A stretch of DNA of 64,000 nucleotides, from NCBI RefSeq assembly GCF_944327175.1, contig NZ_CALVGT010000002.1, forward strand, positions 24,352 through 88,351. Direction: 5' to 3'. The stretch comes from an uncultured Lactobacillus sp. Its GTDB lineage: Bacteria > Bacillota > Bacilli > Lactobacillales > Lactobacillaceae. How positions within the stretch are numbered: the first letter of the stretch is position 1; each line of letters begins with the position of its first letter. The notes beneath the pieces are model-generated. The model was given only the letters and a program-made list of their open reading frames with translations, was not told where the DNA came from and searched no databases. The position numbers and the translations under genes are program-made. Of this stretch, positions 1 through 64,000 are shown piece after piece.

Positions 1-660
1 GACGGTCACAGCCTTGTCCAGGGTTTGGCTGCCCAAATGAAACATGCTGTCCCAGGTTGCCGCCGAGGCAGTGACGGAAGAAGTATCGTTGATGGCTGTC
101 CCGGCAAAGATGCCGAAAGAAGTCCCCGAAGTCTGGTCAAAGCCCAGGAGCTTGCCAAAGATGGGGAAGAGGATGGCGGCCAGGACGTTGAAAAAGAAGA
201 TAACAGAGATGGCCTGGGCCACTTCGTCGTCGTCAGCGTCAATAACCGGGGCGGTAGCGGCGATGGCGCTGCCCCCGCAGATGGATGAGCCAACCCCGAT
301 CAAGGTTGAGATCTTGCCGGGGATGTTTAAAGACTTGTGCAAAAGCCAGGCGAGCAAGAGAGAAGTAGAGATGGTGCAGATGATGATCGGCAGGGACTGG
401 CGGCCAGTCTTGACGACCACCTGCAGGTCCATCCCAAAGCCCAGGAGAACGACGGCCGTTTGCAGGATATACTTGGACGTCCACTTGATCCCGCTGGCCG
501 CGCCTTTCTTCTCTTCCCAAAAGAGGGTGATGATCATGCCAAACAAGATGGCGAAGACGGCGCCCCCGATGACTGGCAGGGCCTTGCCTAAGAACCAGGC
601 GGGGGTAGCGATGGCCAGGCAGACCAGGATGCCGGTCAGATTCTTTTTAATCCAATTCAT
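1..660 (-). CDS. YeiH-family putative sulfate exporter, C-terminus cut by window edge
   Basis: A membrane transporter of the YeiH (UPF0324, conserved hypothetical 698) family, proposed to export sulfate or similar small anions. The first 220 codons are visible and stay open to base 1, so the C-terminus lies outside the window. The start is the ATG at 658-660, giving [10 protein letters not shown]. Hydrophobic segments fill most of the sequence. The family signatures [17 protein letters not shown] and [12 protein letters not shown] are both readable. A LysR-type gene diverges from it across 117 bp, the usual transporter-regulator pairing. The family call is firm; the substrate is inferred. Confidence 0.9.
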
Positions 661-736
661 TTCTTTTTGCCTCCAGATATTTTTTGAACATGCTTTAGTA
701 TAGTAGTAAAATGGTAGAAAATAAAATTATAGATTA

Positions 737-750
737 TTATCTGTCGATAA
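737..750. promoter_or_regulatory. Candidate LysR-type operator between divergent genes
   Basis: A perfect inverted repeat TTATC-N4-GATAA lies 27 bp before the LysR-type start codon and fits the T-N11-A form of LysR-family boxes. The 117 bp divergent spacer is strongly AT-rich and must hold both promoters. Assignment as an operator is inferred from position and symmetry only. Confidence 0.4.
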
Positions 751-777
751 AGCAAAATTATTATAAAGGGGCAGGGG

Positions 778-1653
778 ATGCTGGATTTTCGCGTCAAAAC
801 ATTTTTAACGGTCTGTGAGACCATGAACTTCACACGAGCGGCTGACCGCCTGCATGTGACCCAGCCGGCGGTGTCCCAGCACATCCGCTATTTGGAGAAG
901 GAGTACCAGGTCAAGCTTTTCAGCTACCAGGGCAAGAAACTGATCTTGACCGCGGCGGGAGAGAAACTCCGCCAGGCCATGCGGCAGATGCAGAGCGATG
1001 AGCGCCTGCTTAAAGCAGAAATTGAGCAGGCTGACCTGCCGCCGGTCCGCTTTGGGGTAACCATGACCATTGGGGAATACGCCTTAGCCCGGCCCCTCAG
1101 CCGCTTTTTAAAAGACCATCCCCAAAGCAATGTGGAAGTCGTCTATGGCAACACCCAGTTTTTGACCAAGAAACTGGATGAGGGGGACCTGGATTTTGCC
1201 TTGGTAGAAGGAGACCCGGCCAGGGGCTATGCCAGCCTGCGCTACCAAAGCGAGGACTTCATCGCCGTCTGCTCGCCAGATTTGGCTTTTGCCAAGGAGC
1301 CGGACCAGATTGCTGACCTTTTTGACCAGCGCCTTTTGGTTAGGGAACCGGGCTCAGGGACCAGGAAGATCCTGGAAGACAGCTTAGGCGCCCAGGGGCG
1401 GGAACTGAGCGACTTCAAGCAGTATGTCCAGGTCGGCAACATGCAGATGATCACCCAGCTGCTTTTGGCCAACTGCGGGGTCTCTTTCTTGTATCAGACC
1501 GCCGTCAGTGACCTTTTAAAGACAGGAAAGCTGCGGAAGTTAAATTTGCGGGACTTCCAGATCTGCCATGACTTCACTTTTATCTGGGAGAAGAGCAGCC
1601 TCTACGCCGACCGCCACCGGCAGATCTGCGAGGAACTTAAGGCAAGCAGATAA
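778..1653 (+). CDS. LysR-family transcriptional regulator
   Basis: A 291-residue one-component regulator of normal LysR length. Residues 1-60 form the winged helix-turn-helix, with the typical stretch NFTRAADRLHVTQPAVSQHI, and the rest is a periplasmic-binding-like effector domain. The ATG at 778 follows a purine-rich AAGGGGCAGGGG ribosome site. It is divergent from the YeiH-type transporter, so it most likely controls that gene in response to a small ligand. Related LysR-YeiH pairs are common in bacteria. The effector is unknown. Confidence 0.9.
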   Translation: MLDFRVKTFLTVCETMNFTRAADRLHVTQPAVSQHIRYLEKEYQVKLFSYQGKKLILTAAGEKLRQAMRQMQSDERLLKAEIEQADLPPVRFGVTMTIGEYALARPLSRFLKDHPQSNVEVVYGNTQFLTKKLDEGDLDFALVEGDPARGYASLRYQSEDFIAVCSPDLAFAKEPDQIADLFDQRLLVREPGSGTRKILEDSLGAQGRELSDFKQYVQVGNMQMITQLLLANCGVSFLYQTAVSDLLKTGKLRKLNLRDFQICHDFTFIWEKSSLYADRHRQICEELKASR

Positions 1654-1654
1654 G

Positions 1655-1693
1655 AAAAGGGCTTTTACCAAAATGAGGTAAAAGTCCTTTTTT
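1655..1693. terminator. Bidirectional terminator
   Basis: A 15 bp near-perfect stem (AAAAGGGCTTTTACC paired with GGTAAAAGTCCTTTT) is followed by a T run on the plus strand. It lies between the convergent LysR-type gene and the dipeptidase relic and probably serves both. Confidence 0.85.
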
Positions 1694-1701
1694 CTATATA
1701 G

Positions 1702-2580
1702 CTACTTGGTCAGTTCGTAAATGGCTTCCGCGTAGATGGCCAGGCTTTTTTCCAGTTCAGCCAGGCTGACGGATTCGTCGATGGCATGGGCGGTGTCCAG
1801 GCTGCCGGGGAAGGCAGGCCCGTAGCCGACCCCGTTTTTAAAGAAGCGGCCGTAGTTGGCGCCAGCGGAGATGATGGCCTCACTGGCTTGGCCAGTCTGC
1901 TTTTCGTAGACGGAAAGGAGGGTCTTGACGAAGGGGTCGTCGCCAGCAACGAAGTGGGGCTTTTCAAAGTCTTGGTAGGGCTGGAAAGTCGTCTGACAGA
2001 AAGCGCCGAACTTGTCATTTAGCTGCTGGCACATTTTTTCCGGGCTGGTCCCCTGGCTATAGCGGATGTCGCTCTTGATATAGGCTTCGGCTTGGCCCTT
2101 TTGGTAGCGGAAGATGGCCGGGCAGTTGATGGACTTGCCCATCTCGGAGTCAGTATTGGCGATCCCGATTTTTTCCCCGTAGTAGTCCGCTAGCTCAAAT
2201 TCACCGGCAAAGTCCAGGAAATTTTTAGCCCGGCCGGTGAAAGGAAAGGTCCGTAAGAAGCTGGCCAGGAGGCAGGCCCCATTTTTCCCTTCCCAAGGAA
2301 CTGAGGCGTGGGCGCTGACGCCTTCTAAACTTATCTTTAAGCTAGTACCATTGTCGCCAGCTAATTCGTTGATTTCCCCAGTCAAGCCATTTTTGGCCAA
2401 AAAGTCCGGGAAAGCTGCCTCAATTTTCACAAGATTCTCGCCAGAGACAACGGCGGTCGCGGCGGCTGGAATCATGTTGGTGGCCTGGCCGGCAGTGAAG
2501 GACTCAAGGATTAAGCCAGTAGCTTCTTTGCCAATAAAATCTGTCTTCAAAACAGCTAGACCAGCCGTGGTAACGCTCGC
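1702..2580 (-). pseudogene. PepV-like M20 dipeptidase, N-terminal third deleted
   Basis: The open frame resembles the C-terminal 280 or so residues of PepV-type dipeptidases (family M20, about 470 residues). It retains the lid-domain stretch GVSAHASVPWEGKNGA with its conserved histidine, and the C-terminal ending AIYAEAIYELTK, which matches my memory of L. delbrueckii PepV. The N-terminal part that carries most metal ligands and the catalytic glutamate is absent. Homology fades near base 2580, and an in-frame stop lies just upstream near base 2597. The only starts are internal, for example TTG at 2550, with no good ribosome site. It is almost certainly a relic of a PepV paralogue and catalytically dead. 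Confidence 0.8.
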
Positions 2581-2815
2581 TAGCGGGAAGGCCTACTTTA
2601 TTTCGGCCAACCAGTTCTTAGATGTGTTTCGCCAGGCGGCTTTTGCTCAATCGCACCAACTTGAGCTCTCTGGAAAAAGCCGGACCTGGTTACTCTTCTA
2701 ATCGATACTTCTCTTAAATTGTTTTAATTTTTAATTAATGTAGTCTTAAAGTGTAAATAAGTTTCTGTCAAGCGGCTTTTTGAAAAAAACTTTTTTCTTT
2801 TTCCCCCTATTCTAT
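2581..2815. other. Intergenic remnant sequence, origin unknown
   Basis: On the plus strand bases 2581-2701 stay open and end at a TAA, reading SGKAYFISANQFLDVFRQ and onward, which looks like the tail of a lost coding region; I cannot name the family. The GC content then drops sharply and 2702-2815 is AT-rich with nothing recognisable except homopolymer runs. The change in character at 2580 marks the deletion or insertion junction that cut the dipeptidase gene. Confidence 0.4.
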
Positions 2816-3382
2816 TTACTTTGCCGGATAGTCCTTAAGCTTGGCGTTCAGCTTGGAGTAGATCCGGTCGACAAACCAGGGCTCAGTTGACTTTTCCAGG
2901 GCTTCATCCAAGCCAAACCAGGCAACAGCCTTGTTTTCGTCGGCTTTCGGCCGGATAGGCAAGCTGTCGTCAGCCTCTAAGAGGTAGGTCACGTTTAAGT
3001 GCAAGTGTGACGGAACGTATTTGCCTTTTTTCTCATGCCCGTCCACGGTCAAAATCTCAGCAGAGTAAATTTGCTCCGTGACAGCTTTAGCTTTAACTCC
3101 GCTTTCTTCTTTGACTTCTTTTAAAGCCACCTGCAAAAGGTCCTGGTCGCCGTCCGCGTGCCCGCCCAGCCAGGCCCAGGAGTCGTAGATCCGGTGGTAG
3201 GCCATCAGAACTTTGTCCCGTTCCGGGTTGACTACCCAGGCTGAAGCGGTGAAGTGCTCGGCCAAATTGGACCGCAAGAACAGTTCTTCCCCGGTCTCCA
3301 GCCGGTGGATCATCTCTTTAACGTCGGCTGCTTCTTGCTCGTTAAAAGGGTGGTAATTTTGTAAATCAGTCAGTAAAGTCAT
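2816..3382 (-). CDS. NUDIX hydrolase
   Basis: A 188-residue NUDIX-fold hydrolase, expected to cleave a nucleoside diphosphate linked to another moiety. The Nudix box is readable as GHADGDQ...KEVKEESGV, with the metal-binding REUxEExGU core present as KEVKEESGV and the upstream glutamate replaced by glutamine. The start is the ATG at 3380-3382 behind an AGAGAAGAG ribosome site. It is a single gene convergent with the relic region and divergent from cysS. The substrate cannot be predicted. Confidence 0.88.
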   Translation of the reverse strand: MTLLTDLQNYHPFNEQEAADVKEMIHRLETGEELFLRSNLAEHFTASAWVVNPERDKVLMAYHRIYDSWAWLGGHADGDQDLLQVALKEVKEESGVKAKAVTEQIYSAEILTVDGHEKKGKYVPSHLHLNVTYLLEADDSLPIRPKADENKAVAWFGLDEALEKSTEPWFVDRIYSKLNAKLKDYPAK

Positions 3383-3526
3383 TTATTCTCTTCTCTCTAT
3401 TTTTTCTGTTTCGCTCTGTTCCCTCAGATTTTACCACGGGCGGTGATTGTCTGTTAAAATGTAGAGTGTTAAGTACTGAATTATTGCAGGTAAGGAAAAA
3501 CTTGTAAAAGAAAGCAGGAAAATATC

Positions 3527-4951
3527 GTGAAGCTTTTCAACACTTTAACTAGGCAAAAAGAAGAATTCAAACCCCTGGTTCCCGGCCAGGTCAGCATGTA
3601 CGTCTGCGGGCCGACGGTTTACAACTACATCCACATCGGCAATGCCAGAAGCGCCATCGCTTTTGACACCATCCGCCGCTACTTTGAATACAAGGGATAC
3701 AAGGTCAACTACGTTTCCAACTTTACTGACGTCGATGACAAAATGATCAACGAAGCTAGAGCAGAAGGCACGACCGTGCCGGAATTAGCTGAACGCTACA
3801 TCCAAGCCTTCCTGGAAGACACCCGGGCCTTGAACATCGAAGAAGCTACCCTTCACCCGCGGGCAACCCACGAAATCCCGGCCATCATCGACTTCATCCA
3901 GACCTTGATCGACAAGGGCTACGCCTATGAAGCAGACGGGGATGTCTACTACCGGGCTAAAAAGTTCGCTGACTACGGGCACTTGAGTGACCAGAACATC
4001 GACCAGCTGGAAGAGGGTGCCTCCCAGCACGTAAACGATGAAGAACAAGGCCGCAAGGAAGACCCGATCGACTTTGCCCTCTGGAAGGGGCAGAAGGAGG
4101 AAGACGAAATCGCCTGGGAGTCCCCATGGGGCAAGGGCCGGCCAGGCTGGCACATTGAATGCTCAGTCATGTCCACCAAGTACTTAGCTGACACCTTGGA
4201 CATCCACGGGGGCGGGCAGGACCTGGAATTCCCCCACCACGAAAACGAAATCGCCCAAAGTGAAGCCAAGACGGGCAAGAAGTTCGTCAACTACTGGCTG
4301 CACAACGGCTTCGTGACCGTGGGCAAGGATGAGGAAAAAATGTCCAAGTCCCTGCACAATTTCGTGACCGTCCACGATATTTTAAAGACCGTTGATCCCC
4401 AGGTTCTCCGCTTCTTCATGGCCAGCGTCCAGTACAGAAGCCAGATCAACTACTCGGAAGAAAACTTGGAGCAGGCCGCCAACATCCTGGACCGCTTCAA
4501 GAACACCCTGGAAGGGATCAACTACCGCCTGGCTGACGCGACTGAATCTTTGCCGGACCCGGACCTGGCCAAGCTGATCGCAGAAACCACGGCCAAGTTT
4601 GAAGCAGCCATGGATGACGACTTCAACGTGCAAAATGCCTTGACCGCCATCTACGAAGCCCTGCCAGCCGTTAACTCTAACGCTAACGCTGAAAAGGCCG
4701 ATAAGGAGAGTTTGCAGCTTTTTACTGAAAAATTAGCCGCCTGGCTCAGCGTCTTTGGCTTAGATGTTGACAAGCTCCTGGCCAAGGAAGCCGGCGATGA
4801 TGAGGCCATAATCGAAGAATTGGTTGCCCAGCGGACAGAAGCCAGAAAGAAAAAGGACTGGACTAAGAGTGACGAACTCCGCGACCAGCTTAAGGAAATG
4901 GGGGTAGTCCTCAAGGATACCCCGCAAGGAACCAGGTGGAGCCGTGAATAA
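3527..4951 (+). CDS. cysS: Cysteinyl-tRNA synthetase
   Basis: Class I aminoacyl-tRNA synthetase that charges tRNA-Cys. The 474-residue length is normal. The HIGH-type motif is HIGN at 36-39, the KMSKS motif is at 271-275, and zinc ligands include Cys27 (YVCGPTVYN) and the [14 protein letters not shown] histidines. The start is GTG at 3527 after an AGCAGGA site. An extended -10 (TGTTAAAAT) lies at 3452-3460. No T-box is visible in the leader. It overlaps mrnC by 8 bp, and rlmB follows, forming the conserved cysS-mrnC-rlmB operon. Confidence 0.97.
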
Positions 4952-5387
4952 AGTACAGAAGTTAACTGAAAAGAAGATCGATCCCAACACCTTGAGCGGG
5001 CAGACTCTGGCCTACTTAGGCGACGGGATCTATGAAGCCGCCATCCGCCGGCACTTGATCAAGGGCGGGATGCTGAAACCGCAGAATCTGCAAAGAGCAG
5101 CAACCCACTATGTCTCAGCCAAGGCCCAAGCGGGCCTGATTGCCAAAATGCTGGACACCGGCTTTTTGACTGAAGAAGAAGAAACAGCCTACCGGCGGGG
5201 CAGAAACGCCAAGACTCATACCAAGGCCAAGAACACCAGCCTGGCCACGTATGAAATGTCAACCGGCTTTGAAGCAGTCTTTGGCTACTTGGACCTGTCT
5301 GGTGAAGAAGGCAGGGTCAATGAATTGATTGCCTGGTGCATTGATGAGGTGGAAAGTGAAGGGACAAGGGAATATGTCTTCAACTAA
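4944..5387 (+). CDS. mrnC: Mini-ribonuclease III
   Basis: A 147-residue RNase III-like protein lacking the double-stranded RNA-binding domain; the family matures 23S rRNA in low-GC Firmicutes. The RNase III helical core is readable around [18 protein letters not shown] near residues 14-31, with the conserved aspartate. The GTG start at 4944 overlaps the end of cysS, so the two are translationally coupled. rlmB begins inside its last codons. Confidence 0.95.
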
Positions 5388-6123
5388 CAAGGATTTTGTC
5401 TTCGGCCGCCATGCCGGAATCGACTTTTTGAAAACCCAGGACAGCGAAAAAATCAACAAGGTCTTCCTGGCTGAAGGGGTTCAGGAGGACTTTGCCAGAG
5501 AAGTCTACCGCTATGCCAAAAAGAAGCATTTGATCATCCAGCGGGTGCCGAAAAACAAGCTGGACAAGCTGACTGGCGGGGAAAACCACCAGGGCTTGGT
5601 TTTGGCTGTCGCTTCTTTTGAATATGCCGACTTTGACCAGCTCTTGGACAAACTGGACCAAGAAGAGGCCCCCCTTTTGCTCATGCTGGACAATATTGAA
5701 GACCCCCACAACCTGGGCTCCATCCTCCGCAGCGCCGACGCGACCGGGGTTAGCGGGGTGATCATCCCTAAGCGCCGGGCCAGCGGCCTGACCAGCGTGG
5801 TGGCGAAGACCTCAACCGGAGCCATCGACCACGTGCCAGTTGCCCGGGTGAACAACCTGGTTCAAACCTGCCAGGCCTTGAAGGACCGGGGTTACTGGAT
5901 CTTCGGGACGGCCATGAAAGGCGATGACTACCGGAAGTGGAATGCCAATGGCAAGACCGTTTTGGTCATCGGCAATGAAGGCAAGGGAATCTCTCCACTG
6001 CTTCTTAAGCAAATGGACCAGACCTTGACCATTCCGATGATTGGTCACGTTCAATCCCTGAACGCTTCAGTAGCAACCGGGGTCCTGCTCTACCAGGCCT
6101 TTAACAGCCGCCACCCTTTGTAA
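5374..6123 (+). CDS. rlmB: 23S rRNA 2'-O-methyltransferase RlmB (TrmH family)
   Basis: A SPOUT-fold S-adenosylmethionine enzyme, 249 residues, expected to methylate the ribose of G2251 of 23S rRNA. The N-terminal substrate-binding domain is followed by knot-forming motifs NLGSILRSADATG, IGNEGKGIS and IPMIGHVQSLNASVATG. A longer open frame begins at 5329, but the ATG at 5374 gives the family N-terminus ([15 protein letters not shown]) and has AAGGGA just upstream. It overlaps mrnC by 14 bp. The operon ends at the hairpin at 6187. Confidence 0.94.
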   Translation: MSSTNKDFVFGRHAGIDFLKTQDSEKINKVFLAEGVQEDFAREVYRYAKKKHLIIQRVPKNKLDKLTGGENHQGLVLAVASFEYADFDQLLDKLDQEEAPLLLMLDNIEDPHNLGSILRSADATGVSGVIIPKRRASGLTSVVAKTSTGAIDHVPVARVNNLVQTCQALKDRGYWIFGTAMKGDDYRKWNANGKTVLVIGNEGKGISPLLLKQMDQTLTIPMIGHVQSLNASVATGVLLYQAFNSRHPL

Positions 6124-6186
6124 AGCAAATCGTTTACAGTTTGCGAAAAGTGATTGAATCAAACAATGGTTCGATTCTGTCAAGGT

Positions 6187-6231
6187 AAAAAGTCCTTTAT
6201 TCTGTGGGCAAACAGAATGAAAGGGCTTTTT
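6187..6231 (+). terminator. Terminator of the cysS-mrnC-rlmB operon
   Basis: An 18 bp stem (AAAAAGTCCTTTATTCTG with CAGAATGAAAGGGCTTTTT, one bulge) with an 8-base loop ends in a T run. The next reading frame begins only 3 bases later, so this hairpin also shapes the 5' region of the sigma-factor gene. Confidence 0.85.
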
Positions 6232-6234
6232 ATA

Positions 6235-6804
6235 ATGGGATTGACAAAGGAAAGAGAGCGCCTGCTGATCAGCCGGATTCAAAAAGATGACGATGAGCAG
6301 GCCCTTAAAGAACTGTATTACAGCTGCCTGCCCGTGATTGGCGGCACCATCAAGCAGTATTTTGTGGAGTTATATGACAGCCAGGACTGGGAGCAGGAGG
6401 CCTTGATCCTCTGCTATAAGACGGCCAAGCGCTTTGACTTAAAGCAAGGAAAGCCTTTTGTTGGCTTTTACAAGGTCAGCCTGCACAACCGGGCCATCAA
6501 CTTGATCAGACGAGGCAAGCGGAAAAAGCGCCTGTCGATCAGCGACCAGGTCTACTGGGAAGATGTGACTCCCGAACTTGAGCAGGCTTCCTGCTTGATC
6601 GCGAGTCCGCCGGCGCCTGTTCTGGACTGGCAGGATTTGGTTGAGTCTTTGAGCATGCTGGAATTGGAAGAATTGCTTTTGGAATTGGGCTATAAGCAGG
6701 CCGGGGAGATCAAGCGCCAGTACCAGGTCAATGAGATGGGGCTCAGACGGGCCAAATACCGGGTGAAGGAAAAAATCAAGCTAAAATTACGGATAGGTGC
6801 GTAA
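6235..6804 (+). CDS. Sigma-70 family RNA polymerase sigma factor, ComX/SigH-like
   Basis: A 189-residue alternative sigma factor. The region-2 like helices are at about 10-95 (including EQEALILCYKTAKRFDLKQG and HNRAINLIRRGKRKKR), and a region-4 like helix-turn-helix is at the C-terminus (QYQVNEMGLRRAKYRVKEKI). Size and layout match the ComX/SigH-like factors of lactobacilli, which sit after the cysS-rlmB operon. The start is uncertain: ATG 6235 or TTG 6241 both lie at the foot of the preceding terminator without a strong ribosome site, and in-frame ATGs exist upstream (6154, 6217). The role, perhaps competence genes, is inferred. Confidence 0.85.
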   Translation: MGLTKERERLLISRIQKDDDEQALKELYYSCLPVIGGTIKQYFVELYDSQDWEQEALILCYKTAKRFDLKQGKPFVGFYKVSLHNRAINLIRRGKRKKRLSISDQVYWEDVTPELEQASCLIASPPAPVLDWQDLVESLSMLELEELLLELGYKQAGEIKRQYQVNEMGLRRAKYRVKEKIKLKLRIGA

Positions 6805-6830
6805 ACATTTTAGCCAAATAGGACTATAAT
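6802..6830 (+). promoter_or_regulatory. Promoter of the 71-residue protein gene
   Basis: TAAACA (6802-6807) and a perfect TATAAT (6825-6830) are separated by 17 bp. A strong AGGAGG ribosome site follows before the start at 6873. The -35 box overlaps the stop codon of the sigma gene. Confidence 0.7.
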
Positions 6831-6872
6831 AACAGTTGTAGGATGAAAAAATTGTTTAGGAGGTAATCAAGA

Positions 6873-7088
6873 ATGTCAGAAATTGTTAAGACAGCTTTGC
6901 TGGATCGTTCAATGAAAGAAGTTTTTGATTGGAGTGACTCAGACACCCCTGTAAGAGATGCCCTTTGGTACTACTTCATGGAGTCAAACGGCCACAACAC
7001 CGACAAGACTGAGGAAGCCATGCTTCCATTCATGAGCGACTCTGACGACAAGATCATCGCATTTGTCAACGAAAACCTTAAGAAATAA
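6873..7088 (+). CDS. Small acidic protein of unknown function
   Basis: A 71-residue soluble, acidic protein with no membrane segment or recognisable motif. The ATG at 6873 has an excellent AGGAGG site 10 bases upstream and its own promoter, so it is very likely expressed. Codon use is like the surrounding genes. It is monocistronic, placed between the sigma gene and a strong terminator. I do not recognise the family. Confidence 0.75.
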   Translation: MSEIVKTALLDRSMKEVFDWSDSDTPVRDALWYYFMESNGHNTDKTEEAMLPFMSDSDDKIIAFVNENLKK

Positions 7089-7141
7089 TCTTTTCCCTAC
7101 ATTCCCGACCTCTTGTCTCACATATGGGAGGGGAAGGGGCA

Positions 7142-7177
7142 AAAAAACGACGGCTCTACGAGCCGCCGTTTTTTTCT
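7142..7177. terminator. Bidirectional terminator
   Basis: A GC-rich stem (ACGGCTC ... GAGCCGCCGT) is flanked by A and T runs. It separates the small-protein gene from the convergent DXS-like gene and suits both. Confidence 0.88.
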
Positions 7178-7208
7178 GTTAAAATAAGAATCTGGCTATA
7201 AATGCTGC

Positions 7209-8960
7209 TTAGTTAAATAAATGCTTGACGCTGGCAACGATTTGCTCAGCCGTCAATTGGTTGTGAACCAGGATCTGGTCATAGCTTTGGTCAACGTCGG
7301 TGTATTCCCGCTTTTCGCCAAAAGCCTTGACCAAAACCGGCCGGTCAGCCAGGTAGCCGGCCACCTTTTGTCCGAAGCCCCCGTCCAGGATATTGTTTTC
7401 TAAAGTAATTACGGCCTGGTAGTGCCGGGCTAAGTGGTCCAGGCAGTCAGTATCCAGGATATTGGCTGACAAAGGATTGTAGAGGGTAGCATCAAGTTCT
7501 TCAGCAACTTGGTTGCCTAATTCCTGCATGTCGCCTAAAGCCAGGATAGCAATCTTTTTGCCGGCCCGCCGCTTTTGGTAGTGGATGTGCCGGTAGCCTT
7601 CAAGAGCGGCTCCGCCGGCTGGAACTTGCCGGACTGGCAGCTTGATAGCTACAGGGCCGTCTTTTTGCTTCAAGGCCCAGTTGATCATGGCCGCTTCTTC
7701 AGTCAAGCTGGTCGGGGCCAGGTACTTCCAGTTAGGCAGGTTGCTGACCATGACCTGGTCAAAGACGCCCACGTGGGTCTTGGAGTTGGCCTGGATCCCG
7801 CCGCCAGCCACGATCATGACGACTGGCAAATTATTAGCCGCCACGTCATGGCTGAGCTGGTCAAAGGCCCGCTGCAGGAAGGTGGAGTTTTCAAAAAGGA
7901 CTGGCCGGCCGCCGGCCTTGGCAAAGCCCGCCGCGAAGGCCACGGAATCCTGCTCGGCGATCCCGACGTCGACGTAGTGGTCCGGGTAAGACTTTTTAAA
8001 GGAGTCCAGGCCAAAGACGCCAGGGATGGCGGCAGTGACGGCCATGATGTTTTCCTGGCCGCCATCAATAGCGCTAGCCACGGTCTTAACGGCAATTTCC
8101 GCTGGAGTCGGGCTCGCGGCAACGGTCTTTGGTGAATCATCGCTTAAGTCGAAGGGGCGGACCCAGTGGTGCTTTTCTTCATCCTCAATAGCTGGCTCAT
8201 AGCCCTTGCCTTTTAAGGTGTTGACGTGCAAAACCAGGGGATGGTCGACGTCATGGATTTCTCTGAAGGCCTTAATCATGCTTTCCAGGTCATTGCCGTC
8301 AGCCACATAGCGGTAATCAAAGCCGAAGGCCTTAAAAGGATTTTCCGGATCCTGCCCCTGGCTGTCTCTCAGCTTCTTCAGGGCCGTGGTCAAGCCGCCG
8401 ACATTTTTGTCAATGGACCATTGGTTGTCATTGATGACGATGACCAGGTTGCCCTTTTCCAGCGCGGCGTTATTTAAGCCTTCATAGGCCATCCCGCCGG
8501 TCAAGGAGCCATCGCCGATGACGGCCATGATCCGCTCGCTGCCGCCTAAGAGGTCCCGGGCCTTGGCCATGCCGGTGGCTAAAGAGATGGAGGTAGAAGT
8601 GTGGCCAACGGCATAGTAGTCGTAGGGACTTTCATCGGGATTAGTGTAAGGAGTCACCTTGCCGTAAGCTTCCGGGTCCAGCCAGGCATAAGCCCGGCCC
8701 GTCAGCATCTTGTGGGGATAGGTCTGGTGGGAGATGTCCCAGATGATTTTGTCGCCGGGGGCGTCAAAGACATAGTGGTAGGCGATGGTCAGTTCCACGA
8801 TCCCCAGGTCAGGACCCAGGTGGCCGCCAACCGCCGCGTCTTTCTCGATGATCAAGTGGCGGATTTCTGAAGCCAGCTGCTTCATTTCTTCCAGATCCAG
8901 GACCTTAAGGTCAGCTGGTGACTTGATTTTGTTGAGCAGGTATTCAGGATGTTGATTCAT
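7209..8960 (-). CDS. DXS-like thiamine-diphosphate enzyme (transketolase family)
   Basis: A 583-residue protein with the DXS domain order. Recognisable motifs are HLGPDLGIVELT with His48, WDISHQTYPHK with His79, the thiamine-diphosphate motif GDGSLTGG (149-156) to NDN (177-179), AEQ with Glu336, and FLQRAFDQ (361-368). The usual GADG-THQG substrate loop reads ANSKTHVG (391-398), so the aspartate is Asn, and the tyrosine before STFLQR is also Asn. No other MEP-pathway gene is in the window, and lactobacilli normally make isoprenoids by the mevalonate route. A thiamine-diphosphate carboligase is therefore certain, but deoxyxylulose-phosphate synthesis is doubtful. The ATG follows a GAGGAGAAG site. 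Confidence 0.85.
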   Translation of the reverse strand: MNQHPEYLLNKIKSPADLKVLDLEEMKQLASEIRHLIIEKDAAVGGHLGPDLGIVELTIAYHYVFDAPGDKIIWDISHQTYPHKMLTGRAYAWLDPEAYGKVTPYTNPDESPYDYYAVGHTSTSISLATGMAKARDLLGGSERIMAVIGDGSLTGGMAYEGLNNAALEKGNLVIVINDNQWSIDKNVGGLTTALKKLRDSQGQDPENPFKAFGFDYRYVADGNDLESMIKAFREIHDVDHPLVLHVNTLKGKGYEPAIEDEEKHHWVRPFDLSDDSPKTVAASPTPAEIAVKTVASAIDGGQENIMAVTAAIPGVFGLDSFKKSYPDHYVDVGIAEQDSVAFAAGFAKAGGRPVLFENSTFLQRAFDQLSHDVAANNLPVVMIVAGGGIQANSKTHVGVFDQVMVSNLPNWKYLAPTSLTEEAAMINWALKQKDGPVAIKLPVRQVPAGGAALEGYRHIHYQKRRAGKKIAILALGDMQELGNQVAEELDATLYNPLSANILDTDCLDHLARHYQAVITLENNILDGGFGQKVAGYLADRPVLVKAFGEKREYTDVDQSYDQILVHNQLTAEQIVASVKHLFN

Positions 8961-9081
8961 TTCTTCTCCTCATGGCCGGCTAACCGGCAATCTTGTAAAC
9001 TGCGTTTTTACTAGTACCATTATGACACAGGGGCCGCTTAAGATGTGAAAATAAAGCCCGGCAAAGTCAGTCATATAATAG

Positions 9082-9110
9082 TTGCTTTTAGGGCGGATTT
9101 TTGCTAAAAT
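9082..9110 (+). promoter_or_regulatory. Promoter of rpmG-secE
   Basis: TTGCTT (9082-9087) and TAAAAT (9105-9110) are separated by 17 bp, 25 bp before the rpmG start. Confidence 0.7.
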
Positions 9111-9135
9111 CAAATGAAGTTTGAAGGTGAATATT

Positions 9136-9285
9136 ATGGCAGTAAAGAAAGCAGCTTTGGCCTGCAGCGTTTGCGGGTCACGGAACTACTCAATCACTGC
9201 AAACAACAACCGCACCAAGCGCTTGGAACTGAACAAGTTCTGCAAGCACTGCGGCAAGAAGACTTTGCACAGGGAAACGAGGTAG
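9136..9285 (+). CDS. rpmG: 50S ribosomal protein L33, zinc-binding form
   Basis: A 49-residue L33 ([18 protein letters not shown] to the end HRETR). It carries two CxxC pairs (ACSVCG and FCKHCG), so it is the zinc-binding C+ paralogue. A GAAGGTGA site precedes the ATG. It lies 6 bp before secE in the conserved rpmG-secE-nusG arrangement. Starved cells often swap such forms for C- paralogues, which lie elsewhere if present. Confidence 0.95.
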
Positions 9286-9291
9286 ACAGGG

Positions 9292-9462
9292 ATGATTAAG
9301 TTTTTTAAGAGCGTTGGTCAGGAAATGAAACTGGTTCATTGGCCAAGTGCTAAGGAAAACCGGCACGACACGGTGAACGTGGTCGTAACTTCTCTGCTTT
9401 ACGCGATTTTCTTGGGTGCCTTGGATTGGGCCTTTGCAAAATTGATTCAATTAGTTCTGTAA
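9292..9462 (+). CDS. secE: Preprotein translocase subunit SecE
   Basis: A 56-residue SecE, the short single-span Gram-positive form that clamps SecY in the membrane. The amphipathic segment GQEMKLVHWPSAKENRHDTV (about 9-28) is followed by one transmembrane helix (VVVTSLLYAIFLGALDWAF). It follows rpmG directly and has a GACAGGG site. Confidence 0.95.
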   Translation: MIKFFKSVGQEMKLVHWPSAKENRHDTVNVVVTSLLYAIFLGALDWAFAKLIQLVL

Positions 9463-9475
9463 GAGCGACAAAGTA

Positions 9476-9484
9476 TGTTATAAT
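9476..9484 (+). promoter_or_regulatory. Extended -10 promoter for nusG
   Basis: TGTTATAAT is a perfect extended -10 element 14 bp after the secE stop codon. Transcription would start near 9491 and produce a leader of about 60 bases before nusG. Confidence 0.65.
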
Positions 9485-9500
9485 CATGCTAGTTTCTAGG

Positions 9501-9525
9501 AAAACCTCTTTAGCGAGGTTTTTTT
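9501..9525 (+). terminator. Terminator-like hairpin in the nusG leader
   Basis: An 8 bp stem (AAAACCTC with GAGGTTTT), a 6-base loop and seven or more T residues form a complete intrinsic-terminator shape. It lies between the nusG extended -10 and the nusG ribosome site. It can end the rpmG-secE transcript, but any transcript from the 9476 promoter must also pass it. Confidence 0.75.
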
Positions 9526-9553
9526 GTTTGCCAAAAAGGAGATTAAAGAAATT

Positions 9554-10108
9554 ATGGTAGAATCCGCCAAGAAGCAATGGTACGTCCTGCACACTTACTC
9601 TGGTTTTGAAGACAAGGTTAGATCCGACTTGCTGTCTCGGGCCCAGTCACTGGGGATGCAGGACTACATCTTCCGGGTTGTCGTTCCGCAAGAACCAAAG
9701 ATCGAAGACGTGCGCGGCAAGAAGGAAGAAGTTAACGAAAAGGTCTTCCCTGGTTACGTTTTGGTTGAAATGGTCATGACTGACGAAAGCTGGTTTGTTG
9801 TCCGGAACACTCCTAATGTTACTGGTTTCGTTGGCAGCCACGGCGGTGGTTCCAAGCCTTCCCCGCTTTACGAGGAAGAAGTCAGAGCCATCCTGCAGAT
9901 GCAAGAAGGCGAAGCAACTGAAAAGGTTGACTACGACTACGAAGTTGGCGAAAACGTCATGATCACCGAAGGTGCCTTCAACGGCATGGTCGGCAAGATC
10001 GCTGAAATCCAGGACGACAAGCAAAAGCTCTTCTTGACCATCGACATGTTCGGCCACGCTACCACTGCTGAACTGGACTTTGACCAAGTCAAGAAGATGG
10101 AAGACTAA
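9554..10108 (+). CDS. nusG: Transcription termination/antitermination factor NusG
   Basis: A 184-residue NusG. The NGN domain (about 1-115) opens with KKQWYVLHTYSGFEDKV and contains PGYVLVEM, and the C-terminal KOW domain includes EGAFNGMVGKI. It binds RNA polymerase and links it to Rho, NusA or S10. The frame is open from 9524, but the ATG at 9554 with AAAAAGGAG upstream is the right start. The terminator-like hairpin just upstream could tune its own synthesis. Confidence 0.96.
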   Translation: MVESAKKQWYVLHTYSGFEDKVRSDLLSRAQSLGMQDYIFRVVVPQEPKIEDVRGKKEEVNEKVFPGYVLVEMVMTDESWFVVRNTPNVTGFVGSHGGGSKPSPLYEEEVRAILQMQEGEATEKVDYDYEVGENVMITEGAFNGMVGKIAEIQDDKQKLFLTIDMFGHATTAELDFDQVKKMED

Positions 10109-10121
10109 ACATAAAAAAGTC

Positions 10122-10150
10122 TTGCATTCTGCCGGTTTTCAGAGTACTAT
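10122..10150 (+). promoter_or_regulatory. Promoter of rplK-rplA
   Basis: TTGCAT (10122-10127), 17 bp, TACTAT (10145-10150). It begins 14 bp after the nusG stop codon and drives the ribosomal-protein operon. Confidence 0.75.
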
Positions 10151-10170
10151 ATTAAACGTACTTTATTATT

Positions 10171-10214
10171 GTGGGAGGAGAGTGTGGAAACTCTCCATTT
10201 TAACCGCATCACGG
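10171..10214 (+). promoter_or_regulatory. Structured rplK leader (ribosomal-protein autoregulation type)
   Basis: GTGGGAGGAGAG, a short hairpin (GGAGAGTGTGGAAACTCTCC) and a CCGCATCACGG tail resemble the conserved leader segments found before L11/L1 operons in Firmicutes, where L1 can bind an rRNA-like site. Assignment to a specific binding protein is inference. Confidence 0.55.
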
Positions 10215-10233
10215 AATCAAGGAGGTTTTGACC

Positions 10234-10659
10234 GTGGCAAAGAAAGTTATTAACGTTGTTAAGTTACAAATTCCAGCTGGCGCTGCAACCCCTGCACCTC
10301 CAGTAGGTCCTGCTTTGGGTCAAGCAGGTATCAACATTGTTGGCTTTACTAAGGACTTCAATGCTCGTACTGCTGACCAAAAGGGCATGATCATCCCTGT
10401 AGTCATCACTGTTTACGAAGACCGTTCATTCGACTTCGTAACTAAGACTCCTCCAGCACCAGTCTTGCTGAAGCAAGCTGCTGGCCTTCAAAAGGCTTCA
10501 GGCGAACCTAACAAGAACAAGGTTGGTTCAGTAACCACTGCTCAAGTTAAGGAAATCGCTGAAACTAAGATGAAGGACCTTAACGCTGCCTCAATCGAAG
10601 CTGCTATGCGTATGGTTGAAGGTACTGCTAGAAGTATGGGTATCGAAGTAAAGGACTAA
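10234..10659 (+). CDS. rplK: 50S ribosomal protein L11
   Basis: A 141-residue L11. The N-terminal part [19 protein letters not shown] and the proline-rich [12 protein letters not shown] loop are diagnostic of the GTPase-associated centre. The frame also opens at a TTG at 10228, but GTG 10234 is 8 bp after GGAGG and gives the normal N-terminus. Codons are the AT-ending set of highly expressed genes. It is followed by rplA. Confidence 0.97.
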
Positions 10660-10684
10660 TTTGTTAATTTTTACCAATTAACAA

Positions 10685-10726
10685 GTCAGGTGGGAGAGCA
10701 AAGAGAAAGCTCGTTTGACCACACAT
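10685..10726 (+). promoter_or_regulatory. Probable L1-binding leader before rplA
   Basis: GTCAGGTGGGAGAG, a small hairpin (GAGCAAAGAGAAAGCTC) and GTTTGACCACA form the GGTGGGAG/GACCACA signature found between rplK and rplA in Firmicutes. It mimics the 23S rRNA site of L1 and would allow feedback repression. Confidence 0.6.
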
Positions 10727-10742
10727 ACAAGGAGGATTTTTC

Positions 10743-11438
10743 ATGCCAAAGCATGGTAAGAAATACGTAGAAGCTGCCAAGAAGGTTGACAGCAACAAGT
10801 TGTACTCAGTAGAAGACGCTATCAAGCTGGTTAAGGAAACTTCATACGCTAACTTTGACGCTTCCGTAGAAGTATCTTACAACCTGAGCGTTGACCCAAA
10901 GCAAGCTGACCAACAAATCCGTGGCTCAATCGTTTTGCCAAACGGTACTGGTAAGTCTGTAAAGGTTATCGTATTTGCTGAAGGCCCACAAGCTGAAGCA
11001 GCTAAGGCTGCCGGTGCTGACGAAGTCGGCGCAGACGACTTGGTAGAAAAGGTTCAAAACGGTTACCTGGACTTCGACGTTGTCATCGCTACTCCAATGA
11101 TGATGGCTAAGGTTGGTCGTTTGGGTCGTGTGCTTGGGCCTAAGGGCTTGATGCCAAACCCTAAGACTGGTACTGTTACTATGGACACTGCCAAGGCTGT
11201 TAAAAACGTTAAGGCTGGTCAAGTAGAATACCGTGTCGACCGTCAAGCTTCAATCCACACTGCTATCGGCAAGGTTTCATTCACTGAAGAACAATTGACT
11301 GAAAACTTCCGCGCTTTGCAAAACGCTATCTTGCGTGCAAAGCCAGCTTCAGCTAAGGGTCAATACATCAAGAGCTGCGCAGTTGCCGCAACCTTTGGCC
11401 CTGGGATCAAGTTGGACCCAATCGCTTTGATGGGCTAA
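10743..11438 (+). CDS. rplA: 50S ribosomal protein L1
   Basis: A 231-residue L1 (starts [14 protein letters not shown]), with the typical core [15 protein letters not shown]. It binds 23S rRNA at the E site and often its own mRNA. An AAGGAGG site precedes the ATG. It is the last gene before a strong terminator; rplJ-rplL follow only 1.9 kb further on, separated by two unrelated genes. Confidence 0.97.
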
Positions 11439-11462
11439 TTATCCCTAAGTTAAGCTAATTAA

Positions 11463-11491
11463 GCTCCCCGCCTTTTGGCGGGGAGTTTTTC
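11463..11491 (+). terminator. Terminator of rplK-rplA
   Basis: A 9-10 bp GC stem (CTCCCCGCC, TTTT loop, GGCGGGGAG) followed by five T residues. Confidence 0.93.
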
Positions 11492-11553
11492 TTTGCCCTA
11501 ATTTTGCTTTAAGAAATTTTTAGTAGCCGAAAAGGCTTTCTTTTAAAAAATCT

Positions 11554-11562
11554 TGCTATACT
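11554..11562 (+). promoter_or_regulatory. Extended -10 promoter of the glycosyltransferase gene
   Basis: TGCTATACT, an extended -10 element 39 bp before the GTG start, lies downstream of the rplA terminator. No good -35 is seen. Confidence 0.55.
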
Positions 11563-11601
11563 AGTAGGGACAGATAGCCAAACTGAAAGAAGTGTATCAA
11601 G

Positions 11602-12606
11602 GTGGAAAAATTATTAACTCTTATCGTTCCCTGCTACAACTCAGCTGAATACTTGAACCGCTGCGTCGACTCCCTATTAGCCGGCGGAGACCGGGTGCAG
11701 ATCATCTTGGTTGACGACGGATCAACTGATGAAACCGGCCGGATGCTGGATGACTACCAAGCTAAGTACTTAAACCTGGACCTGGAAGTCGTCCACCAGG
11801 AAAATGCCGGCCACGGCGGGGCCATCAACAATGGCCTGCGCCTGGCCAAGGGCAAGTACGTCAAGATCGTTGACAGCGACGACTGGCTGGACCAGGAAGC
11901 CTATAAAGAGGTGCTGGATTATCTGGAAAACAATCCGGAAGTCGACCTCTTTTTGGCCAACTATGTCTATGACAAGCCGGCATTAAACCGCCAGCGGGTG
12001 ATCAAGTTCCCCCATCTGCCGGTCGGACGGACCTTCTCCTGGGATGAGGTCAAGCTGCGGATGGGCCAGTATTTCATGCTTCACTCCGTCATCTACAACC
12101 GGAAAGTCCTGGAGCGGGCCAAGGTAACCTTGCCGACCAAGGTATCCTACGATGACAATATTTTTGTCTTTGAACCGATGGTGCAGGTGCAGACCATGCG
12201 CTACCTGCCGGTCAACCTCTATCACTATTTTATTGGCCGGGATGACCAGTCGGTCAACGAAAAGGTGATGCTGAAGAAGATCGACCAGCAGATCTTGATC
12301 AACAAGCAGCTGATTGTTTTCTACGCTTCCCAAGTCAACAAGCGGGCACCTTATGCCAGATACATGAAGTACTTCTTAGAAGCCGTCACGGGCGTAACTA
12401 GCGTTATCTTGATCCGGGGCAAGAAGAAGGAATATATCGCAAAAAAGGACGAACTCTGGCAGTTCTTGAAGACTTACGACCTGGAGACCTACAAGTCCTT
12501 TAAACACCGCCTGGTGGGCCATTTCGTCTCCCAGGACGTCCTGCCTATGCGGCAGATGGTCAGCGGGGCCTACTTGATCCTGCAGCGACTGTATTCATTT
12601 AATTAG
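11602..12606 (+). CDS. Family 2 glycosyltransferase
   Basis: A 334-residue inverting GT-A glycosyltransferase. The nucleotide-sugar fold is shown by LIVPCYNSAEYLNRCVDSLL, VDDGSTDETG, ENAGHGGAINNGL and the metal-binding motif VDSDDWLD (about 93-100). No clear transmembrane helix is seen, so it is cytoplasmic or peripherally bound and probably adds a sugar to an envelope polymer or lipid. The GTG start has only a modest site (GAAAGAAG). It is a single gene placed between the two ribosomal-protein operons. Confidence 0.87.
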   Translation: MEKLLTLIVPCYNSAEYLNRCVDSLLAGGDRVQIILVDDGSTDETGRMLDDYQAKYLNLDLEVVHQENAGHGGAINNGLRLAKGKYVKIVDSDDWLDQEAYKEVLDYLENNPEVDLFLANYVYDKPALNRQRVIKFPHLPVGRTFSWDEVKLRMGQYFMLHSVIYNRKVLERAKVTLPTKVSYDDNIFVFEPMVQVQTMRYLPVNLYHYFIGRDDQSVNEKVMLKKIDQQILINKQLIVFYASQVNKRAPYARYMKYFLEAVTGVTSVILIRGKKKEYIAKKDELWQFLKTYDLETYKSFKHRLVGHFVSQDVLPMRQMVSGAYLILQRLYSFN

Positions 12607-12635
12607 GGCAGGGGAAAACAGAGACAATATTCGAC

Positions 12636-12672
12636 AAAAAAGCTTTGGCAAGAACGCCAAAGCTTAAAAAAA
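12636..12672. terminator. Bidirectional terminator
   Basis: A perfect 10 bp stem (AAGCTTTGGC with GCCAAAGCTT) flanked by A and T runs separates the convergent glycosyltransferase and small membrane-protein genes. Confidence 0.9.
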
Positions 12673-12677
12673 CAGAC

Positions 12678-13079
12678 TTAATTTTTGTCATCAAAACCGG
12701 TCTCGTCCCGGCGCTTGACGTGAAAGTTCTTGTCGTTGGCTTGTTCAGGCACGACGAAAGAGCAGAGCAGGAAGAGGACGAAGCCGGCCCAGCCCAGGAC
12801 GTGGATGCCCAGCTTATAGCCGGTCAAGGTCAAGATGACGCCCAAGAGGAGCAAGGACCAGGCGATCCAGGAGAGGATCTGCCAGTTCTTGCTCAGCTTC
12901 TTGTTTTCAGATTCGATGTCCAGGAAGCCGCGGACAATGAAGTAGGCGCTGATAATGAGGAATAAGACGTCCATGGCGATGCTGCCAGCGGAATGGTCCT
13001 GGAACATGCTGAAGACGGCCAGGGTGCCGGAAATGCCGGCCAAGAAGAAGTAGAAAATGTCGATCAGTTTACTGCGCAA
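12678..13079 (-). CDS. Small multi-pass membrane protein, unknown function
   Basis: A 133-residue protein with four likely membrane helices: FYFFLAGISGTLAVFSM, IAMDVLFLIISAYFIVRGFL, ILSWIAWSLLLLGVILTLTG and VLGWAGFVLFLLCSFVV. A charged cytoplasmic tail follows. The start is TTG at 13077-13079, 8 bp after a perfect GGAGGT. It is divergent from the rplJ leader. I do not recognise a functional family. Confidence 0.75.
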   Translation of the reverse strand: MRSKLIDIFYFFLAGISGTLAVFSMFQDHSAGSIAMDVLFLIISAYFIVRGFLDIESENKKLSKNWQILSWIAWSLLLLGVILTLTGYKLGIHVLGWAGFVLFLLCSFVVPEQANDKNFHVKRRDETGFDDKN

Positions 13080-13147
13080 AGAAAGTACCTCCTAAAAGTC
13101 ATTACAGTAGATTTTAGCAGATTTTTGCAAAAAGTGGCGAAAAAGGT

Positions 13148-13176
13148 TTGACAGATCTTGCTTTAGATGGTAATCT
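13148..13176 (+). promoter_or_regulatory. Promoter of rplJ-rplL
   Basis: A consensus TTGACA (13148-13153), 17 bp, TAATCT (13171-13176). It precedes a long structured leader. Confidence 0.8.
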
Positions 13177-13194
13177 AGATAAAGTAAATTTCTA

Positions 13195-13303
13195 ACCTAA
13201 GACGTGGGTGGCGTAAAGCCTCAATACAATCCCGCCGAGGCCAGAAGATAATGAAGATTATTAAACTCTCCATGTCTTTCTTGGCATGGAGTTTTTTTAG
13301 GCC
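13195..13303 (+). promoter_or_regulatory. L10 leader (ribosomal protein L10 autoregulatory RNA)
   Basis: The leader contains CCTAAGACGTGGGTGGCGTAAAGCC and later GCCGAGGCC with AGATAATGAAG, matching the known Firmicute L10-leader layout that binds the L10(L12)4 complex. It ends in a terminator stem (CTCCATG with CATGGAG) and T run at 13269-13301, so control is by attenuation ahead of rplJ. Confidence 0.8.
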
Positions 13304-13341
13304 TTGTAGAATTTTACAAAATTTTATGGAGGTGAATAATT

Positions 13342-13851
13342 TTGAGTCAAGCTATTATCGCTGCTAAGGCTAAATTCGTTGAAGAATTTGCAGAAGAACT
13401 TAAGTCAGCTAAGTCCATCGTAGTTATCAACTACCTTGGTTTGACTGTTGACGAAGTTACTGCTTTCCGTGCAGAATTGCGTGAAAGCAACGCCAAGATG
13501 AAGGTTGTCAAGAACACTTACCTTCGCCGCGCTGCTGCTCAAGCCGGCTTGGAAGATTTGGCACCAGTATTCGTTGGTCCATCAGCTGTGATCTACACTG
13601 ATGATGAAGACAACGTTACTGCACCTGCCCGAATCGCTGCTGACTACGCTAAGAAGTTCGACGTTGTTGAAATTAAGGGTGGTGCACTTGAAGGTCAAGT
13701 TGCTACCAAGGAACAAGTCGAAGAACTGGCTGCAATTCCAGGTCGCGAAGGTCTGCTTTCAATGCTTCTTTCTGTATTGCAAGCACCTGTACGCAACTTT
13801 GCATACGTTGTTAAGGCTGTCGCTGAATCAAAGGAAGAATCAGCTGAATAG
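13342..13851 (+). CDS. rplJ: 50S ribosomal protein L10
   Basis: A 169-residue L10, the base of the ribosomal stalk that carries L7/L12 dimers. The N-terminal rRNA-binding part includes [16 protein letters not shown] and [19 protein letters not shown]. The TTG start at 13342 is preceded by GGAGGTGAATAATT. Codons are mostly AT-ending. rplL follows 52 bp later. Confidence 0.96.
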
Positions 13852-13903
13852 TCTGGTCATTTTAAATTAGATATTAAATTCCATATTTTCGGAGGATATT
13901 ACA

Positions 13904-14269
13904 ATGGCTTTGGATACTGCTAACATCATTGAACAATTGAAGGGTGCTTCAATTCTTGAATTGAACGACCTGGTACACGCTATCGAAGAAGAATTCGGCG
14001 TTACTGCTGCTGCTCCTGTAGCTGCTGCTGGTGCCGCTGGTGGTGCTGAAGAAGCTAAGTCAAGCTTCGACGTTGAATTGACTTCAGCAGGTACTGAAAA
14101 GGTTAAGGTTATTAAGATCGTTAAGGAAGTTACTGGCGCAAGCTTGCTGGACGCTAAGAAGACTGTTGACGGTGCTCCAGTTGTTCTTAAGGAAGGCTTG
14201 TCAGAAGACGAAGCTAACGAACTTAAGGCTAAGCTTGAAGAAGTTGGCGCAACTGTTACCCTTAAATAA
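13904..14269 (+). CDS. rplL: 50S ribosomal protein L7/L12
   Basis: A 121-residue stalk protein. The N-terminal dimerisation helices ([20 protein letters not shown]) are joined by an Ala/Gly hinge ([19 protein letters not shown]) to a C-terminal domain with [18 protein letters not shown], the factor-binding surface. A GGAGG site precedes the ATG. It has strongly biased codons like rplJ. Confidence 0.97.
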
Positions 14270-14300
14270 TTACGGCCTTCGGGCATTAATTATTAACGAA

Positions 14301-14336
14301 GAACGCGTTTGTGGACATCCACAGGCGCGTTTTTTG
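14301..14336 (+). terminator. Terminator of rplJ-rplL
   Basis: A long stem (ACGCGTTTGTGGA, CAT loop, CCACAGGCGCGT) ends in six T residues. Confidence 0.92.
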
Positions 14337-14419
14337 TCTGCTTTTTTAGCTTTTTGCCCCAAAAAGAGGCCCTTTGGCTTCTTGGTCCACGATTAAGCGT
14401 GGATATTGCTGTGTTTAGT

Positions 14420-14548
14420 TTTGTATTTACTTGCTTATTGCCAAGGTTAAAAAGGCCCGGGCAACCAAGGTAACCGTTTCTAAAGGCGGCAAGACCTAGA
14501 CCTTCAACATCCGCAAGAATGCCAAATGGCCCAACGGCCAGACCTTGA
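14420..14548 (+). pseudogene. OppA-type peptide-binding protein fragment
   Basis: One frame reads KVTVSKGGKT, a TAG stop, then TFNIRKNAKWPNGQTLTA. This matches the internal strand-loop region of oligopeptide ABC transporter binding proteins of the OppA type (family pattern YTFxIRKxAKWSNGD). Only about 40 codons remain, with an internal stop and no start or signal peptide. It fuses at about 14548 to a different gene remnant. Confidence 0.65.
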
Positions 14549-14726
14549 CCGCCAGCACACCGACTCCAACGTCCTTTGCTTAGGGGCCAAGATTATCGGG
14601 GATATGATGGCCGGCGAAATCGTCAAGACCTGGCTGAACACGGATCCTTTGATGGAAGAAAAGTACCGCCGGCGGGTGGACAAGGTCATGGCCATCAACG
14701 ATAAGCACTGCGTGCCAGTGAAATAG
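14549..14726 (+). pseudogene. RpiB/LacB-type sugar-phosphate isomerase fragment
   Basis: The frame reads RQHTDSNVLCLGAKIIGD, then EIVKTWLNTDPL, and ends in DKHCVPVK before a TAG. This is the C-terminal third of ribose-5-phosphate isomerase B or galactose-6-phosphate isomerase LacB (family pattern HNDANVLxxG). The N-terminal catalytic part is missing and the preceding bases belong to an OppA fragment. It is a relic; the ATG at 14526 would make a meaningless hybrid. Confidence 0.7.
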
Positions 14727-14807
14727 AATATTTCACTAAAACGATTATGTTGTTCTGATATTTTTTCTTAGCCATTTCAGAGAAAGGCTGTTGCAGCGGC
14801 AAAGTTT

Positions 14808-14816
14808 TGCTATAAT
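14808..14816 (+). promoter_or_regulatory. Extended -10 promoter of hup
   Basis: TGCTATAAT is a perfect extended -10 about 62 bp before the HU start codon. The -35 is weak (CTGTTG near 14788). Confidence 0.7.
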
Positions 14817-14878
14817 TAAGCATATGACTAAGCTTCGGCATATTGCTGAGCCTTTTAATAGAAAGATGAGGAAACAAG

Positions 14879-15151
14879 ATGAATAAGACTGAACTTGTCT
14901 CAGTTGTAAGTGAAAAGACTGAATTCAGCAAGAAGGAATCTGCTCAAATCGTTGACGCTTTGTTTGCATCAATCGAAGAAGCACTTGCTAAGGGCGAAAA
15001 GGTACAATTGATCGGCTTTGGGACTTTTGAAGTTCGTGAACGCGCTGCTCGGAAGGGTCGCAACCCGCAAACTGGCGCTGAAATCGAAATTCCTGCAAGC
15101 AAGGTTCCAGCCTTCAAGCCTGGCAAGGCCCTGAAGGATGCCGTTAAGTAA
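14879..15151 (+). CDS. hup: DNA-binding protein HU
   Basis: A 90-residue HU, the main histone-like dimer of the nucleoid. The N-terminal helical half ([20 protein letters not shown]) is followed by the strand [21 protein letters not shown] and the DNA-embracing arm, with the typical [14 protein letters not shown] end. GATGAGGA precedes the ATG. Codons suggest high expression. Confidence 0.97.
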
Positions 15152-15167
15152 GCTTGACCACTTTAAA

Positions 15168-15199
15168 AGACCATCGGTTGATTCCGGTGGCCTTTTTTT
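15168..15199 (+). terminator. Terminator of hup
   Basis: A stem (GACCATCGG with CCGGTGGCC, including G-T pairs) is followed by seven T residues. Confidence 0.85.
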
Positions 15200-15308
15200 G
15201 CGGACAAAATCCTGTAATTAAAACGTAACACAGCTTCCCTTGATTTTAGTAAATATTATGGCTAACATAATTTGTAGTTATCTTTATGATGAGAAAGGGA
15301 AAAACAGT

Positions 15309-16430
15309 TTGAATTTTAAAGACTTCTTTTTGAAAAAATCCGCGAAAACTGCCGGCAAGCTGGCCTTAGCCGCCAGCCTCCTGCTTCCAGCTTTGGCGCC
15401 AGCTACGGTCCAGGCGGAAGCGACCAAGAGCGACGTCAACCGGGTAATGAGGGACAACCACCTGGCCGGGTCAGTTCTTTTAGTCCAAAACGGCAGCGTC
15501 AAGACCGTCAACTACGGCTATGCCTGGTTTGGCCGGCGGATAAAGAACGGGTCTTATAACGTGACTTATCCAGCTGCTTCCCTGCAAAAGGTGGTAACCG
15601 GAGCCATGCTGGTACAGATTATGAACGAAAAGAATCATACCAAGCAGCAATTCAGCCAGTACACCAAGATCTCCCGCTGGTACCCCAAGCTGAAGAATGC
15701 CCGCTACGTGACGGTCGGCAACCTCTTGACTCACACTAGCGGCTACCGGAAGGTTGGCTCAGAAAGCAACCAGAATCTGTCGGAAAACAAGGCCATCAAC
15801 TGGGTGACCCAGAAGATCAACGGCAGCTGGCAGTATCAGATTGGCAGCTTCAACTACAGCGACACTAACTACATTTTGCTGGCCGGCATCATCCGCAAAT
15901 TGACCGGCCGCTCCTATGCCTACAACTTTAAACACCGGATCGTTCATCCGCTGGGGTTGGCCCACACCAGCCTCAGACATGACATTCCTTGGACCCGGAG
16001 CCAGGCAGTATCATACGCTTATCTATGGCAGAGAAAGTACCAAAGACCGGTCTCCCTGCCTAAGTCCGTGGCTTCCCAGATCCCAGGCGCCGGCAACATG
16101 TGCACCACGCCAGTTGAATATTACGAGATCTTGCTGGCCCTGCAGAACGGGGCAATTTTGAACCAAAGCGACTTCAATTACCTGACTCACCTCAAGGCCA
16201 GAAAGACCACCTATAGCGGCGGTATGTACATGAAGCGGGGCGGCAAGGTCAAGTCTGCCTTTGGCGCGATTAGGGGTGAGCACTATGGGAATTATGTCCA
16301 GCTGACGGCGGACAACAGAAACGGGATCATCATGTTCGTAAATGAGCGCAGCCAGACTAAGCAGCAGCTCAAGGGCCTGGCCTTTGGCCTCTTGCAGAAG
16401 ATCCAGCCGGGAACCTTTAGTTTGAATTAG
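15309..16430 (+). CDS. Secreted serine hydrolase of the beta-lactamase/D-Ala-D-Ala peptidase fold
   Basis: About 373 residues from the TTG at 15309, which has GAAAGGG 8 bp upstream; the frame itself is open from 15240. A signal peptide occupies about 1-36 (ASLLLPALAPATVQA). The active-site SxxK motif is S91-L-Q-K94 in YPAASLQK. The second motif reads Y183-S-D where class C enzymes usually have YxN, and the third position reads H325-Y-G. It belongs to the class C beta-lactamase-like family and probably acts on cell-wall peptides. It is the first of a tandem pair. Confidence 0.8.
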   Translation: MNFKDFFLKKSAKTAGKLALAASLLLPALAPATVQAEATKSDVNRVMRDNHLAGSVLLVQNGSVKTVNYGYAWFGRRIKNGSYNVTYPAASLQKVVTGAMLVQIMNEKNHTKQQFSQYTKISRWYPKLKNARYVTVGNLLTHTSGYRKVGSESNQNLSENKAINWVTQKINGSWQYQIGSFNYSDTNYILLAGIIRKLTGRSYAYNFKHRIVHPLGLAHTSLRHDIPWTRSQAVSYAYLWQRKYQRPVSLPKSVASQIPGAGNMCTTPVEYYEILLALQNGAILNQSDFNYLTHLKARKTTYSGGMYMKRGGKVKSAFGAIRGEHYGNYVQLTADNRNGIIMFVNERSQTKQQLKGLAFGLLQKIQPGTFSLN

Positions 16431-16492
16431 TGAGTGATTTTTTTTATTTTTTAAAAAATAATAATTTTTCGCCCTTTTCCCCTGAATGGCCT

Positions 16493-16498
16493 TATAAT
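16493..16498 (+). promoter_or_regulatory. Putative -10 of the second serine hydrolase gene
   Basis: A perfect TATAAT lies in the short spacer after the first hydrolase gene. With a start near 16505 the mRNA would place the GGGAGG site (16515-16520) in a short leader, which supports the TTG start at 16532. Confidence 0.55.
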
Positions 16499-16531
16499 GT
16501 TCATATGTATCCAAGGGAGGAAAGACCACTG

Positions 16532-17662
16532 TTGTTTAAAAAGGGAAGAAAAATCATCACAGCTCTGCTGGTCGCGGCAGTATGTGCCGCTATCTGCGCT
16601 TCAGCCTGGCCGGAAGAAACGGCCCCTGATCTGGTAACGGCGGCCGATATGCATGTTTTTGTCGAGAAGCTTTTTAAGAAGAAGCATGTGACCGGCAGCG
16701 TGGCTATAGTGCAAAAAGGGCATGTCCAGGTCGTCAACTATGGCTTAGCTAATGCTAAGCGGAAGGTCAAGAATGGGGCCAGCCAGGTTGTCTACCCGGC
16801 CGCTTCCATGCAAAAGGAAGTTACCGGGGCCATGATCATGCAGCTGATGGAAGAAAAGAAGGGGAGCTCAAGTGCTTTTAGTCAAAACACGAAGATCTCC
16901 CGCTGGTACCCGGCCTTGCGGAATGCCAAGAAAATCAGCGTGGGCAACTTGCTTTCTCACACGTCTGGCTTGCAGATTCCAGAAGTAGAAGTTGACCGCC
17001 ACATCAACTATAGTGAAGACCAGGCAGTAAACTGGATTGTGAACCGGGCCAACCAATTGCCGCAGGACAAGGTGGGGAGCTACCACTACAGCGACGTCAA
17101 CTATGTTTTGCTGGCAGGCATCATCAAGAAGGTGAGCCATAAGTCATATGCCTGGAATTTTAAGAAGCGGGTGGTCCAGCGGCTGGGCCTCAAGTCAACT
17201 TATGTAAGCAGCCAGCTGCCTAAGAATAAGATGCTGGCCGTATCTTACACCTATAAGCATGGCAAGAACTACCAGCAGGCGGCAACTTTGGAAAAGACAC
17301 GGTTGTCTCAGCTGGTTGGGGCCGGGAACATGTTGACGACAGCCAGCGACTACTATCTTATCCAAGAAGCTTTGGGAACAGGGCAGTTCCTGTCGCCGAG
17401 CGCCTTTCACAAGCTGACCCACCTCAAGAGCAAGATCAATCAATATAGCGGCGGGGTTTACCTCAAGAAGGGGGAAAAGGTCAAGCTGGCCTACGGGGCA
17501 ATTGGCGGCGCTCACTATGCTGCTTACTTCCAGCTGACGGCTGACAACAAGAACGGGATTATCCTGCTTCTCAACCAGCGTAGCTTTGGCGAAAACAAGG
17601 TTAAGGACGTTGGCTATCAGATCTTGAAAGAGATCATGTTTGATACTTTCTCTAAGATCTAA
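16532..17662 (+). CDS. Second secreted serine hydrolase (tandem paralogue)
   Basis: About 376 residues from TTG 16532, chosen because GGGAGG lies 11 bp upstream; the ATG at 16505 has no site and falls at the likely transcription start. A hydrophobic leader (ITALLVAAVCAAICASA) suggests export. Motifs parallel the upstream gene: SxxK at S92-M-Q-K95 (YPAASMQK), Y186-S-D188, and H328-Y-A in place of the third motif. The two proteins share long stretches such as KISRWYP and YAAYFQLTADNKNG-type endings, so they arose by duplication. The substrate is unknown. Confidence 0.8.
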   Translation: MFKKGRKIITALLVAAVCAAICASAWPEETAPDLVTAADMHVFVEKLFKKKHVTGSVAIVQKGHVQVVNYGLANAKRKVKNGASQVVYPAASMQKEVTGAMIMQLMEEKKGSSSAFSQNTKISRWYPALRNAKKISVGNLLSHTSGLQIPEVEVDRHINYSEDQAVNWIVNRANQLPQDKVGSYHYSDVNYVLLAGIIKKVSHKSYAWNFKKRVVQRLGLKSTYVSSQLPKNKMLAVSYTYKHGKNYQQAATLEKTRLSQLVGAGNMLTTASDYYLIQEALGTGQFLSPSAFHKLTHLKSKINQYSGGVYLKKGEKVKLAYGAIGGAHYAAYFQLTADNKNGIILLLNQRSFGENKVKDVGYQILKEIMFDTFSKI

Positions 17663-17695
17663 ACAAAGTAAAAATAGACAATAAAATTACAAGCT

Positions 17696-17727
17696 AAAAA
17701 GGCAGATCTCCGGATCTGCCTTTTTTG
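17696..17727. terminator. Bidirectional terminator
   Basis: A perfect stem (AAGGCAGATC, TCCG loop, GATCTGCCTT) with A and T flanks lies between the convergent serine hydrolase and glycosidase genes. The GGCAGATC/GATCTGCC stem recurs at 19250. Confidence 0.92.
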
Positions 17728-17776
17728 TCGTTAAATTGCTGGTTAATTCTGAAATGTTACAGAGCTTTTTAAAAGC

Positions 17777-18724
17777 TTAAAGAGAATAATCGTCCTGCAA
17801 AGTTTGGACCCGGACCAGGGCGTCTTTGATCCGCTCTTTTGGCAATTCGCCGCTTTCTAGAGCTGCTTGCAGGATTGGCAACTTTTCCAAGCTGCCGCCT
17901 AAAAGGAGGTCGGCCCCGGCCTTTAAGGCTAAAAGCTCCGGGCAGCTGCTTTCTCGCGCTGCCGCCATGGCTAAGTCATCGGTGATGGTTACTCCGGAAT
18001 AATGAAGGTCCTGCTTGAGCAGACGGTAGATTTCCGGGGAGAGGGAAGCAGGGCCAGGGCTATAGCAGGCAACTTCCAAGTGAGCCACCATGATGGTCGG
18101 CACGCCGGCCGTGATCGCCGCTTTAAAGGGCAAAAGATCAAACTGGGCTTCCTTAAGGCTTCTAAGGTCTTTAGCCGGAGCCTGGTGGGTGTCGCCGGCA
18201 TCCCCGTAGCCAGGAAAATGCTTGGCGCAGCATGCAATCCCCAGCTGCCGGTAGAGCTTGATGAAGGCCGCGATCGCCGGCCCGGTTTCTTCGGCTCCTA
18301 CTTGCAGGGTCCGGCTGTAGATGAAGCTGGCCGGATCAAGCGAAAGATCAGCCACCGGAGCAAAGTTCAAATTGATGCCTAAATCTTTTAATTCCAGGGT
18401 CGTCTTTTTACTTTCGCTTAAGAAATAGTCGGCTCCCTTTTGCAAAAGTTCAGCCTGGCTGGGGTAAGACCGGTTTGGATAAAGGGTGGACAAGCGGCTG
18501 ACTAAACCGCCTTCTTGGTCAATGGCGAGCAGCAAACCTGGCCGGACATGCCGGTAAATCGCCAGCCGCTCTTTAACAGCCTTTTCGCTTAGGCCTGCCA
18601 GGTCTTTGGCAAAGAGGAGGAGGCCGGCTGGCTGGTACTGCTCCAAAAGGCGGAGGTTTTCAGTAAAATCGCCAGTGCTGTCGATTAGGAAAAGGCTGGC
18701 CAGTTTTTGACTAAGTGAAGACAT
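17777..18724 (-). CDS. Family 3 glycoside hydrolase, NagZ-like
   Basis: A 315-residue single-domain GH3 enzyme, expected to be a beta-N-acetylhexosaminidase. AIDQEGGLVSRL (67-78), the histidine/aspartate loop KHFPGYGDAGDTH (168-180) and the nucleophile region TDDLAM (Asp249) are all present. It has no signal peptide, so it probably trims muropeptides inside the cell, as in wall recycling. The ATG at 18722-18724 has a weak AGGTG site. It is a single gene beside the wall-active serine hydrolases. Confidence 0.85.
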   Translation of the reverse strand: MSSLSQKLASLFLIDSTGDFTENLRLLEQYQPAGLLLFAKDLAGLSEKAVKERLAIYRHVRPGLLLAIDQEGGLVSRLSTLYPNRSYPSQAELLQKGADYFLSESKKTTLELKDLGINLNFAPVADLSLDPASFIYSRTLQVGAEETGPAIAAFIKLYRQLGIACCAKHFPGYGDAGDTHQAPAKDLRSLKEAQFDLLPFKAAITAGVPTIMVAHLEVACYSPGPASLSPEIYRLLKQDLHYSGVTITDDLAMAAARESSCPELLALKAGADLLLGGSLEKLPILQAALESGELPKERIKDALVRVQTLQDDYSL

Positions 18725-18842
18725 GATGCACCTGCTTTCTAAAGTTAAAACAAAATGGATATTTTGTGAATTTTACCAAGTCTCTATAAATGATATTATT
18801 GGCTCTTTTTTACCCGCAAGCAAGGCAAAAGGGTTAAAAATA

Positions 18843-18878
18843 TGCAAGAAAGCCCTGGCGGTTGCCAGGGCTTCTTGC
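18843..18878. terminator. Hairpin in the glycosidase upstream region
   Basis: A strong stem (AAGCCCTGGC, GGTT loop, GCCAGGGCTT with short extensions) lies between the glycosidase and the 38-residue ORF. It has only short T-rich tails. It probably ends the minus-strand small ORF transcript. Confidence 0.5.
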
Positions 18879-19005
18879 CATCGAGATAGAGATTTGCGTG
18901 TTGTGAAAAAATAAGAAATTTAATGTAATGCAATGCTGGTTAAAGCGGTAGACTAGCAATTAGATAGAATTCAAATTCAAGGGAAAAGGGAAGTGTCACG
19001 AATTC

Positions 19006-19122
19006 TTAATTATGCCGCTGGTGGGCAGGAACTACTGACAATTTGCGGCGGGACCATCTGTAGCGGGTAAAGGCAAACATGGCCAATGAAATCGGGAGTA
19101 ATTCGGTAAACAGTTTCAGCAT
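19006..19122 (-). CDS. 38-residue membrane peptide, unknown
   Basis: A short open frame, MLKLFTELLPISLAMFAF followed by the basic segment TRYRWSRRKL and a polar tail ending in HN. The ATG has a near-perfect AAAGGAGG site 9 bp upstream, much stronger than chance. One membrane helix with a cationic C-terminal side is the only visible feature. The shape recalls small type I toxins or regulatory membrane peptides, but no family is recognised and no antitoxin RNA is shown. It lies alone in an otherwise empty spacer. Confidence 0.5.
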   Translation of the reverse strand: MLKLFTELLPISLAMFAFTRYRWSRRKLSVVPAHQRHN

Positions 19123-19248
19123 AGTTTTTGCCTCCTTTGCTTAGTAGCAAGTTTTTCTGAACTTGTACTGTAAGGATAGCTGGCAAGCGTGGTCATTTGA
19201 TGAACAGCTTGCTAAAAAAAGCTGTGGAAAAGCTAAAGAAAAGTTAAA

Positions 19249-19286
19249 CGGCAGATCTTTGTTGATCTGCCGCTTTGTTTTTGTCT
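19249..19286. terminator. Terminator downstream of the first SLAP gene
   Basis: A 9 bp perfect stem (CGGCAGATC, TTTGTT loop, GATCTGCCG) with an adjacent T-rich stretch. It lies just past the stop codon of the minus-strand SLAP gene and repeats the stem sequence of the terminator at 17696. Confidence 0.75.
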
Positions 19287-19300
19287 TGATAAGCTTGACT

Positions 19301-20488
19301 TTACCGGAAGCTGGACTTAGTCACGTATTGGCCGACACCAACGATGTAGTACTTCTTACCTTTGATTGATACGGCACCGCCATAGGTCTGCTTTTGGCTG
19401 TATTTCTTCAAGACATACTTCTTGTAGCGAACCGCCTTGCCATGTGATTTCTTGTAGATATAGGCATTCTTTTTCAAGGTCCGGCTTGTCCCATCAACGT
19501 TGGAAGCAGAGATGAAGGAGTTGTAGCCGGTTTGGTAGTACTTCTTATTCTTAATAGTCGTCCGGCCAAAAGTCAGGATCTTCTTACCTTCAGCGACAGA
19601 AGAAGTGGTCTTCTTCAAGTTCTTGCTGTAAACGGCAGAGCTGTGCATGACCTTAATGTAGCGGCCGTCAGCGCTCAAGGCGCTGATGTACTGGTCAGTG
19701 CCCAGCTTGTAGTACTTTTCCCCGCCTAAGATGGCATAGGCGTAGGCGTAGACCTTCTTGCCCTTCTTATAGCTAGTCCTGGTCTTTTCCAGGCTCTGGG
19801 TGTAAACGGTGGCCGCGTTTTTCAAAGTGATGTAGCGGCCATCAATGTCGGAAGACTGAACATACTTGCCGGAAGCCTTGGAGATCTTGTAGTATTTGAC
19901 GTTTCCCCGGGTCAAAGTGCCGTAAGTGGTGACGGTCTTGCCAGCCTTGAGGGCCTTGCCCTTGGTCTTATTGCCGTTTCTGTCGTAAACGGCGGCGGTC
20001 CGCTTGACGACTTTCTTAACCGTAGCGGAAGTCTCAGTAACTGTCTCATAGGCTGAAGCCGGCAGGTCGCCAAAGGTGATGTTGCAGTATGATTGATCAC
20101 CATTGATGTTAATATCCGCGTTTTGTAGGCCGTTCTTGTAGGCAGATCCATCAAAGGTTAACGTCTTCTTGTCACTGATTGCTACTTCATCATTTACTTG
20201 GACATAGTTCAAGCCCGCGTCATCAATGTCATCTACATCAATCGAGATGGACGAAATTTTATGTTTCTTGATCGTTACCGTGGCTGATGGAAAAAAGTTA
20301 AAAGGAATATCAATATTGTTGCCTAGATTCTCTACGGTGACCATTACCGTGTAGCTGCCGTCCTTGTATTCCTTGCTGGTCTTGGCCTTAGTCGCAGCTG
20401 CCTGGATGGGAGCTGCCTGAGGAATTACGGACAAGCTGGCCGTTGCCAGTGACAGGGCGGTTACGATGGATTTGCTTAACTTTTTCAT
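19301..20488 (-). CDS. SLAP-domain surface protein with signal peptide
   Basis: A 395-residue exported protein. The start is the ATG at 20486-20488 (MKKLSKSIVTALSLATASLS), because AGGAGG lies 12 bp upstream, although the frame extends further. After the signal peptide (about 1-32) comes a domain of about 110 residues, then repeated basic SLAP-type units such as GEKYYKLG, GRYITLKN and KKYYIVGVGQYV that bind wall polymers. In lactobacilli SLAP domains attach proteins non-covalently to the surface. A promoter lies at 20544-20572. The next gene upstream is a paralogue. Confidence 0.88.
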   Translation of the reverse strand: MKKLSKSIVTALSLATASLSVIPQAAPIQAAATKAKTSKEYKDGSYTVMVTVENLGNNIDIPFNFFPSATVTIKKHKISSISIDVDDIDDAGLNYVQVNDEVAISDKKTLTFDGSAYKNGLQNADININGDQSYCNITFGDLPASAYETVTETSATVKKVVKRTAAVYDRNGNKTKGKALKAGKTVTTYGTLTRGNVKYYKISKASGKYVQSSDIDGRYITLKNAATVYTQSLEKTRTSYKKGKKVYAYAYAILGGEKYYKLGTDQYISALSADGRYIKVMHSSAVYSKNLKKTTSSVAEGKKILTFGRTTIKNKKYYQTGYNSFISASNVDGTSRTLKKNAYIYKKSHGKAVRYKKYVLKKYSQKQTYGGAVSIKGKKYYIVGVGQYVTKSSFR

Positions 20489-20543
20489 TCTTGAATTTTG
20501 CCTCCTGGGACTAGTCAAAGTTTCTTTTTTGAGATTTTATTTT

Positions 20544-20572
20544 ATTATCGCCCGATTTAATTTAAAAAACAA
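20544..20572 (-). promoter_or_regulatory. Promoter of the intact SLAP gene
   Basis: On the minus strand TTGTTT (20567-20572), 17 bp, GATAAT (20544-20549). The same layout recurs at 21732-21760. The -35 lies directly against the T run of the upstream gene's terminator. Confidence 0.75.
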
Positions 20573-20605
20573 TCAAAAAAGATTCTGCCCAAGCAGAATC
20601 TTTCC
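20573..20605 (-). terminator. Terminator of the second SLAP gene
   Basis: An 8-9 bp stem (GATTCTGC with GCAGAATC) followed on the minus strand by six T residues. It ends the 20622-21725 transcript and abuts the next promoter. Confidence 0.85.
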
Positions 20606-20621
20606 TGGTTTATCCTCAGTT

Positions 20622-21725
20622 TTAGCGGAAGTTAGACTTAACCACGTATTGGCCAACTGAGATGATGTAGTACTTCTTGCCCTTGATTGATACAGCGCTA
20701 CCGTAAGTCTTGCGGTGACTGTTCTTCTTCAAGACGTACTTCTTGTAGCGGACCGCCTTGCCCTTGGACTTCTTGTAGATGTAGGCATTCTTCTTCAAAG
20801 TCCGGGTCGTCCCATCAACGTTGGAAGCAACGATGAACTTATTTTGGCCAACTTGGTAGTACTTCTTCTTGTTGCTCAAAGTGGTCCGGCCGAAGGTCAA
20901 GACCTTCTTGCCTTCGCTGTATGATGAGCCGGTCTTCTTCAAGTCCTTGCTGTAAACAACCGCGCCGTGCTTGACAGTGATGTAACGGCCCTTAGCGTTC
21001 AAGGCCTTGATGTACTTGTTAGTGCCGAGCTTATAGTACTTTTCCCCGCCCAAGATAGCGTAGGCATAAGCATAAACCTTCTTGCCCTTCTTGTAGCTAG
21101 TCTTGGTCTTCTTCAAGTCCTGGGTGTAAACGGCAGCCGCGTTCTTCAAGGTGATGTAGCGGCCGTCAACGTTAGAAGCCTTGATGTACTTATTTCCAGT
21201 CTTGGAAACCTTGTAGTACTTAGTAGTGCCCCGGGTCAAGGTGCCGTAAGTAGTGACAGTCTTGCCGGCCTTGATTGACTTGTACTTGGTCTTGGCGCCG
21301 TCACGGTTGTAAATAGCTGAGTTCTTCTGCACCTTCTTCTTAACAACTGCTGAAGTTTCAGTGACAGTTACAAAGGCTGAACTTGGTAAAGTGCTGAAGA
21401 CAACGTCAGCACTGAACTTGCTGCCATTGACCGTGAAAGTGGCGGTCTTAGTGCTGGTTTGGTAAGCGCCGGCAGCAAAGGTGTAGGTTACGCTGCCATC
21501 TTTGCCGGTGCTGGTCTTAGCCTTGGAGCCGTTGATGGTCAAGTCACTGTAGACCGGGCTGTCCTTGGCCAGGGTGAAGGACACTGAAGAAATCTTCTTG
21601 CTCTTGATCGTGACCTTAGCAGCGGCTGCCGTCAAAAAGCTGGCTTCAGTTGAGTAAACCTGGCTGCCGCTGTCATAGAAGCTGGCGGCAACAGTGTAGC
21701 TGCCAGCTTTATATTCTTTGCACAC
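20622..21725 (-). pseudogene. SLAP-domain paralogue lacking start region and signal peptide
   Basis: The body resembles the neighbouring SLAP gene: an N-terminal domain, then repeats with GRYITLKNAA, KKVYAYAYAILGGEKYYKLG and KKYYIISVGQYVVKSNFR. The frame, however, begins abruptly at residues matching about position 40 of the intact paralogue (EYKAGSYTV against EYKDGSYTV). No ribosome site, ATG or signal peptide precedes it. The first possible start is GTG 21725 or later codons. The promoter is retained 7 bases upstream, so a deletion removed the leader and the export signal. Any product could not be exported by Sec. Confidence 0.75.
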
Positions 21726-21731
21726 TAGTTT

Positions 21732-21760
21732 ATTATTGCCCTTATTTTATTAAAAAACAA
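21732..21760 (-). promoter_or_regulatory. Retained promoter of the truncated SLAP gene
   Basis: On the minus strand TTGTTT (21755-21760), 17 bp, AATAAT (21732-21737). It matches the promoter of the intact paralogue in order, spacing and flanking GGGC. The expected transcript would begin at or within a few bases of GTG 21725. Confidence 0.65.
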
Positions 21761-21800
21761 TAGAGCGTTTACCAAAATCTTGGTAAATAGTGGCTATTCA

Positions 21801-21829
21801 TTGAGCGGGCGGGTAAATGGTGCTAAAAT
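21801..21829 (+). promoter_or_regulatory. Promoter of the zinc-ribbon-like gene
   Basis: TTGAGC (21801-21806), 17 bp, TAAAAT (21824-21829), about 70 bp before the start codon. Confidence 0.65.
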
Positions 21830-21906
21830 CAAATTAGAAAGTGAATATTAAGATAAGAATTCAGCGATTTGCTGTTTTACTTCTAAAAGGGTAAGGGGGC
21901 ATGGCA

Positions 21907-22185
21907 ATGACTAAGAGTCAAGCCAATAAGGCTTACCGGCGCGCCCGCCGCAGCCGGCTGCTGGTTTGTCCCAGCGGCAAGCGGGCCTTTAAGACAAAGT
22001 TCGATGCCGATCTGTTTCTTTATAAAGAAGAAGTGACCGTTCACCTTCGCGAAATCAACCATGAGCACTGGCGGCTAATGCCGATTCGGGCTTACCGGTG
22101 TCCTTATTGCAAGAATTATCATGTAACCTCAATGCCGCTGGAGCGCTATGAGCAGCTGCACGGCGAAGAACGGGAGCGGACCTGA
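21907..22185 (+). CDS. Small basic protein with zinc-ribbon-like motif
   Basis: About 92 residues. It starts at ATG 21907, which is 8 bp from the GGGGG site; ATG 21901 is also possible but too close. The N-terminus is rich in Arg and Lys (NKAYRRARRSR). A cysteine lies near residue 20 (LLVCPSGK), and YRCPYCKNYHVTS gives CxxC with a following histidine, a probable metal knuckle. It probably binds nucleic acid. A terminator overlaps its stop codon, and the family B polymerase gene follows on the same strand. The function is unknown. Confidence 0.65.
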   Translation: MTKSQANKAYRRARRSRLLVCPSGKRAFKTKFDADLFLYKEEVTVHLREINHEHWRLMPIRAYRCPYCKNYHVTSMPLERYEQLHGEERERT

Positions 22186-22199
22186 TGGCCCGCTTTTTT
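22175..22199 (+). terminator. Terminator overlapping the stop codon of the zinc-ribbon-like gene
   Basis: A stem AGCGGACC with GGCCCGCT (one mismatch) and a TGAT loop that contains the stop codon, followed by a T run. Confidence 0.7.
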
Positions 22200-22208
22200 C
22201 TTGCTTTT

Positions 22209-22217
22209 TGCTAAAAT
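22209..22217 (+). promoter_or_regulatory. Extended -10 promoter of the polymerase gene
   Basis: TGCTAAAAT is an extended -10 about 25 bp before the polymerase start codon. Together with the terminator just upstream it suggests a separate transcript. Confidence 0.55.
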
Positions 22218-22241
22218 GTAAGTAAACGACTGGAGGAAAAA

Positions 22242-25109
22242 ATGAGCCGACTAAATTCTTATTTCTACGATATCGAATCTTTGACCAACGCCTTTACTCT
22301 GTCCTGCTACCGGCCAGACGACCAGCGGGTTGACATCTATTACCTAGTTGATGATCCGGCCTTAAACGAAGGTGACAGCCTGGACTTTAAGAAGGCTGCT
22401 GCCCAGCGGATCCGGGAGAAGAACCAGAACTTTACGGGGGATATCTACTACTACAATCTCTGCTCAAGTGCAGCTTCCGCCCGTCTGGCCCAGACCTTTG
22501 GGGTCTCAGATGCCCAATACGTCAATGATCCCCAAGCCCCGTCCTCTTTTCCAGGCCAGTTCCGCCCGGTCTGCGACACTGACGCCGGCTACCAGGAAGA
22601 AGAAGCGCCCTACCTAATGGGCTACAATTCCAGCAACTACGATTTGACCATGCTGGCCTATTACTTTACCCAGGCCTGGCAGCCTGGTGAAAGTGGCAAG
22701 CGGGACCGCTTTTCAGCCGTGACGGCCAAGGAGATGCGGGACTTTAACGATGAACTCTTCAGCCGCTATATCGGCAACATGCGCCTGCGCCTTTGGCAGG
22801 ACAAGACCATGGGCTTAGTTGCCAAAAATTTCCAGATGTCCGGCCGCCATATTGACGTCGCCCAGCTCAATGAGCGGCAAAGACGGGTCGGCCTCAAGCG
22901 CCTTTTGGGGATGCTGGGCTGGCAGATTCTGGAAAGTGACAAATTAAAGCCCGGCCAGGACTACTTGACTAGTCCCGAAGAACTGGCTGATCTCATTGCC
23001 TATAATGTCTCTGACGTGGTTAACTTAAAGGAGCTTTTCTGCCATCCTTACTACCAGGGGCAGTTTATTTTGAAAAAGGGTCTCTTGGGTCAGTACCCGG
23101 ACTTGATCTACCAAGAAGACGGGGACAGCTACCAGGCGAAAATTGGGTCAGCCTTTGTCAGAAAAGACCGCTTGACCATTGACTCGACTTCTGCCAATTT
23201 TGCCCGCAGGACCATCTGCCCATATGGCCGCTTAAAAGACGACCGGGCCGTTTCATTTTTGTATCCAGCCGCTAGCGTGGCGGAAAAAACAGGCGAAAAG
23301 CAGAGAGATATCCTAGAAGAAAGCCGGGACTTTTTCTACAAGCTCTTTGAAGATGAAAAATTGCGTAAAAAATTTGACCGGGTTTATGACTACTACAAGC
23401 AGTTTGCCGGCAAGAACTTCAATCCTTCAAAGGAATACCAGGAAGATTACGGGGACCAGGCCCTGCCGGTCAGCGACCTAAGTGAGGTCGAGAACGAAGA
23501 TACCAACCTTTTCTACTACCAAAAAAACGGTCAGCCATCGACTTGCTACATCACTTTCTCCGTTGGCGGCCTGCATGGGTCAGAGTACAACAAAGAGCTT
23601 TACTTAAAAGACTATTCCCTTTGGGAGAAAAAGCAGGCTGACCTGGCTTATGTGCAAAAGCTTTACCCAGATCCTTTGGACCTGCGTAAGGCGAGGGAGG
23701 TCACCCTGCCAGACGGGCGGACGGAAAAGTACCAGACTTTCTTGACGGCTAAAGCAACGATCAAGTTGATGGAGCAGACGGATCCGGCTGACCGGGGGCA
23801 GTTTTGGCGGGACTTTAGTCAGGATGAACCGTCTGTTTTCAAAAAGCAGGGGAGCCGGGTCAGACTGGATGACCGCTATGCCTTTACCTCAAGCGACCTG
23901 ACCAACCACGAGGACTTTACCTCCTACTATCCAAACATGCTCCGGCGCCTCAATGCTTTTTACAATGACCGCTTAGGCGAAGACCGGTATACGGCGATCT
24001 TTGAAAGAAAGCAGGAATTGGACAAAAAGCGGACTGATCCCCAATATAGCAGCGAAGAGCGGCGGATGTTCAATATCGAAAGAGAAGGGACCAAGCTGAT
24101 CTTAAACTCAGCTACCGGGGCTGCTGATCCTAGAGAAGGGCGGGTGCCCTCTTCGATTAGAATGAACAACCGGATCCGGTCTATGCGGATTATTGGTCAG
24201 CTCTTCACTTATATGATCGGCCAGGCCCAGACTTATGCCGGAGCCCGGATCGTGTCAACCAACACTGATGGTCTTTACTCGGTCTTAGATGCTGACTTAA
24301 ACCGGCAGATCCTGGCTAAAGAAGCCGCTGAAATCGGGGTGGAGATTGTCCCAGAAGAACTTTACCTGGTTTCTAAAGACTCCAACAACCGCCTGGAAGC
24401 CAGCCCAGATTTGACCAAGGTTCTGTCAGCTTCAGGCAGCCTGGCCTGCCGGAAGGACACCAGCCCGACCAAGTCCCTGGCCCACCCGGCTATCATCGAC
24501 TGGGCCCTCAGCCGCTACCTGCTGGAAAAAAGGACAGACCTGGCAGCGCCCTTTGACCGGGACCTGGGCCGGCAGATCCTGGCGGAAGCTGAGGAAGCCT
24601 TCCCAGACCCGGCCCACCGGCTCAGAATGTTCCAAAACGTCCTCTCAGCCAACCACAGCAAGGAGCGGGCTAACTGCATTTTCGGCCGGGGGGATGCCGG
24701 CCAGCTCTTAATCTTGCAGCGCTACAACCGGGTCTTTATCTATCAAGACGGCCTGCCGAAGACGGTCCACCTTTATTCCGCCGCGGCTAAAAAGCTGACC
24801 CCGGCCATGCTGAACAAGCGCAAGAGAAGCGGGGAAGCCGCCATCCAGCATGACCAAGAAGCCCTGGCGGTTCTTAAGGCTAACGGCCTGGGCAACTTGG
24901 CAAAAGGCCGGGAGGCTACGGTCCAGAAAATTCCTAATTTGTCACCTGACTGGTCCATGCACGTGGAAAACCGGGCCGTCAACTTACTTGCGCTTGACGA
25001 GCAGGAAGCAATTTTGAATTCGCTTGACTATGACAAGTACCTGGACCTGGTGGCTAGCGCTTATGAAAAGAACTGGCGGAATTTGACTACATCCGGGCCA
25101 GTCTTATAA
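22242..25109 (+). CDS. Family B DNA polymerase with 3'-5' exonuclease motifs, not in a visible phage
   Basis: A 955-residue protein not usual in lactobacillar chromosomes. Exonuclease motifs: Exo I FYDIES (D10, E12), Exo II GYNSSNYD (N129-D134), Exo III YNVSD (Y254-D258). Polymerase motifs: a GGLHG pre-motif (442-446), motif A DFTSYYP (D558), motif B KLILNSATG (K618-G626) and motif C NTDG (D676), with a later KDSNNR. Motif C has Asn in place of the first Asp. Only about 60 residues separate A from B and 58 separate B from C, leaving little room for protein-priming insertions. GGAGG precedes the ATG. A phage or mobile-element origin is likely, but no integrase or terminal protein is nearby. 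Confidence 0.85.
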   Translation: MSRLNSYFYDIESLTNAFTLSCYRPDDQRVDIYYLVDDPALNEGDSLDFKKAAAQRIREKNQNFTGDIYYYNLCSSAASARLAQTFGVSDAQYVNDPQAPSSFPGQFRPVCDTDAGYQEEEAPYLMGYNSSNYDLTMLAYYFTQAWQPGESGKRDRFSAVTAKEMRDFNDELFSRYIGNMRLRLWQDKTMGLVAKNFQMSGRHIDVAQLNERQRRVGLKRLLGMLGWQILESDKLKPGQDYLTSPEELADLIAYNVSDVVNLKELFCHPYYQGQFILKKGLLGQYPDLIYQEDGDSYQAKIGSAFVRKDRLTIDSTSANFARRTICPYGRLKDDRAVSFLYPAASVAEKTGEKQRDILEESRDFFYKLFEDEKLRKKFDRVYDYYKQFAGKNFNPSKEYQEDYGDQALPVSDLSEVENEDTNLFYYQKNGQPSTCYITFSVGGLHGSEYNKELYLKDYSLWEKKQADLAYVQKLYPDPLDLRKAREVTLPDGRTEKYQTFLTAKATIKLMEQTDPADRGQFWRDFSQDEPSVFKKQGSRVRLDDRYAFTSSDLTNHEDFTSYYPNMLRRLNAFYNDRLGEDRYTAIFERKQELDKKRTDPQYSSEERRMFNIEREGTKLILNSATGAADPREGRVPSSIRMNNRIRSMRIIGQLFTYMIGQAQTYAGARIVSTNTDGLYSVLDADLNRQILAKEAAEIGVEIVPEELYLVSKDSNNRLEASPDLTKVLSASGSLACRKDTSPTKSLAHPAIIDWALSRYLLEKRTDLAAPFDRDLGRQILAEAEEAFPDPAHRLRMFQNVLSANHSKERANCIFGRGDAGQLLILQRYNRVFIYQDGLPKTVHLYSAAAKKLTPAMLNKRKRSGEAAIQHDQEALAVLKANGLGNLAKGREATVQKIPNLSPDWSMHVENRAVNLLALDEQEAILNSLDYDKYLDLVASAYEKNWRNLTTSGPVL

Positions 25110-25199
25110 AATGGTTAGCGATGCTTTTTTACAGATGAAAGAAATTGCAACAGAAAAAATAGATATAGAGAGAAAAACTATAATACGGAGAGAAGAAAA

Positions 25200-25730
25200 A
25201 TGAGCAAACAAATCATGGATGAAGCGGGGATCCGCCGGGCTTTGACCAGAATGAGCTACGAAATCGTGGAAAGAAACCAGGGGACGGAAAACCTGGTCTT
25301 AATCGGGATCAAGACCCGGGGCTGGTACCTGGCCCAGAGAATCGGCGACCGTCTGGCCAAGATTGAAGGCAGCCAGCTGCCAGTCTTGTCTTTGGACATC
25401 TCCGCCTACCGGGACGACCTCAGCCGAGAAGAAAAGGCCAAGGCCATTGCCAGCTTTGACACTTCCTTTGACTTGACCGGCAAGACGGTCATCTTGGTTG
25501 ACGACGTCCTTTATACCGGCCGGACCATCCGGGCAGCCCTTGACGCGATCATGGACCAGGGCCGGCCAGCCAAGATTGCCTTGTCTGTTTTGATCGACCG
25601 GGGCCACCGGGAACTGCCGATCCGGCCGGACTTCATCGGCAAGAACATCCCAACCGCGGCCAGCGAAGACGTCCAGGTCCAGGTCAGCGAAATCGACGGA
25701 GAAGACGCCGTGAAGATCAGCGAGGCATAA
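25200..25730 (+). CDS. pyrR: Bifunctional pyrimidine regulator PyrR / uracil phosphoribosyltransferase
   Basis: A 176-residue PyrR. The PRPP-binding motif [13 protein letters not shown] (97-109) and the family ending are present. PyrR binds UMP and pyr-operon leader RNA to promote termination. Here it is not linked to pyrimidine biosynthesis genes; a -10 TATAAT near 25180 and a GGAGAGAAG site drive it. The next gene begins 1 bp after its stop codon, so it is cotranscribed with an RNA methyltransferase and tadA. Confidence 0.93.
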
Positions 25731-25731
25731 G

Positions 25732-26334
25732 ATGGCTGAACAATACTTTACTGAAAATCCCACGGTTGACCATGACGAGCACCATGTCAACTACCACCTC
25801 AACGGTATTAATTTGAACCTGACCACGGATGCCGGCGTTTTTTCCAAAAACCGGGTCGACTACGGCAGCGGGGTCTTGATTGAGCAGATGCTGGAGCAGG
25901 ATTTGCCAGGCGGCAATATTCTGGATGTCGGCTGCGGCTATGGCCCGATCGGTCTTTTCGCTGCTAAAAAGTGGCCAGACCGCCAGGTCGACATGGTTGA
26001 CGTCAACGAACGGGCCATGGACCTGGCCAGAAGAAACGCAGCGGCCAATGGGGCAGGCAACGTCAATATTTTTGCCTCAGACCGCTATCAAGAAGTTTCC
26101 GGCCAATATGCCATGATCGTGACCAACCCGCCTATCCGGGCCGGCAAGGCCATCTGGTCCAGCATTTTGGCGAAAGCCAAGGACCACTTAACTGACGGCG
26201 GGATTCTGCTAGTCGTCATCCAGAAAAAGCAGGGAGCACCGAGCGCGAAGAAGCTGATGGCCGCCAGCCTGGGCAACTGCGAAATCTTGACCCGGGACAA
26301 GGGCTACTACATTTTAAAGAGCGTGAAGAAATAA
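25732..26334 (+). CDS. RsmC-like class I methyltransferase
   Basis: A 200-residue single-domain S-adenosylmethionine methyltransferase. Motif I is DVGCGYGPIG (about 63-72), and the catalytic NPPI-type motif is TNPPIRAGK, as in N2-guanine methyltransferases of the RsmC/RsmD group. It probably modifies 16S rRNA. ATG 25732 lies 1 bp after the pyrR stop, and tadA starts on its stop codon. Confidence 0.9.
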   Translation: MAEQYFTENPTVDHDEHHVNYHLNGINLNLTTDAGVFSKNRVDYGSGVLIEQMLEQDLPGGNILDVGCGYGPIGLFAAKKWPDRQVDMVDVNERAMDLARRNAAANGAGNVNIFASDRYQEVSGQYAMIVTNPPIRAGKAIWSSILAKAKDHLTDGGILLVVIQKKQGAPSAKKLMAASLGNCEILTRDKGYYILKSVKK

Positions 26335-26843
26335 TGTATTCAAGCGAAGAAAAAAAGACCTACATGGAGGCCGCCTTTGCGGAAGCGGAGAAGGCCCGCC
26401 GGCAAGACGAGGTTCCCATCGGAGCCGTTGTCGTGGGCCCAGACGGGCAGATCATCGGCCGGGGCTACAACCGGCGGGAGCTGGATGAAGACGGGACGGC
26501 CCATGCCGAAATCCTGGCCATTAAGGAGGCCTGCCAAAAGCTTGACTCCTGGCGTTTGATCGACTGCAGCCTGTTTGTTACCCTGGAGCCTTGCGCTATG
26601 TGCGCCGGGGCCATTATCAACTCCCGGATCAAGGAAGTCTACTTCGCGGCCATGGACCCCAAAGCTGGCGCCGCTGGCAGCGTGGTCGACCTCTTCAGCG
26701 TGGAAAAATTCAACCACCATCCCAAGGTCATCCGGGGCCTTTACAAAGAGCAAGGGGCCCAGCTTTTGAAAGATTTCTTCCGGGAAATCCGCCGTAAGCA
26801 AAAATCAGCAAAAAAAGCCCAGGAAAATTGCCAAAAGGATTAG
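26334..26843 (+). CDS. tadA: tRNA adenosine(34) deaminase
   Basis: A 169-residue zinc deaminase that converts A34 to inosine in tRNA-Arg. The metal and proton-relay motif H57-A-E59 and P86-C87-A-M-C90 are present. The start overlaps the stop of the methyltransferase gene (TAATG). The C-terminal lysine-rich tail is normal. The SRP RNA gene follows. Confidence 0.96.
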   Translation: MYSSEEKKTYMEAAFAEAEKARRQDEVPIGAVVVGPDGQIIGRGYNRRELDEDGTAHAEILAIKEACQKLDSWRLIDCSLFVTLEPCAMCAGAIINSRIKEVYFAAMDPKAGAAGSVVDLFSVEKFNHHPKVIRGLYKEQGAQLLKDFFREIRRKQKSAKKAQENCQKD

Positions 26844-26856
26844 TTTAGGTTACAAT
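26828..26856 (+). promoter_or_regulatory. Promoter of the SRP RNA gene
   Basis: TTGCCA (26828-26833), 17 bp, TACAAT (26851-26856). It begins inside the end of tadA and fires just before the RNA. Confidence 0.7.
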
Positions 26857-26861
26857 ATTGG

Positions 26862-26938
26862 TTGGGCAATGTTCGACCTCCGAAGCGTGTCAGGACCGGA
26901 AGGTAGCAGCACTAAGGTCGCTTGGGCATGTGCCCTTT
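26862..26938 (+). ncRNA. ffs: Signal recognition particle RNA, small bacterial type
   Basis: The conserved domain IV core is readable: GCGTGTCAGGACCGGAAGGT then AGCAGCACTAAG, flanked by complementary arms TGGGCA and TGCCC. It binds Ffh and targets nascent membrane proteins to FtsY. Its position between tadA and dnaX is the classical Firmicute location. Ends are approximate. Confidence 0.9.
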
Positions 26939-26952
26939 ATTTAGCAATTAAC

Positions 26953-26986
26953 AGGCTCTTAGCTCTTCGGGGCTAGGAGCTTTTTC
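26953..26986 (+). terminator. Terminator after the SRP RNA gene
   Basis: A stem GGCTCTTAGCTC with GGGCTAGGAGC and a TTCG loop, followed by five T residues, immediately before dnaX. Confidence 0.88.
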
Positions 26987-27002
26987 ATTACGGGGAGAAT
27001 GT

Positions 27003-28826
27003 ATGGCTTATCAAGCTTTGTATCGCAAATGGCGCCCGCGCACCTTTGATGATGTGGTCGGACAGGAAGCCATTACCGATACCCTCAAGAATTCACTTAT
27101 CCGGGGCAAGGTCTCGCATGCCTTCCTTTTTGCCGGCCCGCGGGGGACGGGGAAGACCTCCTGCGCCAAGATTTTTGCCAAGGCCTTGAACTGTTTAAAC
27201 CTGCAAGAGGGCGAACCTTGCAACGAGTGCAGCAACTGCCTGGCCGCCGACCAGGGGGCAATGCCGGACATCATCGAAATGGACGCGGCCTCAAACAACA
27301 GCGTTGACGAAATCCGCGACCTTTTAGACAAGGTTCACTACGCTCCAACTGAAGGCAAGTACAAGGTTTACATCATCGACGAAGTCCACATGCTGTCGAT
27401 TTCAGCCTTCAATGCCCTTTTGAAGACTTTGGAAGAACCGCCGGCCAGCGTCGTCTTTATTTTGGCGACGACTGAACTGCAGAAGGTGCCGGCCACTATC
27501 ATTTCCAGAACCCAGCGCTACAACTTCAAGCGCTTCTCAAATGAGGCCATGGTCAAGCGGATGGAATACATCCTGGGCCAGGAAGGGGTCGAATACGAGG
27601 ACAAGGCCTTAAAGGTCATCGCCCAAGTCGCTGACGGGGGGATGCGGGATGCCTTGAGCATTTTGGACCAGCTCCTTTCTTTTGAAAAAAGCAGTGTCCG
27701 TTACGAGGACGCCCTGGAAGTCACCGGTTTCGCCGCCCAGGAGCAAGTCGAAAAGCTCCTTTTGGCCCTCTTAAACGGGGACAGCCAGACGGCCCTGGAT
27801 TTGGCTAAGTCTGCCATCCAGGACGGGGCCAGCGCCCAAAACATTTTAAATGAAATTATCAGCTTGACCGTCCAGGCCATGCTTTTTACCAAAACAGGGC
27901 AGGGGGAATTCCTGACGGATGACTTTGCCCAGGAAATTGCCCAGCAAAGCCCGGACCGCTTCAGCCAGATCATTGACCAGGCTAATGACGCCTTGGGCAG
28001 CCTCCGCTTTACCAACCAGCAGCAGATTCCCTTAGAAGTCTTTTTAGTCCAGGCTGGCCAAGAGCGGCAAAACAGCCAGGCGGGCCCGCAAGTTGCTTCT
28101 GCGGCCAGCAACCCGGCCTTAGAGCGGCAGGTCAAGGCCTTGAAAGAACAAGTCCACCAGCTGACCCAGCAGGTTCAGCAGCTGAGTCAGCGGCCAAGCC
28201 AGGCCTTCAGCCCCCGCCATGTCTTCCAGCTCAACCAGCAGCTGTACACGCAAAAGGGCGGGGCAACCGAAGTGGCCCAGCAGGCAGCGGAAAAGCAGCA
28301 GCAAGCTGAAAGCCTGCAGGCTGAAATCACCAGCAGCCAAGAAGAGATCTACGCGGTCTTAAGCCAGGCCACCAAGCCCGGCTTAGCTGAGGCCCGCAAC
28401 CTTTGGGACCGGGACTTGCCAAGCATGCTGGAAGAGCCGGCCAAGACGGTCTTGGGCTTCCTGCAGCCGATCGCGGCCAGCGACCGGGCACTTCTTTTGT
28501 CCAGCCAGTCCCGGGCCTGGCAGCTGGCCACAAATCCTCAGGAATTTTTAGCAACTCTCAAAGCTGACCTGGAGCAATTGACCAAGGAGAGCTGGACCAT
28601 CGCTATCGTTGACGAAAAGGCCTGGCCAAAGATCCGCCAGGACTTCATCAAGGAACACGCCAGTCAGCTCCGATCTAAGGCCCAGCCAGCAGAAGCCCAG
28701 CCGGCAGAAGCAGCAGCTCCTGAGCCGCCTTTGCCGGACCAGGCGCCGACGGAAGAAGCGGCAGATGACGCGATTGTGACCAAGGCAGAAGAGCTTTTCG
28801 GCCCTTTGGCCCAGGTTAAGGACTAA
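27003..28826 (+). CDS. dnaX: DNA polymerase III subunit gamma/tau
   Basis: A 607-residue clamp-loader ATPase. Walker A is GPRGTGKT (45-52), zinc cysteines are C64, C73, C76 and C79, and DEVHML is the Walker B. The C-terminal third is Gln/Ala-rich with coiled-coil-like stretches typical of tau. No slippery frameshift heptamer in the right phase is visible, so only the long form is expected. ybaB and recR follow. Confidence 0.96.
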   Translation: MAYQALYRKWRPRTFDDVVGQEAITDTLKNSLIRGKVSHAFLFAGPRGTGKTSCAKIFAKALNCLNLQEGEPCNECSNCLAADQGAMPDIIEMDAASNNSVDEIRDLLDKVHYAPTEGKYKVYIIDEVHMLSISAFNALLKTLEEPPASVVFILATTELQKVPATIISRTQRYNFKRFSNEAMVKRMEYILGQEGVEYEDKALKVIAQVADGGMRDALSILDQLLSFEKSSVRYEDALEVTGFAAQEQVEKLLLALLNGDSQTALDLAKSAIQDGASAQNILNEIISLTVQAMLFTKTGQGEFLTDDFAQEIAQQSPDRFSQIIDQANDALGSLRFTNQQQIPLEVFLVQAGQERQNSQAGPQVASAASNPALERQVKALKEQVHQLTQQVQQLSQRPSQAFSPRHVFQLNQQLYTQKGGATEVAQQAAEKQQQAESLQAEITSSQEEIYAVLSQATKPGLAEARNLWDRDLPSMLEEPAKTVLGFLQPIAASDRALLLSSQSRAWQLATNPQEFLATLKADLEQLTKESWTIAIVDEKAWPKIRQDFIKEHASQLRSKAQPAEAQPAEAAAPEPPLPDQAPTEEAADDAIVTKAEELFGPLAQVKD

Positions 28827-28897
28827 TATTCGCCAAAAAACTTTTTTCGCGTTAAAATTAAGCAGATAAAAAAGAAATAGTAAAAGGAGATTTTTTC

Positions 28898-29227
28898 ATG
28901 AGCAAGAGACCAGCTTTCCCAGGAATGGGCGGCATGAACATGCAGCAGATGATGAAGCAAGCCAAGAAGCTGCAAGAACAAATGGCCCAGGAACAGGAAA
29001 ACATCACGACCCAGGAATTCACCGGCAAGGCAGCTGACGACATGGTAGTGGCTACTTTCACCGGCGACCGGAATTTAAAGAGCTTGTCCATCAAGCCGGA
29101 AGCCATTGACCCGGATGACCCGGACATGCTGGAAGACCTGGTTATCGACGCTGTTAACAAGGGCTTGAAGCAGATCGACCAGGCAACCCAGCAGAGCCTG
29201 GGCAAGTACACGAAAGGCCTGATGTAA
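28898..29227 (+). CDS. ybaB: YbaB/EbfC nucleoid-associated protein
   Basis: A 109-residue small dimeric DNA-binding protein. The Gly/Met-rich N-terminus ([20 protein letters not shown]) is followed by a conserved core. A TAAAAT -10-like element lies about 45 bp upstream. AAAAGGAG precedes the ATG. It sits between dnaX and recR, as in most bacteria. Confidence 0.95.
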
Positions 29228-29228
29228 T

Positions 29229-29828
29229 TTGCAATACCCATTGCCAATCGCTCGCTTGATCGATTCCTTCATGAAACTGCCGGGCATCGGTGAAAAGACG
29301 GCGACCCGCCTGGCCTTTTACGCCATGGATATGCCTAAAGAAGACGTGGACGAATTCGCCCGTTCTTTAGTCGACGTTAAGGAGAAACTGCGTCAGTGCT
29401 CAATCTGCGGCAACATCACCGAACAAGACCCTTGCGCCATCTGCAGCAATCCTGCCCGGGACCGGTCAACCATCATGGTGGTTGAGGAAGCCAAGGACGT
29501 GATGGCCTTTGAAAACATGGGCGAATATGACGGCCTCTACCATGTCCTGCACGGGGTCTTGTCCCCGATGGACGGGATCGGGCCGGAGCAAATCAACATC
29601 AAATCCCTGATCGTCCGCCTGCAGAAAAACGATGACGCCAAAGAAGTTATCCTGGCCCTCAATTCCACCCCGGAAGGGGAGTCAACCGCCATGTACATTT
29701 CCCGCTTGATCAAGCCGGCCGGCCTTAAGGTCACTCGTCTGGCCGCGGGGCTGGCGGTCGGCTCAGACATTGAGTACGCCAACTTGATCACTTTGAAGCG
29801 GGCAGTTCAAGGTAGAACGGAGCTATAG
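29229..29828 (+). CDS. recR: Recombination mediator RecR
   Basis: A 199-residue RecR. The helix-hairpin-helix ([16 protein letters not shown]), the C4 zinc finger ([16 protein letters not shown]) and the Toprim domain ([12 protein letters not shown]) are in order. It loads RecA at gaps with RecF/RecO. The start is TTG 29229, 1 bp after the ybaB stop, so translation is coupled. Confidence 0.96.
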
Positions 29829-29829
29829 C

Positions 29830-30066
29830 ATGAATAAGCACAACGACAAAATCAAGCAAGCAGAAGATGAGAAGCTGATGGCTTTGGTAGAAAAGCTGCA
29901 GCAGGAAATCAGCCTCAGCAAGGGTTTGGACAACACGACCCTGGACATGTCTGATGACAATATCGTGGCGGACAAGATTTTAAGAGCTGAGTATGCCTTT
30001 TTGTACGATGAGGCCCGCTACCGCCATGCTTCTTACACCGGCGTGACCAACGCCATTTCCCAATAG
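29830..30066 (+). CDS. yaaL: YaaL family protein (DUF2508)
   Basis: A 78-residue acidic helical protein placed 1 bp after recR, where YaaL sits in Firmicutes. No catalytic motif is visible, and the function is unknown. It closes the dnaX-ybaB-recR-yaaL transcript at a terminator. Confidence 0.85.
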   Translation: MNKHNDKIKQAEDEKLMALVEKLQQEISLSKGLDNTTLDMSDDNIVADKILRAEYAFLYDEARYRHASYTGVTNAISQ

Positions 30067-30073
30067 AAAAGTG

Positions 30074-30107
30074 CTAATCTCCCGGCTTCGGGAGATTATT
30101 TTTTTGC
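30074..30107 (+). terminator. Terminator after yaaL
   Basis: A stem AATCTCCCG with CGGGAGATT, GCTT-type loop and seven T residues. Confidence 0.93.
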
Positions 30108-30195
30108 CATTTTTACCTACTAGATTTAGGGGGAAGTTAACTCTGTAAATACTAGCCTTAGTTCTGTAAAATAGATAGATAGGAGGCAAGTACAA

Positions 30196-30834
30196 ATGCA
30201 AGGTTACTTTATCACTTTTGAAGGTCCCGACGGCGCCGGTAAAACGACAGTGATCAATGAAGTCGTCAAGGCCATCCAGGGCCAGTGCAAGCGGGAAATT
30301 TTAGTAACGCGGGAGCCAGGCGGGTCAAAAATCGCTGAAAAAATCCGCGACATCATCCTGGACCCGGCCAACACGGAAATGAACGCCAAGACCGAGGCCC
30401 TGCTCTATGCAGCCAGCCGGTCCCAGCATGTCAGCGAGATCATCAATCCGGCTTTAAAGCGGGGAGACCTGGTCATCTCCGACCGCTTTGTCGACTCTTC
30501 TTTGGCCTACCAGGGCCAGGGACGGGGACTGGGGATTGATGAAGTAGCCCAGATCAATGCTTTTGCCACCGGCCACCTGGAGCCGGACTTGACCATCTTT
30601 TTGGATTTAGACCCGGCCCAGGGCCTGGCCAGAATCGCCAAGGCCCGGTCAGGCAGCGAAGACCGGCTGGAACAAGAGAAGCTGGACTTCCACGAAAAGG
30701 TTTACCAGGGCTACCAAGTGGTCAACCAGGCTCAGCCGGACCGGGTAAAAGTGGTTGACGCGAGTCAAGATTTGCCACAAGTCGTGGCCGCAAGTGTTAA
30801 ACTGGTGAAAAGCACATTTCCAGAATTGTTTTAG
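30196..30834 (+). CDS. tmk: Thymidylate kinase
   Basis: A 212-residue dTMP kinase. The P-loop GPDGAGKTT is at 10-18, the DRX motif DRFVDSS is present and so is the lid REPGG. It phosphorylates dTMP to dTDP. AGGAGGCAAG precedes the ATG. darA starts 11 bp later, then holB. Confidence 0.96.
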
Positions 30835-30845
30835 GGGGGATCAAG

Positions 30846-31172
30846 ATGAAACTGATCATTGCCATTGTCCAGTCTGAAGACGCCAAGCGCCTGCAGGCAG
30901 CTTTTGTCGACAACAATGTCGGCGCCACTAAACTGGCGTCAACGGGCGGCTTTTTGCGTGAAGGCAACACCACCTTCTTGCTTGGGGTGGAAGATGAAGA
31001 CGTTGACGGCGTTTTGAAGCTGATCAAAGAGCATTCCCAAACCAGAGAAGAAACAATCAACCCGGGCATTCACCCGGGCATTTCCTTCGAGCAGCCGATT
31101 GAACCGGTCAACATCACGGTCGGCGGCGCGACGGTCTTCGTCTTGCCGGTTGACCAGTTCCTGCACTTTTAA
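30846..31172 (+). CDS. darA: Cyclic di-AMP receptor, PII-like (DarA/PstA)
   Basis: A 108-residue PII-like protein with the family features GATKLASTGGFLREGN and VGGATVFVLPVDQF. Members bind cyclic di-AMP and are linked to potassium and osmotic balance. It lies between tmk and holB, the conserved position. Its stop codon overlaps the holB start. Confidence 0.94.
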   Translation: MKLIIAIVQSEDAKRLQAAFVDNNVGATKLASTGGFLREGNTTFLLGVEDEDVDGVLKLIKEHSQTREETINPGIHPGISFEQPIEPVNITVGGATVFVLPVDQFLHF

Positions 31173-32044
31173 TGCTGGATTTAAAACAAATTGGCGGGTC
31201 TGAATCCCGGCAGCTCAAGCAGGCCCAGGACCGGGGGCAGCTGTCGCATGCCTACCTGCTCTTGTCAAGCGATGAGGGGGAAGCTTTAAACACGGCCTAC
31301 TGGCTGATCTGCTACGTGAATTGCACGGGCGAAGAGAAGCCGGACGGGACCTGCCCGGCCTGCCGGCGGATTCTGGCCGGCAACCACCCGGATGTCTTTT
31401 TGATTGATACGGAAGAAAACAAGCAGTCGATCGCGATTGACCAAATTCGGCCGCTTAAGCGGGAATTAGCTAAAAGCCCTCTGGAAGGCGACCGGCGCTA
31501 TTTCGTGATTAACCATGCCCAGAAGCTGACCCTGCCGGCTGCAAACGCCTTGCTCAACCTGCTGGAAGAGCCAGCGGCACCGGTAGTTACCTTCTTGATT
31601 GCCAATAACGGCGGGCAGATTCTGCCGACGATCAAGTCCAGAACCCAGATTATCAATTTCAGCCAGCAAGCTGCTTCCAGTAAGGACAGGCTCCTTTTGG
31701 CCAACGGCATGAGCCAGGAAGAAGTTGACCAGGTGAAAAGCAGCCAGGAAGTCGACCAGGCGGTAAAATATTTTTACCAGGAGCTCCGCGAGCATGACTC
31801 TTTGGCCATCACGTCCGCCCACCAGCTGGCGGGCCTGGTTAAGAAGCAAAAGCAGGGGACTAAGGCCTGGGAAAAGTATGTCTGGATTTTGCTCAAGAAG
31901 TGGGGCGAAAAGGACCTGGAAAAGGGTGACTATCAGGAGGCGGCCGACTTTTTGGCGGACTTAATGCAGGTTGACCGGATGCGGCAGAGTAATGTCGGCT
32001 TTTTGAACAATTTGGACTATTTGGCCTTAAAGTGGCAGCAGTAA
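31172..32044 (+). CDS. holB: DNA polymerase III delta-prime subunit
   Basis: A 290-residue clamp-loader subunit. The AAA fold lacks a functional Walker A (LLLSSDEGEALNTAY). The cysteine cluster CTGEEKPDGTCPACRRI and the ALLNLLEEPAAP sensor region are typical. It works with DnaX to load the beta clamp. The start overlaps darA, and yabA follows. Confidence 0.94.
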   Translation: MLDLKQIGGSESRQLKQAQDRGQLSHAYLLLSSDEGEALNTAYWLICYVNCTGEEKPDGTCPACRRILAGNHPDVFLIDTEENKQSIAIDQIRPLKRELAKSPLEGDRRYFVINHAQKLTLPAANALLNLLEEPAAPVVTFLIANNGGQILPTIKSRTQIINFSQQAASSKDRLLLANGMSQEEVDQVKSSQEVDQAVKYFYQELREHDSLAITSAHQLAGLVKKQKQGTKAWEKYVWILLKKWGEKDLEKGDYQEAADFLADLMQVDRMRQSNVGFLNNLDYLALKWQQ

Positions 32045-32059
32045 AGGCAGGTAAGGAAA

Positions 32060-32392
32060 GTGGACCCATATACTAAATTGCAGCAGCTGCAGCAGCAGAT
32101 GGAACGCATGCTCAAGAGCATGGATTCCCTGCAGCAGGAGGTGCTGGAGAGCTTGAAGGAAAATACCGAGCTCAAGGTTGAAAACCAGCTTTTGCGCGAG
32201 AAGCTGGACAAATTGACGGTTAAAGAACACGAAGGCAAGAGCCAGAGCGGGATGGCTATGCTCAAGCAGATCTACCAGTCTGGCTACCATATTTGCAACA
32301 TGTACTACGGGACCCACCGGGATCCCAGCGCGGACTGCATGTTTTGCCTGGATATTTTGGATAATTTTGGAAAGAAGTCGGTGCACAAATAA
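32060..32392 (+). CDS. yabA: Replication initiation control protein YabA
   Basis: A 110-residue protein with an N-terminal coiled coil rich in Gln (KLQQLQQQMERMLKSMDSLQ) and a C-terminal zinc site (H/C-rich GYHICNMYYG then DCMFCLDIL). YabA links DnaA to DnaN and limits initiation. The start is GTG 32060 after GGAAAG. Its stop overlaps the rsmI start. Confidence 0.94.
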   Translation: MDPYTKLQQLQQQMERMLKSMDSLQQEVLESLKENTELKVENQLLREKLDKLTVKEHEGKSQSGMAMLKQIYQSGYHICNMYYGTHRDPSADCMFCLDILDNFGKKSVHK

Positions 32393-33255
32393 TGCAAACG
32401 CAACACAGTTACGCGGATGACCAGCAGGGCAAGCTCTATTTAGTGCCTACGCCCATCGGCAACCTGGAAGACATTACGATCCGGGCCAAGCGGATTCTGG
32501 AAGAGGCTGACTACATCGCCGCTGAAGACACCAGAACTAGCGGGATCATGCTGGACCGGCTGGGCATTCACAACAAGATGGTGGCCTTTCACAAATTCAA
32601 CTCTAAAGAAAAGGCACCGGAACTGGTTAAGTTGATGCAGGAAGGGGCGACAATTGCCGAGATCAGCGATGCCGGCATGCCGGTGATTTCTGATCCCGGC
32701 TTCATTTTGGTCCAGGAATGCATCAAGAACAATGTTCCAGTCGTTCCCCTGCCAGGTCCGTCGGCTTTTGCCACGGCCTTGATCGCTTCCGGCTTTGACG
32801 GGCAGCCTTTCACCTACTACGGCTTTTTGCCCCGCAAGGCCAGCCAGCAGCGGCCATTTTTGGAGGAAATCAATGCCTCAAGAGCTACTTCGATCTTTTA
32901 TGAGGCTCCCCACCGGCTCTTGAAGACCTTAGAGCAGATGGCGGAAGTTTTACCGGGCGACCGGCAGATCGTCTGCGCCAGAGAACTGACCAAGATTCAT
33001 GAAGAATTCGTCCGCGGCAGCCTGGAAGAAGTCATCCAGCACTTTAAAGAAGTTGCCCCCCGGGGCGAGTTCGTCGTTTTGGTGTCGCCAAACACTGAAG
33101 AAAAGACCCTGGACTGGGCTGACCTGGTCAAGCTGGTCAAAGAGCAAGTAGCCCAGGGCGTTTCTAAAAAGGATGCCATCAAGCAGGTGGCCAAGAGCCA
33201 GGGCGTTTCTAAAAACGAGCTCTATGACCGCTACCACCAGGAGGGGGCAAAATGA
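32392..33255 (+). CDS. rsmI: 16S rRNA 2'-O-ribose C1402 methyltransferase RsmI
   Basis: A 287-residue tetrapyrrole-methylase-fold enzyme. The N-terminal LYLVPTPIGNLEDIT, the AAEDTRTS region and the GPSAFATAL helix are diagnostic. It methylates C1402 in the decoding centre. It overlaps yabA by 1 bp and the next gene by 4 bp. Confidence 0.95.
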   Translation: MQTQHSYADDQQGKLYLVPTPIGNLEDITIRAKRILEEADYIAAEDTRTSGIMLDRLGIHNKMVAFHKFNSKEKAPELVKLMQEGATIAEISDAGMPVISDPGFILVQECIKNNVPVVPLPGPSAFATALIASGFDGQPFTYYGFLPRKASQQRPFLEEINASRATSIFYEAPHRLLKTLEQMAEVLPGDRQIVCARELTKIHEEFVRGSLEEVIQHFKEVAPRGEFVVLVSPNTEEKTLDWADLVKLVKEQVAQGVSKKDAIKQVAKSQGVSKNELYDRYHQEGAK

Positions 33256-34001
33256 GATACTACAAGGATTACCAGCTGGAATACGCTGACTGCGGGGAAA
33301 GCGGGCAGCTGAAATTGCCCAGAATGATTGACCTGATGATGGAAACGTCGGAAGGGCAGCTGGCGCCAACTTTGGGCGGGGCCAGCGCCATGAAAGAGCG
33401 GGGCAGGGGCTGGGTAGTCACTCAGTACGAGTTTGAATTTACCAGCCTTCCCCGGGCCGGGAAAAAGGTCAGGGTCTGGACTGACGCGGTTGGCTACAAC
33501 CGCTTTTTGTCCTACCGGGACTTCGGCATTGAGGACGAAGAGGGCAAAGACCTGGTTATCGCTCACAGCCAGTGGATTATTTTTGACTTAAAGACCAGAA
33601 AGCTTTTGCCAAGCGATGATAAAATCGCTGAAGAATTGGGAGCGCCCCTTTTGGCTAAAATGCCCCGCTTCAAGAAATTGCGGCCAAAAGAGGAATATTC
33701 AGACGAAAAGCTCTACCGGGCCTACTATTATGATCTGGACTCCAACCACCACGTCAACAACGCCCATTACCTGGACTGGATCGTCGACAGTCTTCCCCGG
33801 GAATTCGTCAACAGCCATGAGCCGAAAGACCTGGCCATCAAGTTTGAGAAGGAAATTAAATACGGCAATGAAGTTGCCTGCCAGGTTATGCAGGAAATGG
33901 AAGACAGCGCTGTCAAGACCTGCCACGCCATTACCCGGCAAGGTGAACTTATGGCACTTTGTGAGGTAAACTGGCAAAAAATGTGCTTTAATAGAGACTG
34001 A
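33252..34001 (+). CDS. Acyl-ACP thioesterase
   Basis: A 249-residue double hot-dog thioesterase of the FatA/bacterial acyl-ACP type. The first hot-dog holds LPRMIDLMMETSEGQLA and WVVTQYEFEF. The second holds DLDSNHHVNNAHYLDW (about 158-173) with the catalytic Asn-His region. It releases fatty acids from ACP and may adjust membrane lipids. ATG 33252 overlaps the end of rsmI. Confidence 0.93.
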   Translation: MRYYKDYQLEYADCGESGQLKLPRMIDLMMETSEGQLAPTLGGASAMKERGRGWVVTQYEFEFTSLPRAGKKVRVWTDAVGYNRFLSYRDFGIEDEEGKDLVIAHSQWIIFDLKTRKLLPSDDKIAEELGAPLLAKMPRFKKLRPKEEYSDEKLYRAYYYDLDSNHHVNNAHYLDWIVDSLPREFVNSHEPKDLAIKFEKEIKYGNEVACQVMQEMEDSAVKTCHAITRQGELMALCEVNWQKMCFNRD

Positions 34002-34043
34002 TTCAGTTGCTTTTGTTAAGCCATTTTTTAGGAGGACGGTCTT

Positions 34044-34574
34044 ATGAAAAGTGAATCAAAAGTCAGCAGCAAGCTGGAGTTGCGGGAGCTGGTCTTACTG
34101 GCCATGGTTATCGCCATCAAGGTGGTTTTGGGACAGTTTAAGGTCGGGGATGCCACCTTGCAGGTGGGCCTGGGCTTTATCGGCAGCGTCATGCTGGGCT
34201 ACTTGTTCGGGCCTTGGTGGGGCTTTGCCGGCGGCGCCTTGAGTGACCTGGTTTCATCTGCTGTTTTTGGCAACCTGGGCGGCTTCTTTATCGGTTATAC
34301 CTTGACCGCGGCCTTGGGACCGATGATCTACGGCTTCTTCTTGTACAAGAAGCCGATCCAGATTTGGCGGGTCATCGCGTCCGTAATCTGCGTCACGGTA
34401 ATCTGCAATATCGGCTTGAACACCCTTTGGGTCAGCATGATGCACGGGACTAGCTTTATGGTCGCCCTGTCCAGCCGGATCCTCAAGGAAATGATCACTC
34501 CATGGATTCAGATGGTCGTGGTTTGGTTTGTCTTGGAAGGCCTGTCCCGGGTCAAGCTGAGTAGAAAATTTTAG
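34044..34574 (+). CDS. folT: ECF transporter S component, folate type
   Basis: A 176-residue integral membrane protein with about six helices. The pattern of a short Arg/Glu-containing N-terminus, FIGSVMLGYLFGPWWGFAGG and GFFIGYTLTAALGPMIYG fits FolT-type S components that bind folate outside the cell and use the shared EcfAAT module. The energising genes are elsewhere. GGAGGA precedes the ATG. Substrate assignment rests on overall similarity, not on a bound-ligand motif. Confidence 0.75.
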   Translation: MKSESKVSSKLELRELVLLAMVIAIKVVLGQFKVGDATLQVGLGFIGSVMLGYLFGPWWGFAGGALSDLVSSAVFGNLGGFFIGYTLTAALGPMIYGFFLYKKPIQIWRVIASVICVTVICNIGLNTLWVSMMHGTSFMVALSSRILKEMITPWIQMVVVWFVLEGLSRVKLSRKF

Positions 34575-34591
34575 GAAATAAAAGTTAGAGC

Positions 34592-35314
34592 ATGAAGATT
34601 TTAAGCATTTCGACGGCAACGAGCGATTTGAGCGTTGCCTTGAATGAAGATGACCAAGTGGTCAGCGAAAAGATCGAGGAAAACCAGCGCAACCACAGCG
34701 TTGACCTTGATCCAGACATTGCCAGCCTGCTAGAAGAAAACGGCCTGGCTTTAAAAGATATTGACCGCTTCGCGGTAGCGATCGGGCCTGGTTCATATAC
34801 CGGCCTCAGAGTCGGCTTAACTACGGCTAAGATGTTTGCCAGTATTTTGAATAAAGAGCTGGTTGGGGTCTCAACCTTGCAGGCCCTGGCCCAGAACTTT
34901 GCCGGTGAAGACGCCTTGGTTGTAGCGGCATTAGATGCCAGAAACAAGAACTTTTTTGCCGGTGCTTACCGGGGCAAGGAAGCTGTGATCGAAGACGGCC
35001 ACTACCACTTAAGTGAGCTCTTAGGGCAAGTAGCGGCCCTGCCTGACCAAAAGGTGATTTTTGTCGGCAGCGACTTCAGCAAGTATCAGGAAGAAATCAC
35101 GGCTGGTCTGGCTGACAAGGACTTGCGCCCGGCTGAAGGGGAAGAGAACCTTCTGCACGCCAGCGCCATTGGCCGCTTGGCGGCAAGCGCTCCGGTCCTT
35201 GATCCGGACCAGGCCGTGCCGAACTACCTGCGCCGGACGCAGGCTGAGTACGACTGGGCAAAGAAGACCGGCCAGGAATTTGAAGCAGACAGTGCATACG
35301 TAGAAGAAGTTTAG
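34592..35314 (+). CDS. tsaB: t6A synthesis protein TsaB
   Basis: A 240-residue ASKHA-fold partner of TsaD. The N-terminus ILSISTATSDLSVAL and the conserved AIGPGSYTGLRVGLTTAK are present. It helps form threonylcarbamoyl-adenosine 37 of ANN-decoding tRNAs. rimI follows 4 bp later and then tsaD, an operon seen in most Firmicutes. Confidence 0.95.
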   Translation: MKILSISTATSDLSVALNEDDQVVSEKIEENQRNHSVDLDPDIASLLEENGLALKDIDRFAVAIGPGSYTGLRVGLTTAKMFASILNKELVGVSTLQALAQNFAGEDALVVAALDARNKNFFAGAYRGKEAVIEDGHYHLSELLGQVAALPDQKVIFVGSDFSKYQEEITAGLADKDLRPAEGEENLLHASAIGRLAASAPVLDPDQAVPNYLRRTQAEYDWAKKTGQEFEADSAYVEEV

Positions 35315-35318
35315 GCTT

Positions 35319-35849
35319 ATGGGACTATTCTTTAAAGCTGACCTGGTGCGGTTTGCCCCCCGGGCAATCAGCATCAGCGGCCATGAATACTGCTTAAAGA
35401 AGGCGGAAGCAGGCGAACTTGCCCGCCTCCTTTTGCTGGAAAAAGAAGTTTATGCCGGCTGCCTGCCTTGGGATGAGGAAGTTTTTGCCGAAGAGCTTCG
35501 CCGCCGGGATTCTCTCTACCTGCTTTTGCTTGAGAGAGATTTTTTGGCTGGAGCCATCGGCTGCCGCTTCAGTCTCTCTAAGGCCCACATCACCTTTTTG
35601 GCAGTGGTGCCTAAAGAGCAAGGACAGGGGATCGGGAGTTACCTGGTCCAGACGGTTTTAGACCTGGCCAAGTCCGCTGACCTCAAGGCCGTGACTTTGG
35701 AAGTGCGGGTTGAAAACGGGAAGGCCCAAGAACTTTACCGCCGGCTTGGCTTTGAAGACAATTTTGTCCGCAAAAACTACTACAACAATGATGACTGTCC
35801 GGACAGTGACGGTTTGAACATGATCTGCCATCTAAGAAAGAAGAACTGA
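35319..35849 (+). CDS. rimI: GNAT N-acetyltransferase, RimI-like
   Basis: A 176-residue GNAT enzyme. The acetyl-CoA loop [15 protein letters not shown] (about 95-109) and the [16 protein letters not shown] region are present. RimI acetylates the N-terminus of S18. It lies between tsaB and tsaD. The N-terminal 20 residues are longer than usual, so the true start may be internal. Confidence 0.9.
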
Positions 35850-35851
35850 CT

Positions 35852-36892
35852 GTGAAGGAAAAGAAAGACATTCGCATTTTAGCTTTTGAAAGTTCCTGTG
35901 ACGAGACTTCGACTGCCGTGGTCAAGAACGGGTCAGAGATCGAAAGCCTGATTGTGGCTACTCAAATCAAGAGCCATGCCCGCTTCGGCGGGGTTGTGCC
36001 GGAAGTGGCCAGCCGTCACCATATCGAAGTGATTACCCAGATTACCCGGGAAGCCTTGGAAGAAGCCAAGGTCAGCTGGGAAGATTTGGATGCTATCGCC
36101 GTGACCCACGGGCCTGGCCTGGTTGGGGCTCTTTTGATCGGGATCAACTCGGCCAAGGCGGCTTCCATGGCTACTGGCCTGCCTTTGATTGGGGTTGACC
36201 ACATCATGGGCCACATTTCAGCTGCCCAGCTGGTTGAACCGATTGAATACCCGGCCCTGGCCCTGCAGGTTTCCGGCGGCCACACCGAAATTGTTTTACT
36301 GAAAGACCCGACTCACTTTGAAATCGTGGGCGATACCCGCGATGACGCGGCCGGGGAAGCTTATGACAAGATTGGCCGGGTCCTGGGCGTCAGCTACCCG
36401 GCCGGCAAGACGATCGACCAGTGGGCCCACCAGGGCAAGGACACTTTCGGCTTCCCTAGAGCCATGATTGATGAAGACAATTATGACTTCTCCTTCTCAG
36501 GCCTGAAGAGTGCCTTTATCAATACTTGCCACCATGCTGACCAATTGGGGCAGGAATTAGACAAGTATGACCTGGCGGCCAGCTTCCAGGCGGCCGTGGT
36601 GGACGTTTTGGCTGAAAAGACCATGCGGGCCATCCGGCAGTACCAGCCCAAGACCTTCATCATAGGGGGCGGGGTTGCTGCCAACCTGGGCTTAAGAGAA
36701 CGGATGAACAAGGAAATCGCCGCTTTGGAAAAGGCGCCGAAAGTTGTCCTGCCGCCGCTTAAGCTCTGCGGGGACAACGCGGCTATGATCGGGGCTGCCG
36801 CTTACAACCAGTACCTGGCCGGCAACTTTGCTGACCTGACCTTGGACGCGGACCCGTCAATGGAACTGCCTTACGCCGAGGATTACAAGTAA
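35852..36892 (+). CDS. tsaD: tRNA threonylcarbamoyltransferase TsaD
   Basis: A 346-residue Kae1/TsaD protein. The N-terminal [12 protein letters not shown], the metal motif HIMGHIS (about 112-118) and the [22 protein letters not shown] and [15 protein letters not shown] signatures are all present. It transfers the threonylcarbamoyl group to A37. The start is GTG 35852 after AAGAAAG, 2 bp after rimI. A strong terminator follows. Confidence 0.97.
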
Positions 36893-36912
36893 AAAGCAAG
36901 ACGAAAATATAC

Positions 36913-36945
36913 AAAAAAGCAAGTCCAGTGCCGGACTTGCTTTTC
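36913..36945. terminator. Bidirectional terminator
   Basis: A stem AAGCAAGTCC with GGACTTGCTT, flanked by A and T runs, between the convergent tsaD and ABC-F genes. Confidence 0.92.
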
Positions 36946-36957
36946 CTTTGTCTAAAA

Positions 36958-38874
36958 TTAAAATTCTTCCAAAGCCAGAGAGGCATCTTCCCAGGCCTGG
37001 GTGACTTGGCTGATCTTTTCCTGGACAGCGGTCAAGTCTTCCTGCAGAGGCCCCAGCTTGCTGAAGTCGGCAGCGATTGCCGGGTCAGCCATGGCTTCCT
37101 GGATCTCTTGCTCTTTTGCTTCCAGCTCTTCCAGGTCTTTTTCCGCCTGGGCCACTTGCCGTTCCAGTTTCCGCTTTTCAGAGTCGCGCTTTTTCTGCTC
37201 CTGGTAGGAGAGCTTGTTTTCGCTGACCGCCTTGACTGCTGGCGTTTCTTCAGCAGCTGCTTCTTGAGCGGCAGCTGCTTCCTTGGCATTTTCATTCAAG
37301 TAGTAAGTGTAGTTGCCTTCGTAGATCTTGGCCTGGCCGTCCTTGGCAAAAACGATCTTGTTGGCCAGTCCGTTGATGAAATAGCGGTCGTGGGAAACGA
37401 AGAGGAGGGTGCCGTCGTAATCGTCCAAAGCTTTTTCCAAAACTTCCTTGGCGTCCAGATCCAAGTGGTTGGTTGGTTCGTCCATCAAAAGGAAGTTGTT
37501 GTGCTCCATGGACAAAACAGTCAAAGTTAAGCGGGCCCTTTGCCCCCCGGACAGCTGGCTGACTTGCTTGTCGATGTCTTTGGCCGTGAACAAAAAGCTG
37601 GCCAAGATGGACCGGATGTCTTTTTCGTTCATGTCCTTGTGCCGGTCCCAGATGGTATCGATCACGGTCTTAGAATAGTCTAACCCTTGCAGTTCCTGGT
37701 CATAGTAGCCGATGTCCAGGCTGGCCCCGTATTTAATGGACCCGCTCTTAACCGGCAGCTGCTTCATGACCGTCTTTAAAAGGGTGGACTTGCCGATCCC
37801 GTTTTGGCCAATGATGGCCACCCGGTCGCCCTTGTTGATCTGGAAGGAGATGTCTTTAAGCATGGTCTTGTCCGGATAGCCAACCGCCAGGTCCTTCAAG
37901 ATCAAGACTTCCTTGCCCGATGGCCGGGCGCTGTCAAACTTGATCCGGACTTTTGACTTGTGCTTTGGCGGGTCGACCAGTTCCATCTTCTCCAGGGCCT
38001 TGCGCCGGCTTTGGGCCTGCTTGGTGGTGGAGGCGCGGACGATGTTCTTTTGGATGAACTCTTCTTCGCGCTTGATTTCCTCTTGCTGCTTTTCATAAGC
38101 GGCTTCCTGCTGCTGGTCGCGCAGTTCTCTTTGCACCAGGTACTGGCTGTAGTTGCCCTTAAAGACAGTCAGTTCCCCATGTTGGAGTTCAAAAATCTGC
38201 GTGGCCAGGTGGTCTAAGAAGTACTGGTCGTGAGAAACCGTCAAGATAGCGCCTGGGTAGTTCTTAAGGAAGGCTTCCAGCCAGTCCAAAGTATCCAGGT
38301 CCAGGTAGTTGGTCGGTTCGTCCAAAAGCAGGAGCGGGGGCTTCTTTAAAAGCAGCTTGACGAAGCTGAGCCGGGTCTTTTCCCCGCCAGACAGGCTAGC
38401 AATCTGCTTGTTCCAGGTCGCTTCCGGGAAGTTGAAGCCGTTGAGCATGCTCTTGATTTCGGCCTGGTAGGTATAGCCGCCGGCCTGTTCAAAATTGTAC
38501 TGGGCCTGGTCCAGACGGCGGAGAAGCTCTTCATCTTCCGGATGGTCGGCGATGGCGTACTGCAGCTTCTCCAGCTGCTGACCCTGGTCGATCAAGGGCT
38601 GGAAGACCGTCAGCATCTCTTCCCAGATCGACTTCTCTTCGTCAAAGTCGTGCTCCTGGGCGATGTAACCAAGCTCGATTCCCTTGTTGACGGTAAATTC
38701 GCCCTGGCTGGCTTCCTGGCGGCCGGTCATGATCTTTAAAAGGGTCGTTTTCCCAGCCCCGTTTGGCCCGACCAGGCCGATCCGGGCATTGTTTTCAATT
38801 GAAAAGTTTACCTTGCTGAATATAGGAGCAGCTCCAAAGCGTTGCTCCAAATTGTGTCCTTGTGCTATTATCAT
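36958..38874 (-). CDS. ABC-F ATPase (YdiF/Uup type)
   Basis: A 638-residue cytosolic ABC-F protein with two ABC domains. Walker A motifs are GPNGAGKTT (from 36) and GQNGIGKST. Signatures are SLSGGEKTR and LSGGQRAR. A linker follows domain 1. The C-terminal tail (KLERQVAQAEKDLEELEAK) is a coiled coil. Such proteins act on the ribosome. The start is ATG 38872-38874. No resistance leader is seen. It is divergent from rex. Confidence 0.94.
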   Translation of the reverse strand: MIIAQGHNLEQRFGAAPIFSKVNFSIENNARIGLVGPNGAGKTTLLKIMTGRQEASQGEFTVNKGIELGYIAQEHDFDEEKSIWEEMLTVFQPLIDQGQQLEKLQYAIADHPEDEELLRRLDQAQYNFEQAGGYTYQAEIKSMLNGFNFPEATWNKQIASLSGGEKTRLSFVKLLLKKPPLLLLDEPTNYLDLDTLDWLEAFLKNYPGAILTVSHDQYFLDHLATQIFELQHGELTVFKGNYSQYLVQRELRDQQQEAAYEKQQEEIKREEEFIQKNIVRASTTKQAQSRRKALEKMELVDPPKHKSKVRIKFDSARPSGKEVLILKDLAVGYPDKTMLKDISFQINKGDRVAIIGQNGIGKSTLLKTVMKQLPVKSGSIKYGASLDIGYYDQELQGLDYSKTVIDTIWDRHKDMNEKDIRSILASFLFTAKDIDKQVSQLSGGQRARLTLTVLSMEHNNFLLMDEPTNHLDLDAKEVLEKALDDYDGTLLFVSHDRYFINGLANKIVFAKDGQAKIYEGNYTYYLNENAKEAAAAQEAAAEETPAVKAVSENKLSYQEQKKRDSEKRKLERQVAQAEKDLEELEAKEQEIQEAMADPAIAADFSKLGPLQEDLTAVQEKISQVTQAWEDASLALEEF

Positions 38875-39047
38875 ATTTTTTCACCTTGAAACATTGTACC
38901 ATGCAAAGGTCGGACTGACGGCCCTGGCAATGATTTTCAGCAGATTTTTCCTCTCTTTTTCAGCTTTAAAAAGGGGCAAGCTCCTTTAATCAATTTGTGA
39001 AAAAATCAATAAAAAGGATTTCATGGCAAATATTGTGAAAATACTAC

Positions 39048-39077
39048 TTGCCAAAGACTGGTAAAAATGGGTATCAT
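39048..39077 (+). promoter_or_regulatory. Promoter of rex with nearby Rex-like half-sites
   Basis: TTGCCA (39048-39053), 18 bp, TATCAT (39072-39077). TTGTGAA half-sites lie at 38995-39001 and 39033-39039, and TTCACAA lies at 39104-39110, just before the start codon. Rex consensus sites join such halves, so autoregulation is possible but the halves are far apart. Confidence 0.5.
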
Positions 39078-39133
39078 AGTAGGTGATTGATTAGGGATTC
39101 ACATTCACAAAATAAAAACTGGAGGCATCTTTT

Positions 39134-39820
39134 ATGAACAACAAATTTAGAATTCCCAAGGCTACTGCCAAAAGATTGCCGCTATATTACCGCTACTTGC
39201 TTCTTTTGAATGATGAAGGCAAAGACAAGGTTTCTTCAACTGAACTGGCGGAAGCCGTCCAAGTCGACAGTGCTTCAATCCGCCGGGACTTTTCCTACTT
39301 CGGCGCCCTGGGCAAGCGGGGCTACGGCTACGATGTCAAGAACCTGCTCAGCTTCTTTAAGAAGATTCTCAACCAGGACACTTTGACCAACGTCGCCCTG
39401 GTCGGGGTCGGCAACCTGGGTCACGCTCTCTTGAACTACAACTTCAAGCGCAGCAACAATATCAGAATTTCCTGCGCCTTCGACATCAACCCGGAAATCA
39501 CCGGCAAGATCACCCAAGGGGTGCCGGTCTACTCAATGGATGAAATGAAGCAGCAGATCGCTGACCAACAGATCCGGATCGCCATCTTGACCGTTCCCCA
39601 GGCTACGGCCCAGAAGACGGCTGACGAAATGATTGAAGCCGGGATTAAGGGGATCATGAACTTTACCCCAATCCGCCTGTCCGCCCCAAACGGGGTCCGG
39701 ATCCAAAACGTCGACCTGGCTACCGAGCTGCAGACCTTGATCTACTTCCTTGACTCTGACGAAATGATCAAGAAGCAGCTGGAAGAGCGGAAAAAGGTCA
39801 TGAACAACACGAGTAAATAA
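39134..39820 (+). CDS. rex: Redox-sensing repressor Rex
   Basis: A 228-residue NADH-responsive repressor. The winged helix (about 1-80) contains [20 protein letters not shown], the Rossmann fold carries GVGNLG (91-96), and a C-terminal swapped helix ends the protein. It controls fermentation genes according to the NADH/NAD ratio. GGAGG precedes the ATG. It is divergent from the ABC-F gene. Confidence 0.95.
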
Positions 39821-39827
39821 GAAAAAC

Positions 39828-39869
39828 AGCACTTTTTAGCACTCTAGACTAAAAAGTGCTATTTTTCTC
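39828..39869 (+). terminator. Terminator of rex
   Basis: A 12 bp perfect stem (AGCACTTTTTAG with CTAAAAAGTGCT), followed by a T run. Confidence 0.9.
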
Positions 39870-39898
39870 TTGCCTTTTTGGAAAAAAGGGATTATTAT
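39870..39898 (+). promoter_or_regulatory. Promoter of groESL
   Basis: TTGCCT (39870-39875), 17 bp, TATTAT (39893-39898). The CIRCE element begins 12 bp downstream, at about the transcription start. Confidence 0.7.
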
Positions 39899-39910
39899 CA
39901 TAGTTGTAAG

Positions 39911-39937
39911 TTAGCACTTGATCAAGATGAGTGCTAA
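39911..39937 (+). promoter_or_regulatory. CIRCE operator of HrcA
   Basis: TTAGCACTT-N9-GAGTGCTAA, one mismatch from the 9-9-9 CIRCE consensus. HrcA bound here would repress groESL until heat stress. The site lies just downstream of the promoter. Confidence 0.95.
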
Positions 39938-39975
39938 AGAATTTCTAAAGACAATTAATTTCAGGAGGGAATAAC

Positions 39976-40260
39976 GTGTTACAACCAATTGGAGATCGCG
40001 TGATCGTTGAAGTTAAAGAAGCTGAAGAACAAACCGTTGGTGGCATCGTACTTGCTTCCAACGCTAAGGAAAAGCCAACTCAAGGCAAGGTTGTTGCCGT
40101 AGGCGGCGGCCTTTACGCGGAAGATGGCAGCAAGCTTCCTATGACCGTCCAAGAGGGCGATGAAGTTTTATACGATAAGTATTCTGGCACCAAGGTCAAG
40201 TACGAAGGTAAGGAATACTTAGTCCTTCATGAAAAAGACATTTTGGCAATCGTTAAGTAA
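39976..40260 (+). CDS. groES: Co-chaperonin GroES
   Basis: A 94-residue co-chaperonin. The conserved [20 protein letters not shown] with its mobile loop is present. The start is GTG 39976 (then LQPIGDRV) after AGGAGG. It caps GroEL; groEL follows 22 bp later. Confidence 0.97.
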
Positions 40261-40279
40261 TTTAAGGAGTGCAAATTAA

Positions 40280-41896
<1,617 letters not shown>

Positions 41897-41934
41897 AATA
41901 CTAAAATTTAACACACACAAGAATTACTGTAAGA

Positions 41935-41964
41935 AGGGTCCAGCTCAAAGCTGGGCTCTTTTTG
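41935..41964 (+). terminator. Terminator of groESL
   Basis: A stem AGGGTCCAGCT with AGCTGGGCTCT, short loop and five T residues. Confidence 0.88.
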
Positions 41965-42012
41965 CGTGCAATGCTGTATAATTGAAAGCATACGATAAGC
42001 GAGGGAGTTATT

Positions 42013-44583
42013 ATGCCAAGAAAAGCCACGACTCCAATGATGGAGCAATATTACCAGATTAAAGAGCAATACCCGGATGCCTTTCTCTTCTACCGGGTGG
42101 GGGACTTTTACGAACTCTATGAAGATGATGCCGTCAAGGGGGCACAGATTTTAGAGTTAACCCTGACTCACCGGTCAAATAAGTCGGAAAACCCGATTCC
42201 TATGGCCGGCGTGCCCCACATGGCGGTTGATTCTTATGTCAACACCTTAGTAGAAAAGGGCTACAAGGTGGCCATCTGTGAGCAACTGGAAGACCCGAAG
42301 AAGGCCAAGGGGATGGTCAAGCGGGGAATCATCCAGCTGGTTACGCCCGGCACCAAAATGGCCCAGGGACCAGACGACAGTCAGGAAAGCAACTACCTAA
42401 CTAGCGTGGTTGAAAAGGCGGGCGGCTATGGCCTGGCTTACAGTGACCTGTCAACCGGGGAGATTTTTGCTACCCACGTCAAGCACTACACGGAAGTGGT
42501 CAACGAACTCTTGTCTTTGAGAACCCGGGAAGTCGTTTTTGCCGGCAAGCTTAATGCCAGCGACCGGGACAGCCTGCAAAAGGCCAATATCACCGTGTCT
42601 GAGCCGGCAGAACTGGAAGGTGAGCACGCGGAAATTTCCTATGTCCAGCAGAAACTGACTGACTCTATGGAAAAGGCCGCCGTCCGCCAGCTGGTCATCT
42701 ACCTTTTGGCCACGCAAAAGCGGAGCCTGGCCCACCTGCAAGTAGCGGAAAGCTTTGAAATCGGCCAGTATTTACAGATGGCCAACACAGTCCAGCGGAA
42801 TCTGGAACTGACCCAGTCAGCCACGACCGGCAAGAAGCAGGGCTCTTTGTTCTGGGTTTTGGACAAGACCACCACGGCTATGGGGGGGCGGCTTTTAAAG
42901 CAGTGGCTAAGCCGGCCGCTTCTGTCTTTAGACCGGATTAACCAGCGCCAGCAGATGGTGCAAGCCCTTTTGGACGACTACTTTACCCGGGAAAATATCG
43001 TTGACTCCTTGAAGGGGGTCTATGACCTGGAACGGTTAAGCGGCCGGGTTGCTTTTGGCAATGTCAACCCCCGCGAACTTTTGCAACTGGCGAAAAGCCT
43101 GGAGGCAACCAAGCCGATCATCCAGGCCCTGGCCGAATCGGGCAATCCGGACCTGGAAAAATACGGGCAAGGCATCGATCCGCAGAGTGAACTGGCTGAA
43201 AGCATCACTAACTGCTTAGTTGACCAGCCGCCGATTTCCGCTAAAGACGGCGGCATTATCCGGGCCGGGGTCAGCGAGGACCTGGACAAGTACAGAGAAG
43301 CCATGAATGGGGGAAAAAAGTGGCTGGCCCAAATGGAAATGGAAGAGCGGCAAAGAACTGGGATCGACAATCTGAAGATTGGCTACAACCGGGTCTTTGG
43401 CTACTTCATCCAGGTCAGCAAGGGCAATGTCGCTAAAGTGCCCCAGGACCGCTACACCAGAAAGCAGACCCTGACTAATGCCGAGCGCTACATTACCCCG
43501 GAATTAAAGGAACACGAAAACTTGATCCTGGAAGCTGAGAGCCGGTCAACTGACCTGGAATACGAGCTCTTCAGCCAGCTGAGAGAGGCCGTCAAGGCAC
43601 ATATCCCGGCCTTACAGAAACTGGGCCGCCAGCTCGCCGCCCTGGACGTCTTCGTGGCCTTTGCCCAGGATGCCGAAGAGAGAAATTATTGCCGGCCAAG
43701 TTTTTCCAGCAAAAACGAAATTGCCGTTAAAAATGGCCGCCACCCGGTTGTTGAGGCAGTTTTACCAGCTGGCTCCTACATCCCTAACGACTTAGTCATG
43801 GATGAAGACACCAGCATCTACCTCATCACGGGGCCAAACATGTCTGGTAAGAGTACCTACATGCGGCAGCTGGCCTTAATCGCCATCATGGCTCAGATTG
43901 GTTCCTTTGTGCCGGCAGACAGTGCCAAGCTGCCAGTTTTTGACCAGGTCTTCACCCGGATCGGGGCCGCTGACGACCTTTATTCCGGCAAATCCACCTT
44001 CATGGTGGAAATGAGCGAGGCCAATGAGGCCCTCCAACACGCTTCCAGCCGGTCTCTGGTCCTGTTTGACGAAATTGGCCGGGGGACGGCCACTTATGAC
44101 GGGATGGCCCTGGCCGGGGCGATCATCAAGTACCTGCATGACAAGGTCGGCGCCAAGACCCTTTTTGCCACTCACTACCATGAATTGACTGAACTTGATG
44201 AAAGCTTGCCGCACTTAAAGAACATCCACGTCGGGGCAACAGAAGAAAACGGCAAGCTGATCTTTTTGCACAAGATTTTGCCGGGACCAGCCGACCAGTC
44301 TTACGGGATCCACGTGGCCAAATTAGCCGGCCTGCCGCGGGCGGTTTTAAGGGAAGCCTCCAGCATGCTCAAGCGCCTGGAAGCAGAAGGGTCCCGGGAG
44401 ATCAACCCAAGCAGCCAGCAGCTGGACCTCTTCAGTCCGGTGGAAGTAGTGGAGGAGAACCCACTCAAGGCAGAGCAGGAGGAACTGTTAGACGAGATCA
44501 GCCAGGTCAACTTGAATGAAAAGACGCCGCTGGAAGTCATGCAGCTGGTAGCTGACTGGCAGCAGGCCTTGAAGGAAGAATAA
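42013..44583 (+). CDS. mutS: DNA mismatch repair protein MutS
   Basis: A 856-residue mismatch sensor. The N-terminal mismatch-binding motif ([14 protein letters not shown]) with the Phe-x-Glu wedge, the core and clamp domains and the ATPase with Walker [10 protein letters not shown] (607-615) are in order. ATG follows GAGGGAG. The stop overlaps the mutL start, and ruvAB follow. Confidence 0.97.
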
Positions 44584-46535
44584 TGGCGAAAATTCATGAA
44601 CTTTCAGAAAATCTGACCAACCAGATCGCGGCCGGTGAAGTTATCGAGCGGCCGGCCAGCGTGGTCAAGGAACTGGTCGAAAACGCGATCGATGCCCAGG
44701 CCAGCCGGATCAGGGTTGAAGTCCAGCATTCAGGCTTAAAGCAGATTTCTGTTCAAGACAATGGCAGCGGGATTGCCCCGGACCAGGTTGACCTGGCCTT
44801 CATGCGGCACGCGACCAGCAAGATTCAAGATGAGCATGACTTGTTCAATATCGCGACCCTGGGTTTTCGCGGGGAAGCCCTGGCTTCAATTGCTGCTGTA
44901 GCCCATGTGGAAATTTTGACATCAACTGACGGGCAGACGGCCACCCGGGCGGCTTTTGCCGGCGGGGTGAAAAAGTTCCAGGAAGATGCCGGCAGCGCCA
45001 AGGGAACCAAGATCACGGTCGGGGACATTTTTTACAATACTCCGGCCCGGTTGAAGTATCTGAAGAGCCCCAAGACTGAACTCTTGAAGATTGTGGATAT
45101 TGTCAACCGGATTGCCCTGGGCCACCCGGAAATCAGCCTGACTTTGGCCAGCGACGGGAAAGTCTTGCTCAGAACGCCCGGCAACGGCAACTTAAAGCAG
45201 GACGTGGCCAATATTTATGGCCGCAAAGTCGCCGAAAAAATGCTGACGGTGGAAAATGAGGACCCGGACTTTACCCTCTATGGCCTGGTGTCAGAAGCAA
45301 ACTTGACCCGGTCATCCCGCAATTTTATCTCGATTTTGCTCAATGGCCGCTACATCAAAAACTACCAGCTCTCCAGTGCTCTTTTGGATGGCTATGGCAA
45401 TAAATTAGGGGGCAAGTACCCGATCGCGGTCTTGGCGATTGAAGCTGACCCGCTTTTGGTCGACGTCAACGTTCACCCGACTAAAGAAGAAGTCCGCCTG
45501 TCCAAGGAAAAAGAACTCAGCCGCCTGATCACCAGTGCCGTTACCGACGCTTTAATGGATGACGACGAGGCCAGCCCGCTTTTTCAGCTGACTCCTTTTA
45601 AAGACAAGACCCAGCTGGACCAATTGGAATTCAACTTAAAGCCAAACGTGGTCGACACTCGCCGGCCAGACGACTTCCAGCTGGAAGTCTCCCAGGTGGC
45701 TGAGCCGGAAGGCAAAACAGATATAACTAATAAAACAGAGACAGAAACAGAGACAAAAGAAACAAAGGAAAAAGCAGAGGAAGAAAAAACTTCTGCTCCG
45801 GAATACGTGGACTTAAACCAGGTCAGAGAAGATGACCAGTACGTTTTAACCAAGACCTGGGACCAGCATGTCCAAGAACAGACCGCCCTGCCGCCTTTTG
45901 CGGGCGGAGAGGAAGAAGCCGGCAGTCCGGTCACGTCAAAGGCTGACCAGCTGCTCAAGCACCACCTGCCGGCTCTCCGCCTTTTGGGCCAGATGGGGGG
46001 ATATCTCCTGGCTGAACACGGGGGCGACCTTTACCTGCTTGACCAGGTGGCGGCAAGAAGACGGCTGGAGTACGACCAGATTTTAGCCAGCCTGGAAAAA
46101 GAAGAAAACTACCAGCAGGGCTTGCTTGAGCCTTTGGTTTTTGACTTCAGCGTCTATGACTACCAGAAATTAAAAGACCAACTGCCCCTCTTGCGTCAGC
46201 TGGGCCTGGAGATGGAAGACTTTGGCCAAAACACTCTCTTAATGCACTCTTACCCAACCTGGCTGAAAGGGGAAGTCACCGTGCAGGTAAGGGAGCTCTT
46301 GGACCAGCTCTTGTCCAGCCGGGAAAACGACGGAAAAAGTCTCCTGAAGCTGGTGGCGGCTAAGGCGGCAGAAAGCAATGTTTCCCGCCGGGTCAATTTA
46401 ACCGGCGCTGAAGCCGCCGACCTGCTGCTCCGTTTGCAGACGGCCAGCGACCCTTACCGGGATGCCAGCGGCCAGGTCGCCGTCGTCCGCTTGAGCCAGA
46501 ATGATATAAGCAAGCTTTTTAAGAAAGGGAAGTGA
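44583..46535 (+). CDS. mutL: DNA mismatch repair protein MutL
   Basis: A 650-residue MutL. The GHKL ATPase holds [27 protein letters not shown] and the GFRGEAL motif. The linker at about 380-410 is low-complexity, rich in Thr, Glu and Lys with a repeated ET pattern. The C-terminal dimerisation domain follows. The start overlaps mutS. The linker codons are A-rich, unlike the flanks. Confidence 0.96.
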
Positions 46536-46544
46536 CAAAGTCAG

Positions 46545-47138
46545 ATGTACGAGTATTTTGAGGGCACCATTACCGTGGTCAATCCGGCCTATGTCGTGAT
46601 TGAAGTGGCCGGGATCGGCTACCGGATCCTGACCCCGACCCCTTATGCCTACAAAGAAGGGGACAAGGCCCGGATCTACGTTGAACAGGTTGTCCGGGAA
46701 AACGGGATGACCCTCTACGGCTTCAAGAGCCAGCAGGACAAGGGCCTCTTTAACAAGCTTAATGAAGTTTCCGGGATCGGTCCTAAGTCGGCTTTGGCCA
46801 TCATGGCTGCCGAAGACAACGGGGCGCTGGCTTCAGCCATTGAAAGCGGGGAAGCTTCCTACTTGACCCGTTTCCCGGGAATCGGCAAGAAGACGGCATC
46901 CCAGATCGTCTTAGACTTGCGGGGGAAGATGGGCAACTATGTGGCTGAAAACCTTTTTAACGAAGATGAACCGGTTAAGTCTGTTTCCCCGGCCCTGGAA
47001 GACGCCCTCCTGGCCCTTGGGTCTTTGGGCTACAGCCAAAAGGAAGTTGACCGGATCAAGCCAAAACTGGAGAAACTGCCGGAAATGTCCGCCAACGAAT
47101 ATATCAAGCAGGGGCTTGGCTTTTTGCTGAAGAAATAG
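46545..47138 (+). CDS. ruvA: Holliday junction helicase subunit RuvA
   Basis: A 197-residue RuvA with OB fold ([20 protein letters not shown]), tandem helix-hairpin-helix segments ([15 protein letters not shown] and [14 protein letters not shown]) and a C-terminal RuvB-contact domain. It tetramerises on four-way junctions. ruvB begins 13 bp later. Confidence 0.97.
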
Positions 47139-47151
47139 GGGGTAAAGGAAA

Positions 47152-48162
47152 ATGACGGAAGAACATTTGACCAGCCGGGAAGCCGCCGAAGGCGAGGAAG
47201 CGGTAGAACTGTCTTTACGGCCCCAGCTGCTCAGCCAGTATATCGGGCAAGGGCATGTCAAAAAGGACATGGAAGTCTACATCCAGGCTGCCCGCCAGCG
47301 TGACGAGGCCCTGGACCATGTCCTCCTTTATGGCCCGCCAGGTTTAGGTAAAACCACCCTGGCCTTTGTTATTGCCAATGAATTGGGGGTCAACTTAAAA
47401 AGTACCAGCGGTCCGGCCATCGAGCGGGCCGGGGACCTGGTGGCCCTGTTAACTGACCTTGAGCCCGGGGATGTCTTGTTTATTGACGAAATCCACCGCC
47501 TGGCCAAGCCTGTTGAAGAAGTCCTCTATTCAGCCATGGAAGACTTTTACATCGATATCGTGGTTGGGGAAGGGCAGACAACTCATGCCATCCACCTGCC
47601 CCTGCCGCCTTTTACCCTGATCGGGGCAACCACCTTGGCCGGGCAGTTGTCGGCACCTTTACGTGACCGCTTCGGGATCGTTGAGCACATGCAGTATTAC
47701 CAAGTCGAAGATTTGGAAAAAATCATCCTCCGCTCAAGCGAGGTCTTCCACACCAAGATTTCCCCGCAAGCTGCCCATGAACTGGCCCGCCGGTCCCGGG
47801 GAACGCCCCGGGTGGCCAACCGCCTTTTAAAACGGGTACGGGACTTTGCTGAAGTCAAGGGAGAAAAAGAGATCTCCCTGGAAACGACGGCCATGGCCTT
47901 AAAGCAGCTGCAAGTTGACAGCGCCGGCTTGGACCAAACAGACCGCAAGCTGCTGAGGACCATGATCTTAAGCTATGGGGGCGGCCCGGTCGGGATCCGG
48001 ACCCTGGCTTCCAATATCGGGGAAGACCGGGAGACGATCGAGTCCCTGTATGAGCCATATCTTTTGCAAAACGGCTTTATCGTTATGACCCCAAGGGGGC
48101 GGGTGGTAACCCAGAAGGCCTACCAGCAGCTGAATTTGCCTCTGCCTGGTGAGGGAGAATAG
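47152..48162 (+). CDS. ruvB: Holliday junction helicase motor RuvB
   Basis: A 336-residue AAA+ ATPase. Walker [10 protein letters not shown], Walker B DEIHRL and sensor motif [18 protein letters not shown] are present. The C-terminal winged helix contains [11 protein letters not shown]. It drives branch migration with RuvA. GGGGGTAAAGG precedes the ATG. Confidence 0.97.
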
Positions 48163-48182
48163 CAAAAAGATCTGGTTTACAG

Positions 48183-48188
48183 TATAAT
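48183..48188 (+). promoter_or_regulatory. Putative -10 before yajC
   Basis: A perfect TATAAT 63 bp before the yajC start codon. A TTGGC hairpin (48200-48220) lies in the leader and has no T tail. The -35 is not evident. Confidence 0.45.
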
Positions 48189-48250
48189 GTTCGTTAAAGC
48201 CTTTTGGCATCTGCCAAAAAGCGGTAAATAAATTTTATGAGGTGGATAAT

Positions 48251-48631
48251 TTGAATACTTTTGCATTAGCCGCGGCCAACAATGGTGCTGGCAGCAGCAT
48301 TTTCATGCTGGTTATGCTGGCCGCTTTGTTTGCTTTTACTTACTTTACGATGATCAAGCCGCAAAAGAAGCAGCAACAGCAGCGCCAGGAAATGATGAAT
48401 CAGCTCAAGAAGGGCGACAGCGTGGAAATGGTCGACGGCCTGCGCGGCAAGATTGACTCAATCAACGATGCTGACAAGACTATCGTCTTGGATGCTGACG
48501 GTATTTACCTGACCTTCTCCAGACTGGCAGTCAGAACTGTTTTGAAGCAAGCTGACGCAAGTGAAGCTGAAGCAGCCAAGCCAGCAGAAGAAAAGGCTGA
48601 AGAAGCAGAAGACAAAGACAGCCAAGAATAA
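48251..48631 (+). CDS. yajC: Preprotein translocase subunit YajC
   Basis: A 126-residue YajC. One N-terminal helix (SIFMLVMLAALFAFTYFTMI) is followed by the conserved KPQKKQQQQRQEMMNQLKKG and an acidic Glu/Ala tail. The start is TTG 48251 because GAGGTGG lies just upstream; a GTG at 48242 is less likely. It joins SecDF at the membrane. Confidence 0.92.
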   Translation: MNTFALAAANNGAGSSIFMLVMLAALFAFTYFTMIKPQKKQQQQRQEMMNQLKKGDSVEMVDGLRGKIDSINDADKTIVLDADGIYLTFSRLAVRTVLKQADASEAEAAKPAEEKAEEAEDKDSQE

Positions 48632-48636
48632 ACGAA

Positions 48637-48668
48637 CAAAACGTTCCTTCGGGGACGTTTTTGTTTTG
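48637..48668 (+). terminator. Terminator of yajC
   Basis: A stem AAACGTTCC, TTCG loop, GGGACGTTT with a T-rich tail. Confidence 0.88.
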
Positions 48669-48724
48669 CCTGCGCCGATAAATTGCTAAAATAGTTAGTA
48701 GTTGATTTTTTTTGAGGTACTATA

Positions 48725-50173
48725 ATGAACAATATTCCAACAGTAATGATCCTTTTCGGCGGCAGCGGCGACCTGGCCCACCGCAAGATCTATCCGGCCC
48801 TCTTCAATCTCTACCGCCGGAATGTCATTCACGACAATTTTGCCGTTATCGGCACTGCCCGGCGGCCATGGTCACATGAATACCTGCGCGAGCAGGTGGC
48901 CCAAGTTGTTCATGAAAGCTGGGAAGAGGTCGACGAAGCACAGCTGACGGAATTTGCCAGCCATTTTTACTACCAATCCCACGACGTAACCAATGTTGAA
49001 CACTATGTGACTTTGAAGCAATTGGCCCAGGAACTGGACGAGCGCTATGAATGCGGCGGCAACCGCATCTTCTACATGGCCATGGCCCCAAGTTTCTTTG
49101 GGACGATTGCCGAACACATTGCCGACCAGCACTTGACCGGGACCGGCTTTAACCGCCTGGTGGTTGAAAAGCCATTCGGGACTGACCTGGCCAGCGCAGA
49201 AGTCTTGAACCAGCAGATCCGCGGCTCCTTTAACGAAGACCAGGTCTTCCGGATCGACCACTACCTGGGCAAGGAAATGGTGCAGAACATCCTGCCCCTG
49301 CGCTTTGGCAACGCCTTGCTCAAGCGGCTCTGGAACGCCGACGCGGTTAAGAATGTCCAGGTTACCCTGGCTGAACGGCTGGGCGTTGAAGCCCGGGGCG
49401 GCTACTATGACAACTCCGGTGCCCTGCGGGACATGGCCCAGAACCACATCATGCAGATCATCACCCTTTTGGCCATGCCGGAGCCAAAAGACTTGTCTGA
49501 CAAGGCCATCCACGCGGCAAAAGAAGAACTTTTGGCATCTTTAGTTATCCCAGATGAAAAAGCCGTCAGCGAAAACATCATCCGCGGCCAGTACCTAGGG
49601 ACGGAAACCACTTTTGAATACGTCAAGGAGCCGAACGTGGCGGAAGATTCCAAGACGGAAACCTACGTGGCTGGCCGCCTGGAATTTAGCAAGGGGCCTT
49701 TGGCCGGCGTGCCGGTTTACTTCAGAACGGGCAAGGAAATGCGGGAAAAGAGGACCCGGGTGGACGTAGTCTTTAAGGATGAAGCTGGCCTGTATGGCGA
49801 TAAGGCTAAGACTAACGTGCTGACCATTGAGATTGACCCGGTCAACCAGGTCTACTTCCGCTTGAACGGCAAGACTGTCGCCGGCGGTGACCTCCGGCTT
49901 GAAAGATTCCGCTACAGCTATAGCGAAGATGAACAAGCTGAAGTGCCAGACGGCTATGAACGTTTGATCCACGACGTCTTTGTCAACGACTCCACCAACT
50001 TTACCAAGTGGGAAGAACTGAAGCAGTATTGGAGATTCGTGGACGCGGTTGAAGCAGCCTGGCAAAAGGCGAACGCCGCGGGCGAAAAGCCGGTCAAGTA
50101 CCGTCCTTACAGCATGGGGCCGGATACCAGCAAGATCTTCGCGGATCCTGAGGATGGCTGGATCTACAAGTAA
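48725..50173 (+). CDS. zwf: Glucose-6-phosphate 1-dehydrogenase
   Basis: A 482-residue enzyme that oxidises glucose-6-phosphate with NADP. The coenzyme motif GGSGDLAHRK (12-21) and the substrate motif RIDHYLGKE (about 177-185) are present. It supplies NADPH and pentose phosphates. Its stop codon overlaps the dinB start, an odd pairing that is nevertheless seen in lactobacilli. Confidence 0.96.
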   Translation: MNNIPTVMILFGGSGDLAHRKIYPALFNLYRRNVIHDNFAVIGTARRPWSHEYLREQVAQVVHESWEEVDEAQLTEFASHFYYQSHDVTNVEHYVTLKQLAQELDERYECGGNRIFYMAMAPSFFGTIAEHIADQHLTGTGFNRLVVEKPFGTDLASAEVLNQQIRGSFNEDQVFRIDHYLGKEMVQNILPLRFGNALLKRLWNADAVKNVQVTLAERLGVEARGGYYDNSGALRDMAQNHIMQIITLLAMPEPKDLSDKAIHAAKEELLASLVIPDEKAVSENIIRGQYLGTETTFEYVKEPNVAEDSKTETYVAGRLEFSKGPLAGVPVYFRTGKEMREKRTRVDVVFKDEAGLYGDKAKTNVLTIEIDPVNQVYFRLNGKTVAGGDLRLERFRYSYSEDEQAEVPDGYERLIHDVFVNDSTNFTKWEELKQYWRFVDAVEAAWQKANAAGEKPVKYRPYSMGPDTSKIFADPEDGWIYK

Positions 50174-51288
50174 TGGCCGATATTGACCTTTTGCCCAGAA
50201 ACGATTTTTCCCGCCGGATCATCCACCTGGACATGGACGCTTTCTATGCTTCAGTTGAAATGCGGGACCGGCCGGAATTGGCGAATAAGGCAGTCGTGAT
50301 TGCCCGCGACCCCCGGAAAACTAGCGGCCACGGCGTGATCGCCACCGCCAACTACCGGGCCAGAAAGTACGGGGTCGGGTCAGCTATGGCAGCTGCCCAA
50401 GCCGTCAAGCTGATTCCAGCTGAAGAACTGGTTTTCGTTGAACCCGATTTCGCGAAATATCACCGGGTTTCCGGTCAAGTGCACGGTTTAATGCACGAAC
50501 TGACCGACCAGATCGAAAGCGTGGCGCTGGACGAAGCATATATGGACGTGACCCGGAGCAAGATCCCCGGCAAAAGTGCCCTGGAGCTGGCCAGCTATTT
50601 GCAAGAGCAGATCTTTAGCCAGCTGCACTTGACCTCATCTTTTGGGGTCAGCTACAACAAGTTTTTGGCTAAGATAGGGTCAGAATACGCCAAGCCTTTT
50701 GGCCGCACTTATATTGCTCCGGACCGGGCCCAGGACTTTTTAGACAGGCAGGAGATCAAGAGATTCCCCGGCATCGGCAAGAAGACCCAGGAGCGGCTAA
50801 AGGAAGCGGGCGTTTTGACCGGCCGCGACATTAGAAATTACGGGCTCAGCCGCCTTTTAAAAGACTATAAGAAGTCCGGCTATTACATGGCCCTGCATGC
50901 TTATGGCATTGACTTAAGCCCCGTCCAAGCCTCCAGGCAGCGCAAGTCCCTGGGCAAGGAGCGGACTTTTGAACCGGTAATCTATGACCAGGACCGGGCT
51001 GATGCCTACTTAAAGGACTTCAGCCAGACGGTGGCGGCTGAACTAAAGGTGAGAAATCTTTTAGCCCGGGTGGTCGTTTTAAAGGTCCGTGACCGCAATT
51101 TTAAAACTATCACCCGCCGGCAGCAGGTCCAGCCGACCAGTGACCCGGAAGTCTTTTATCAGCTGGCCAAGGAGCTCCTGGCCCGGGAACCGGAATTTCT
51201 GGCTGAAGGCATCCGCCTCTTGGGCCTGTCAGCCGGCGAACTTGAAGAAAAACATTATCAGGAAATCAGTCTTTTTGCAGATGAATAG
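50173..51288 (+). CDS. dinB: DNA polymerase IV (Y family)
   Basis: A 371-residue translesion polymerase. The catalytic motif HLDMDAFYASVE with D20 and D22, and the second acidic motif VALDEAYMDVT are present, followed by the helix-hairpin-helix and little-finger domains. It bypasses lesions by slipping on damaged templates. It has no LexA-like box visible. It is coupled to zwf. Confidence 0.95.
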   Translation: MADIDLLPRNDFSRRIIHLDMDAFYASVEMRDRPELANKAVVIARDPRKTSGHGVIATANYRARKYGVGSAMAAAQAVKLIPAEELVFVEPDFAKYHRVSGQVHGLMHELTDQIESVALDEAYMDVTRSKIPGKSALELASYLQEQIFSQLHLTSSFGVSYNKFLAKIGSEYAKPFGRTYIAPDRAQDFLDRQEIKRFPGIGKKTQERLKEAGVLTGRDIRNYGLSRLLKDYKKSGYYMALHAYGIDLSPVQASRQRKSLGKERTFEPVIYDQDRADAYLKDFSQTVAAELKVRNLLARVVVLKVRDRNFKTITRRQQVQPTSDPEVFYQLAKELLAREPEFLAEGIRLLGLSAGELEEKHYQEISLFADE

Positions 51289-51350
51289 CTAAAAGGCTGA
51301 TTTTTTGCTAAAATAAAATTTTGAACTCATAAGGCAGAAAGGACCCCGCG

Positions 51351-52310
51351 ATGAACACTTTTGACGAAATTTTCAGTAAGATTAAGCAATATCCAACCAT
51401 CATCCTCCACCGGCACACCAATCCCGACCCGGACGCTATCGGCTCCCAGGCCGCTTTAGCTAAGAGCCTGCGTCTGCAGTTCCCGGACAAGAAAATTCTT
51501 TGCACCGGGGAAAATGACGTTGGTGACCTGGACTGGATCAACACGATGGATGAAGTCAAGGACGAAGACTACCAAGGCGCCCTGGTGATCACGACTGACA
51601 CCGCCAACACGCCGCGGATCTCTGACCAGCGCTACCGGCTGGGGGACTACCTGATCAAGATTGACCACCACCCGGACGTTGACCCATATGCTGACATGTC
51701 TTACGTTGACTCAAAAGCCGCTGCTGCCTGTGAAATCATTGCTGACTTTATCGAAGCAGAAGGCCTGCCCCTTAACCAGGAAATCGCCCTGGCCCTCTAC
51801 GCCGGTATTATCGGCGACACTGGCCGCTTCATGTACGACGCGACCAGCGCCCACACCTTCGAAGTAGTATCCCGCTTGATGGAGACGGGGATCGATATCT
51901 CCCAAATCGCCAGAAACGAAAGTGAAATTACCTTCCAGCAGGCCAAGCTGCAGAGCCTGGCCCTGGAGAAAATGCAGCTGGATGAAAGCGGTCTGGTCGC
52001 TATCGCCGTAATTACTCAGGCAGACTTGAAGGAATTAGGCGTTACCCAGCCGCAAGCTTCAGTCACTGTTTCAACCCCGGGCCGGATCAAAGGGATCCTG
52101 ACCTGGCTGGTCATCGTGGAAAAAGAAGACGGCACTTACCGGGTTCACTACCGGTCAAAGGGCCCGTACATCCACAAGCTGGCTGAAGCCCACGACGGGG
52201 GCGGCCATGAATTAGCCTCTGGAGCAACGGCCCACGACCAGGCGGAAATCGACCAGATTTTCCAGGAATTAGTTGAAGTAACCAAGAAATACAAGGAAGA
52301 CCATGAATAA
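51351..52310 (+). CDS. nrnA: Bifunctional oligoribonuclease / pAp phosphatase, NrnA-type DHH protein
   Basis: A 319-residue DHH/DHHA1 phosphoesterase. The motifs HRHTNPDPDAIGSQ, DTANTPR, IDHHPD and the C-terminal GGGHELASGA are present. It degrades nanoRNA and 3'-phosphoadenosine 5'-phosphate. AGAAAGGA precedes the ATG, and the helicase gene overlaps its end by 8 bp. Confidence 0.94.
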   Translation: MNTFDEIFSKIKQYPTIILHRHTNPDPDAIGSQAALAKSLRLQFPDKKILCTGENDVGDLDWINTMDEVKDEDYQGALVITTDTANTPRISDQRYRLGDYLIKIDHHPDVDPYADMSYVDSKAAAACEIIADFIEAEGLPLNQEIALALYAGIIGDTGRFMYDATSAHTFEVVSRLMETGIDISQIARNESEITFQQAKLQSLALEKMQLDESGLVAIAVITQADLKELGVTQPQASVTVSTPGRIKGILTWLVIVEKEDGTYRVHYRSKGPYIHKLAEAHDGGGHELASGATAHDQAEIDQIFQELVEVTKKYKEDHE

Positions 52311-53664
52311 CATTTTTAATGACACTCGCTTAAGGAGCGAAATCCGCCAGGGCCTGGCCAAGATCGGCTTTACTAAACCGACTCCGGTGCAAGAAAAAGT
52401 CATCCCGGCCATGCTGAAAGGCGAAAGCGTGATCGTGCAGGCGGCTACGGGGAGCGGGAAGACCCACGCCTACTTGATCCCGATTTTAAACGCCATTGAT
52501 GAAGACGCCCGCTATGTCCAGGCCATCGTCACGGCTCCCAGCCGGGAACTGGCTGACCAGCTTTACCGGGTGGCCCGCCAGCTGCGGGATAATTCCGGCT
52601 TAAACATCACCATTGCCCACCTGGCCGGAGGCAGCGACCGGGACCGGCAGATCGCCAGATTTGAACAGAACAAGCCCCAGTTGGTTATCGCTACGCCGGG
52701 CCGGCTTTTGGACTTTGCTGACAAGAAGATCCTGCTTTTGGACCAGGTCAAGAACTTTGTCATCGACGAAGCCGACATGACCCTGGACTTGGGCTTCCTG
52801 GCCGATGTGGACAAGATTGCCGCCCGCCTGCCAAAGGACGTGGTCATGTCCGCCTTTTCAGCCACGATTCCGGTCAAGCTGACCAACTTTTTACGCAAGT
52901 ACATGGCCAAGCCGGAAGAAATCGTGATCGACAATCCGGCAGTTATTGCCCCAACCATCAAAAACGACCTCTTGGACATCGGCAGCAAGGACAGAAAGAA
53001 GATCGTCTACAAGCTTTTGACCATGGGCCAGCCTTACCTGGCCTTGGTTTTCGCCAACACCAAGCAGATGGTCGACGAACTGGGTGACTATCTAACTAAG
53101 CAAGGGCTTAAGGTGGCCAAGATCCATGGCGGCATTACCGAACGGGAAAGAAAGCGGACCCTGCGGGAAGTCCGGGCCGGCCAGTACCAGTACGTCGTCG
53201 CCAGCGACCTGGCTGCCCGGGGGATTGACCTGCCTGGCGTCAGCCTGGTGATCAACTATGAGATTCCCAAGGACCTGGAATTCATTATCCACCGGATCGG
53301 CCGGACTGGCCGCAACGGCCTGCCTGGCCACGCCGTGACTTTGGTCAGAGAAGAAGAGATGAACCGGGTGGGGGCCTTGGAGCACATGGGCGTTCACTTT
53401 GACTTCGTTGAAATTAAGGACGGGGCACTCGCTCCGCGGACTCACTACCGCCGCCGGGACAACCGGACGGCTGCAAACCGCCAGCTTGACCCCCACATGA
53501 AGGGCGTGGTCAAGAAGGTCAAGTCCAAGCGCAAGCCTGGCTACAAGAAGAAGATCAAGCAGGCGATTCAAGAAGACAACCGCAAGAAGCGGAAGATTGA
53601 AGCCCGGCACGAAATGCGCCACCAAAAGCGCCTCCGTAAGCGCAAGCGCGAGCAAAACCGTTGA
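52303..53664 (+). CDS. DEAD-box RNA helicase, CshB-like
   Basis: A 453-residue helicase. The motifs Q (FTKPTPVQ), I (AATGSGKT), Ia (APSRELADQ), II (DEAD), III (FSATI), V (ARGIDLPG) and VI (HRIGRTGR) are in order. The tail from about 385 is very rich in Lys and Arg and should bind RNA. It is of the CshB group, linked to ribosome assembly and cold. Translation is coupled to nrnA. Confidence 0.93.
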   Translation: MNNIFNDTRLRSEIRQGLAKIGFTKPTPVQEKVIPAMLKGESVIVQAATGSGKTHAYLIPILNAIDEDARYVQAIVTAPSRELADQLYRVARQLRDNSGLNITIAHLAGGSDRDRQIARFEQNKPQLVIATPGRLLDFADKKILLLDQVKNFVIDEADMTLDLGFLADVDKIAARLPKDVVMSAFSATIPVKLTNFLRKYMAKPEEIVIDNPAVIAPTIKNDLLDIGSKDRKKIVYKLLTMGQPYLALVFANTKQMVDELGDYLTKQGLKVAKIHGGITERERKRTLREVRAGQYQYVVASDLAARGIDLPGVSLVINYEIPKDLEFIIHRIGRTGRNGLPGHAVTLVREEEMNRVGALEHMGVHFDFVEIKDGALAPRTHYRRRDNRTAANRQLDPHMKGVVKKVKSKRKPGYKKKIKQAIQEDNRKKRKIEARHEMRHQKRLRKRKREQNR

Positions 53665-53694
53665 CATTTTTTCTCTAAGTAGTAAAATTAGTGA

Positions 53695-53886
53695 CGTTTA
53701 AGATATGTTTTCTGTCCAGGCGATTCAAAGAGAGAACCGGTAGCTGGGAAGGGTTTATCACCAGGCAGGAAATGCTCCTTAAAGTGATCAATTTAAGATA
53801 AGCAAGAGGTAACAAGCATTGTTGCAATCAAGGTGGTACCGCGTCTAGAGCGTCCTTGAAGAAGGCAAACATGCTTGTTTTTTGTA
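53695..53886 (+). promoter_or_regulatory. T-box riboswitch upstream of alaS, alanine specifier
   Basis: The leader contains an AG-bulge-like GAGAGAACCGGTAGCTGGGA, a specifier GCT in GGAAATGCTCC (53774-53776), and the T-box AAGGTGGTACCGCG (53830-53843). It ends in a terminator stem whose arms are AACAAGCAT and ATGCTTGTT with a T run (53873-53883). Uncharged tRNA-Ala would prevent termination. The alanine codon fits the alaS gene downstream. Confidence 0.93.
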
Positions 53887-53902
53887 TTTTTAGGAGATTT
53901 TG

Positions 53903-56536
53903 ATGAAAAAGTTAAACAGTTCAGAATTTCGGCAAATGTTCCTCGACTTTTTTGCTGAACACGGCCACATGGTCATGCAGTCAGCCAGCCTGATTCCAAA
54001 GGATGACCCGACTTTGCTCTGGATCAACTCCGGGGTGGCAACCATGAAGAAGTACTTCGACGGCTCAGTCGTGCCAAAGAACCACCGGATTACCAGCTCA
54101 CAAAAGTCAATCAGAACCAACGACATTGAAAACGTCGGTAAGACTGCCCGCCACCAAACCTTGTTTGAAATGCTGGGCAATTTCTCAGTTGGTGACTACT
54201 TCAAGGAAGAAGCGATTCCTTGGGCCTGGGAATTTTTGACCAGTCCTGACTGGCTGGACCTGGACAAGGACAAGCTTTACGTAACTGTTTACCCTAAGGA
54301 TACTGAAGCTCACCGGATCTGGCATGAAGTCGTCGGCCTGCCGGAAAGCCACATCGTGCAATTGGAAGACAACTTCTGGGACATCGGTGAAGGTCCATGT
54401 GGTCCTGACTCAGAAATCTTCTACGACCGCGGCCAGGAAAACAATGACGTGCCAGAAGACGACCCGGAAAACTACCCAGGCGGGGAAAATGCCCGTTACC
54501 TGGAAATCTGGAACATCGTCTTCTCAGAATTCAACCACCTGCCAGACGGCAGCTACGTTGAACAGCCGCACAAGAACATCGATACCGGGATGGGTCTGGA
54601 ACGTGTCTTGTCTATCCTGCAAGATGCGCCAACCAACTTTGAAACCGACCTCTTCTTGCCAATCATCCACGCTACTGAAGAAATGAGCGCGGGCAAGAAG
54701 TACGGCGTAAACAAGGCTGACGACACTTCCTTCAAGATTATCGCTGACCACATCCGGGCCATCTCCTTTGCCATCGGTGACGGGGCCCTGCCAGGCAACA
54801 ACGGCCGCGGCTACGTTTTGCGCCGGCTTTTGCGGCGGGCAGCCTTGAACGGCCGCAAGCTGGGTATCGACGGTGCCTTCCTTTACAAGCTGGTGCCAGT
54901 TGTCGGTGACATCATGAAGAGCCACTACCCAGAAGTCAGCGACCAGGCTGAATTCATCAGCAAGGTCATCAAGAACGAAGAAGACCGCTTCGGTGCAACT
55001 TTGGAAGCCGGCTTGACTTTGCTGGACGACTTGATTGCCAAGGCTGAAAACAGCGAAGACAAGACCATCTCCGGCAAGGACGCCTTCAAGATGTTTGACA
55101 CTTACGGCTTCCCTTACGAATTGACGGTTGAAGCTGCTGAAGACAAGGGCTTGAAGGTTGATAAGGATGGCTTTGACGCCGAAATGGAAGCACAGAAGGA
55201 ACGCGCCCGCAAGGCCCGGGGCAACCTGCAATCCATGGGCTCACAAGACGAAACCTTGATGGAAATCAAGGACAAGAGCGTCTTTGAATACGGGGTCTAC
55301 GAAGAAGAAAGCCAGCTGGTTGACATCATCGTTAACGACAAGCTGGTGGACAAGGCTGACGGCGAAAAGGCAACCTTGATCTTCGACAAGACGCCATTTT
55401 ACGCTGAACGGGGCGGCCAGATGGCTGACCACGGTGAAATCTACGACCAAGAAGGCAACCTGGTTGCCCGGGTAGTTGACGTTCAGCACGCGCCTAACGA
55501 CCAGAATCTGCACTTTGTCGACGTGATCCTGCCACTTGTAAAGGGGCAGACCTACAAGTTGAAGATTGACCGGGCGCGCCGGGAAGGCCTCCGCCACTCC
55601 CACTCTGCTACCCACCTCTTGCACGCTGCCTTGCGGCAAGTATTAGGTGAACACACCCACCAGGCCGGGTCAGTTGTTGAACCAGACTACTTGAGATTCG
55701 ACTTTACTTCCCTTGACCCAACCACGCCAAGAGAATTGAAGAACGTTGAAAAGATCGTCAACGAAAAGATCTGGGAAGCAATTAAGGTCAAGACCACGGA
55801 AACTGATCCGGAAACCGGTAAGAAGATGGGCGCCTTGGCTCTGTTTGACGGCAAGTACACTGACAAGGTCAGAGTCGTGCAAATGGATGACTTCTCCATT
55901 GAATTCTGCGGGGGTACTCACTGCGACAACACCTCCCAAATCGGCGTCTTCAAGATTATTTCTGAACAAGCCATCGGTGCCGGGGTCAGAAGAATTGAAG
56001 CCGTAACTTCCAAGCTGGCTTACGAATACTTAGCTGGCCGCTCCGACATCCTGGACCAGATCCAGGCTGAAGTTAAGGCTACTAAGGCTGACGGCATCCA
56101 AAGCAAGATTGCCAGCCTGCAAGAAGAACTCAGAAGCGCTGAAAAGCAAAACGCCGCTTACGAAGCCCAAATCAACGCTTCCAAGGCCGGCAAGATCTTT
56201 GACCAGGTCAAGACGGTCGGCGACTTGACGGTTATCGCCACGATCGCTGATGTCAAGGGGATGAACGACTTGCGGGAAATCGCTGACCAATGGAAGAGCG
56301 AAGGCAAGTCTGATGTTTTGATTCTGGGCGCTAAGTCTGAAGACAAGGCCAACATGCTGATCAGCCTGGGCCAAAAGGCCCTGGACAAGGGCTTGAAGGC
56401 CGGTGACTTGATCAAGAGCGTGGCTGCTATCTTTGGTGGTGGCGGCGGTGGCCGGCCAAACATGGCCCAAGCCGGCGGCAAGAAGCCAGAAGGCTTGCAG
56501 GATGCCATCGACTCCGCAGTCAGCCAGCTGGGCTAA
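53903..56536 (+). CDS. alaS: Alanyl-tRNA synthetase
   Basis: An 877-residue class II synthetase. The catalytic domain includes SLIPKDDPTLLWINSGVA and the GMGLERVLS motif. The editing domain carries HSATHLLHAALRQVLGEH and CGGTHCDNT, and the C-Ala domain ends the protein. The ATG at 53903 (MKKLNSSEF) is preferred over TTG 53900, since AGGAG is 6 bp upstream. It is controlled by the T-box. Confidence 0.97.
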   Translation: MKKLNSSEFRQMFLDFFAEHGHMVMQSASLIPKDDPTLLWINSGVATMKKYFDGSVVPKNHRITSSQKSIRTNDIENVGKTARHQTLFEMLGNFSVGDYFKEEAIPWAWEFLTSPDWLDLDKDKLYVTVYPKDTEAHRIWHEVVGLPESHIVQLEDNFWDIGEGPCGPDSEIFYDRGQENNDVPEDDPENYPGGENARYLEIWNIVFSEFNHLPDGSYVEQPHKNIDTGMGLERVLSILQDAPTNFETDLFLPIIHATEEMSAGKKYGVNKADDTSFKIIADHIRAISFAIGDGALPGNNGRGYVLRRLLRRAALNGRKLGIDGAFLYKLVPVVGDIMKSHYPEVSDQAEFISKVIKNEEDRFGATLEAGLTLLDDLIAKAENSEDKTISGKDAFKMFDTYGFPYELTVEAAEDKGLKVDKDGFDAEMEAQKERARKARGNLQSMGSQDETLMEIKDKSVFEYGVYEEESQLVDIIVNDKLVDKADGEKATLIFDKTPFYAERGGQMADHGEIYDQEGNLVARVVDVQHAPNDQNLHFVDVILPLVKGQTYKLKIDRARREGLRHSHSATHLLHAALRQVLGEHTHQAGSVVEPDYLRFDFTSLDPTTPRELKNVEKIVNEKIWEAIKVKTTETDPETGKKMGALALFDGKYTDKVRVVQMDDFSIEFCGGTHCDNTSQIGVFKIISEQAIGAGVRRIEAVTSKLAYEYLAGRSDILDQIQAEVKATKADGIQSKIASLQEELRSAEKQNAAYEAQINASKAGKIFDQVKTVGDLTVIATIADVKGMNDLREIADQWKSEGKSDVLILGAKSEDKANMLISLGQKALDKGLKAGDLIKSVAAIFGGGGGGRPNMAQAGGKKPEGLQDAIDSAVSQLG

Positions 56537-56601
56537 TTAGGCTGAAATAATTGAGTTAAGGAAAATTTTTAAGTAGAATAGACAAAAGAGGGGGAATAAC
56601 A

Positions 56602-56859
56602 ATGAGTTCGCTTGATAAGACGATGCACTTTGATTTTAACCAGAATAAGGGAAAGAACATCCGCGACACTCTGGAAGATGTATATAAGGCCCTAGAAGAA
56701 AAGGGCTACAGCCCAATCAACCAAATCGTGGGTTACCTGCTTTCAGGCGACCCAGCGTACATCCCACGCCACAACGACGCCCGGAACCTGATCTTGAAGC
56801 ACGAACGCGATGAAATTATCGAAGAACTGGTCAAGAGCTACCTGGGCAAGGACAAGTAA
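56602..56859 (+). CDS. ireB: IreB family regulatory phosphoprotein (DUF965)
   Basis: An 85-residue protein beginning with an [10 protein letters not shown] type N-terminus whose threonine is the phosphosite of PASTA kinases in enterococcal IreB. The family core includes [23 protein letters not shown] follows GAGGGGG. Its stop overlaps the ruvX start. Confidence 0.93.
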
Positions 56860-57287
56860 TGCGCCTGCTGGGTTTGGACGTCGGCTCCAAGACCATCGGG
56901 GTGGCCGTCAGTGACCCCTTGGGTATCACCGCCCAGGCCGTGATGACGATCCCGATTGATGAAGACCGGCACAATTTTGGCATGCGGTCTTTAAAGAAGC
57001 TGGTCCGCGAATATGACGCGGACGGCTTCGTCCTGGGCCTGCCCAAGAACATGGACGGAACAACGGGCCGGTCGGTCAGCCGGAGCAAGGCCATGGGCGA
57101 GCGCCTGGAGCAGAAGTTCGGCTTGCCAGTCTATTATGACGATGAACGCTTGACGACCGTGGCCTCAGAGCGGATTTTGGTTGAAGAGGCGGGAATGCAT
57201 GATCGCCGGCAGCGTAAGGAGGTCGTTGACCAAATGGCAGCTGTGTTGATTTTGCAGAACTATTTGGATTTACAGCGAAAGGAATAA
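56859..57287 (+). CDS. ruvX: Holliday junction resolvase-like protein RuvX/YqgF
   Basis: A 142-residue RNase H-fold protein. LLGLDVGSKTIGVAVSDPLG holds the first catalytic aspartate, and VDQMAAVLILQNYL holds the last. Homologues act in rRNA 5' end processing. Its start overlaps ireB and yrzB follows 2 bp later. Confidence 0.94.
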   Translation: MRLLGLDVGSKTIGVAVSDPLGITAQAVMTIPIDEDRHNFGMRSLKKLVREYDADGFVLGLPKNMDGTTGRSVSRSKAMGERLEQKFGLPVYYDDERLTTVASERILVEEAGMHDRRQRKEVVDQMAAVLILQNYLDLQRKE

Positions 57288-57289
57288 CT

Positions 57290-57613
57290 ATGGCTTTTGA
57301 AGTTAGCGCCGAAGATCAAGACAGACAATTGACCTTGATCGATGAAGACGGCAACGAAGAATTATTTGAAGTATTATTTACTTTCCATTCTGACGACAAT
57401 GACAAGTCCTACATCCTGCTTTACCCGGCAGCTGTAGAAGATGACGACGAAATTGAAGTCCAGGCTTTCAGCTACGATGCTGATGAAGACGGCGACGTAA
57501 CTAGCAGCGACCTGCACGAAATCACTTCTGACGCTGAATGGGACATGGTTCAAGGGGTGCTCAACACCTTCCTTGAAGATGACCGTTTGAGCGGCGACGA
57601 TTCTGCAGAATAA
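57290..57613 (+). CDS. YrzB family protein (DUF1292)
   Basis: A 107-residue, very acidic protein (many Asp and Glu) with core LIDEDGNEELFEVLFTF and SYILLYPA. It ends the alaS/ireB/ruvX cluster, the normal place of DUF1292 genes. The biochemical role is unknown. Confidence 0.9.
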   Translation: MAFEVSAEDQDRQLTLIDEDGNEELFEVLFTFHSDDNDKSYILLYPAAVEDDDEIEVQAFSYDADEDGDVTSSDLHEITSDAEWDMVQGVLNTFLEDDRLSGDDSAE

Positions 57614-57618
57614 GAAAG

Positions 57619-57645
57619 AAGCGGGTGCTTAGCCCGCTTTTTTTG
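57619..57645 (+). terminator. Terminator after the DUF1292 gene
   Basis: A stem AGCGGGT with AGCCCGCT and seven T residues. Confidence 0.9.
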
Positions 57646-57673
57646 TTAGGAAATTTTTGGACAAATTACTGAG

Positions 57674-60037
57674 ATGATGAATCACAAAATTTTAGATATT
57701 CTGGAATACCAGGAAATTATCAGCCGCCTGGCTGAACAAGCGGTAACGGCCCCGGCTAAGAGCAAAGCCTTGAATCTCCAGCCGGCCAGCGACCGGGAGA
57801 CGGTCAGCCGGGCCTTAAGCGAAACCAAGGCCCTGGTTGATTTGGACCGGATCAAGGGCCAGCTGCCTTTGACTGACTTTCAAGATGTTGAACCCAGCCT
57901 CAAGCGCTTGAAGGTCAAGGCGGACTTAAACGCCCTGGAATTAGGCAATATCCTGCTGATTTTCACCCTGGCCCAGGAAAGCAGCCGCTTTGTAGAAGAC
58001 GCGGAAGAAAATGAGACCTTGGACCTGGCGGCAATTGAAACTTTGCTAGAGGGCCTGGAACTGCCCGATGACCTTTACCGGCGCCTGCGGACTTCTTTGA
58101 CTTATGACGGTGAAGTCCTGGATACCGCTTCAGCTGACTTGGCCCGCCTGCGCCACGGCCGCCTGGCCACGGAAGCAGAAATCAAGGAGAAGATGACCGC
58201 CTACACCAAGGGCAAGAACGGACAGTACCTGTCTGAGCAGATCGTGACCATCCGGGATGACCGCTACGTTATCCCGGTTAAGCAGGAATACCGCTATAAG
58301 TTCGGCGGGGTGGTTCACGACCAAAGTGCCTCTGGCCAGACCTTGTTTGTTGAACCGGCCGCCATCCTGCCTTTAAACAACCGCCTGCAAAACTTGTTGG
58401 CTGAAGAGCGGCAGGAAATCCACCGGATTCTGCATGAACTGTCTCTGGACGCCAGAGAAGAAAGGGAGGCTATCAAGCGGGTGGCCGGGGCTTTAAGCGA
58501 ATTGGACTTCCTTCAGGCCAAGGCCAAGCTGGCCAAGCAGATGCGGGCCAGCCAGCCGGCTTTGTCTGCTGACCAGTCCTTTAAGCTTCTGGGGGCCCGT
58601 CATCCCTTGATTGATCCAGACAAGGTCGTGGCCAATGACATTGCTTTAGGCCAGGACTTTGACACGATTTTGATCACCGGGCCCAACACGGGTGGTAAGA
58701 CGATCACTTTGAAGACGGCAGGCTTGCTCCAGCTGATGGCCCAATCCGGCCTCTTCATTCCGGTTAATGAGGGCTCCAGCGTGGCGTTTTTTGACCAGAT
58801 TTTCGCCGACATCGGGGACGAACAGTCAATCGAGCAGTCGCTGAGTACTTTTTCATCCCATATCAACGATATTGTGGCGATCATGAAGCGGGTCAGCGAC
58901 CAGAGCCTGGTCCTGATCGACGAAATCGGGGCCGGGACCGACCCGGAAGAAGGGGCCAGCCTGGCCATCTCGATTTTGGACTTCTTCAGAAAGAAGGGGG
59001 CCAAGATCATCGTCACGACCCACTACCCGGAACTCAAGCTCTATGGCTATAACAGAGAGCGGACCACCAACGCCTCTATGGAATTTGACATCAAGACCTT
59101 GTCGCCGACCTACCGTCTGCAGATGGGGATCCCGGGCCACAGTAACGCCTTTGCCATTGCCCGCCGGCTGGGCATGCGGGAAGACGTGGTGGTCGGGGCT
59201 GAGAAGCTGATGAGCAGCGATGATTCTGACATCAACCACATGATCGACGAATTAAACAAGCAGACTAAACTGGCCACGGAAAACAAGCAGAAATTGCAAA
59301 CCAGCCTGGACCGGGCCAAGCAGCTGGAAAAGAAGCTGCAGGATGCCATGGACATCTACAACCAGCGGGTGCAAAAGCAGCTGGACTTTGCCCAGGACCG
59401 GGCCAATGAAATCGTGGCCAAGAAGCGCAAGAAGGCCGACAAGATTATTGCTGAATTGGAAGAAGCCCGCAAGGAAGGGATGCAGGTCAAGACCAACCAG
59501 CTGATGGACGCCAAGGGCGAATTCAACCAGCTGGCCAAGCAGGAGGCCAACCTGGCAAAGAACAAGGTCCTGCAAAAGGAAAAGAAGCGCCACCACGTCC
59601 AGGTGGGCGACAAGGTCAAGGTCCTGTCTTATGGGCAGACCGGGACGGTGACCAAGAAGCTGGGCGAGCATGACTATGAGGTTTCCTTGGGCCGGATCAA
59701 GCTCAAGGTAACCGACAGAGACATCGACAAGCTGGTCGCCGGGCAGAAGCAGCAGGTCCAAAGACGGGCCACTTCCGCCTCCCGGTCCAGCCGGGCTCAC
59801 AGCTCCCTGGATCTTAGAGGGCAGCGCTATGAAGAGGCTATGGTTAATTTGGACCGGTACTTTGACACGGTCCTTTTGTCCGGCCTCAGCACCGTTACCA
59901 TTATTCACGGGATCGGGACCGGGGCCATCCGGCAGGGGGTTCAGCAGTACCTCAAGCGCAACAAGCACGTCAAGTCATACAGCTACGCGCCAGCCAATGA
60001 AGGCGGGACCGGGGCCACGATCGTGACTTTAAAGTAG
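57674..60037 (+). CDS. mutS2: Endonuclease MutS2
   Basis: A 787-residue MutS2. It lacks MutS domain I and has Walker A GPNTGGKT (336-343), a long coiled coil (about 510-620) and a C-terminal Smr domain (SSLDLRGQRYEEAM and HGIGTGAIRQG). It can resolve recombination intermediates and stalled ribosomes. The start is the first ATG of an ATGATG pair. Confidence 0.95.
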   Translation: MMNHKILDILEYQEIISRLAEQAVTAPAKSKALNLQPASDRETVSRALSETKALVDLDRIKGQLPLTDFQDVEPSLKRLKVKADLNALELGNILLIFTLAQESSRFVEDAEENETLDLAAIETLLEGLELPDDLYRRLRTSLTYDGEVLDTASADLARLRHGRLATEAEIKEKMTAYTKGKNGQYLSEQIVTIRDDRYVIPVKQEYRYKFGGVVHDQSASGQTLFVEPAAILPLNNRLQNLLAEERQEIHRILHELSLDAREEREAIKRVAGALSELDFLQAKAKLAKQMRASQPALSADQSFKLLGARHPLIDPDKVVANDIALGQDFDTILITGPNTGGKTITLKTAGLLQLMAQSGLFIPVNEGSSVAFFDQIFADIGDEQSIEQSLSTFSSHINDIVAIMKRVSDQSLVLIDEIGAGTDPEEGASLAISILDFFRKKGAKIIVTTHYPELKLYGYNRERTTNASMEFDIKTLSPTYRLQMGIPGHSNAFAIARRLGMREDVVVGAEKLMSSDDSDINHMIDELNKQTKLATENKQKLQTSLDRAKQLEKKLQDAMDIYNQRVQKQLDFAQDRANEIVAKKRKKADKIIAELEEARKEGMQVKTNQLMDAKGEFNQLAKQEANLAKNKVLQKEKKRHHVQVGDKVKVLSYGQTGTVTKKLGEHDYEVSLGRIKLKVTDRDIDKLVAGQKQQVQRRATSASRSSRAHSSLDLRGQRYEEAMVNLDRYFDTVLLSGLSTVTIIHGIGTGAIRQGVQQYLKRNKHVKSYSYAPANEGGTGATIVTLK

Positions 60038-60046
60038 GCAAGTTAC

Positions 60047-60075
60047 TTGCAAAAAGTAAGTAAATATAGTAAACT
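60047..60075 (+). promoter_or_regulatory. Promoter of trxA
   Basis: TTGCAA (60047-60052), 17 bp, TAAACT (60070-60075). It lies 55 bp before the trxA start codon. Confidence 0.6.
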
Positions 60076-60129
60076 TAAAACATCAAGTAGAAAATAATGT
60101 TTTTAAGATTAATGATTTGAGGTATTTAC

Positions 60130-60441
60130 ATGGTAGATGCAATTACTGACGCAACTTTTGAAGAAGAAACCAAGGATGGCGTAGCGCTTATTGACTTTTG
60201 GGCAACTTGGTGTGGTCCTTGCCGGATGCAGTCACCAGTCATCGAAGCTTTGGCTGAAGAAAGACAAGACGTGCACTTCACTAAGATGGATGTAGACGAC
60301 AACCCGGAAACGGCCAAGAACTTTGGTATCATGGCCATCCCAACTCTCTTGATCAAGAAGGACGGGCAAGTGGTTGACCGCTTGACTGGCTACACTCCAA
60401 AGGAAAAGCTGAACGAAATTCTTGACCAGTACACTGACTAA
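60130..60441 (+). CDS. trxA: Thioredoxin
   Basis: A 103-residue thioredoxin with the redox centre W27-C28-G29-P30-C31 and the cis-proline region MAIPTLLIKK. It reduces protein disulfides with thioredoxin reductase. ATG follows a TGAGG site. It is transcribed alone up to a bidirectional terminator. Confidence 0.96.
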   Translation: MVDAITDATFEEETKDGVALIDFWATWCGPCRMQSPVIEALAEERQDVHFTKMDVDDNPETAKNFGIMAIPTLLIKKDGQVVDRLTGYTPKEKLNEILDQYTD

Positions 60442-60455
60442 GAAATAAGCATGTT

Positions 60456-60488
60456 AAAAGACCAGAGCCATTGGCTCTGGTCTTTTTC
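60456..60488. terminator. Bidirectional terminator
   Basis: A perfect 11-12 bp stem (AGACCAGAGCCA with TGGCTCTGGTCT) with A and T flanks between trxA and the convergent YslB-like gene. Confidence 0.92.
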
Positions 60489-60522
60489 GTTTGTATTTTC
60501 TTTAACTTGCCGAATTTGCTGG

Positions 60523-60918
60523 TTAGAAGAAGGCAGTGATCTGAACGGTCTCTTTCTTGTCGTCGATGGCGATTTCAGCTTCAGCTGACCGGCCCCGGTT
60601 TTGTTCAACCGCTTCAGCGATCATTCCGCTTTCCAGGGAGAATTCCCGGCTGCCGGCGGCCAGGCGGTCGCTGATTGGCTGCCCGCTTAAGGAGAAGATG
60701 ACTGAGGAGCGGCGCTCCTTGACAATGGTTAAATTACCGAATTCAGCCATCTTGAAGAATTCGCTTAAGTCTTCAAATTCACTCAAGGCATATTTGCGGG
60801 TGATCCGCTTGCCAGCCCAGTAGAGTATCGCCGGCGTGTCCCCGCCTAAAATGGTTGGCAACAAGAAGTCGCGGTATAGTTGATTGACAAAGTATACGTG
60901 TTCGTTGTGTTCTGACAT
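60523..60918 (-). CDS. YslB-like protein (DUF2507)
   Basis: About 131 residues from the ATG at 60916-60918, which has GATGAGGAT upstream; an in-frame ATG lies 3 codons earlier. The sequence (YFVNQLYRDFLLPTILGGD, then FFKMAEFGNLTIVKERRSSV) fits the V4R-like DUF2507 fold. The function is unknown. It is a single gene between trxA and rdgB. Confidence 0.8.
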   Translation of the reverse strand: MSEHNEHVYFVNQLYRDFLLPTILGGDTPAILYWAGKRITRKYALSEFEDLSEFFKMAEFGNLTIVKERRSSVIFSLSGQPISDRLAAGSREFSLESGMIAEAVEQNRGRSAEAEIAIDDKKETVQITAFF

Positions 60919-61155
60919 AATCCTCATCCTTATTCGCTGCTTTAATTCTACCGTAAATATTACAGGATGGTGAAATTTTTTAACAAGTTTTAGAAAAAGG
61001 CTAGGAAATTACCGAAAAAAGAAAAAAGTTCTTGCCGGCTGAAAAAGCGATGAAAATAGCAGAAATTACTCTCTTTGTAAGTTCGAAAAGGCTTGAATAA
61101 GTGGTAAAATTTCAGTAGAGAGATTTTTTATTTTTTGAAATGATAGGAGCACTAT

Positions 61156-61776
61156 ATGACTCAAGTACTATTGTTTGCTACAGATAATCAAAATAAGGTT
61201 AAGGAATTGCAGAAGGCTTTTGAAAAGGCTGGCCTGGACATTGAGCTTAAGTCAAATGCAGATTTGGACAACCCGCCATACGTTAACGAAAAGGGCACGA
61301 CCTTTGAAGCTAATGCCAAGCTGAAGGCGCACGCTTTGGCAGACTACAGCAAGCTGCCAACTCTGGCTGATGACTCAGGCCTGCGGGTTGTCAAGCTGAA
61401 TGGCGCCCCTGGCGTTCACTCAGCCCGCTACGGCGGCGAAGCCCACAATGATGCTAGAAACAACGGCAAGCTTTTGGCAGCCTTGGGCGGGGTTCCGCAA
61501 GAGGAGCGCCAGGCCAAGTTTGTCACTACCCTTGTTTTGACCATGCCAGGCCACGAAGACAAGGACTTGGTTGTAACTGGCACCTGCGAAGGTGAAGTTC
61601 TGGCAATTCCGCGCGGCAAGGACGGCTTCGGCTACGACCCGCTCTTCTACGTACCAAGCAAGGGCAAGACTTTCGGCGAAATGACCACTGAAGAAAAGAA
61701 CGAAGTCTCCCACCGGGGCAAGGCAGTCAAGGCTTTGATCGAAGAACTGCCAGCTTGGCTTGCTCAATTCAACTAA
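61156..61776 (+). CDS. rdgB: XTP/dITP diphosphatase
   Basis: A 206-residue Ham1-family enzyme that removes deaminated purine triphosphates. LFATDNQNKVKELQKAF, LADDSGL and SHRGKA are diagnostic. GATAGGAG precedes the ATG. It is monocistronic here; in many relatives the glutamate racemase gene precedes it. Confidence 0.95.
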   Translation: MTQVLLFATDNQNKVKELQKAFEKAGLDIELKSNADLDNPPYVNEKGTTFEANAKLKAHALADYSKLPTLADDSGLRVVKLNGAPGVHSARYGGEAHNDARNNGKLLAALGGVPQEERQAKFVTTLVLTMPGHEDKDLVVTGTCEGEVLAIPRGKDGFGYDPLFYVPSKGKTFGEMTTEEKNEVSHRGKAVKALIEELPAWLAQFN

Positions 61777-61777
61777 G

Positions 61778-61817
61778 ATCAAAAAATGCTGGGCCGCGGC
61801 TCAGCATTTTTTGATCA
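61778..61817. terminator. Long palindromic bidirectional terminator
   Basis: A 40 bp near-perfect palindrome: GATCAAAAAATGCTG and CAGCATTTTTTGATC arms around a GGCCGCGGC-type centre. It lies between the convergent rdgB and mscS genes. Confidence 0.9.
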
Positions 61818-62666
61818 AGCTTTTTTACTGTTGTTGATGATAACCGGTTCCTGACCAAATTTGACCTGGTTGACCCGTAAGTATTGCAGGTAGGTCTGCC
61901 AGTAGGCCTGGCGGATTTTGCCTTCAAAGCCCGGCTTGACCTGGAAGTGGACCCGGTAGGTGATCGTCTGCCCCTGCTGGCCGACGACTCCGATCTGGGT
62001 TGGTCCGCTGACCAGTTTGTCATGCCAGGTAAGCAGATCTTCGTCAGCCTGGTCAAGCAGGCTGGCCAGCTGCTTTAAGTCGGTGTCTGCATCCAGGTTC
62101 AGGTCCAAGTTAAGGCCAATCCCGCCATGGGTCAGGTTTCTGACGATGGAAATCTGCCGGTTGGGGATGAAAATCAAGGTGTCATCAGCGGTGACAATCT
62201 GGGTGGTTCTGAGGCCCAGCTGGGTCACGGTTCCGGTTTCAGTCCCGATCTCGACATTGTCGCCGACATCGTACTGGCCTTCACTGAGGATAAAGAAACC
62301 GTTGACCAGGTCGCTCATGAAGCCCTGGGCGCCAAGGCCGATGGCCAAGGAGAAGATCCCGGCACTGGCAATTAAGGTGCCGACGGGGATACCCAGGATG
62401 GTCAAGATGGAGTAGACATAGAAGAAGACCATGGTGTAGCGGAAGAGGCTGTTCACCAAGGCTGAGATGGTCTGCGACCTTTTGGAGAGGACAAGTTTGT
62501 CGTTGTGCTTGTCCAGGTAGCGCTTGATAATTTTCCGGCCAAAATGGGTGACCAGGTAGAAGACCAGGGTCGAAATCAGCAGCTTCCAGAGGATGGTCAC
62601 GCCGCTGGTAAAAAGCTTGTCGACGTCGATGGAGATGCCGGCAATTTTGAAATCAAGATTTTTCAT
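61815..62666 (-). CDS. Mechanosensitive channel, MscS family
   Basis: A 283-residue small-conductance channel. Three membrane helices lie in about 15-125; the pore helix contains LIASAGIFSLAIGLGAQGF. The beta domain is marked by GDNVEIGTETGTVTQLGLRTT and IPNRQIS. It opens under membrane tension to release solutes. The start is ATG 62664-62666. Confidence 0.93.
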   Translation of the reverse strand: MKNLDFKIAGISIDVDKLFTSGVTILWKLLISTLVFYLVTHFGRKIIKRYLDKHNDKLVLSKRSQTISALVNSLFRYTMVFFYVYSILTILGIPVGTLIASAGIFSLAIGLGAQGFMSDLVNGFFILSEGQYDVGDNVEIGTETGTVTQLGLRTTQIVTADDTLIFIPNRQISIVRNLTHGGIGLNLDLNLDADTDLKQLASLLDQADEDLLTWHDKLVSGPTQIGVVGQQGQTITYRVHFQVKPGFEGKIRQAYWQTYLQYLRVNQVKFGQEPVIINNSKKA

Positions 62667-62797
62667 TGAAAAAATGCTCCTTTCAGCTATGCTTAAAGGA
62701 TAACAGAAAAGCGGGTAAAAACTTCGGAAAATCTTTCGATTGTGTCTAAATCGTTTTCATGCTAGACTTTTTTTAGAAAGGAAAGGGGAAGTAAGCT

Positions 62798-63223
62798 ATG
62801 ACAATTTCATTCGGCGCTTTAGCCGGTTTGATCGCGGCCTTTGCCTTTTTGGTATTGGTCCTGTTCACGATTCCCATGTTGCTTAATGTTTCGAAGACTT
62901 TGAAAGAGGCTGAGAAGACAGTCCAATTGACCAATGAATCTATGGCCAAGCTGACTGAAGATATGGATGACTTGATGAAGCAGACCGGCGGACTCTTGGA
63001 AAAGACCGACGCGCTTTTGCAAGACGTCAATGGCAAGATGGAAACTTTGCAGCCGGTCGTACAGGCCGCCGCTGACCTGGGGCAAAGCGTCTCAGACATC
63101 AACGAATCATCCAAGAAGATGATCAACAAGGTTTCCAATGCCCACTTTACCCGGACGGGAATGATCACTTCCGTAATTACGTCGGCTTTTGCCAGACATT
63201 TCCGGCGGAAGGGTCAGGATTAA
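62798..63223 (+). CDS. DUF948 membrane-anchored protein
   Basis: A 141-residue protein. One N-terminal helix (GLIAAFAFLVLVLFTIPMLL) is followed by a long coiled coil with heptads (KTLKEAEKTVQLTNESMAKL). The domain is found in general-stress proteins next to YtxH in Firmicutes. AAAGGAAAGGGGAAG precedes the ATG. It is cotranscribed with the YtxH gene. Confidence 0.9.
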   Translation: MTISFGALAGLIAAFAFLVLVLFTIPMLLNVSKTLKEAEKTVQLTNESMAKLTEDMDDLMKQTGGLLEKTDALLQDVNGKMETLQPVVQAAADLGQSVSDINESSKKMINKVSNAHFTRTGMITSVITSAFARHFRRKGQD

Positions 63224-63239
63224 GAAAAGGAGAACAACC

Positions 63240-63608
63240 ATGAGCAAATTTGGTAGCTTTTTATTAGGGGCCGTCTTTGGGGCTGCTGCTGGGGTTGCAG
63301 CTGCCAGCCTGATCTCAGACGACAAGATTGAAGAAGTCAAGGACAAGATCAAGAGCAATCCAAACGTTGAAGACTTGAAGGAAAAGTACGACAATGGGAC
63401 GGAAATCTTGAAGAACCAACTGGCTTCTTTCCCAAAGAACATTGAAGATGATTCTGAACTGAAGGACTTCGACGACATCGTAATCGACGATTCAGCTAAC
63501 GGCGCCGGCGAACAAGACGCCAGCGACCTCGACAACGCTGAAAAGAGCGAAGAAGGGGAAGAGAAGCCGGAAGAGCCAAGCATGCCGACTAGTTCAGATC
63601 AAGAATAG
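63240..63608 (+). CDS. YtxH family protein
   Basis: A 122-residue protein: a Gly/Ala-rich helix (FLLGAVFGAAAGVAAASLIS) and an acidic tail. The ATG at 63240 is right because AAAAGGAGAA lies just before it; the frame extends upstream into the DUF948 gene. YtxH proteins are stress-linked envelope proteins of unknown mechanism. Confidence 0.9.
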   Translation: MSKFGSFLLGAVFGAAAGVAAASLISDDKIEEVKDKIKSNPNVEDLKEKYDNGTEILKNQLASFPKNIEDDSELKDFDDIVIDDSANGAGEQDASDLDNAEKSEEGEEKPEEPSMPTSSDQE

Positions 63609-63627
63609 TAAACGCGAATATAAAAAA

Positions 63628-63655
63628 TAACGAGCCACAAGACTCGTCATTTTTC
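63628..63655. terminator. Probable terminator after the YtxH gene
   Basis: A short stem ACGAG with CTCGT, GACTCG part, and a TCATTTTT tail. Weak but correctly placed. Confidence 0.5.
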
Positions 63656-63829
63656 TACTCTAAGTCAAGTGTTATCAACGATTTTAGGCAATTTTATTTT
63701 GAAATACGGGCCTAATCGGGAAATGGCTCCTGGAGAATCGAGTTAAATATCTGATTTAGGACATGATAAATACAGCCACCTTCTGTAATTTCAAAAAAGA
63801 GGCTGTTATAATATCTATTGGATCAATTT
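63656..63829. other. AT-rich spacer, likely right end of an IS110-family element
   Basis: No reading frame of note is seen. On the minus strand it begins just after the transposase stop codon. It holds a possible stem (ACAGCC with GGCTGT near 63772-63807) and other short repeats. The right end of the insertion sequence should be here, but I cannot fix its boundary from one copy. Confidence 0.4.
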
Positions 63830-64000
63830 TTATGACAAAAGTCTTTGGTTATGTTTGGCTACGTCATAGCTATATAATTGATCATTCTTAATTAAAGCGA
63901 AGATCGTCCGTAATAATTTATGGATCGATGCGATAGCGGCCTTCTTGTGACTTGCAGTCTCAGAAGACCGTTTTCGTTTCTCGTAATAATCCGCAATATG
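63830..64000 (-). CDS. IS110-family transposase, C-terminal end only
   Basis: The final 56 codons are visible and end at TAA 63830-63832. The stretch ADYYEKRKRSSETASHKKAA and HKLLRTIFALIKNDQLYSYD matches the C-terminal part of IS110/IS116/IS902 recombinases (family pattern H-x-KAL and RKLLxxIYxLL). The rest is outside the window. IS110 elements recombine with help of a bridge RNA. Confidence 0.75.
   Translation of the reverse strand, partial: HIADYYEKRKRSSETASHKKAAIASIHKLLRTIFALIKNDQLYSYDVAKHNQRLLS

Follow-up and report, generated by a model that had tools for sequence, protein, structure and literature searches.

The DNA polymerases otherwise used by lactobacilli are PolC, DnaE and Pol I, and the locus described here raises the question of how a family B enzyme (PolB) came to be encoded on a Lactobacillus chromosome and what it does there. 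The gene forms a single intact ATG frame of 955 codons in the window, by which is meant the whole 64,000-nucleotide stretch of DNA that was analysed, and a search of the genome to which the window belongs found one match. That the frame carries exonuclease and polymerase motifs had been proposed in a sequence-only reading of the same DNA, and all of the residues named there (D10/E12, N129, D134, Y254, D258, D558, K618 and N674-T675-D676) proved correct.

Motifs, spacing and fold of the polymerase

Residue counts and spacings refer to an alignment (A3) of 42 rows, the query included.

22242..25109, + strand: PolB gene, 955-aa family B DNA polymerase (ORF, phrog_1252, AlphaFold2, Foldseek)
22269..22277, + strand: Exo I, D10-I-E12 (D10 in 41/42 rows, E12 in 39/42)
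22626..22643, + strand: Exo II, N129 to D134 (N129 in 41/42, D134 in 39/42)
23001..23015, + strand: Exo III, Y254 to D258 (Y254 in 39/42, D258 in 41/42)
23025..23909, + strand: segment between Exo III and motif A, residues 262-556 (enlarged relative to the aligned phage PolBs)
23565..23579, + strand: GGLHG pre-motif, residues 442-446 (G442, G443, H445 and G446 invariant, 42/42)
23907..23933, + strand: motif A, HEDFTSYYP (D558 in 42/42)
24093..24128, + strand: motif B, KLILNSATGAAD (K618 in 42/42)
24255..24281, + strand: motif C, STNTDGLYS (N674 and D676 in 42/42; NTD in five phage PolBs)
24372..24392, + strand: SKDSNNR motif (K712 in 42/42)

Assignment to family B, as claimed in the earlier reading, was upheld by the PHROG profile phrog_1252 ('DNA polymerase'; E 6.5e-28, best stretch residues 5-506), which also matches all eight members of alignment A1, by the acidic residues of Exo I-III (D10, E12, D134 and D258) together with motifs A, B and C, and by an AlphaFold2 model with a confident B-family fold (pLDDT 91.4). 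The profile match, this fold and the presence of D558, K618 and D676 in all 41 other rows of A3 place the ORF far beyond chance, and it is a lactobacillus polymerase for which no Pfam or NCBIfam polymerase model is listed at E<=1. The earlier reading had allowed that structure prediction might reveal no palm fold; the PolB fold is present by both AlphaFold2 and Foldseek, the 50 PDB matches listed by the latter being, by title, B-family polymerases or engineered forms. A viral fold search with the model placed siphophage polymerases on top.

The Asn noted earlier in place of the usual first Asp of motif C (N674) is found in 42/42 rows, and the spacings given as about 180, 115, 60 and 58 residues measure 184 (Exo III to the GG pre-motif), 116 (GG to motif A), 60 (A to B) and 58 (B to C). 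What did not survive is the view that these features mark out this one protein. NTDG occurs in 42/42 rows, motif C reads NTDG or NTDA in five aligned phage PolBs, which also retain G442, G443 and H445, the A to B distance is 60 in 33/42 rows (full range 59-74) and the B to C distance is 55-58 in 42/42, so that both the lack of the first Asp and the spacing characterise a group. The phages concerned are Rudgehvirus jaberico, Efquatrovirus LM99, Achromobacter Axy18, Klebsiella KpV79 and Pseudomonas Psp6; they were found by way of a relative of the query, and the phrog_1252 match is one of the query itself. An invariant NTDG with one motif C Asp raises the question of how the active site works. 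The SKDSNNR motif may sit about where other PolBs carry the KxY motif, and the exonuclease residues are all intact in the five lactobacillus rows.

Protein-primed synthesis of the phi29 type is disfavoured. In phi29 about 134 residues separate motifs A and B (TPR1), whereas 60 lie between D558 and K618, leaving no room for TPR1 (the earlier reading had likewise spoken of little room) and speaking, by spacing, against protein priming; motifs B and C are 58 residues apart versus about 73 in phi29 (TPR2). The enlarged segment between exonuclease and palm is common to PolB and its mobile relatives. Modelled separately, residues 262-556 gave a confident structure (pLDDT 89.4) for which a Foldseek search against the PDB returned no row at E<=0.001, and the segment probably contacts DNA or a partner.

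The chromosomal locus and its descent

The flanking features of PolB are the following, the names pyrR, methyltransferase, tadA and dnaX being those that we presume from reading the sequence.

21801..21829, + strand: promoter-like site with TG before the -10, upstream of p94 (consensus scan)
21901..22185, + strand: p94, 94-aa Cys-rich (zinc-ribbon-like) protein (phrog_3424, function unknown, E 2.7e-8)
22166..22202, + strand: terminator-like hairpin and T run over the p94 stop (dG -16.1, z -3.24, 0/200 shuffles as good)
25200..25730, + strand: pyrR-like gene 3' of PolB (at this site only in species with PolB)
25732..28826, + strand: conserved flank of methyltransferase, tadA-like gene, small SRP RNA (26856-26949; Rfam RF00169) and dnaX-like gene

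A B-family enzyme had been called unexpected in lactobacilli, and PolB is indeed rare, being found in 5 of 75 genomes of the genus: that of the window and those matched to L. delbrueckii DSM 20074, L. nasalidis, L. equicursoris and a record titled Faecalicatena absiana. The gene order of the last (L014) is that of Lactobacillus, and the record corresponds to a genome assigned to the genus of the window; its title looks wrong. Strong matches to p94 are confined to the same five of the 75 genomes, with one further weak match in G045, and the sole strong pyrR match in the five is the one at the PolB locus, G022 and G036 giving weak matches only. The order p94-PolB-pyrR-methyltransferase-tadA-dnaX is found in all four genomes with a readable flank (that of the window, G001, G012 and the L. 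delbrueckii contig L011); the contig of G032, which also carries PolB, stops within pyrR. At the dnaX site of the sister genomes G036 and G022, p94, PolB and pyrR are absent and a ribosomal-protein-like ORF and small ORFs are followed by methyltransferase, tadA and dnaX; the three genes are also absent from this site in G004 and G060. Between its ribosomal-protein genes and p94, the genome of the window carries about 8 kb of further genes not present at that place in the sisters. The difference is thus larger than p94-PolB, and no clean insertion of the pair is visible.

Among the listed larger ORFs of the window no phage-like or mobility genes were recognised, these ORFs looking by eye like housekeeping genes, which bears out the earlier placement of PolB outside any recognisable phage. 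Many of the genes downstream are, by eye, presumably for repair or replication (recR, mutS, mutL, ruvAB and a dinB-like gene). Carriage of PolB as prophage or element cargo was not supported, there being no adjoining phage or mobility genes (by eye) and the site being the same in the four readable genomes. Elsewhere in the window, two adjacent similar surface-protein-like ORFs (19301-21725) lie on the minus strand, divergent from p94, and the corresponding region of the L. delbrueckii locus L011 shows short ORFs only; two tandem similar ORFs at 15240-17662 resemble serine hydrolases or beta-lactamases (names by eye).

The consensus promoter scan found 6 sites against 3.4 expected by chance, and the -10 part of the site upstream of p94 is largely conserved across five aligned species. 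The hairpin over the p94 stop was not listed in the consensus scan; by eye, its sequence is identical in G011 and G032, another possible hairpin is present in G012 and the situation in G001 is unclear. This hairpin and a -10-like sequence between the two genes suggest that p94 and PolB may form no simple operon. No SOS-like box was found near PolB with a pattern that may not fit lactobacilli.

Nei-Gojobori estimates of omega for PolB are 0.058-0.178 over 10 pairs, the far pairs being saturated in dS, and 0.058-0.074 in the three near pairs (dS 0.27-0.93). By the same method the values are 0.07-0.18 for p94 (9/10 pairs, one saturated), 0.08-0.13 for pyrR, 0.06-0.16 for the methyltransferase, 0.08-0.09 for tadA and 0.16-0.26 for dnaX. 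PolB is under purifying selection, with omega like that of the flanking genes. Its codon usage is host-like, not foreign: GC3 is 0.65 versus 0.66-0.77 in eight flanking genes, and the codon distance to the pooled flank reference is 0.18 versus 0.16-0.28 for the reference genes themselves. A methyltransferase tree covering 30 of the 75 genomes groups the four PolB-bearing species that it includes (89/90), and joins them with G036 and G022 (100/99). In the PolB tree, which has four of the phages as outgroup on very long branches, the five lactobacilli join at 100/100 and stand next to Bacillota copies, a Muribaculaceae-labelled one and an IMG/VR one at 93/91 (not starred), the deep branches being long. 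The simplest reading is one gain of PolB before the species that carry it split, followed by vertical descent; loss in the sister species is a possible alternative.

Relatives on plasmids and contigs

Three plasmid relatives, all annotated as hypothetical, were found by tblastn in Streptomyces (NBC_01454 plasmid), Gordonia (pGKT2) and Rhodococcus (pGS01). A scan of the genome collection, alignment-based and limited by its two peptide patterns, yielded 47 PolB loci, which by record title comprise 32 from Actinomycetota, 4 matching lactobacillus genomes and 11 from elsewhere (Clostridia, Bacilli, Bacillaceae, Paenibacillus and one MAG labelled Muribaculaceae). Close homologues restricted to active prophages of one gene order would have told against the earlier reading; those found are not so restricted.

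In 48 non-lactobacillus PolB loci, which are not all independent (several nearly duplicate one another, and contig ends truncate some), the genes found are a primase-helicase (40), DHH (37), SNF2 (37), VRR-NUC (34), a CPBP protease (33) and an Lsr2-like gene (28). None of these module genes is present in the lactobacillus PolB flanks, which reach 10 kb at most, and a single primase query, run without a positive control, found nothing in the genome of the window. Pfam confirmed DHH/RecJ, the D5-type primase-helicase (DUF5906, Pox_D5, D5_N) and SNF2 on module examples and gave no match at E<=0.01 for the example VRR-NUC; the names VRR-NUC and Lsr2 are taken from plasmid annotation and CPBP is our own reading. 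In the actinobacterial loci L018-L034, L036, L037 and L043-L054, the recurrent set is Lsr2-like, DHH/RecJ, CPBP protease, D5-type primase-helicase, PolB, VRR-NUC and SNF2 helicase, complete in many loci and partial elsewhere. As a lead only, pGKT2 is reported to carry homologues of alpA and alpC from prophage CGP3 (PMC4446434).

Individual relatives depart from the common form. Exonuclease residues are altered in L042:5196-8324 and L057:762-3899 (Paenibacillus) and in L056:9884-12730 (Lachnospiraceae), which may be without proofreading; the PolB of L017:9992-13666, at 1224 aa, is extended at its C terminus by about 240 residues; and in L052:9920-13224 and L055:9845-13116 the frame is broken into two ORFs. 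A lone PolB of the same family lies among housekeeping-looking neighbours (by eye) in an Eggerthellaceae MAG (L038:9055-12123), which is 1 of 138 genomes in the family draw.

Origin, probable role and comparison with known systems

The best explanation, which we hold with as much doubt as conviction, is that PolB is a domesticated, mobile-element-derived, proofreading-type accessory host polymerase. The earlier suggestion of a domesticated or mobile-element polymerase thus stands as the best reading, while nothing points to the distinct priming mode proposed with it. PolB was apparently captured long ago and retained in L. delbrueckii and its nearest relatives at a fixed chromosomal spot. A single capture is envisaged, from a replication module of plasmid- or phage-like kind, with transfer presumably running from element to lactobacilli; the primase-helicase, nuclease and SNF2 partners of PolB would have been lost or never brought along. 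To our knowledge, few cases have been described in which a host took over a replicative polymerase of the phage or plasmid type and, without the partners of that enzyme, retained it under purifying selection; here such a case would be found in a food bacterium.

An accessory role, most likely accessory DNA synthesis, is proposed by exclusion and from the location. PolB would extend existing 3' ends in gap filling, repair or fork restart, a repair role being a possible one, and would proofread through its own 3'-5' exonuclease. D558 and D676 would form the metal-binding pair, with N674 replacing the usual first Asp. The enzyme would work on host-made primers, given that its flanks are without the primase-helicase that accompanies most relatives and that the uncontrolled query detected none in the genome, and p94, conserved together with PolB, may be a partner that perhaps assists it. 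Pol I (PF00476) and Y-family (PF00817) matches are present in all five genomes with PolB, so that PolB adds to these polymerases and does not replace them. In a more particular version, toward which we are slightly more sceptical than inclined, a mobile-element replicase whose large segment has no recognised fold would have entered an ancestor of the L. delbrueckii clade in a single capture and become, together with p94, a host polymerase resident beside clamp-loader and recombination genes, a further replicase next to PolC, DnaE and Pol I.

PolB or p94 might instead act against incoming phages or plasmids, competing with or poisoning replication that uses a related enzyme. The occurrence of relatives in mobile replication modules, the absence of PolB's own module partners from its flanks and the match of p94 to a PHROG family of unknown function would fit such a factor, but all catalytic residues are kept, unlike in a mere decoy, and 50,697 phage records gave no match at E<=1e-5; we consider it unlikely. 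PolB might also be the visible part of a cryptic element that persists through its own mobility. This would suit relatives that occur on plasmids and with replication modules, yet the same site in 4/4 readable genomes, the host-like codon usage and the failure to recognise element genes by eye leave this highly improbable.

The single motif C Asp invites two further comparisons. In a survey by Kazlauskas and colleagues (PMC7544198), the first motif C Asp is absent in archaeal B2, piPolB and PolB_SITDG, crAss-like PolBs are strongly divergent in motif C, and B2/G2 PolBs with one such Asp are described as translesion enzymes. A translesion polymerase like archaeal B2 is quite improbable here, because the same text describes B2/G2 as lacking Exo III and having no conserved Exo I, whereas all three exonuclease motifs are intact in PolB, N674 is common to phage PolBs and the genome of the window already has two Y-family matches. 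Least credible of all is a primer-independent polymerase of the piPolB kind, likened by description: the absence of the first Asp is shared with other groups and so is not diagnostic, and relatives of PolB mostly travel with a D5-type primase-helicase.

As a domesticated accessory enzyme, PolB finds a functional analogue in E. coli Pol II (G1), an accessory bacterial PolB with proofreading. Against membership of that clade, Exo II reads GYNS here versus GWN there, and PolB also has no Pfam PolB match. PolB_SITDG of cyanobacteria and algae (Kazlauskas 2020) likewise lacks the first motif C Asp and has Gly after the second, but is described as having a hydrophobic residue where all 42 rows have Asn. 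The NTD-type PolBs of siphophages and crAss-like phages share the NTD of motif C (the next residue being G in four and A in one), the GG motif with H445, D558 and K618; they are 18-20% identical to the query, have a shorter stretch from Exo III to motif A and are phage genes, whereas PolB is chromosomal. Closer are the actinobacterial plasmid and contig PolBs (Gordonia pGKT2, Rhodococcus pGS01, Streptomyces NBC_01454 plasmid, Arthrobacter, Nocardiopsis and others), which are 35-46% identical with the same motifs and similar spacing, but have a mostly longer stretch from GG to motif A and mostly lie with primase-helicase, VRR-NUC, SNF2, DHH, CPBP and Lsr2-like genes that lactobacillus PolB is without. 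The same motifs are found in unnamed PolBs on Clostridia, Bacilli and Muribaculaceae-labelled MAG contigs and on the IMG/VR contigs L009 and L010, and the nearest relatives outside the genus are L015 (51% identity), L016 (49%), L017 (47%), L009 (46%) and L010 (44%). Unlike the lactobacillus locus, L009, L010 and L017 have a primase-helicase module and L016 part of one, whereas L015, the nearest, has none of the module genes searched, which counts against capture from a module. Lactobacillus PolB is a member of a distinct NTDG subfamily that is poorly described and largely mobile.
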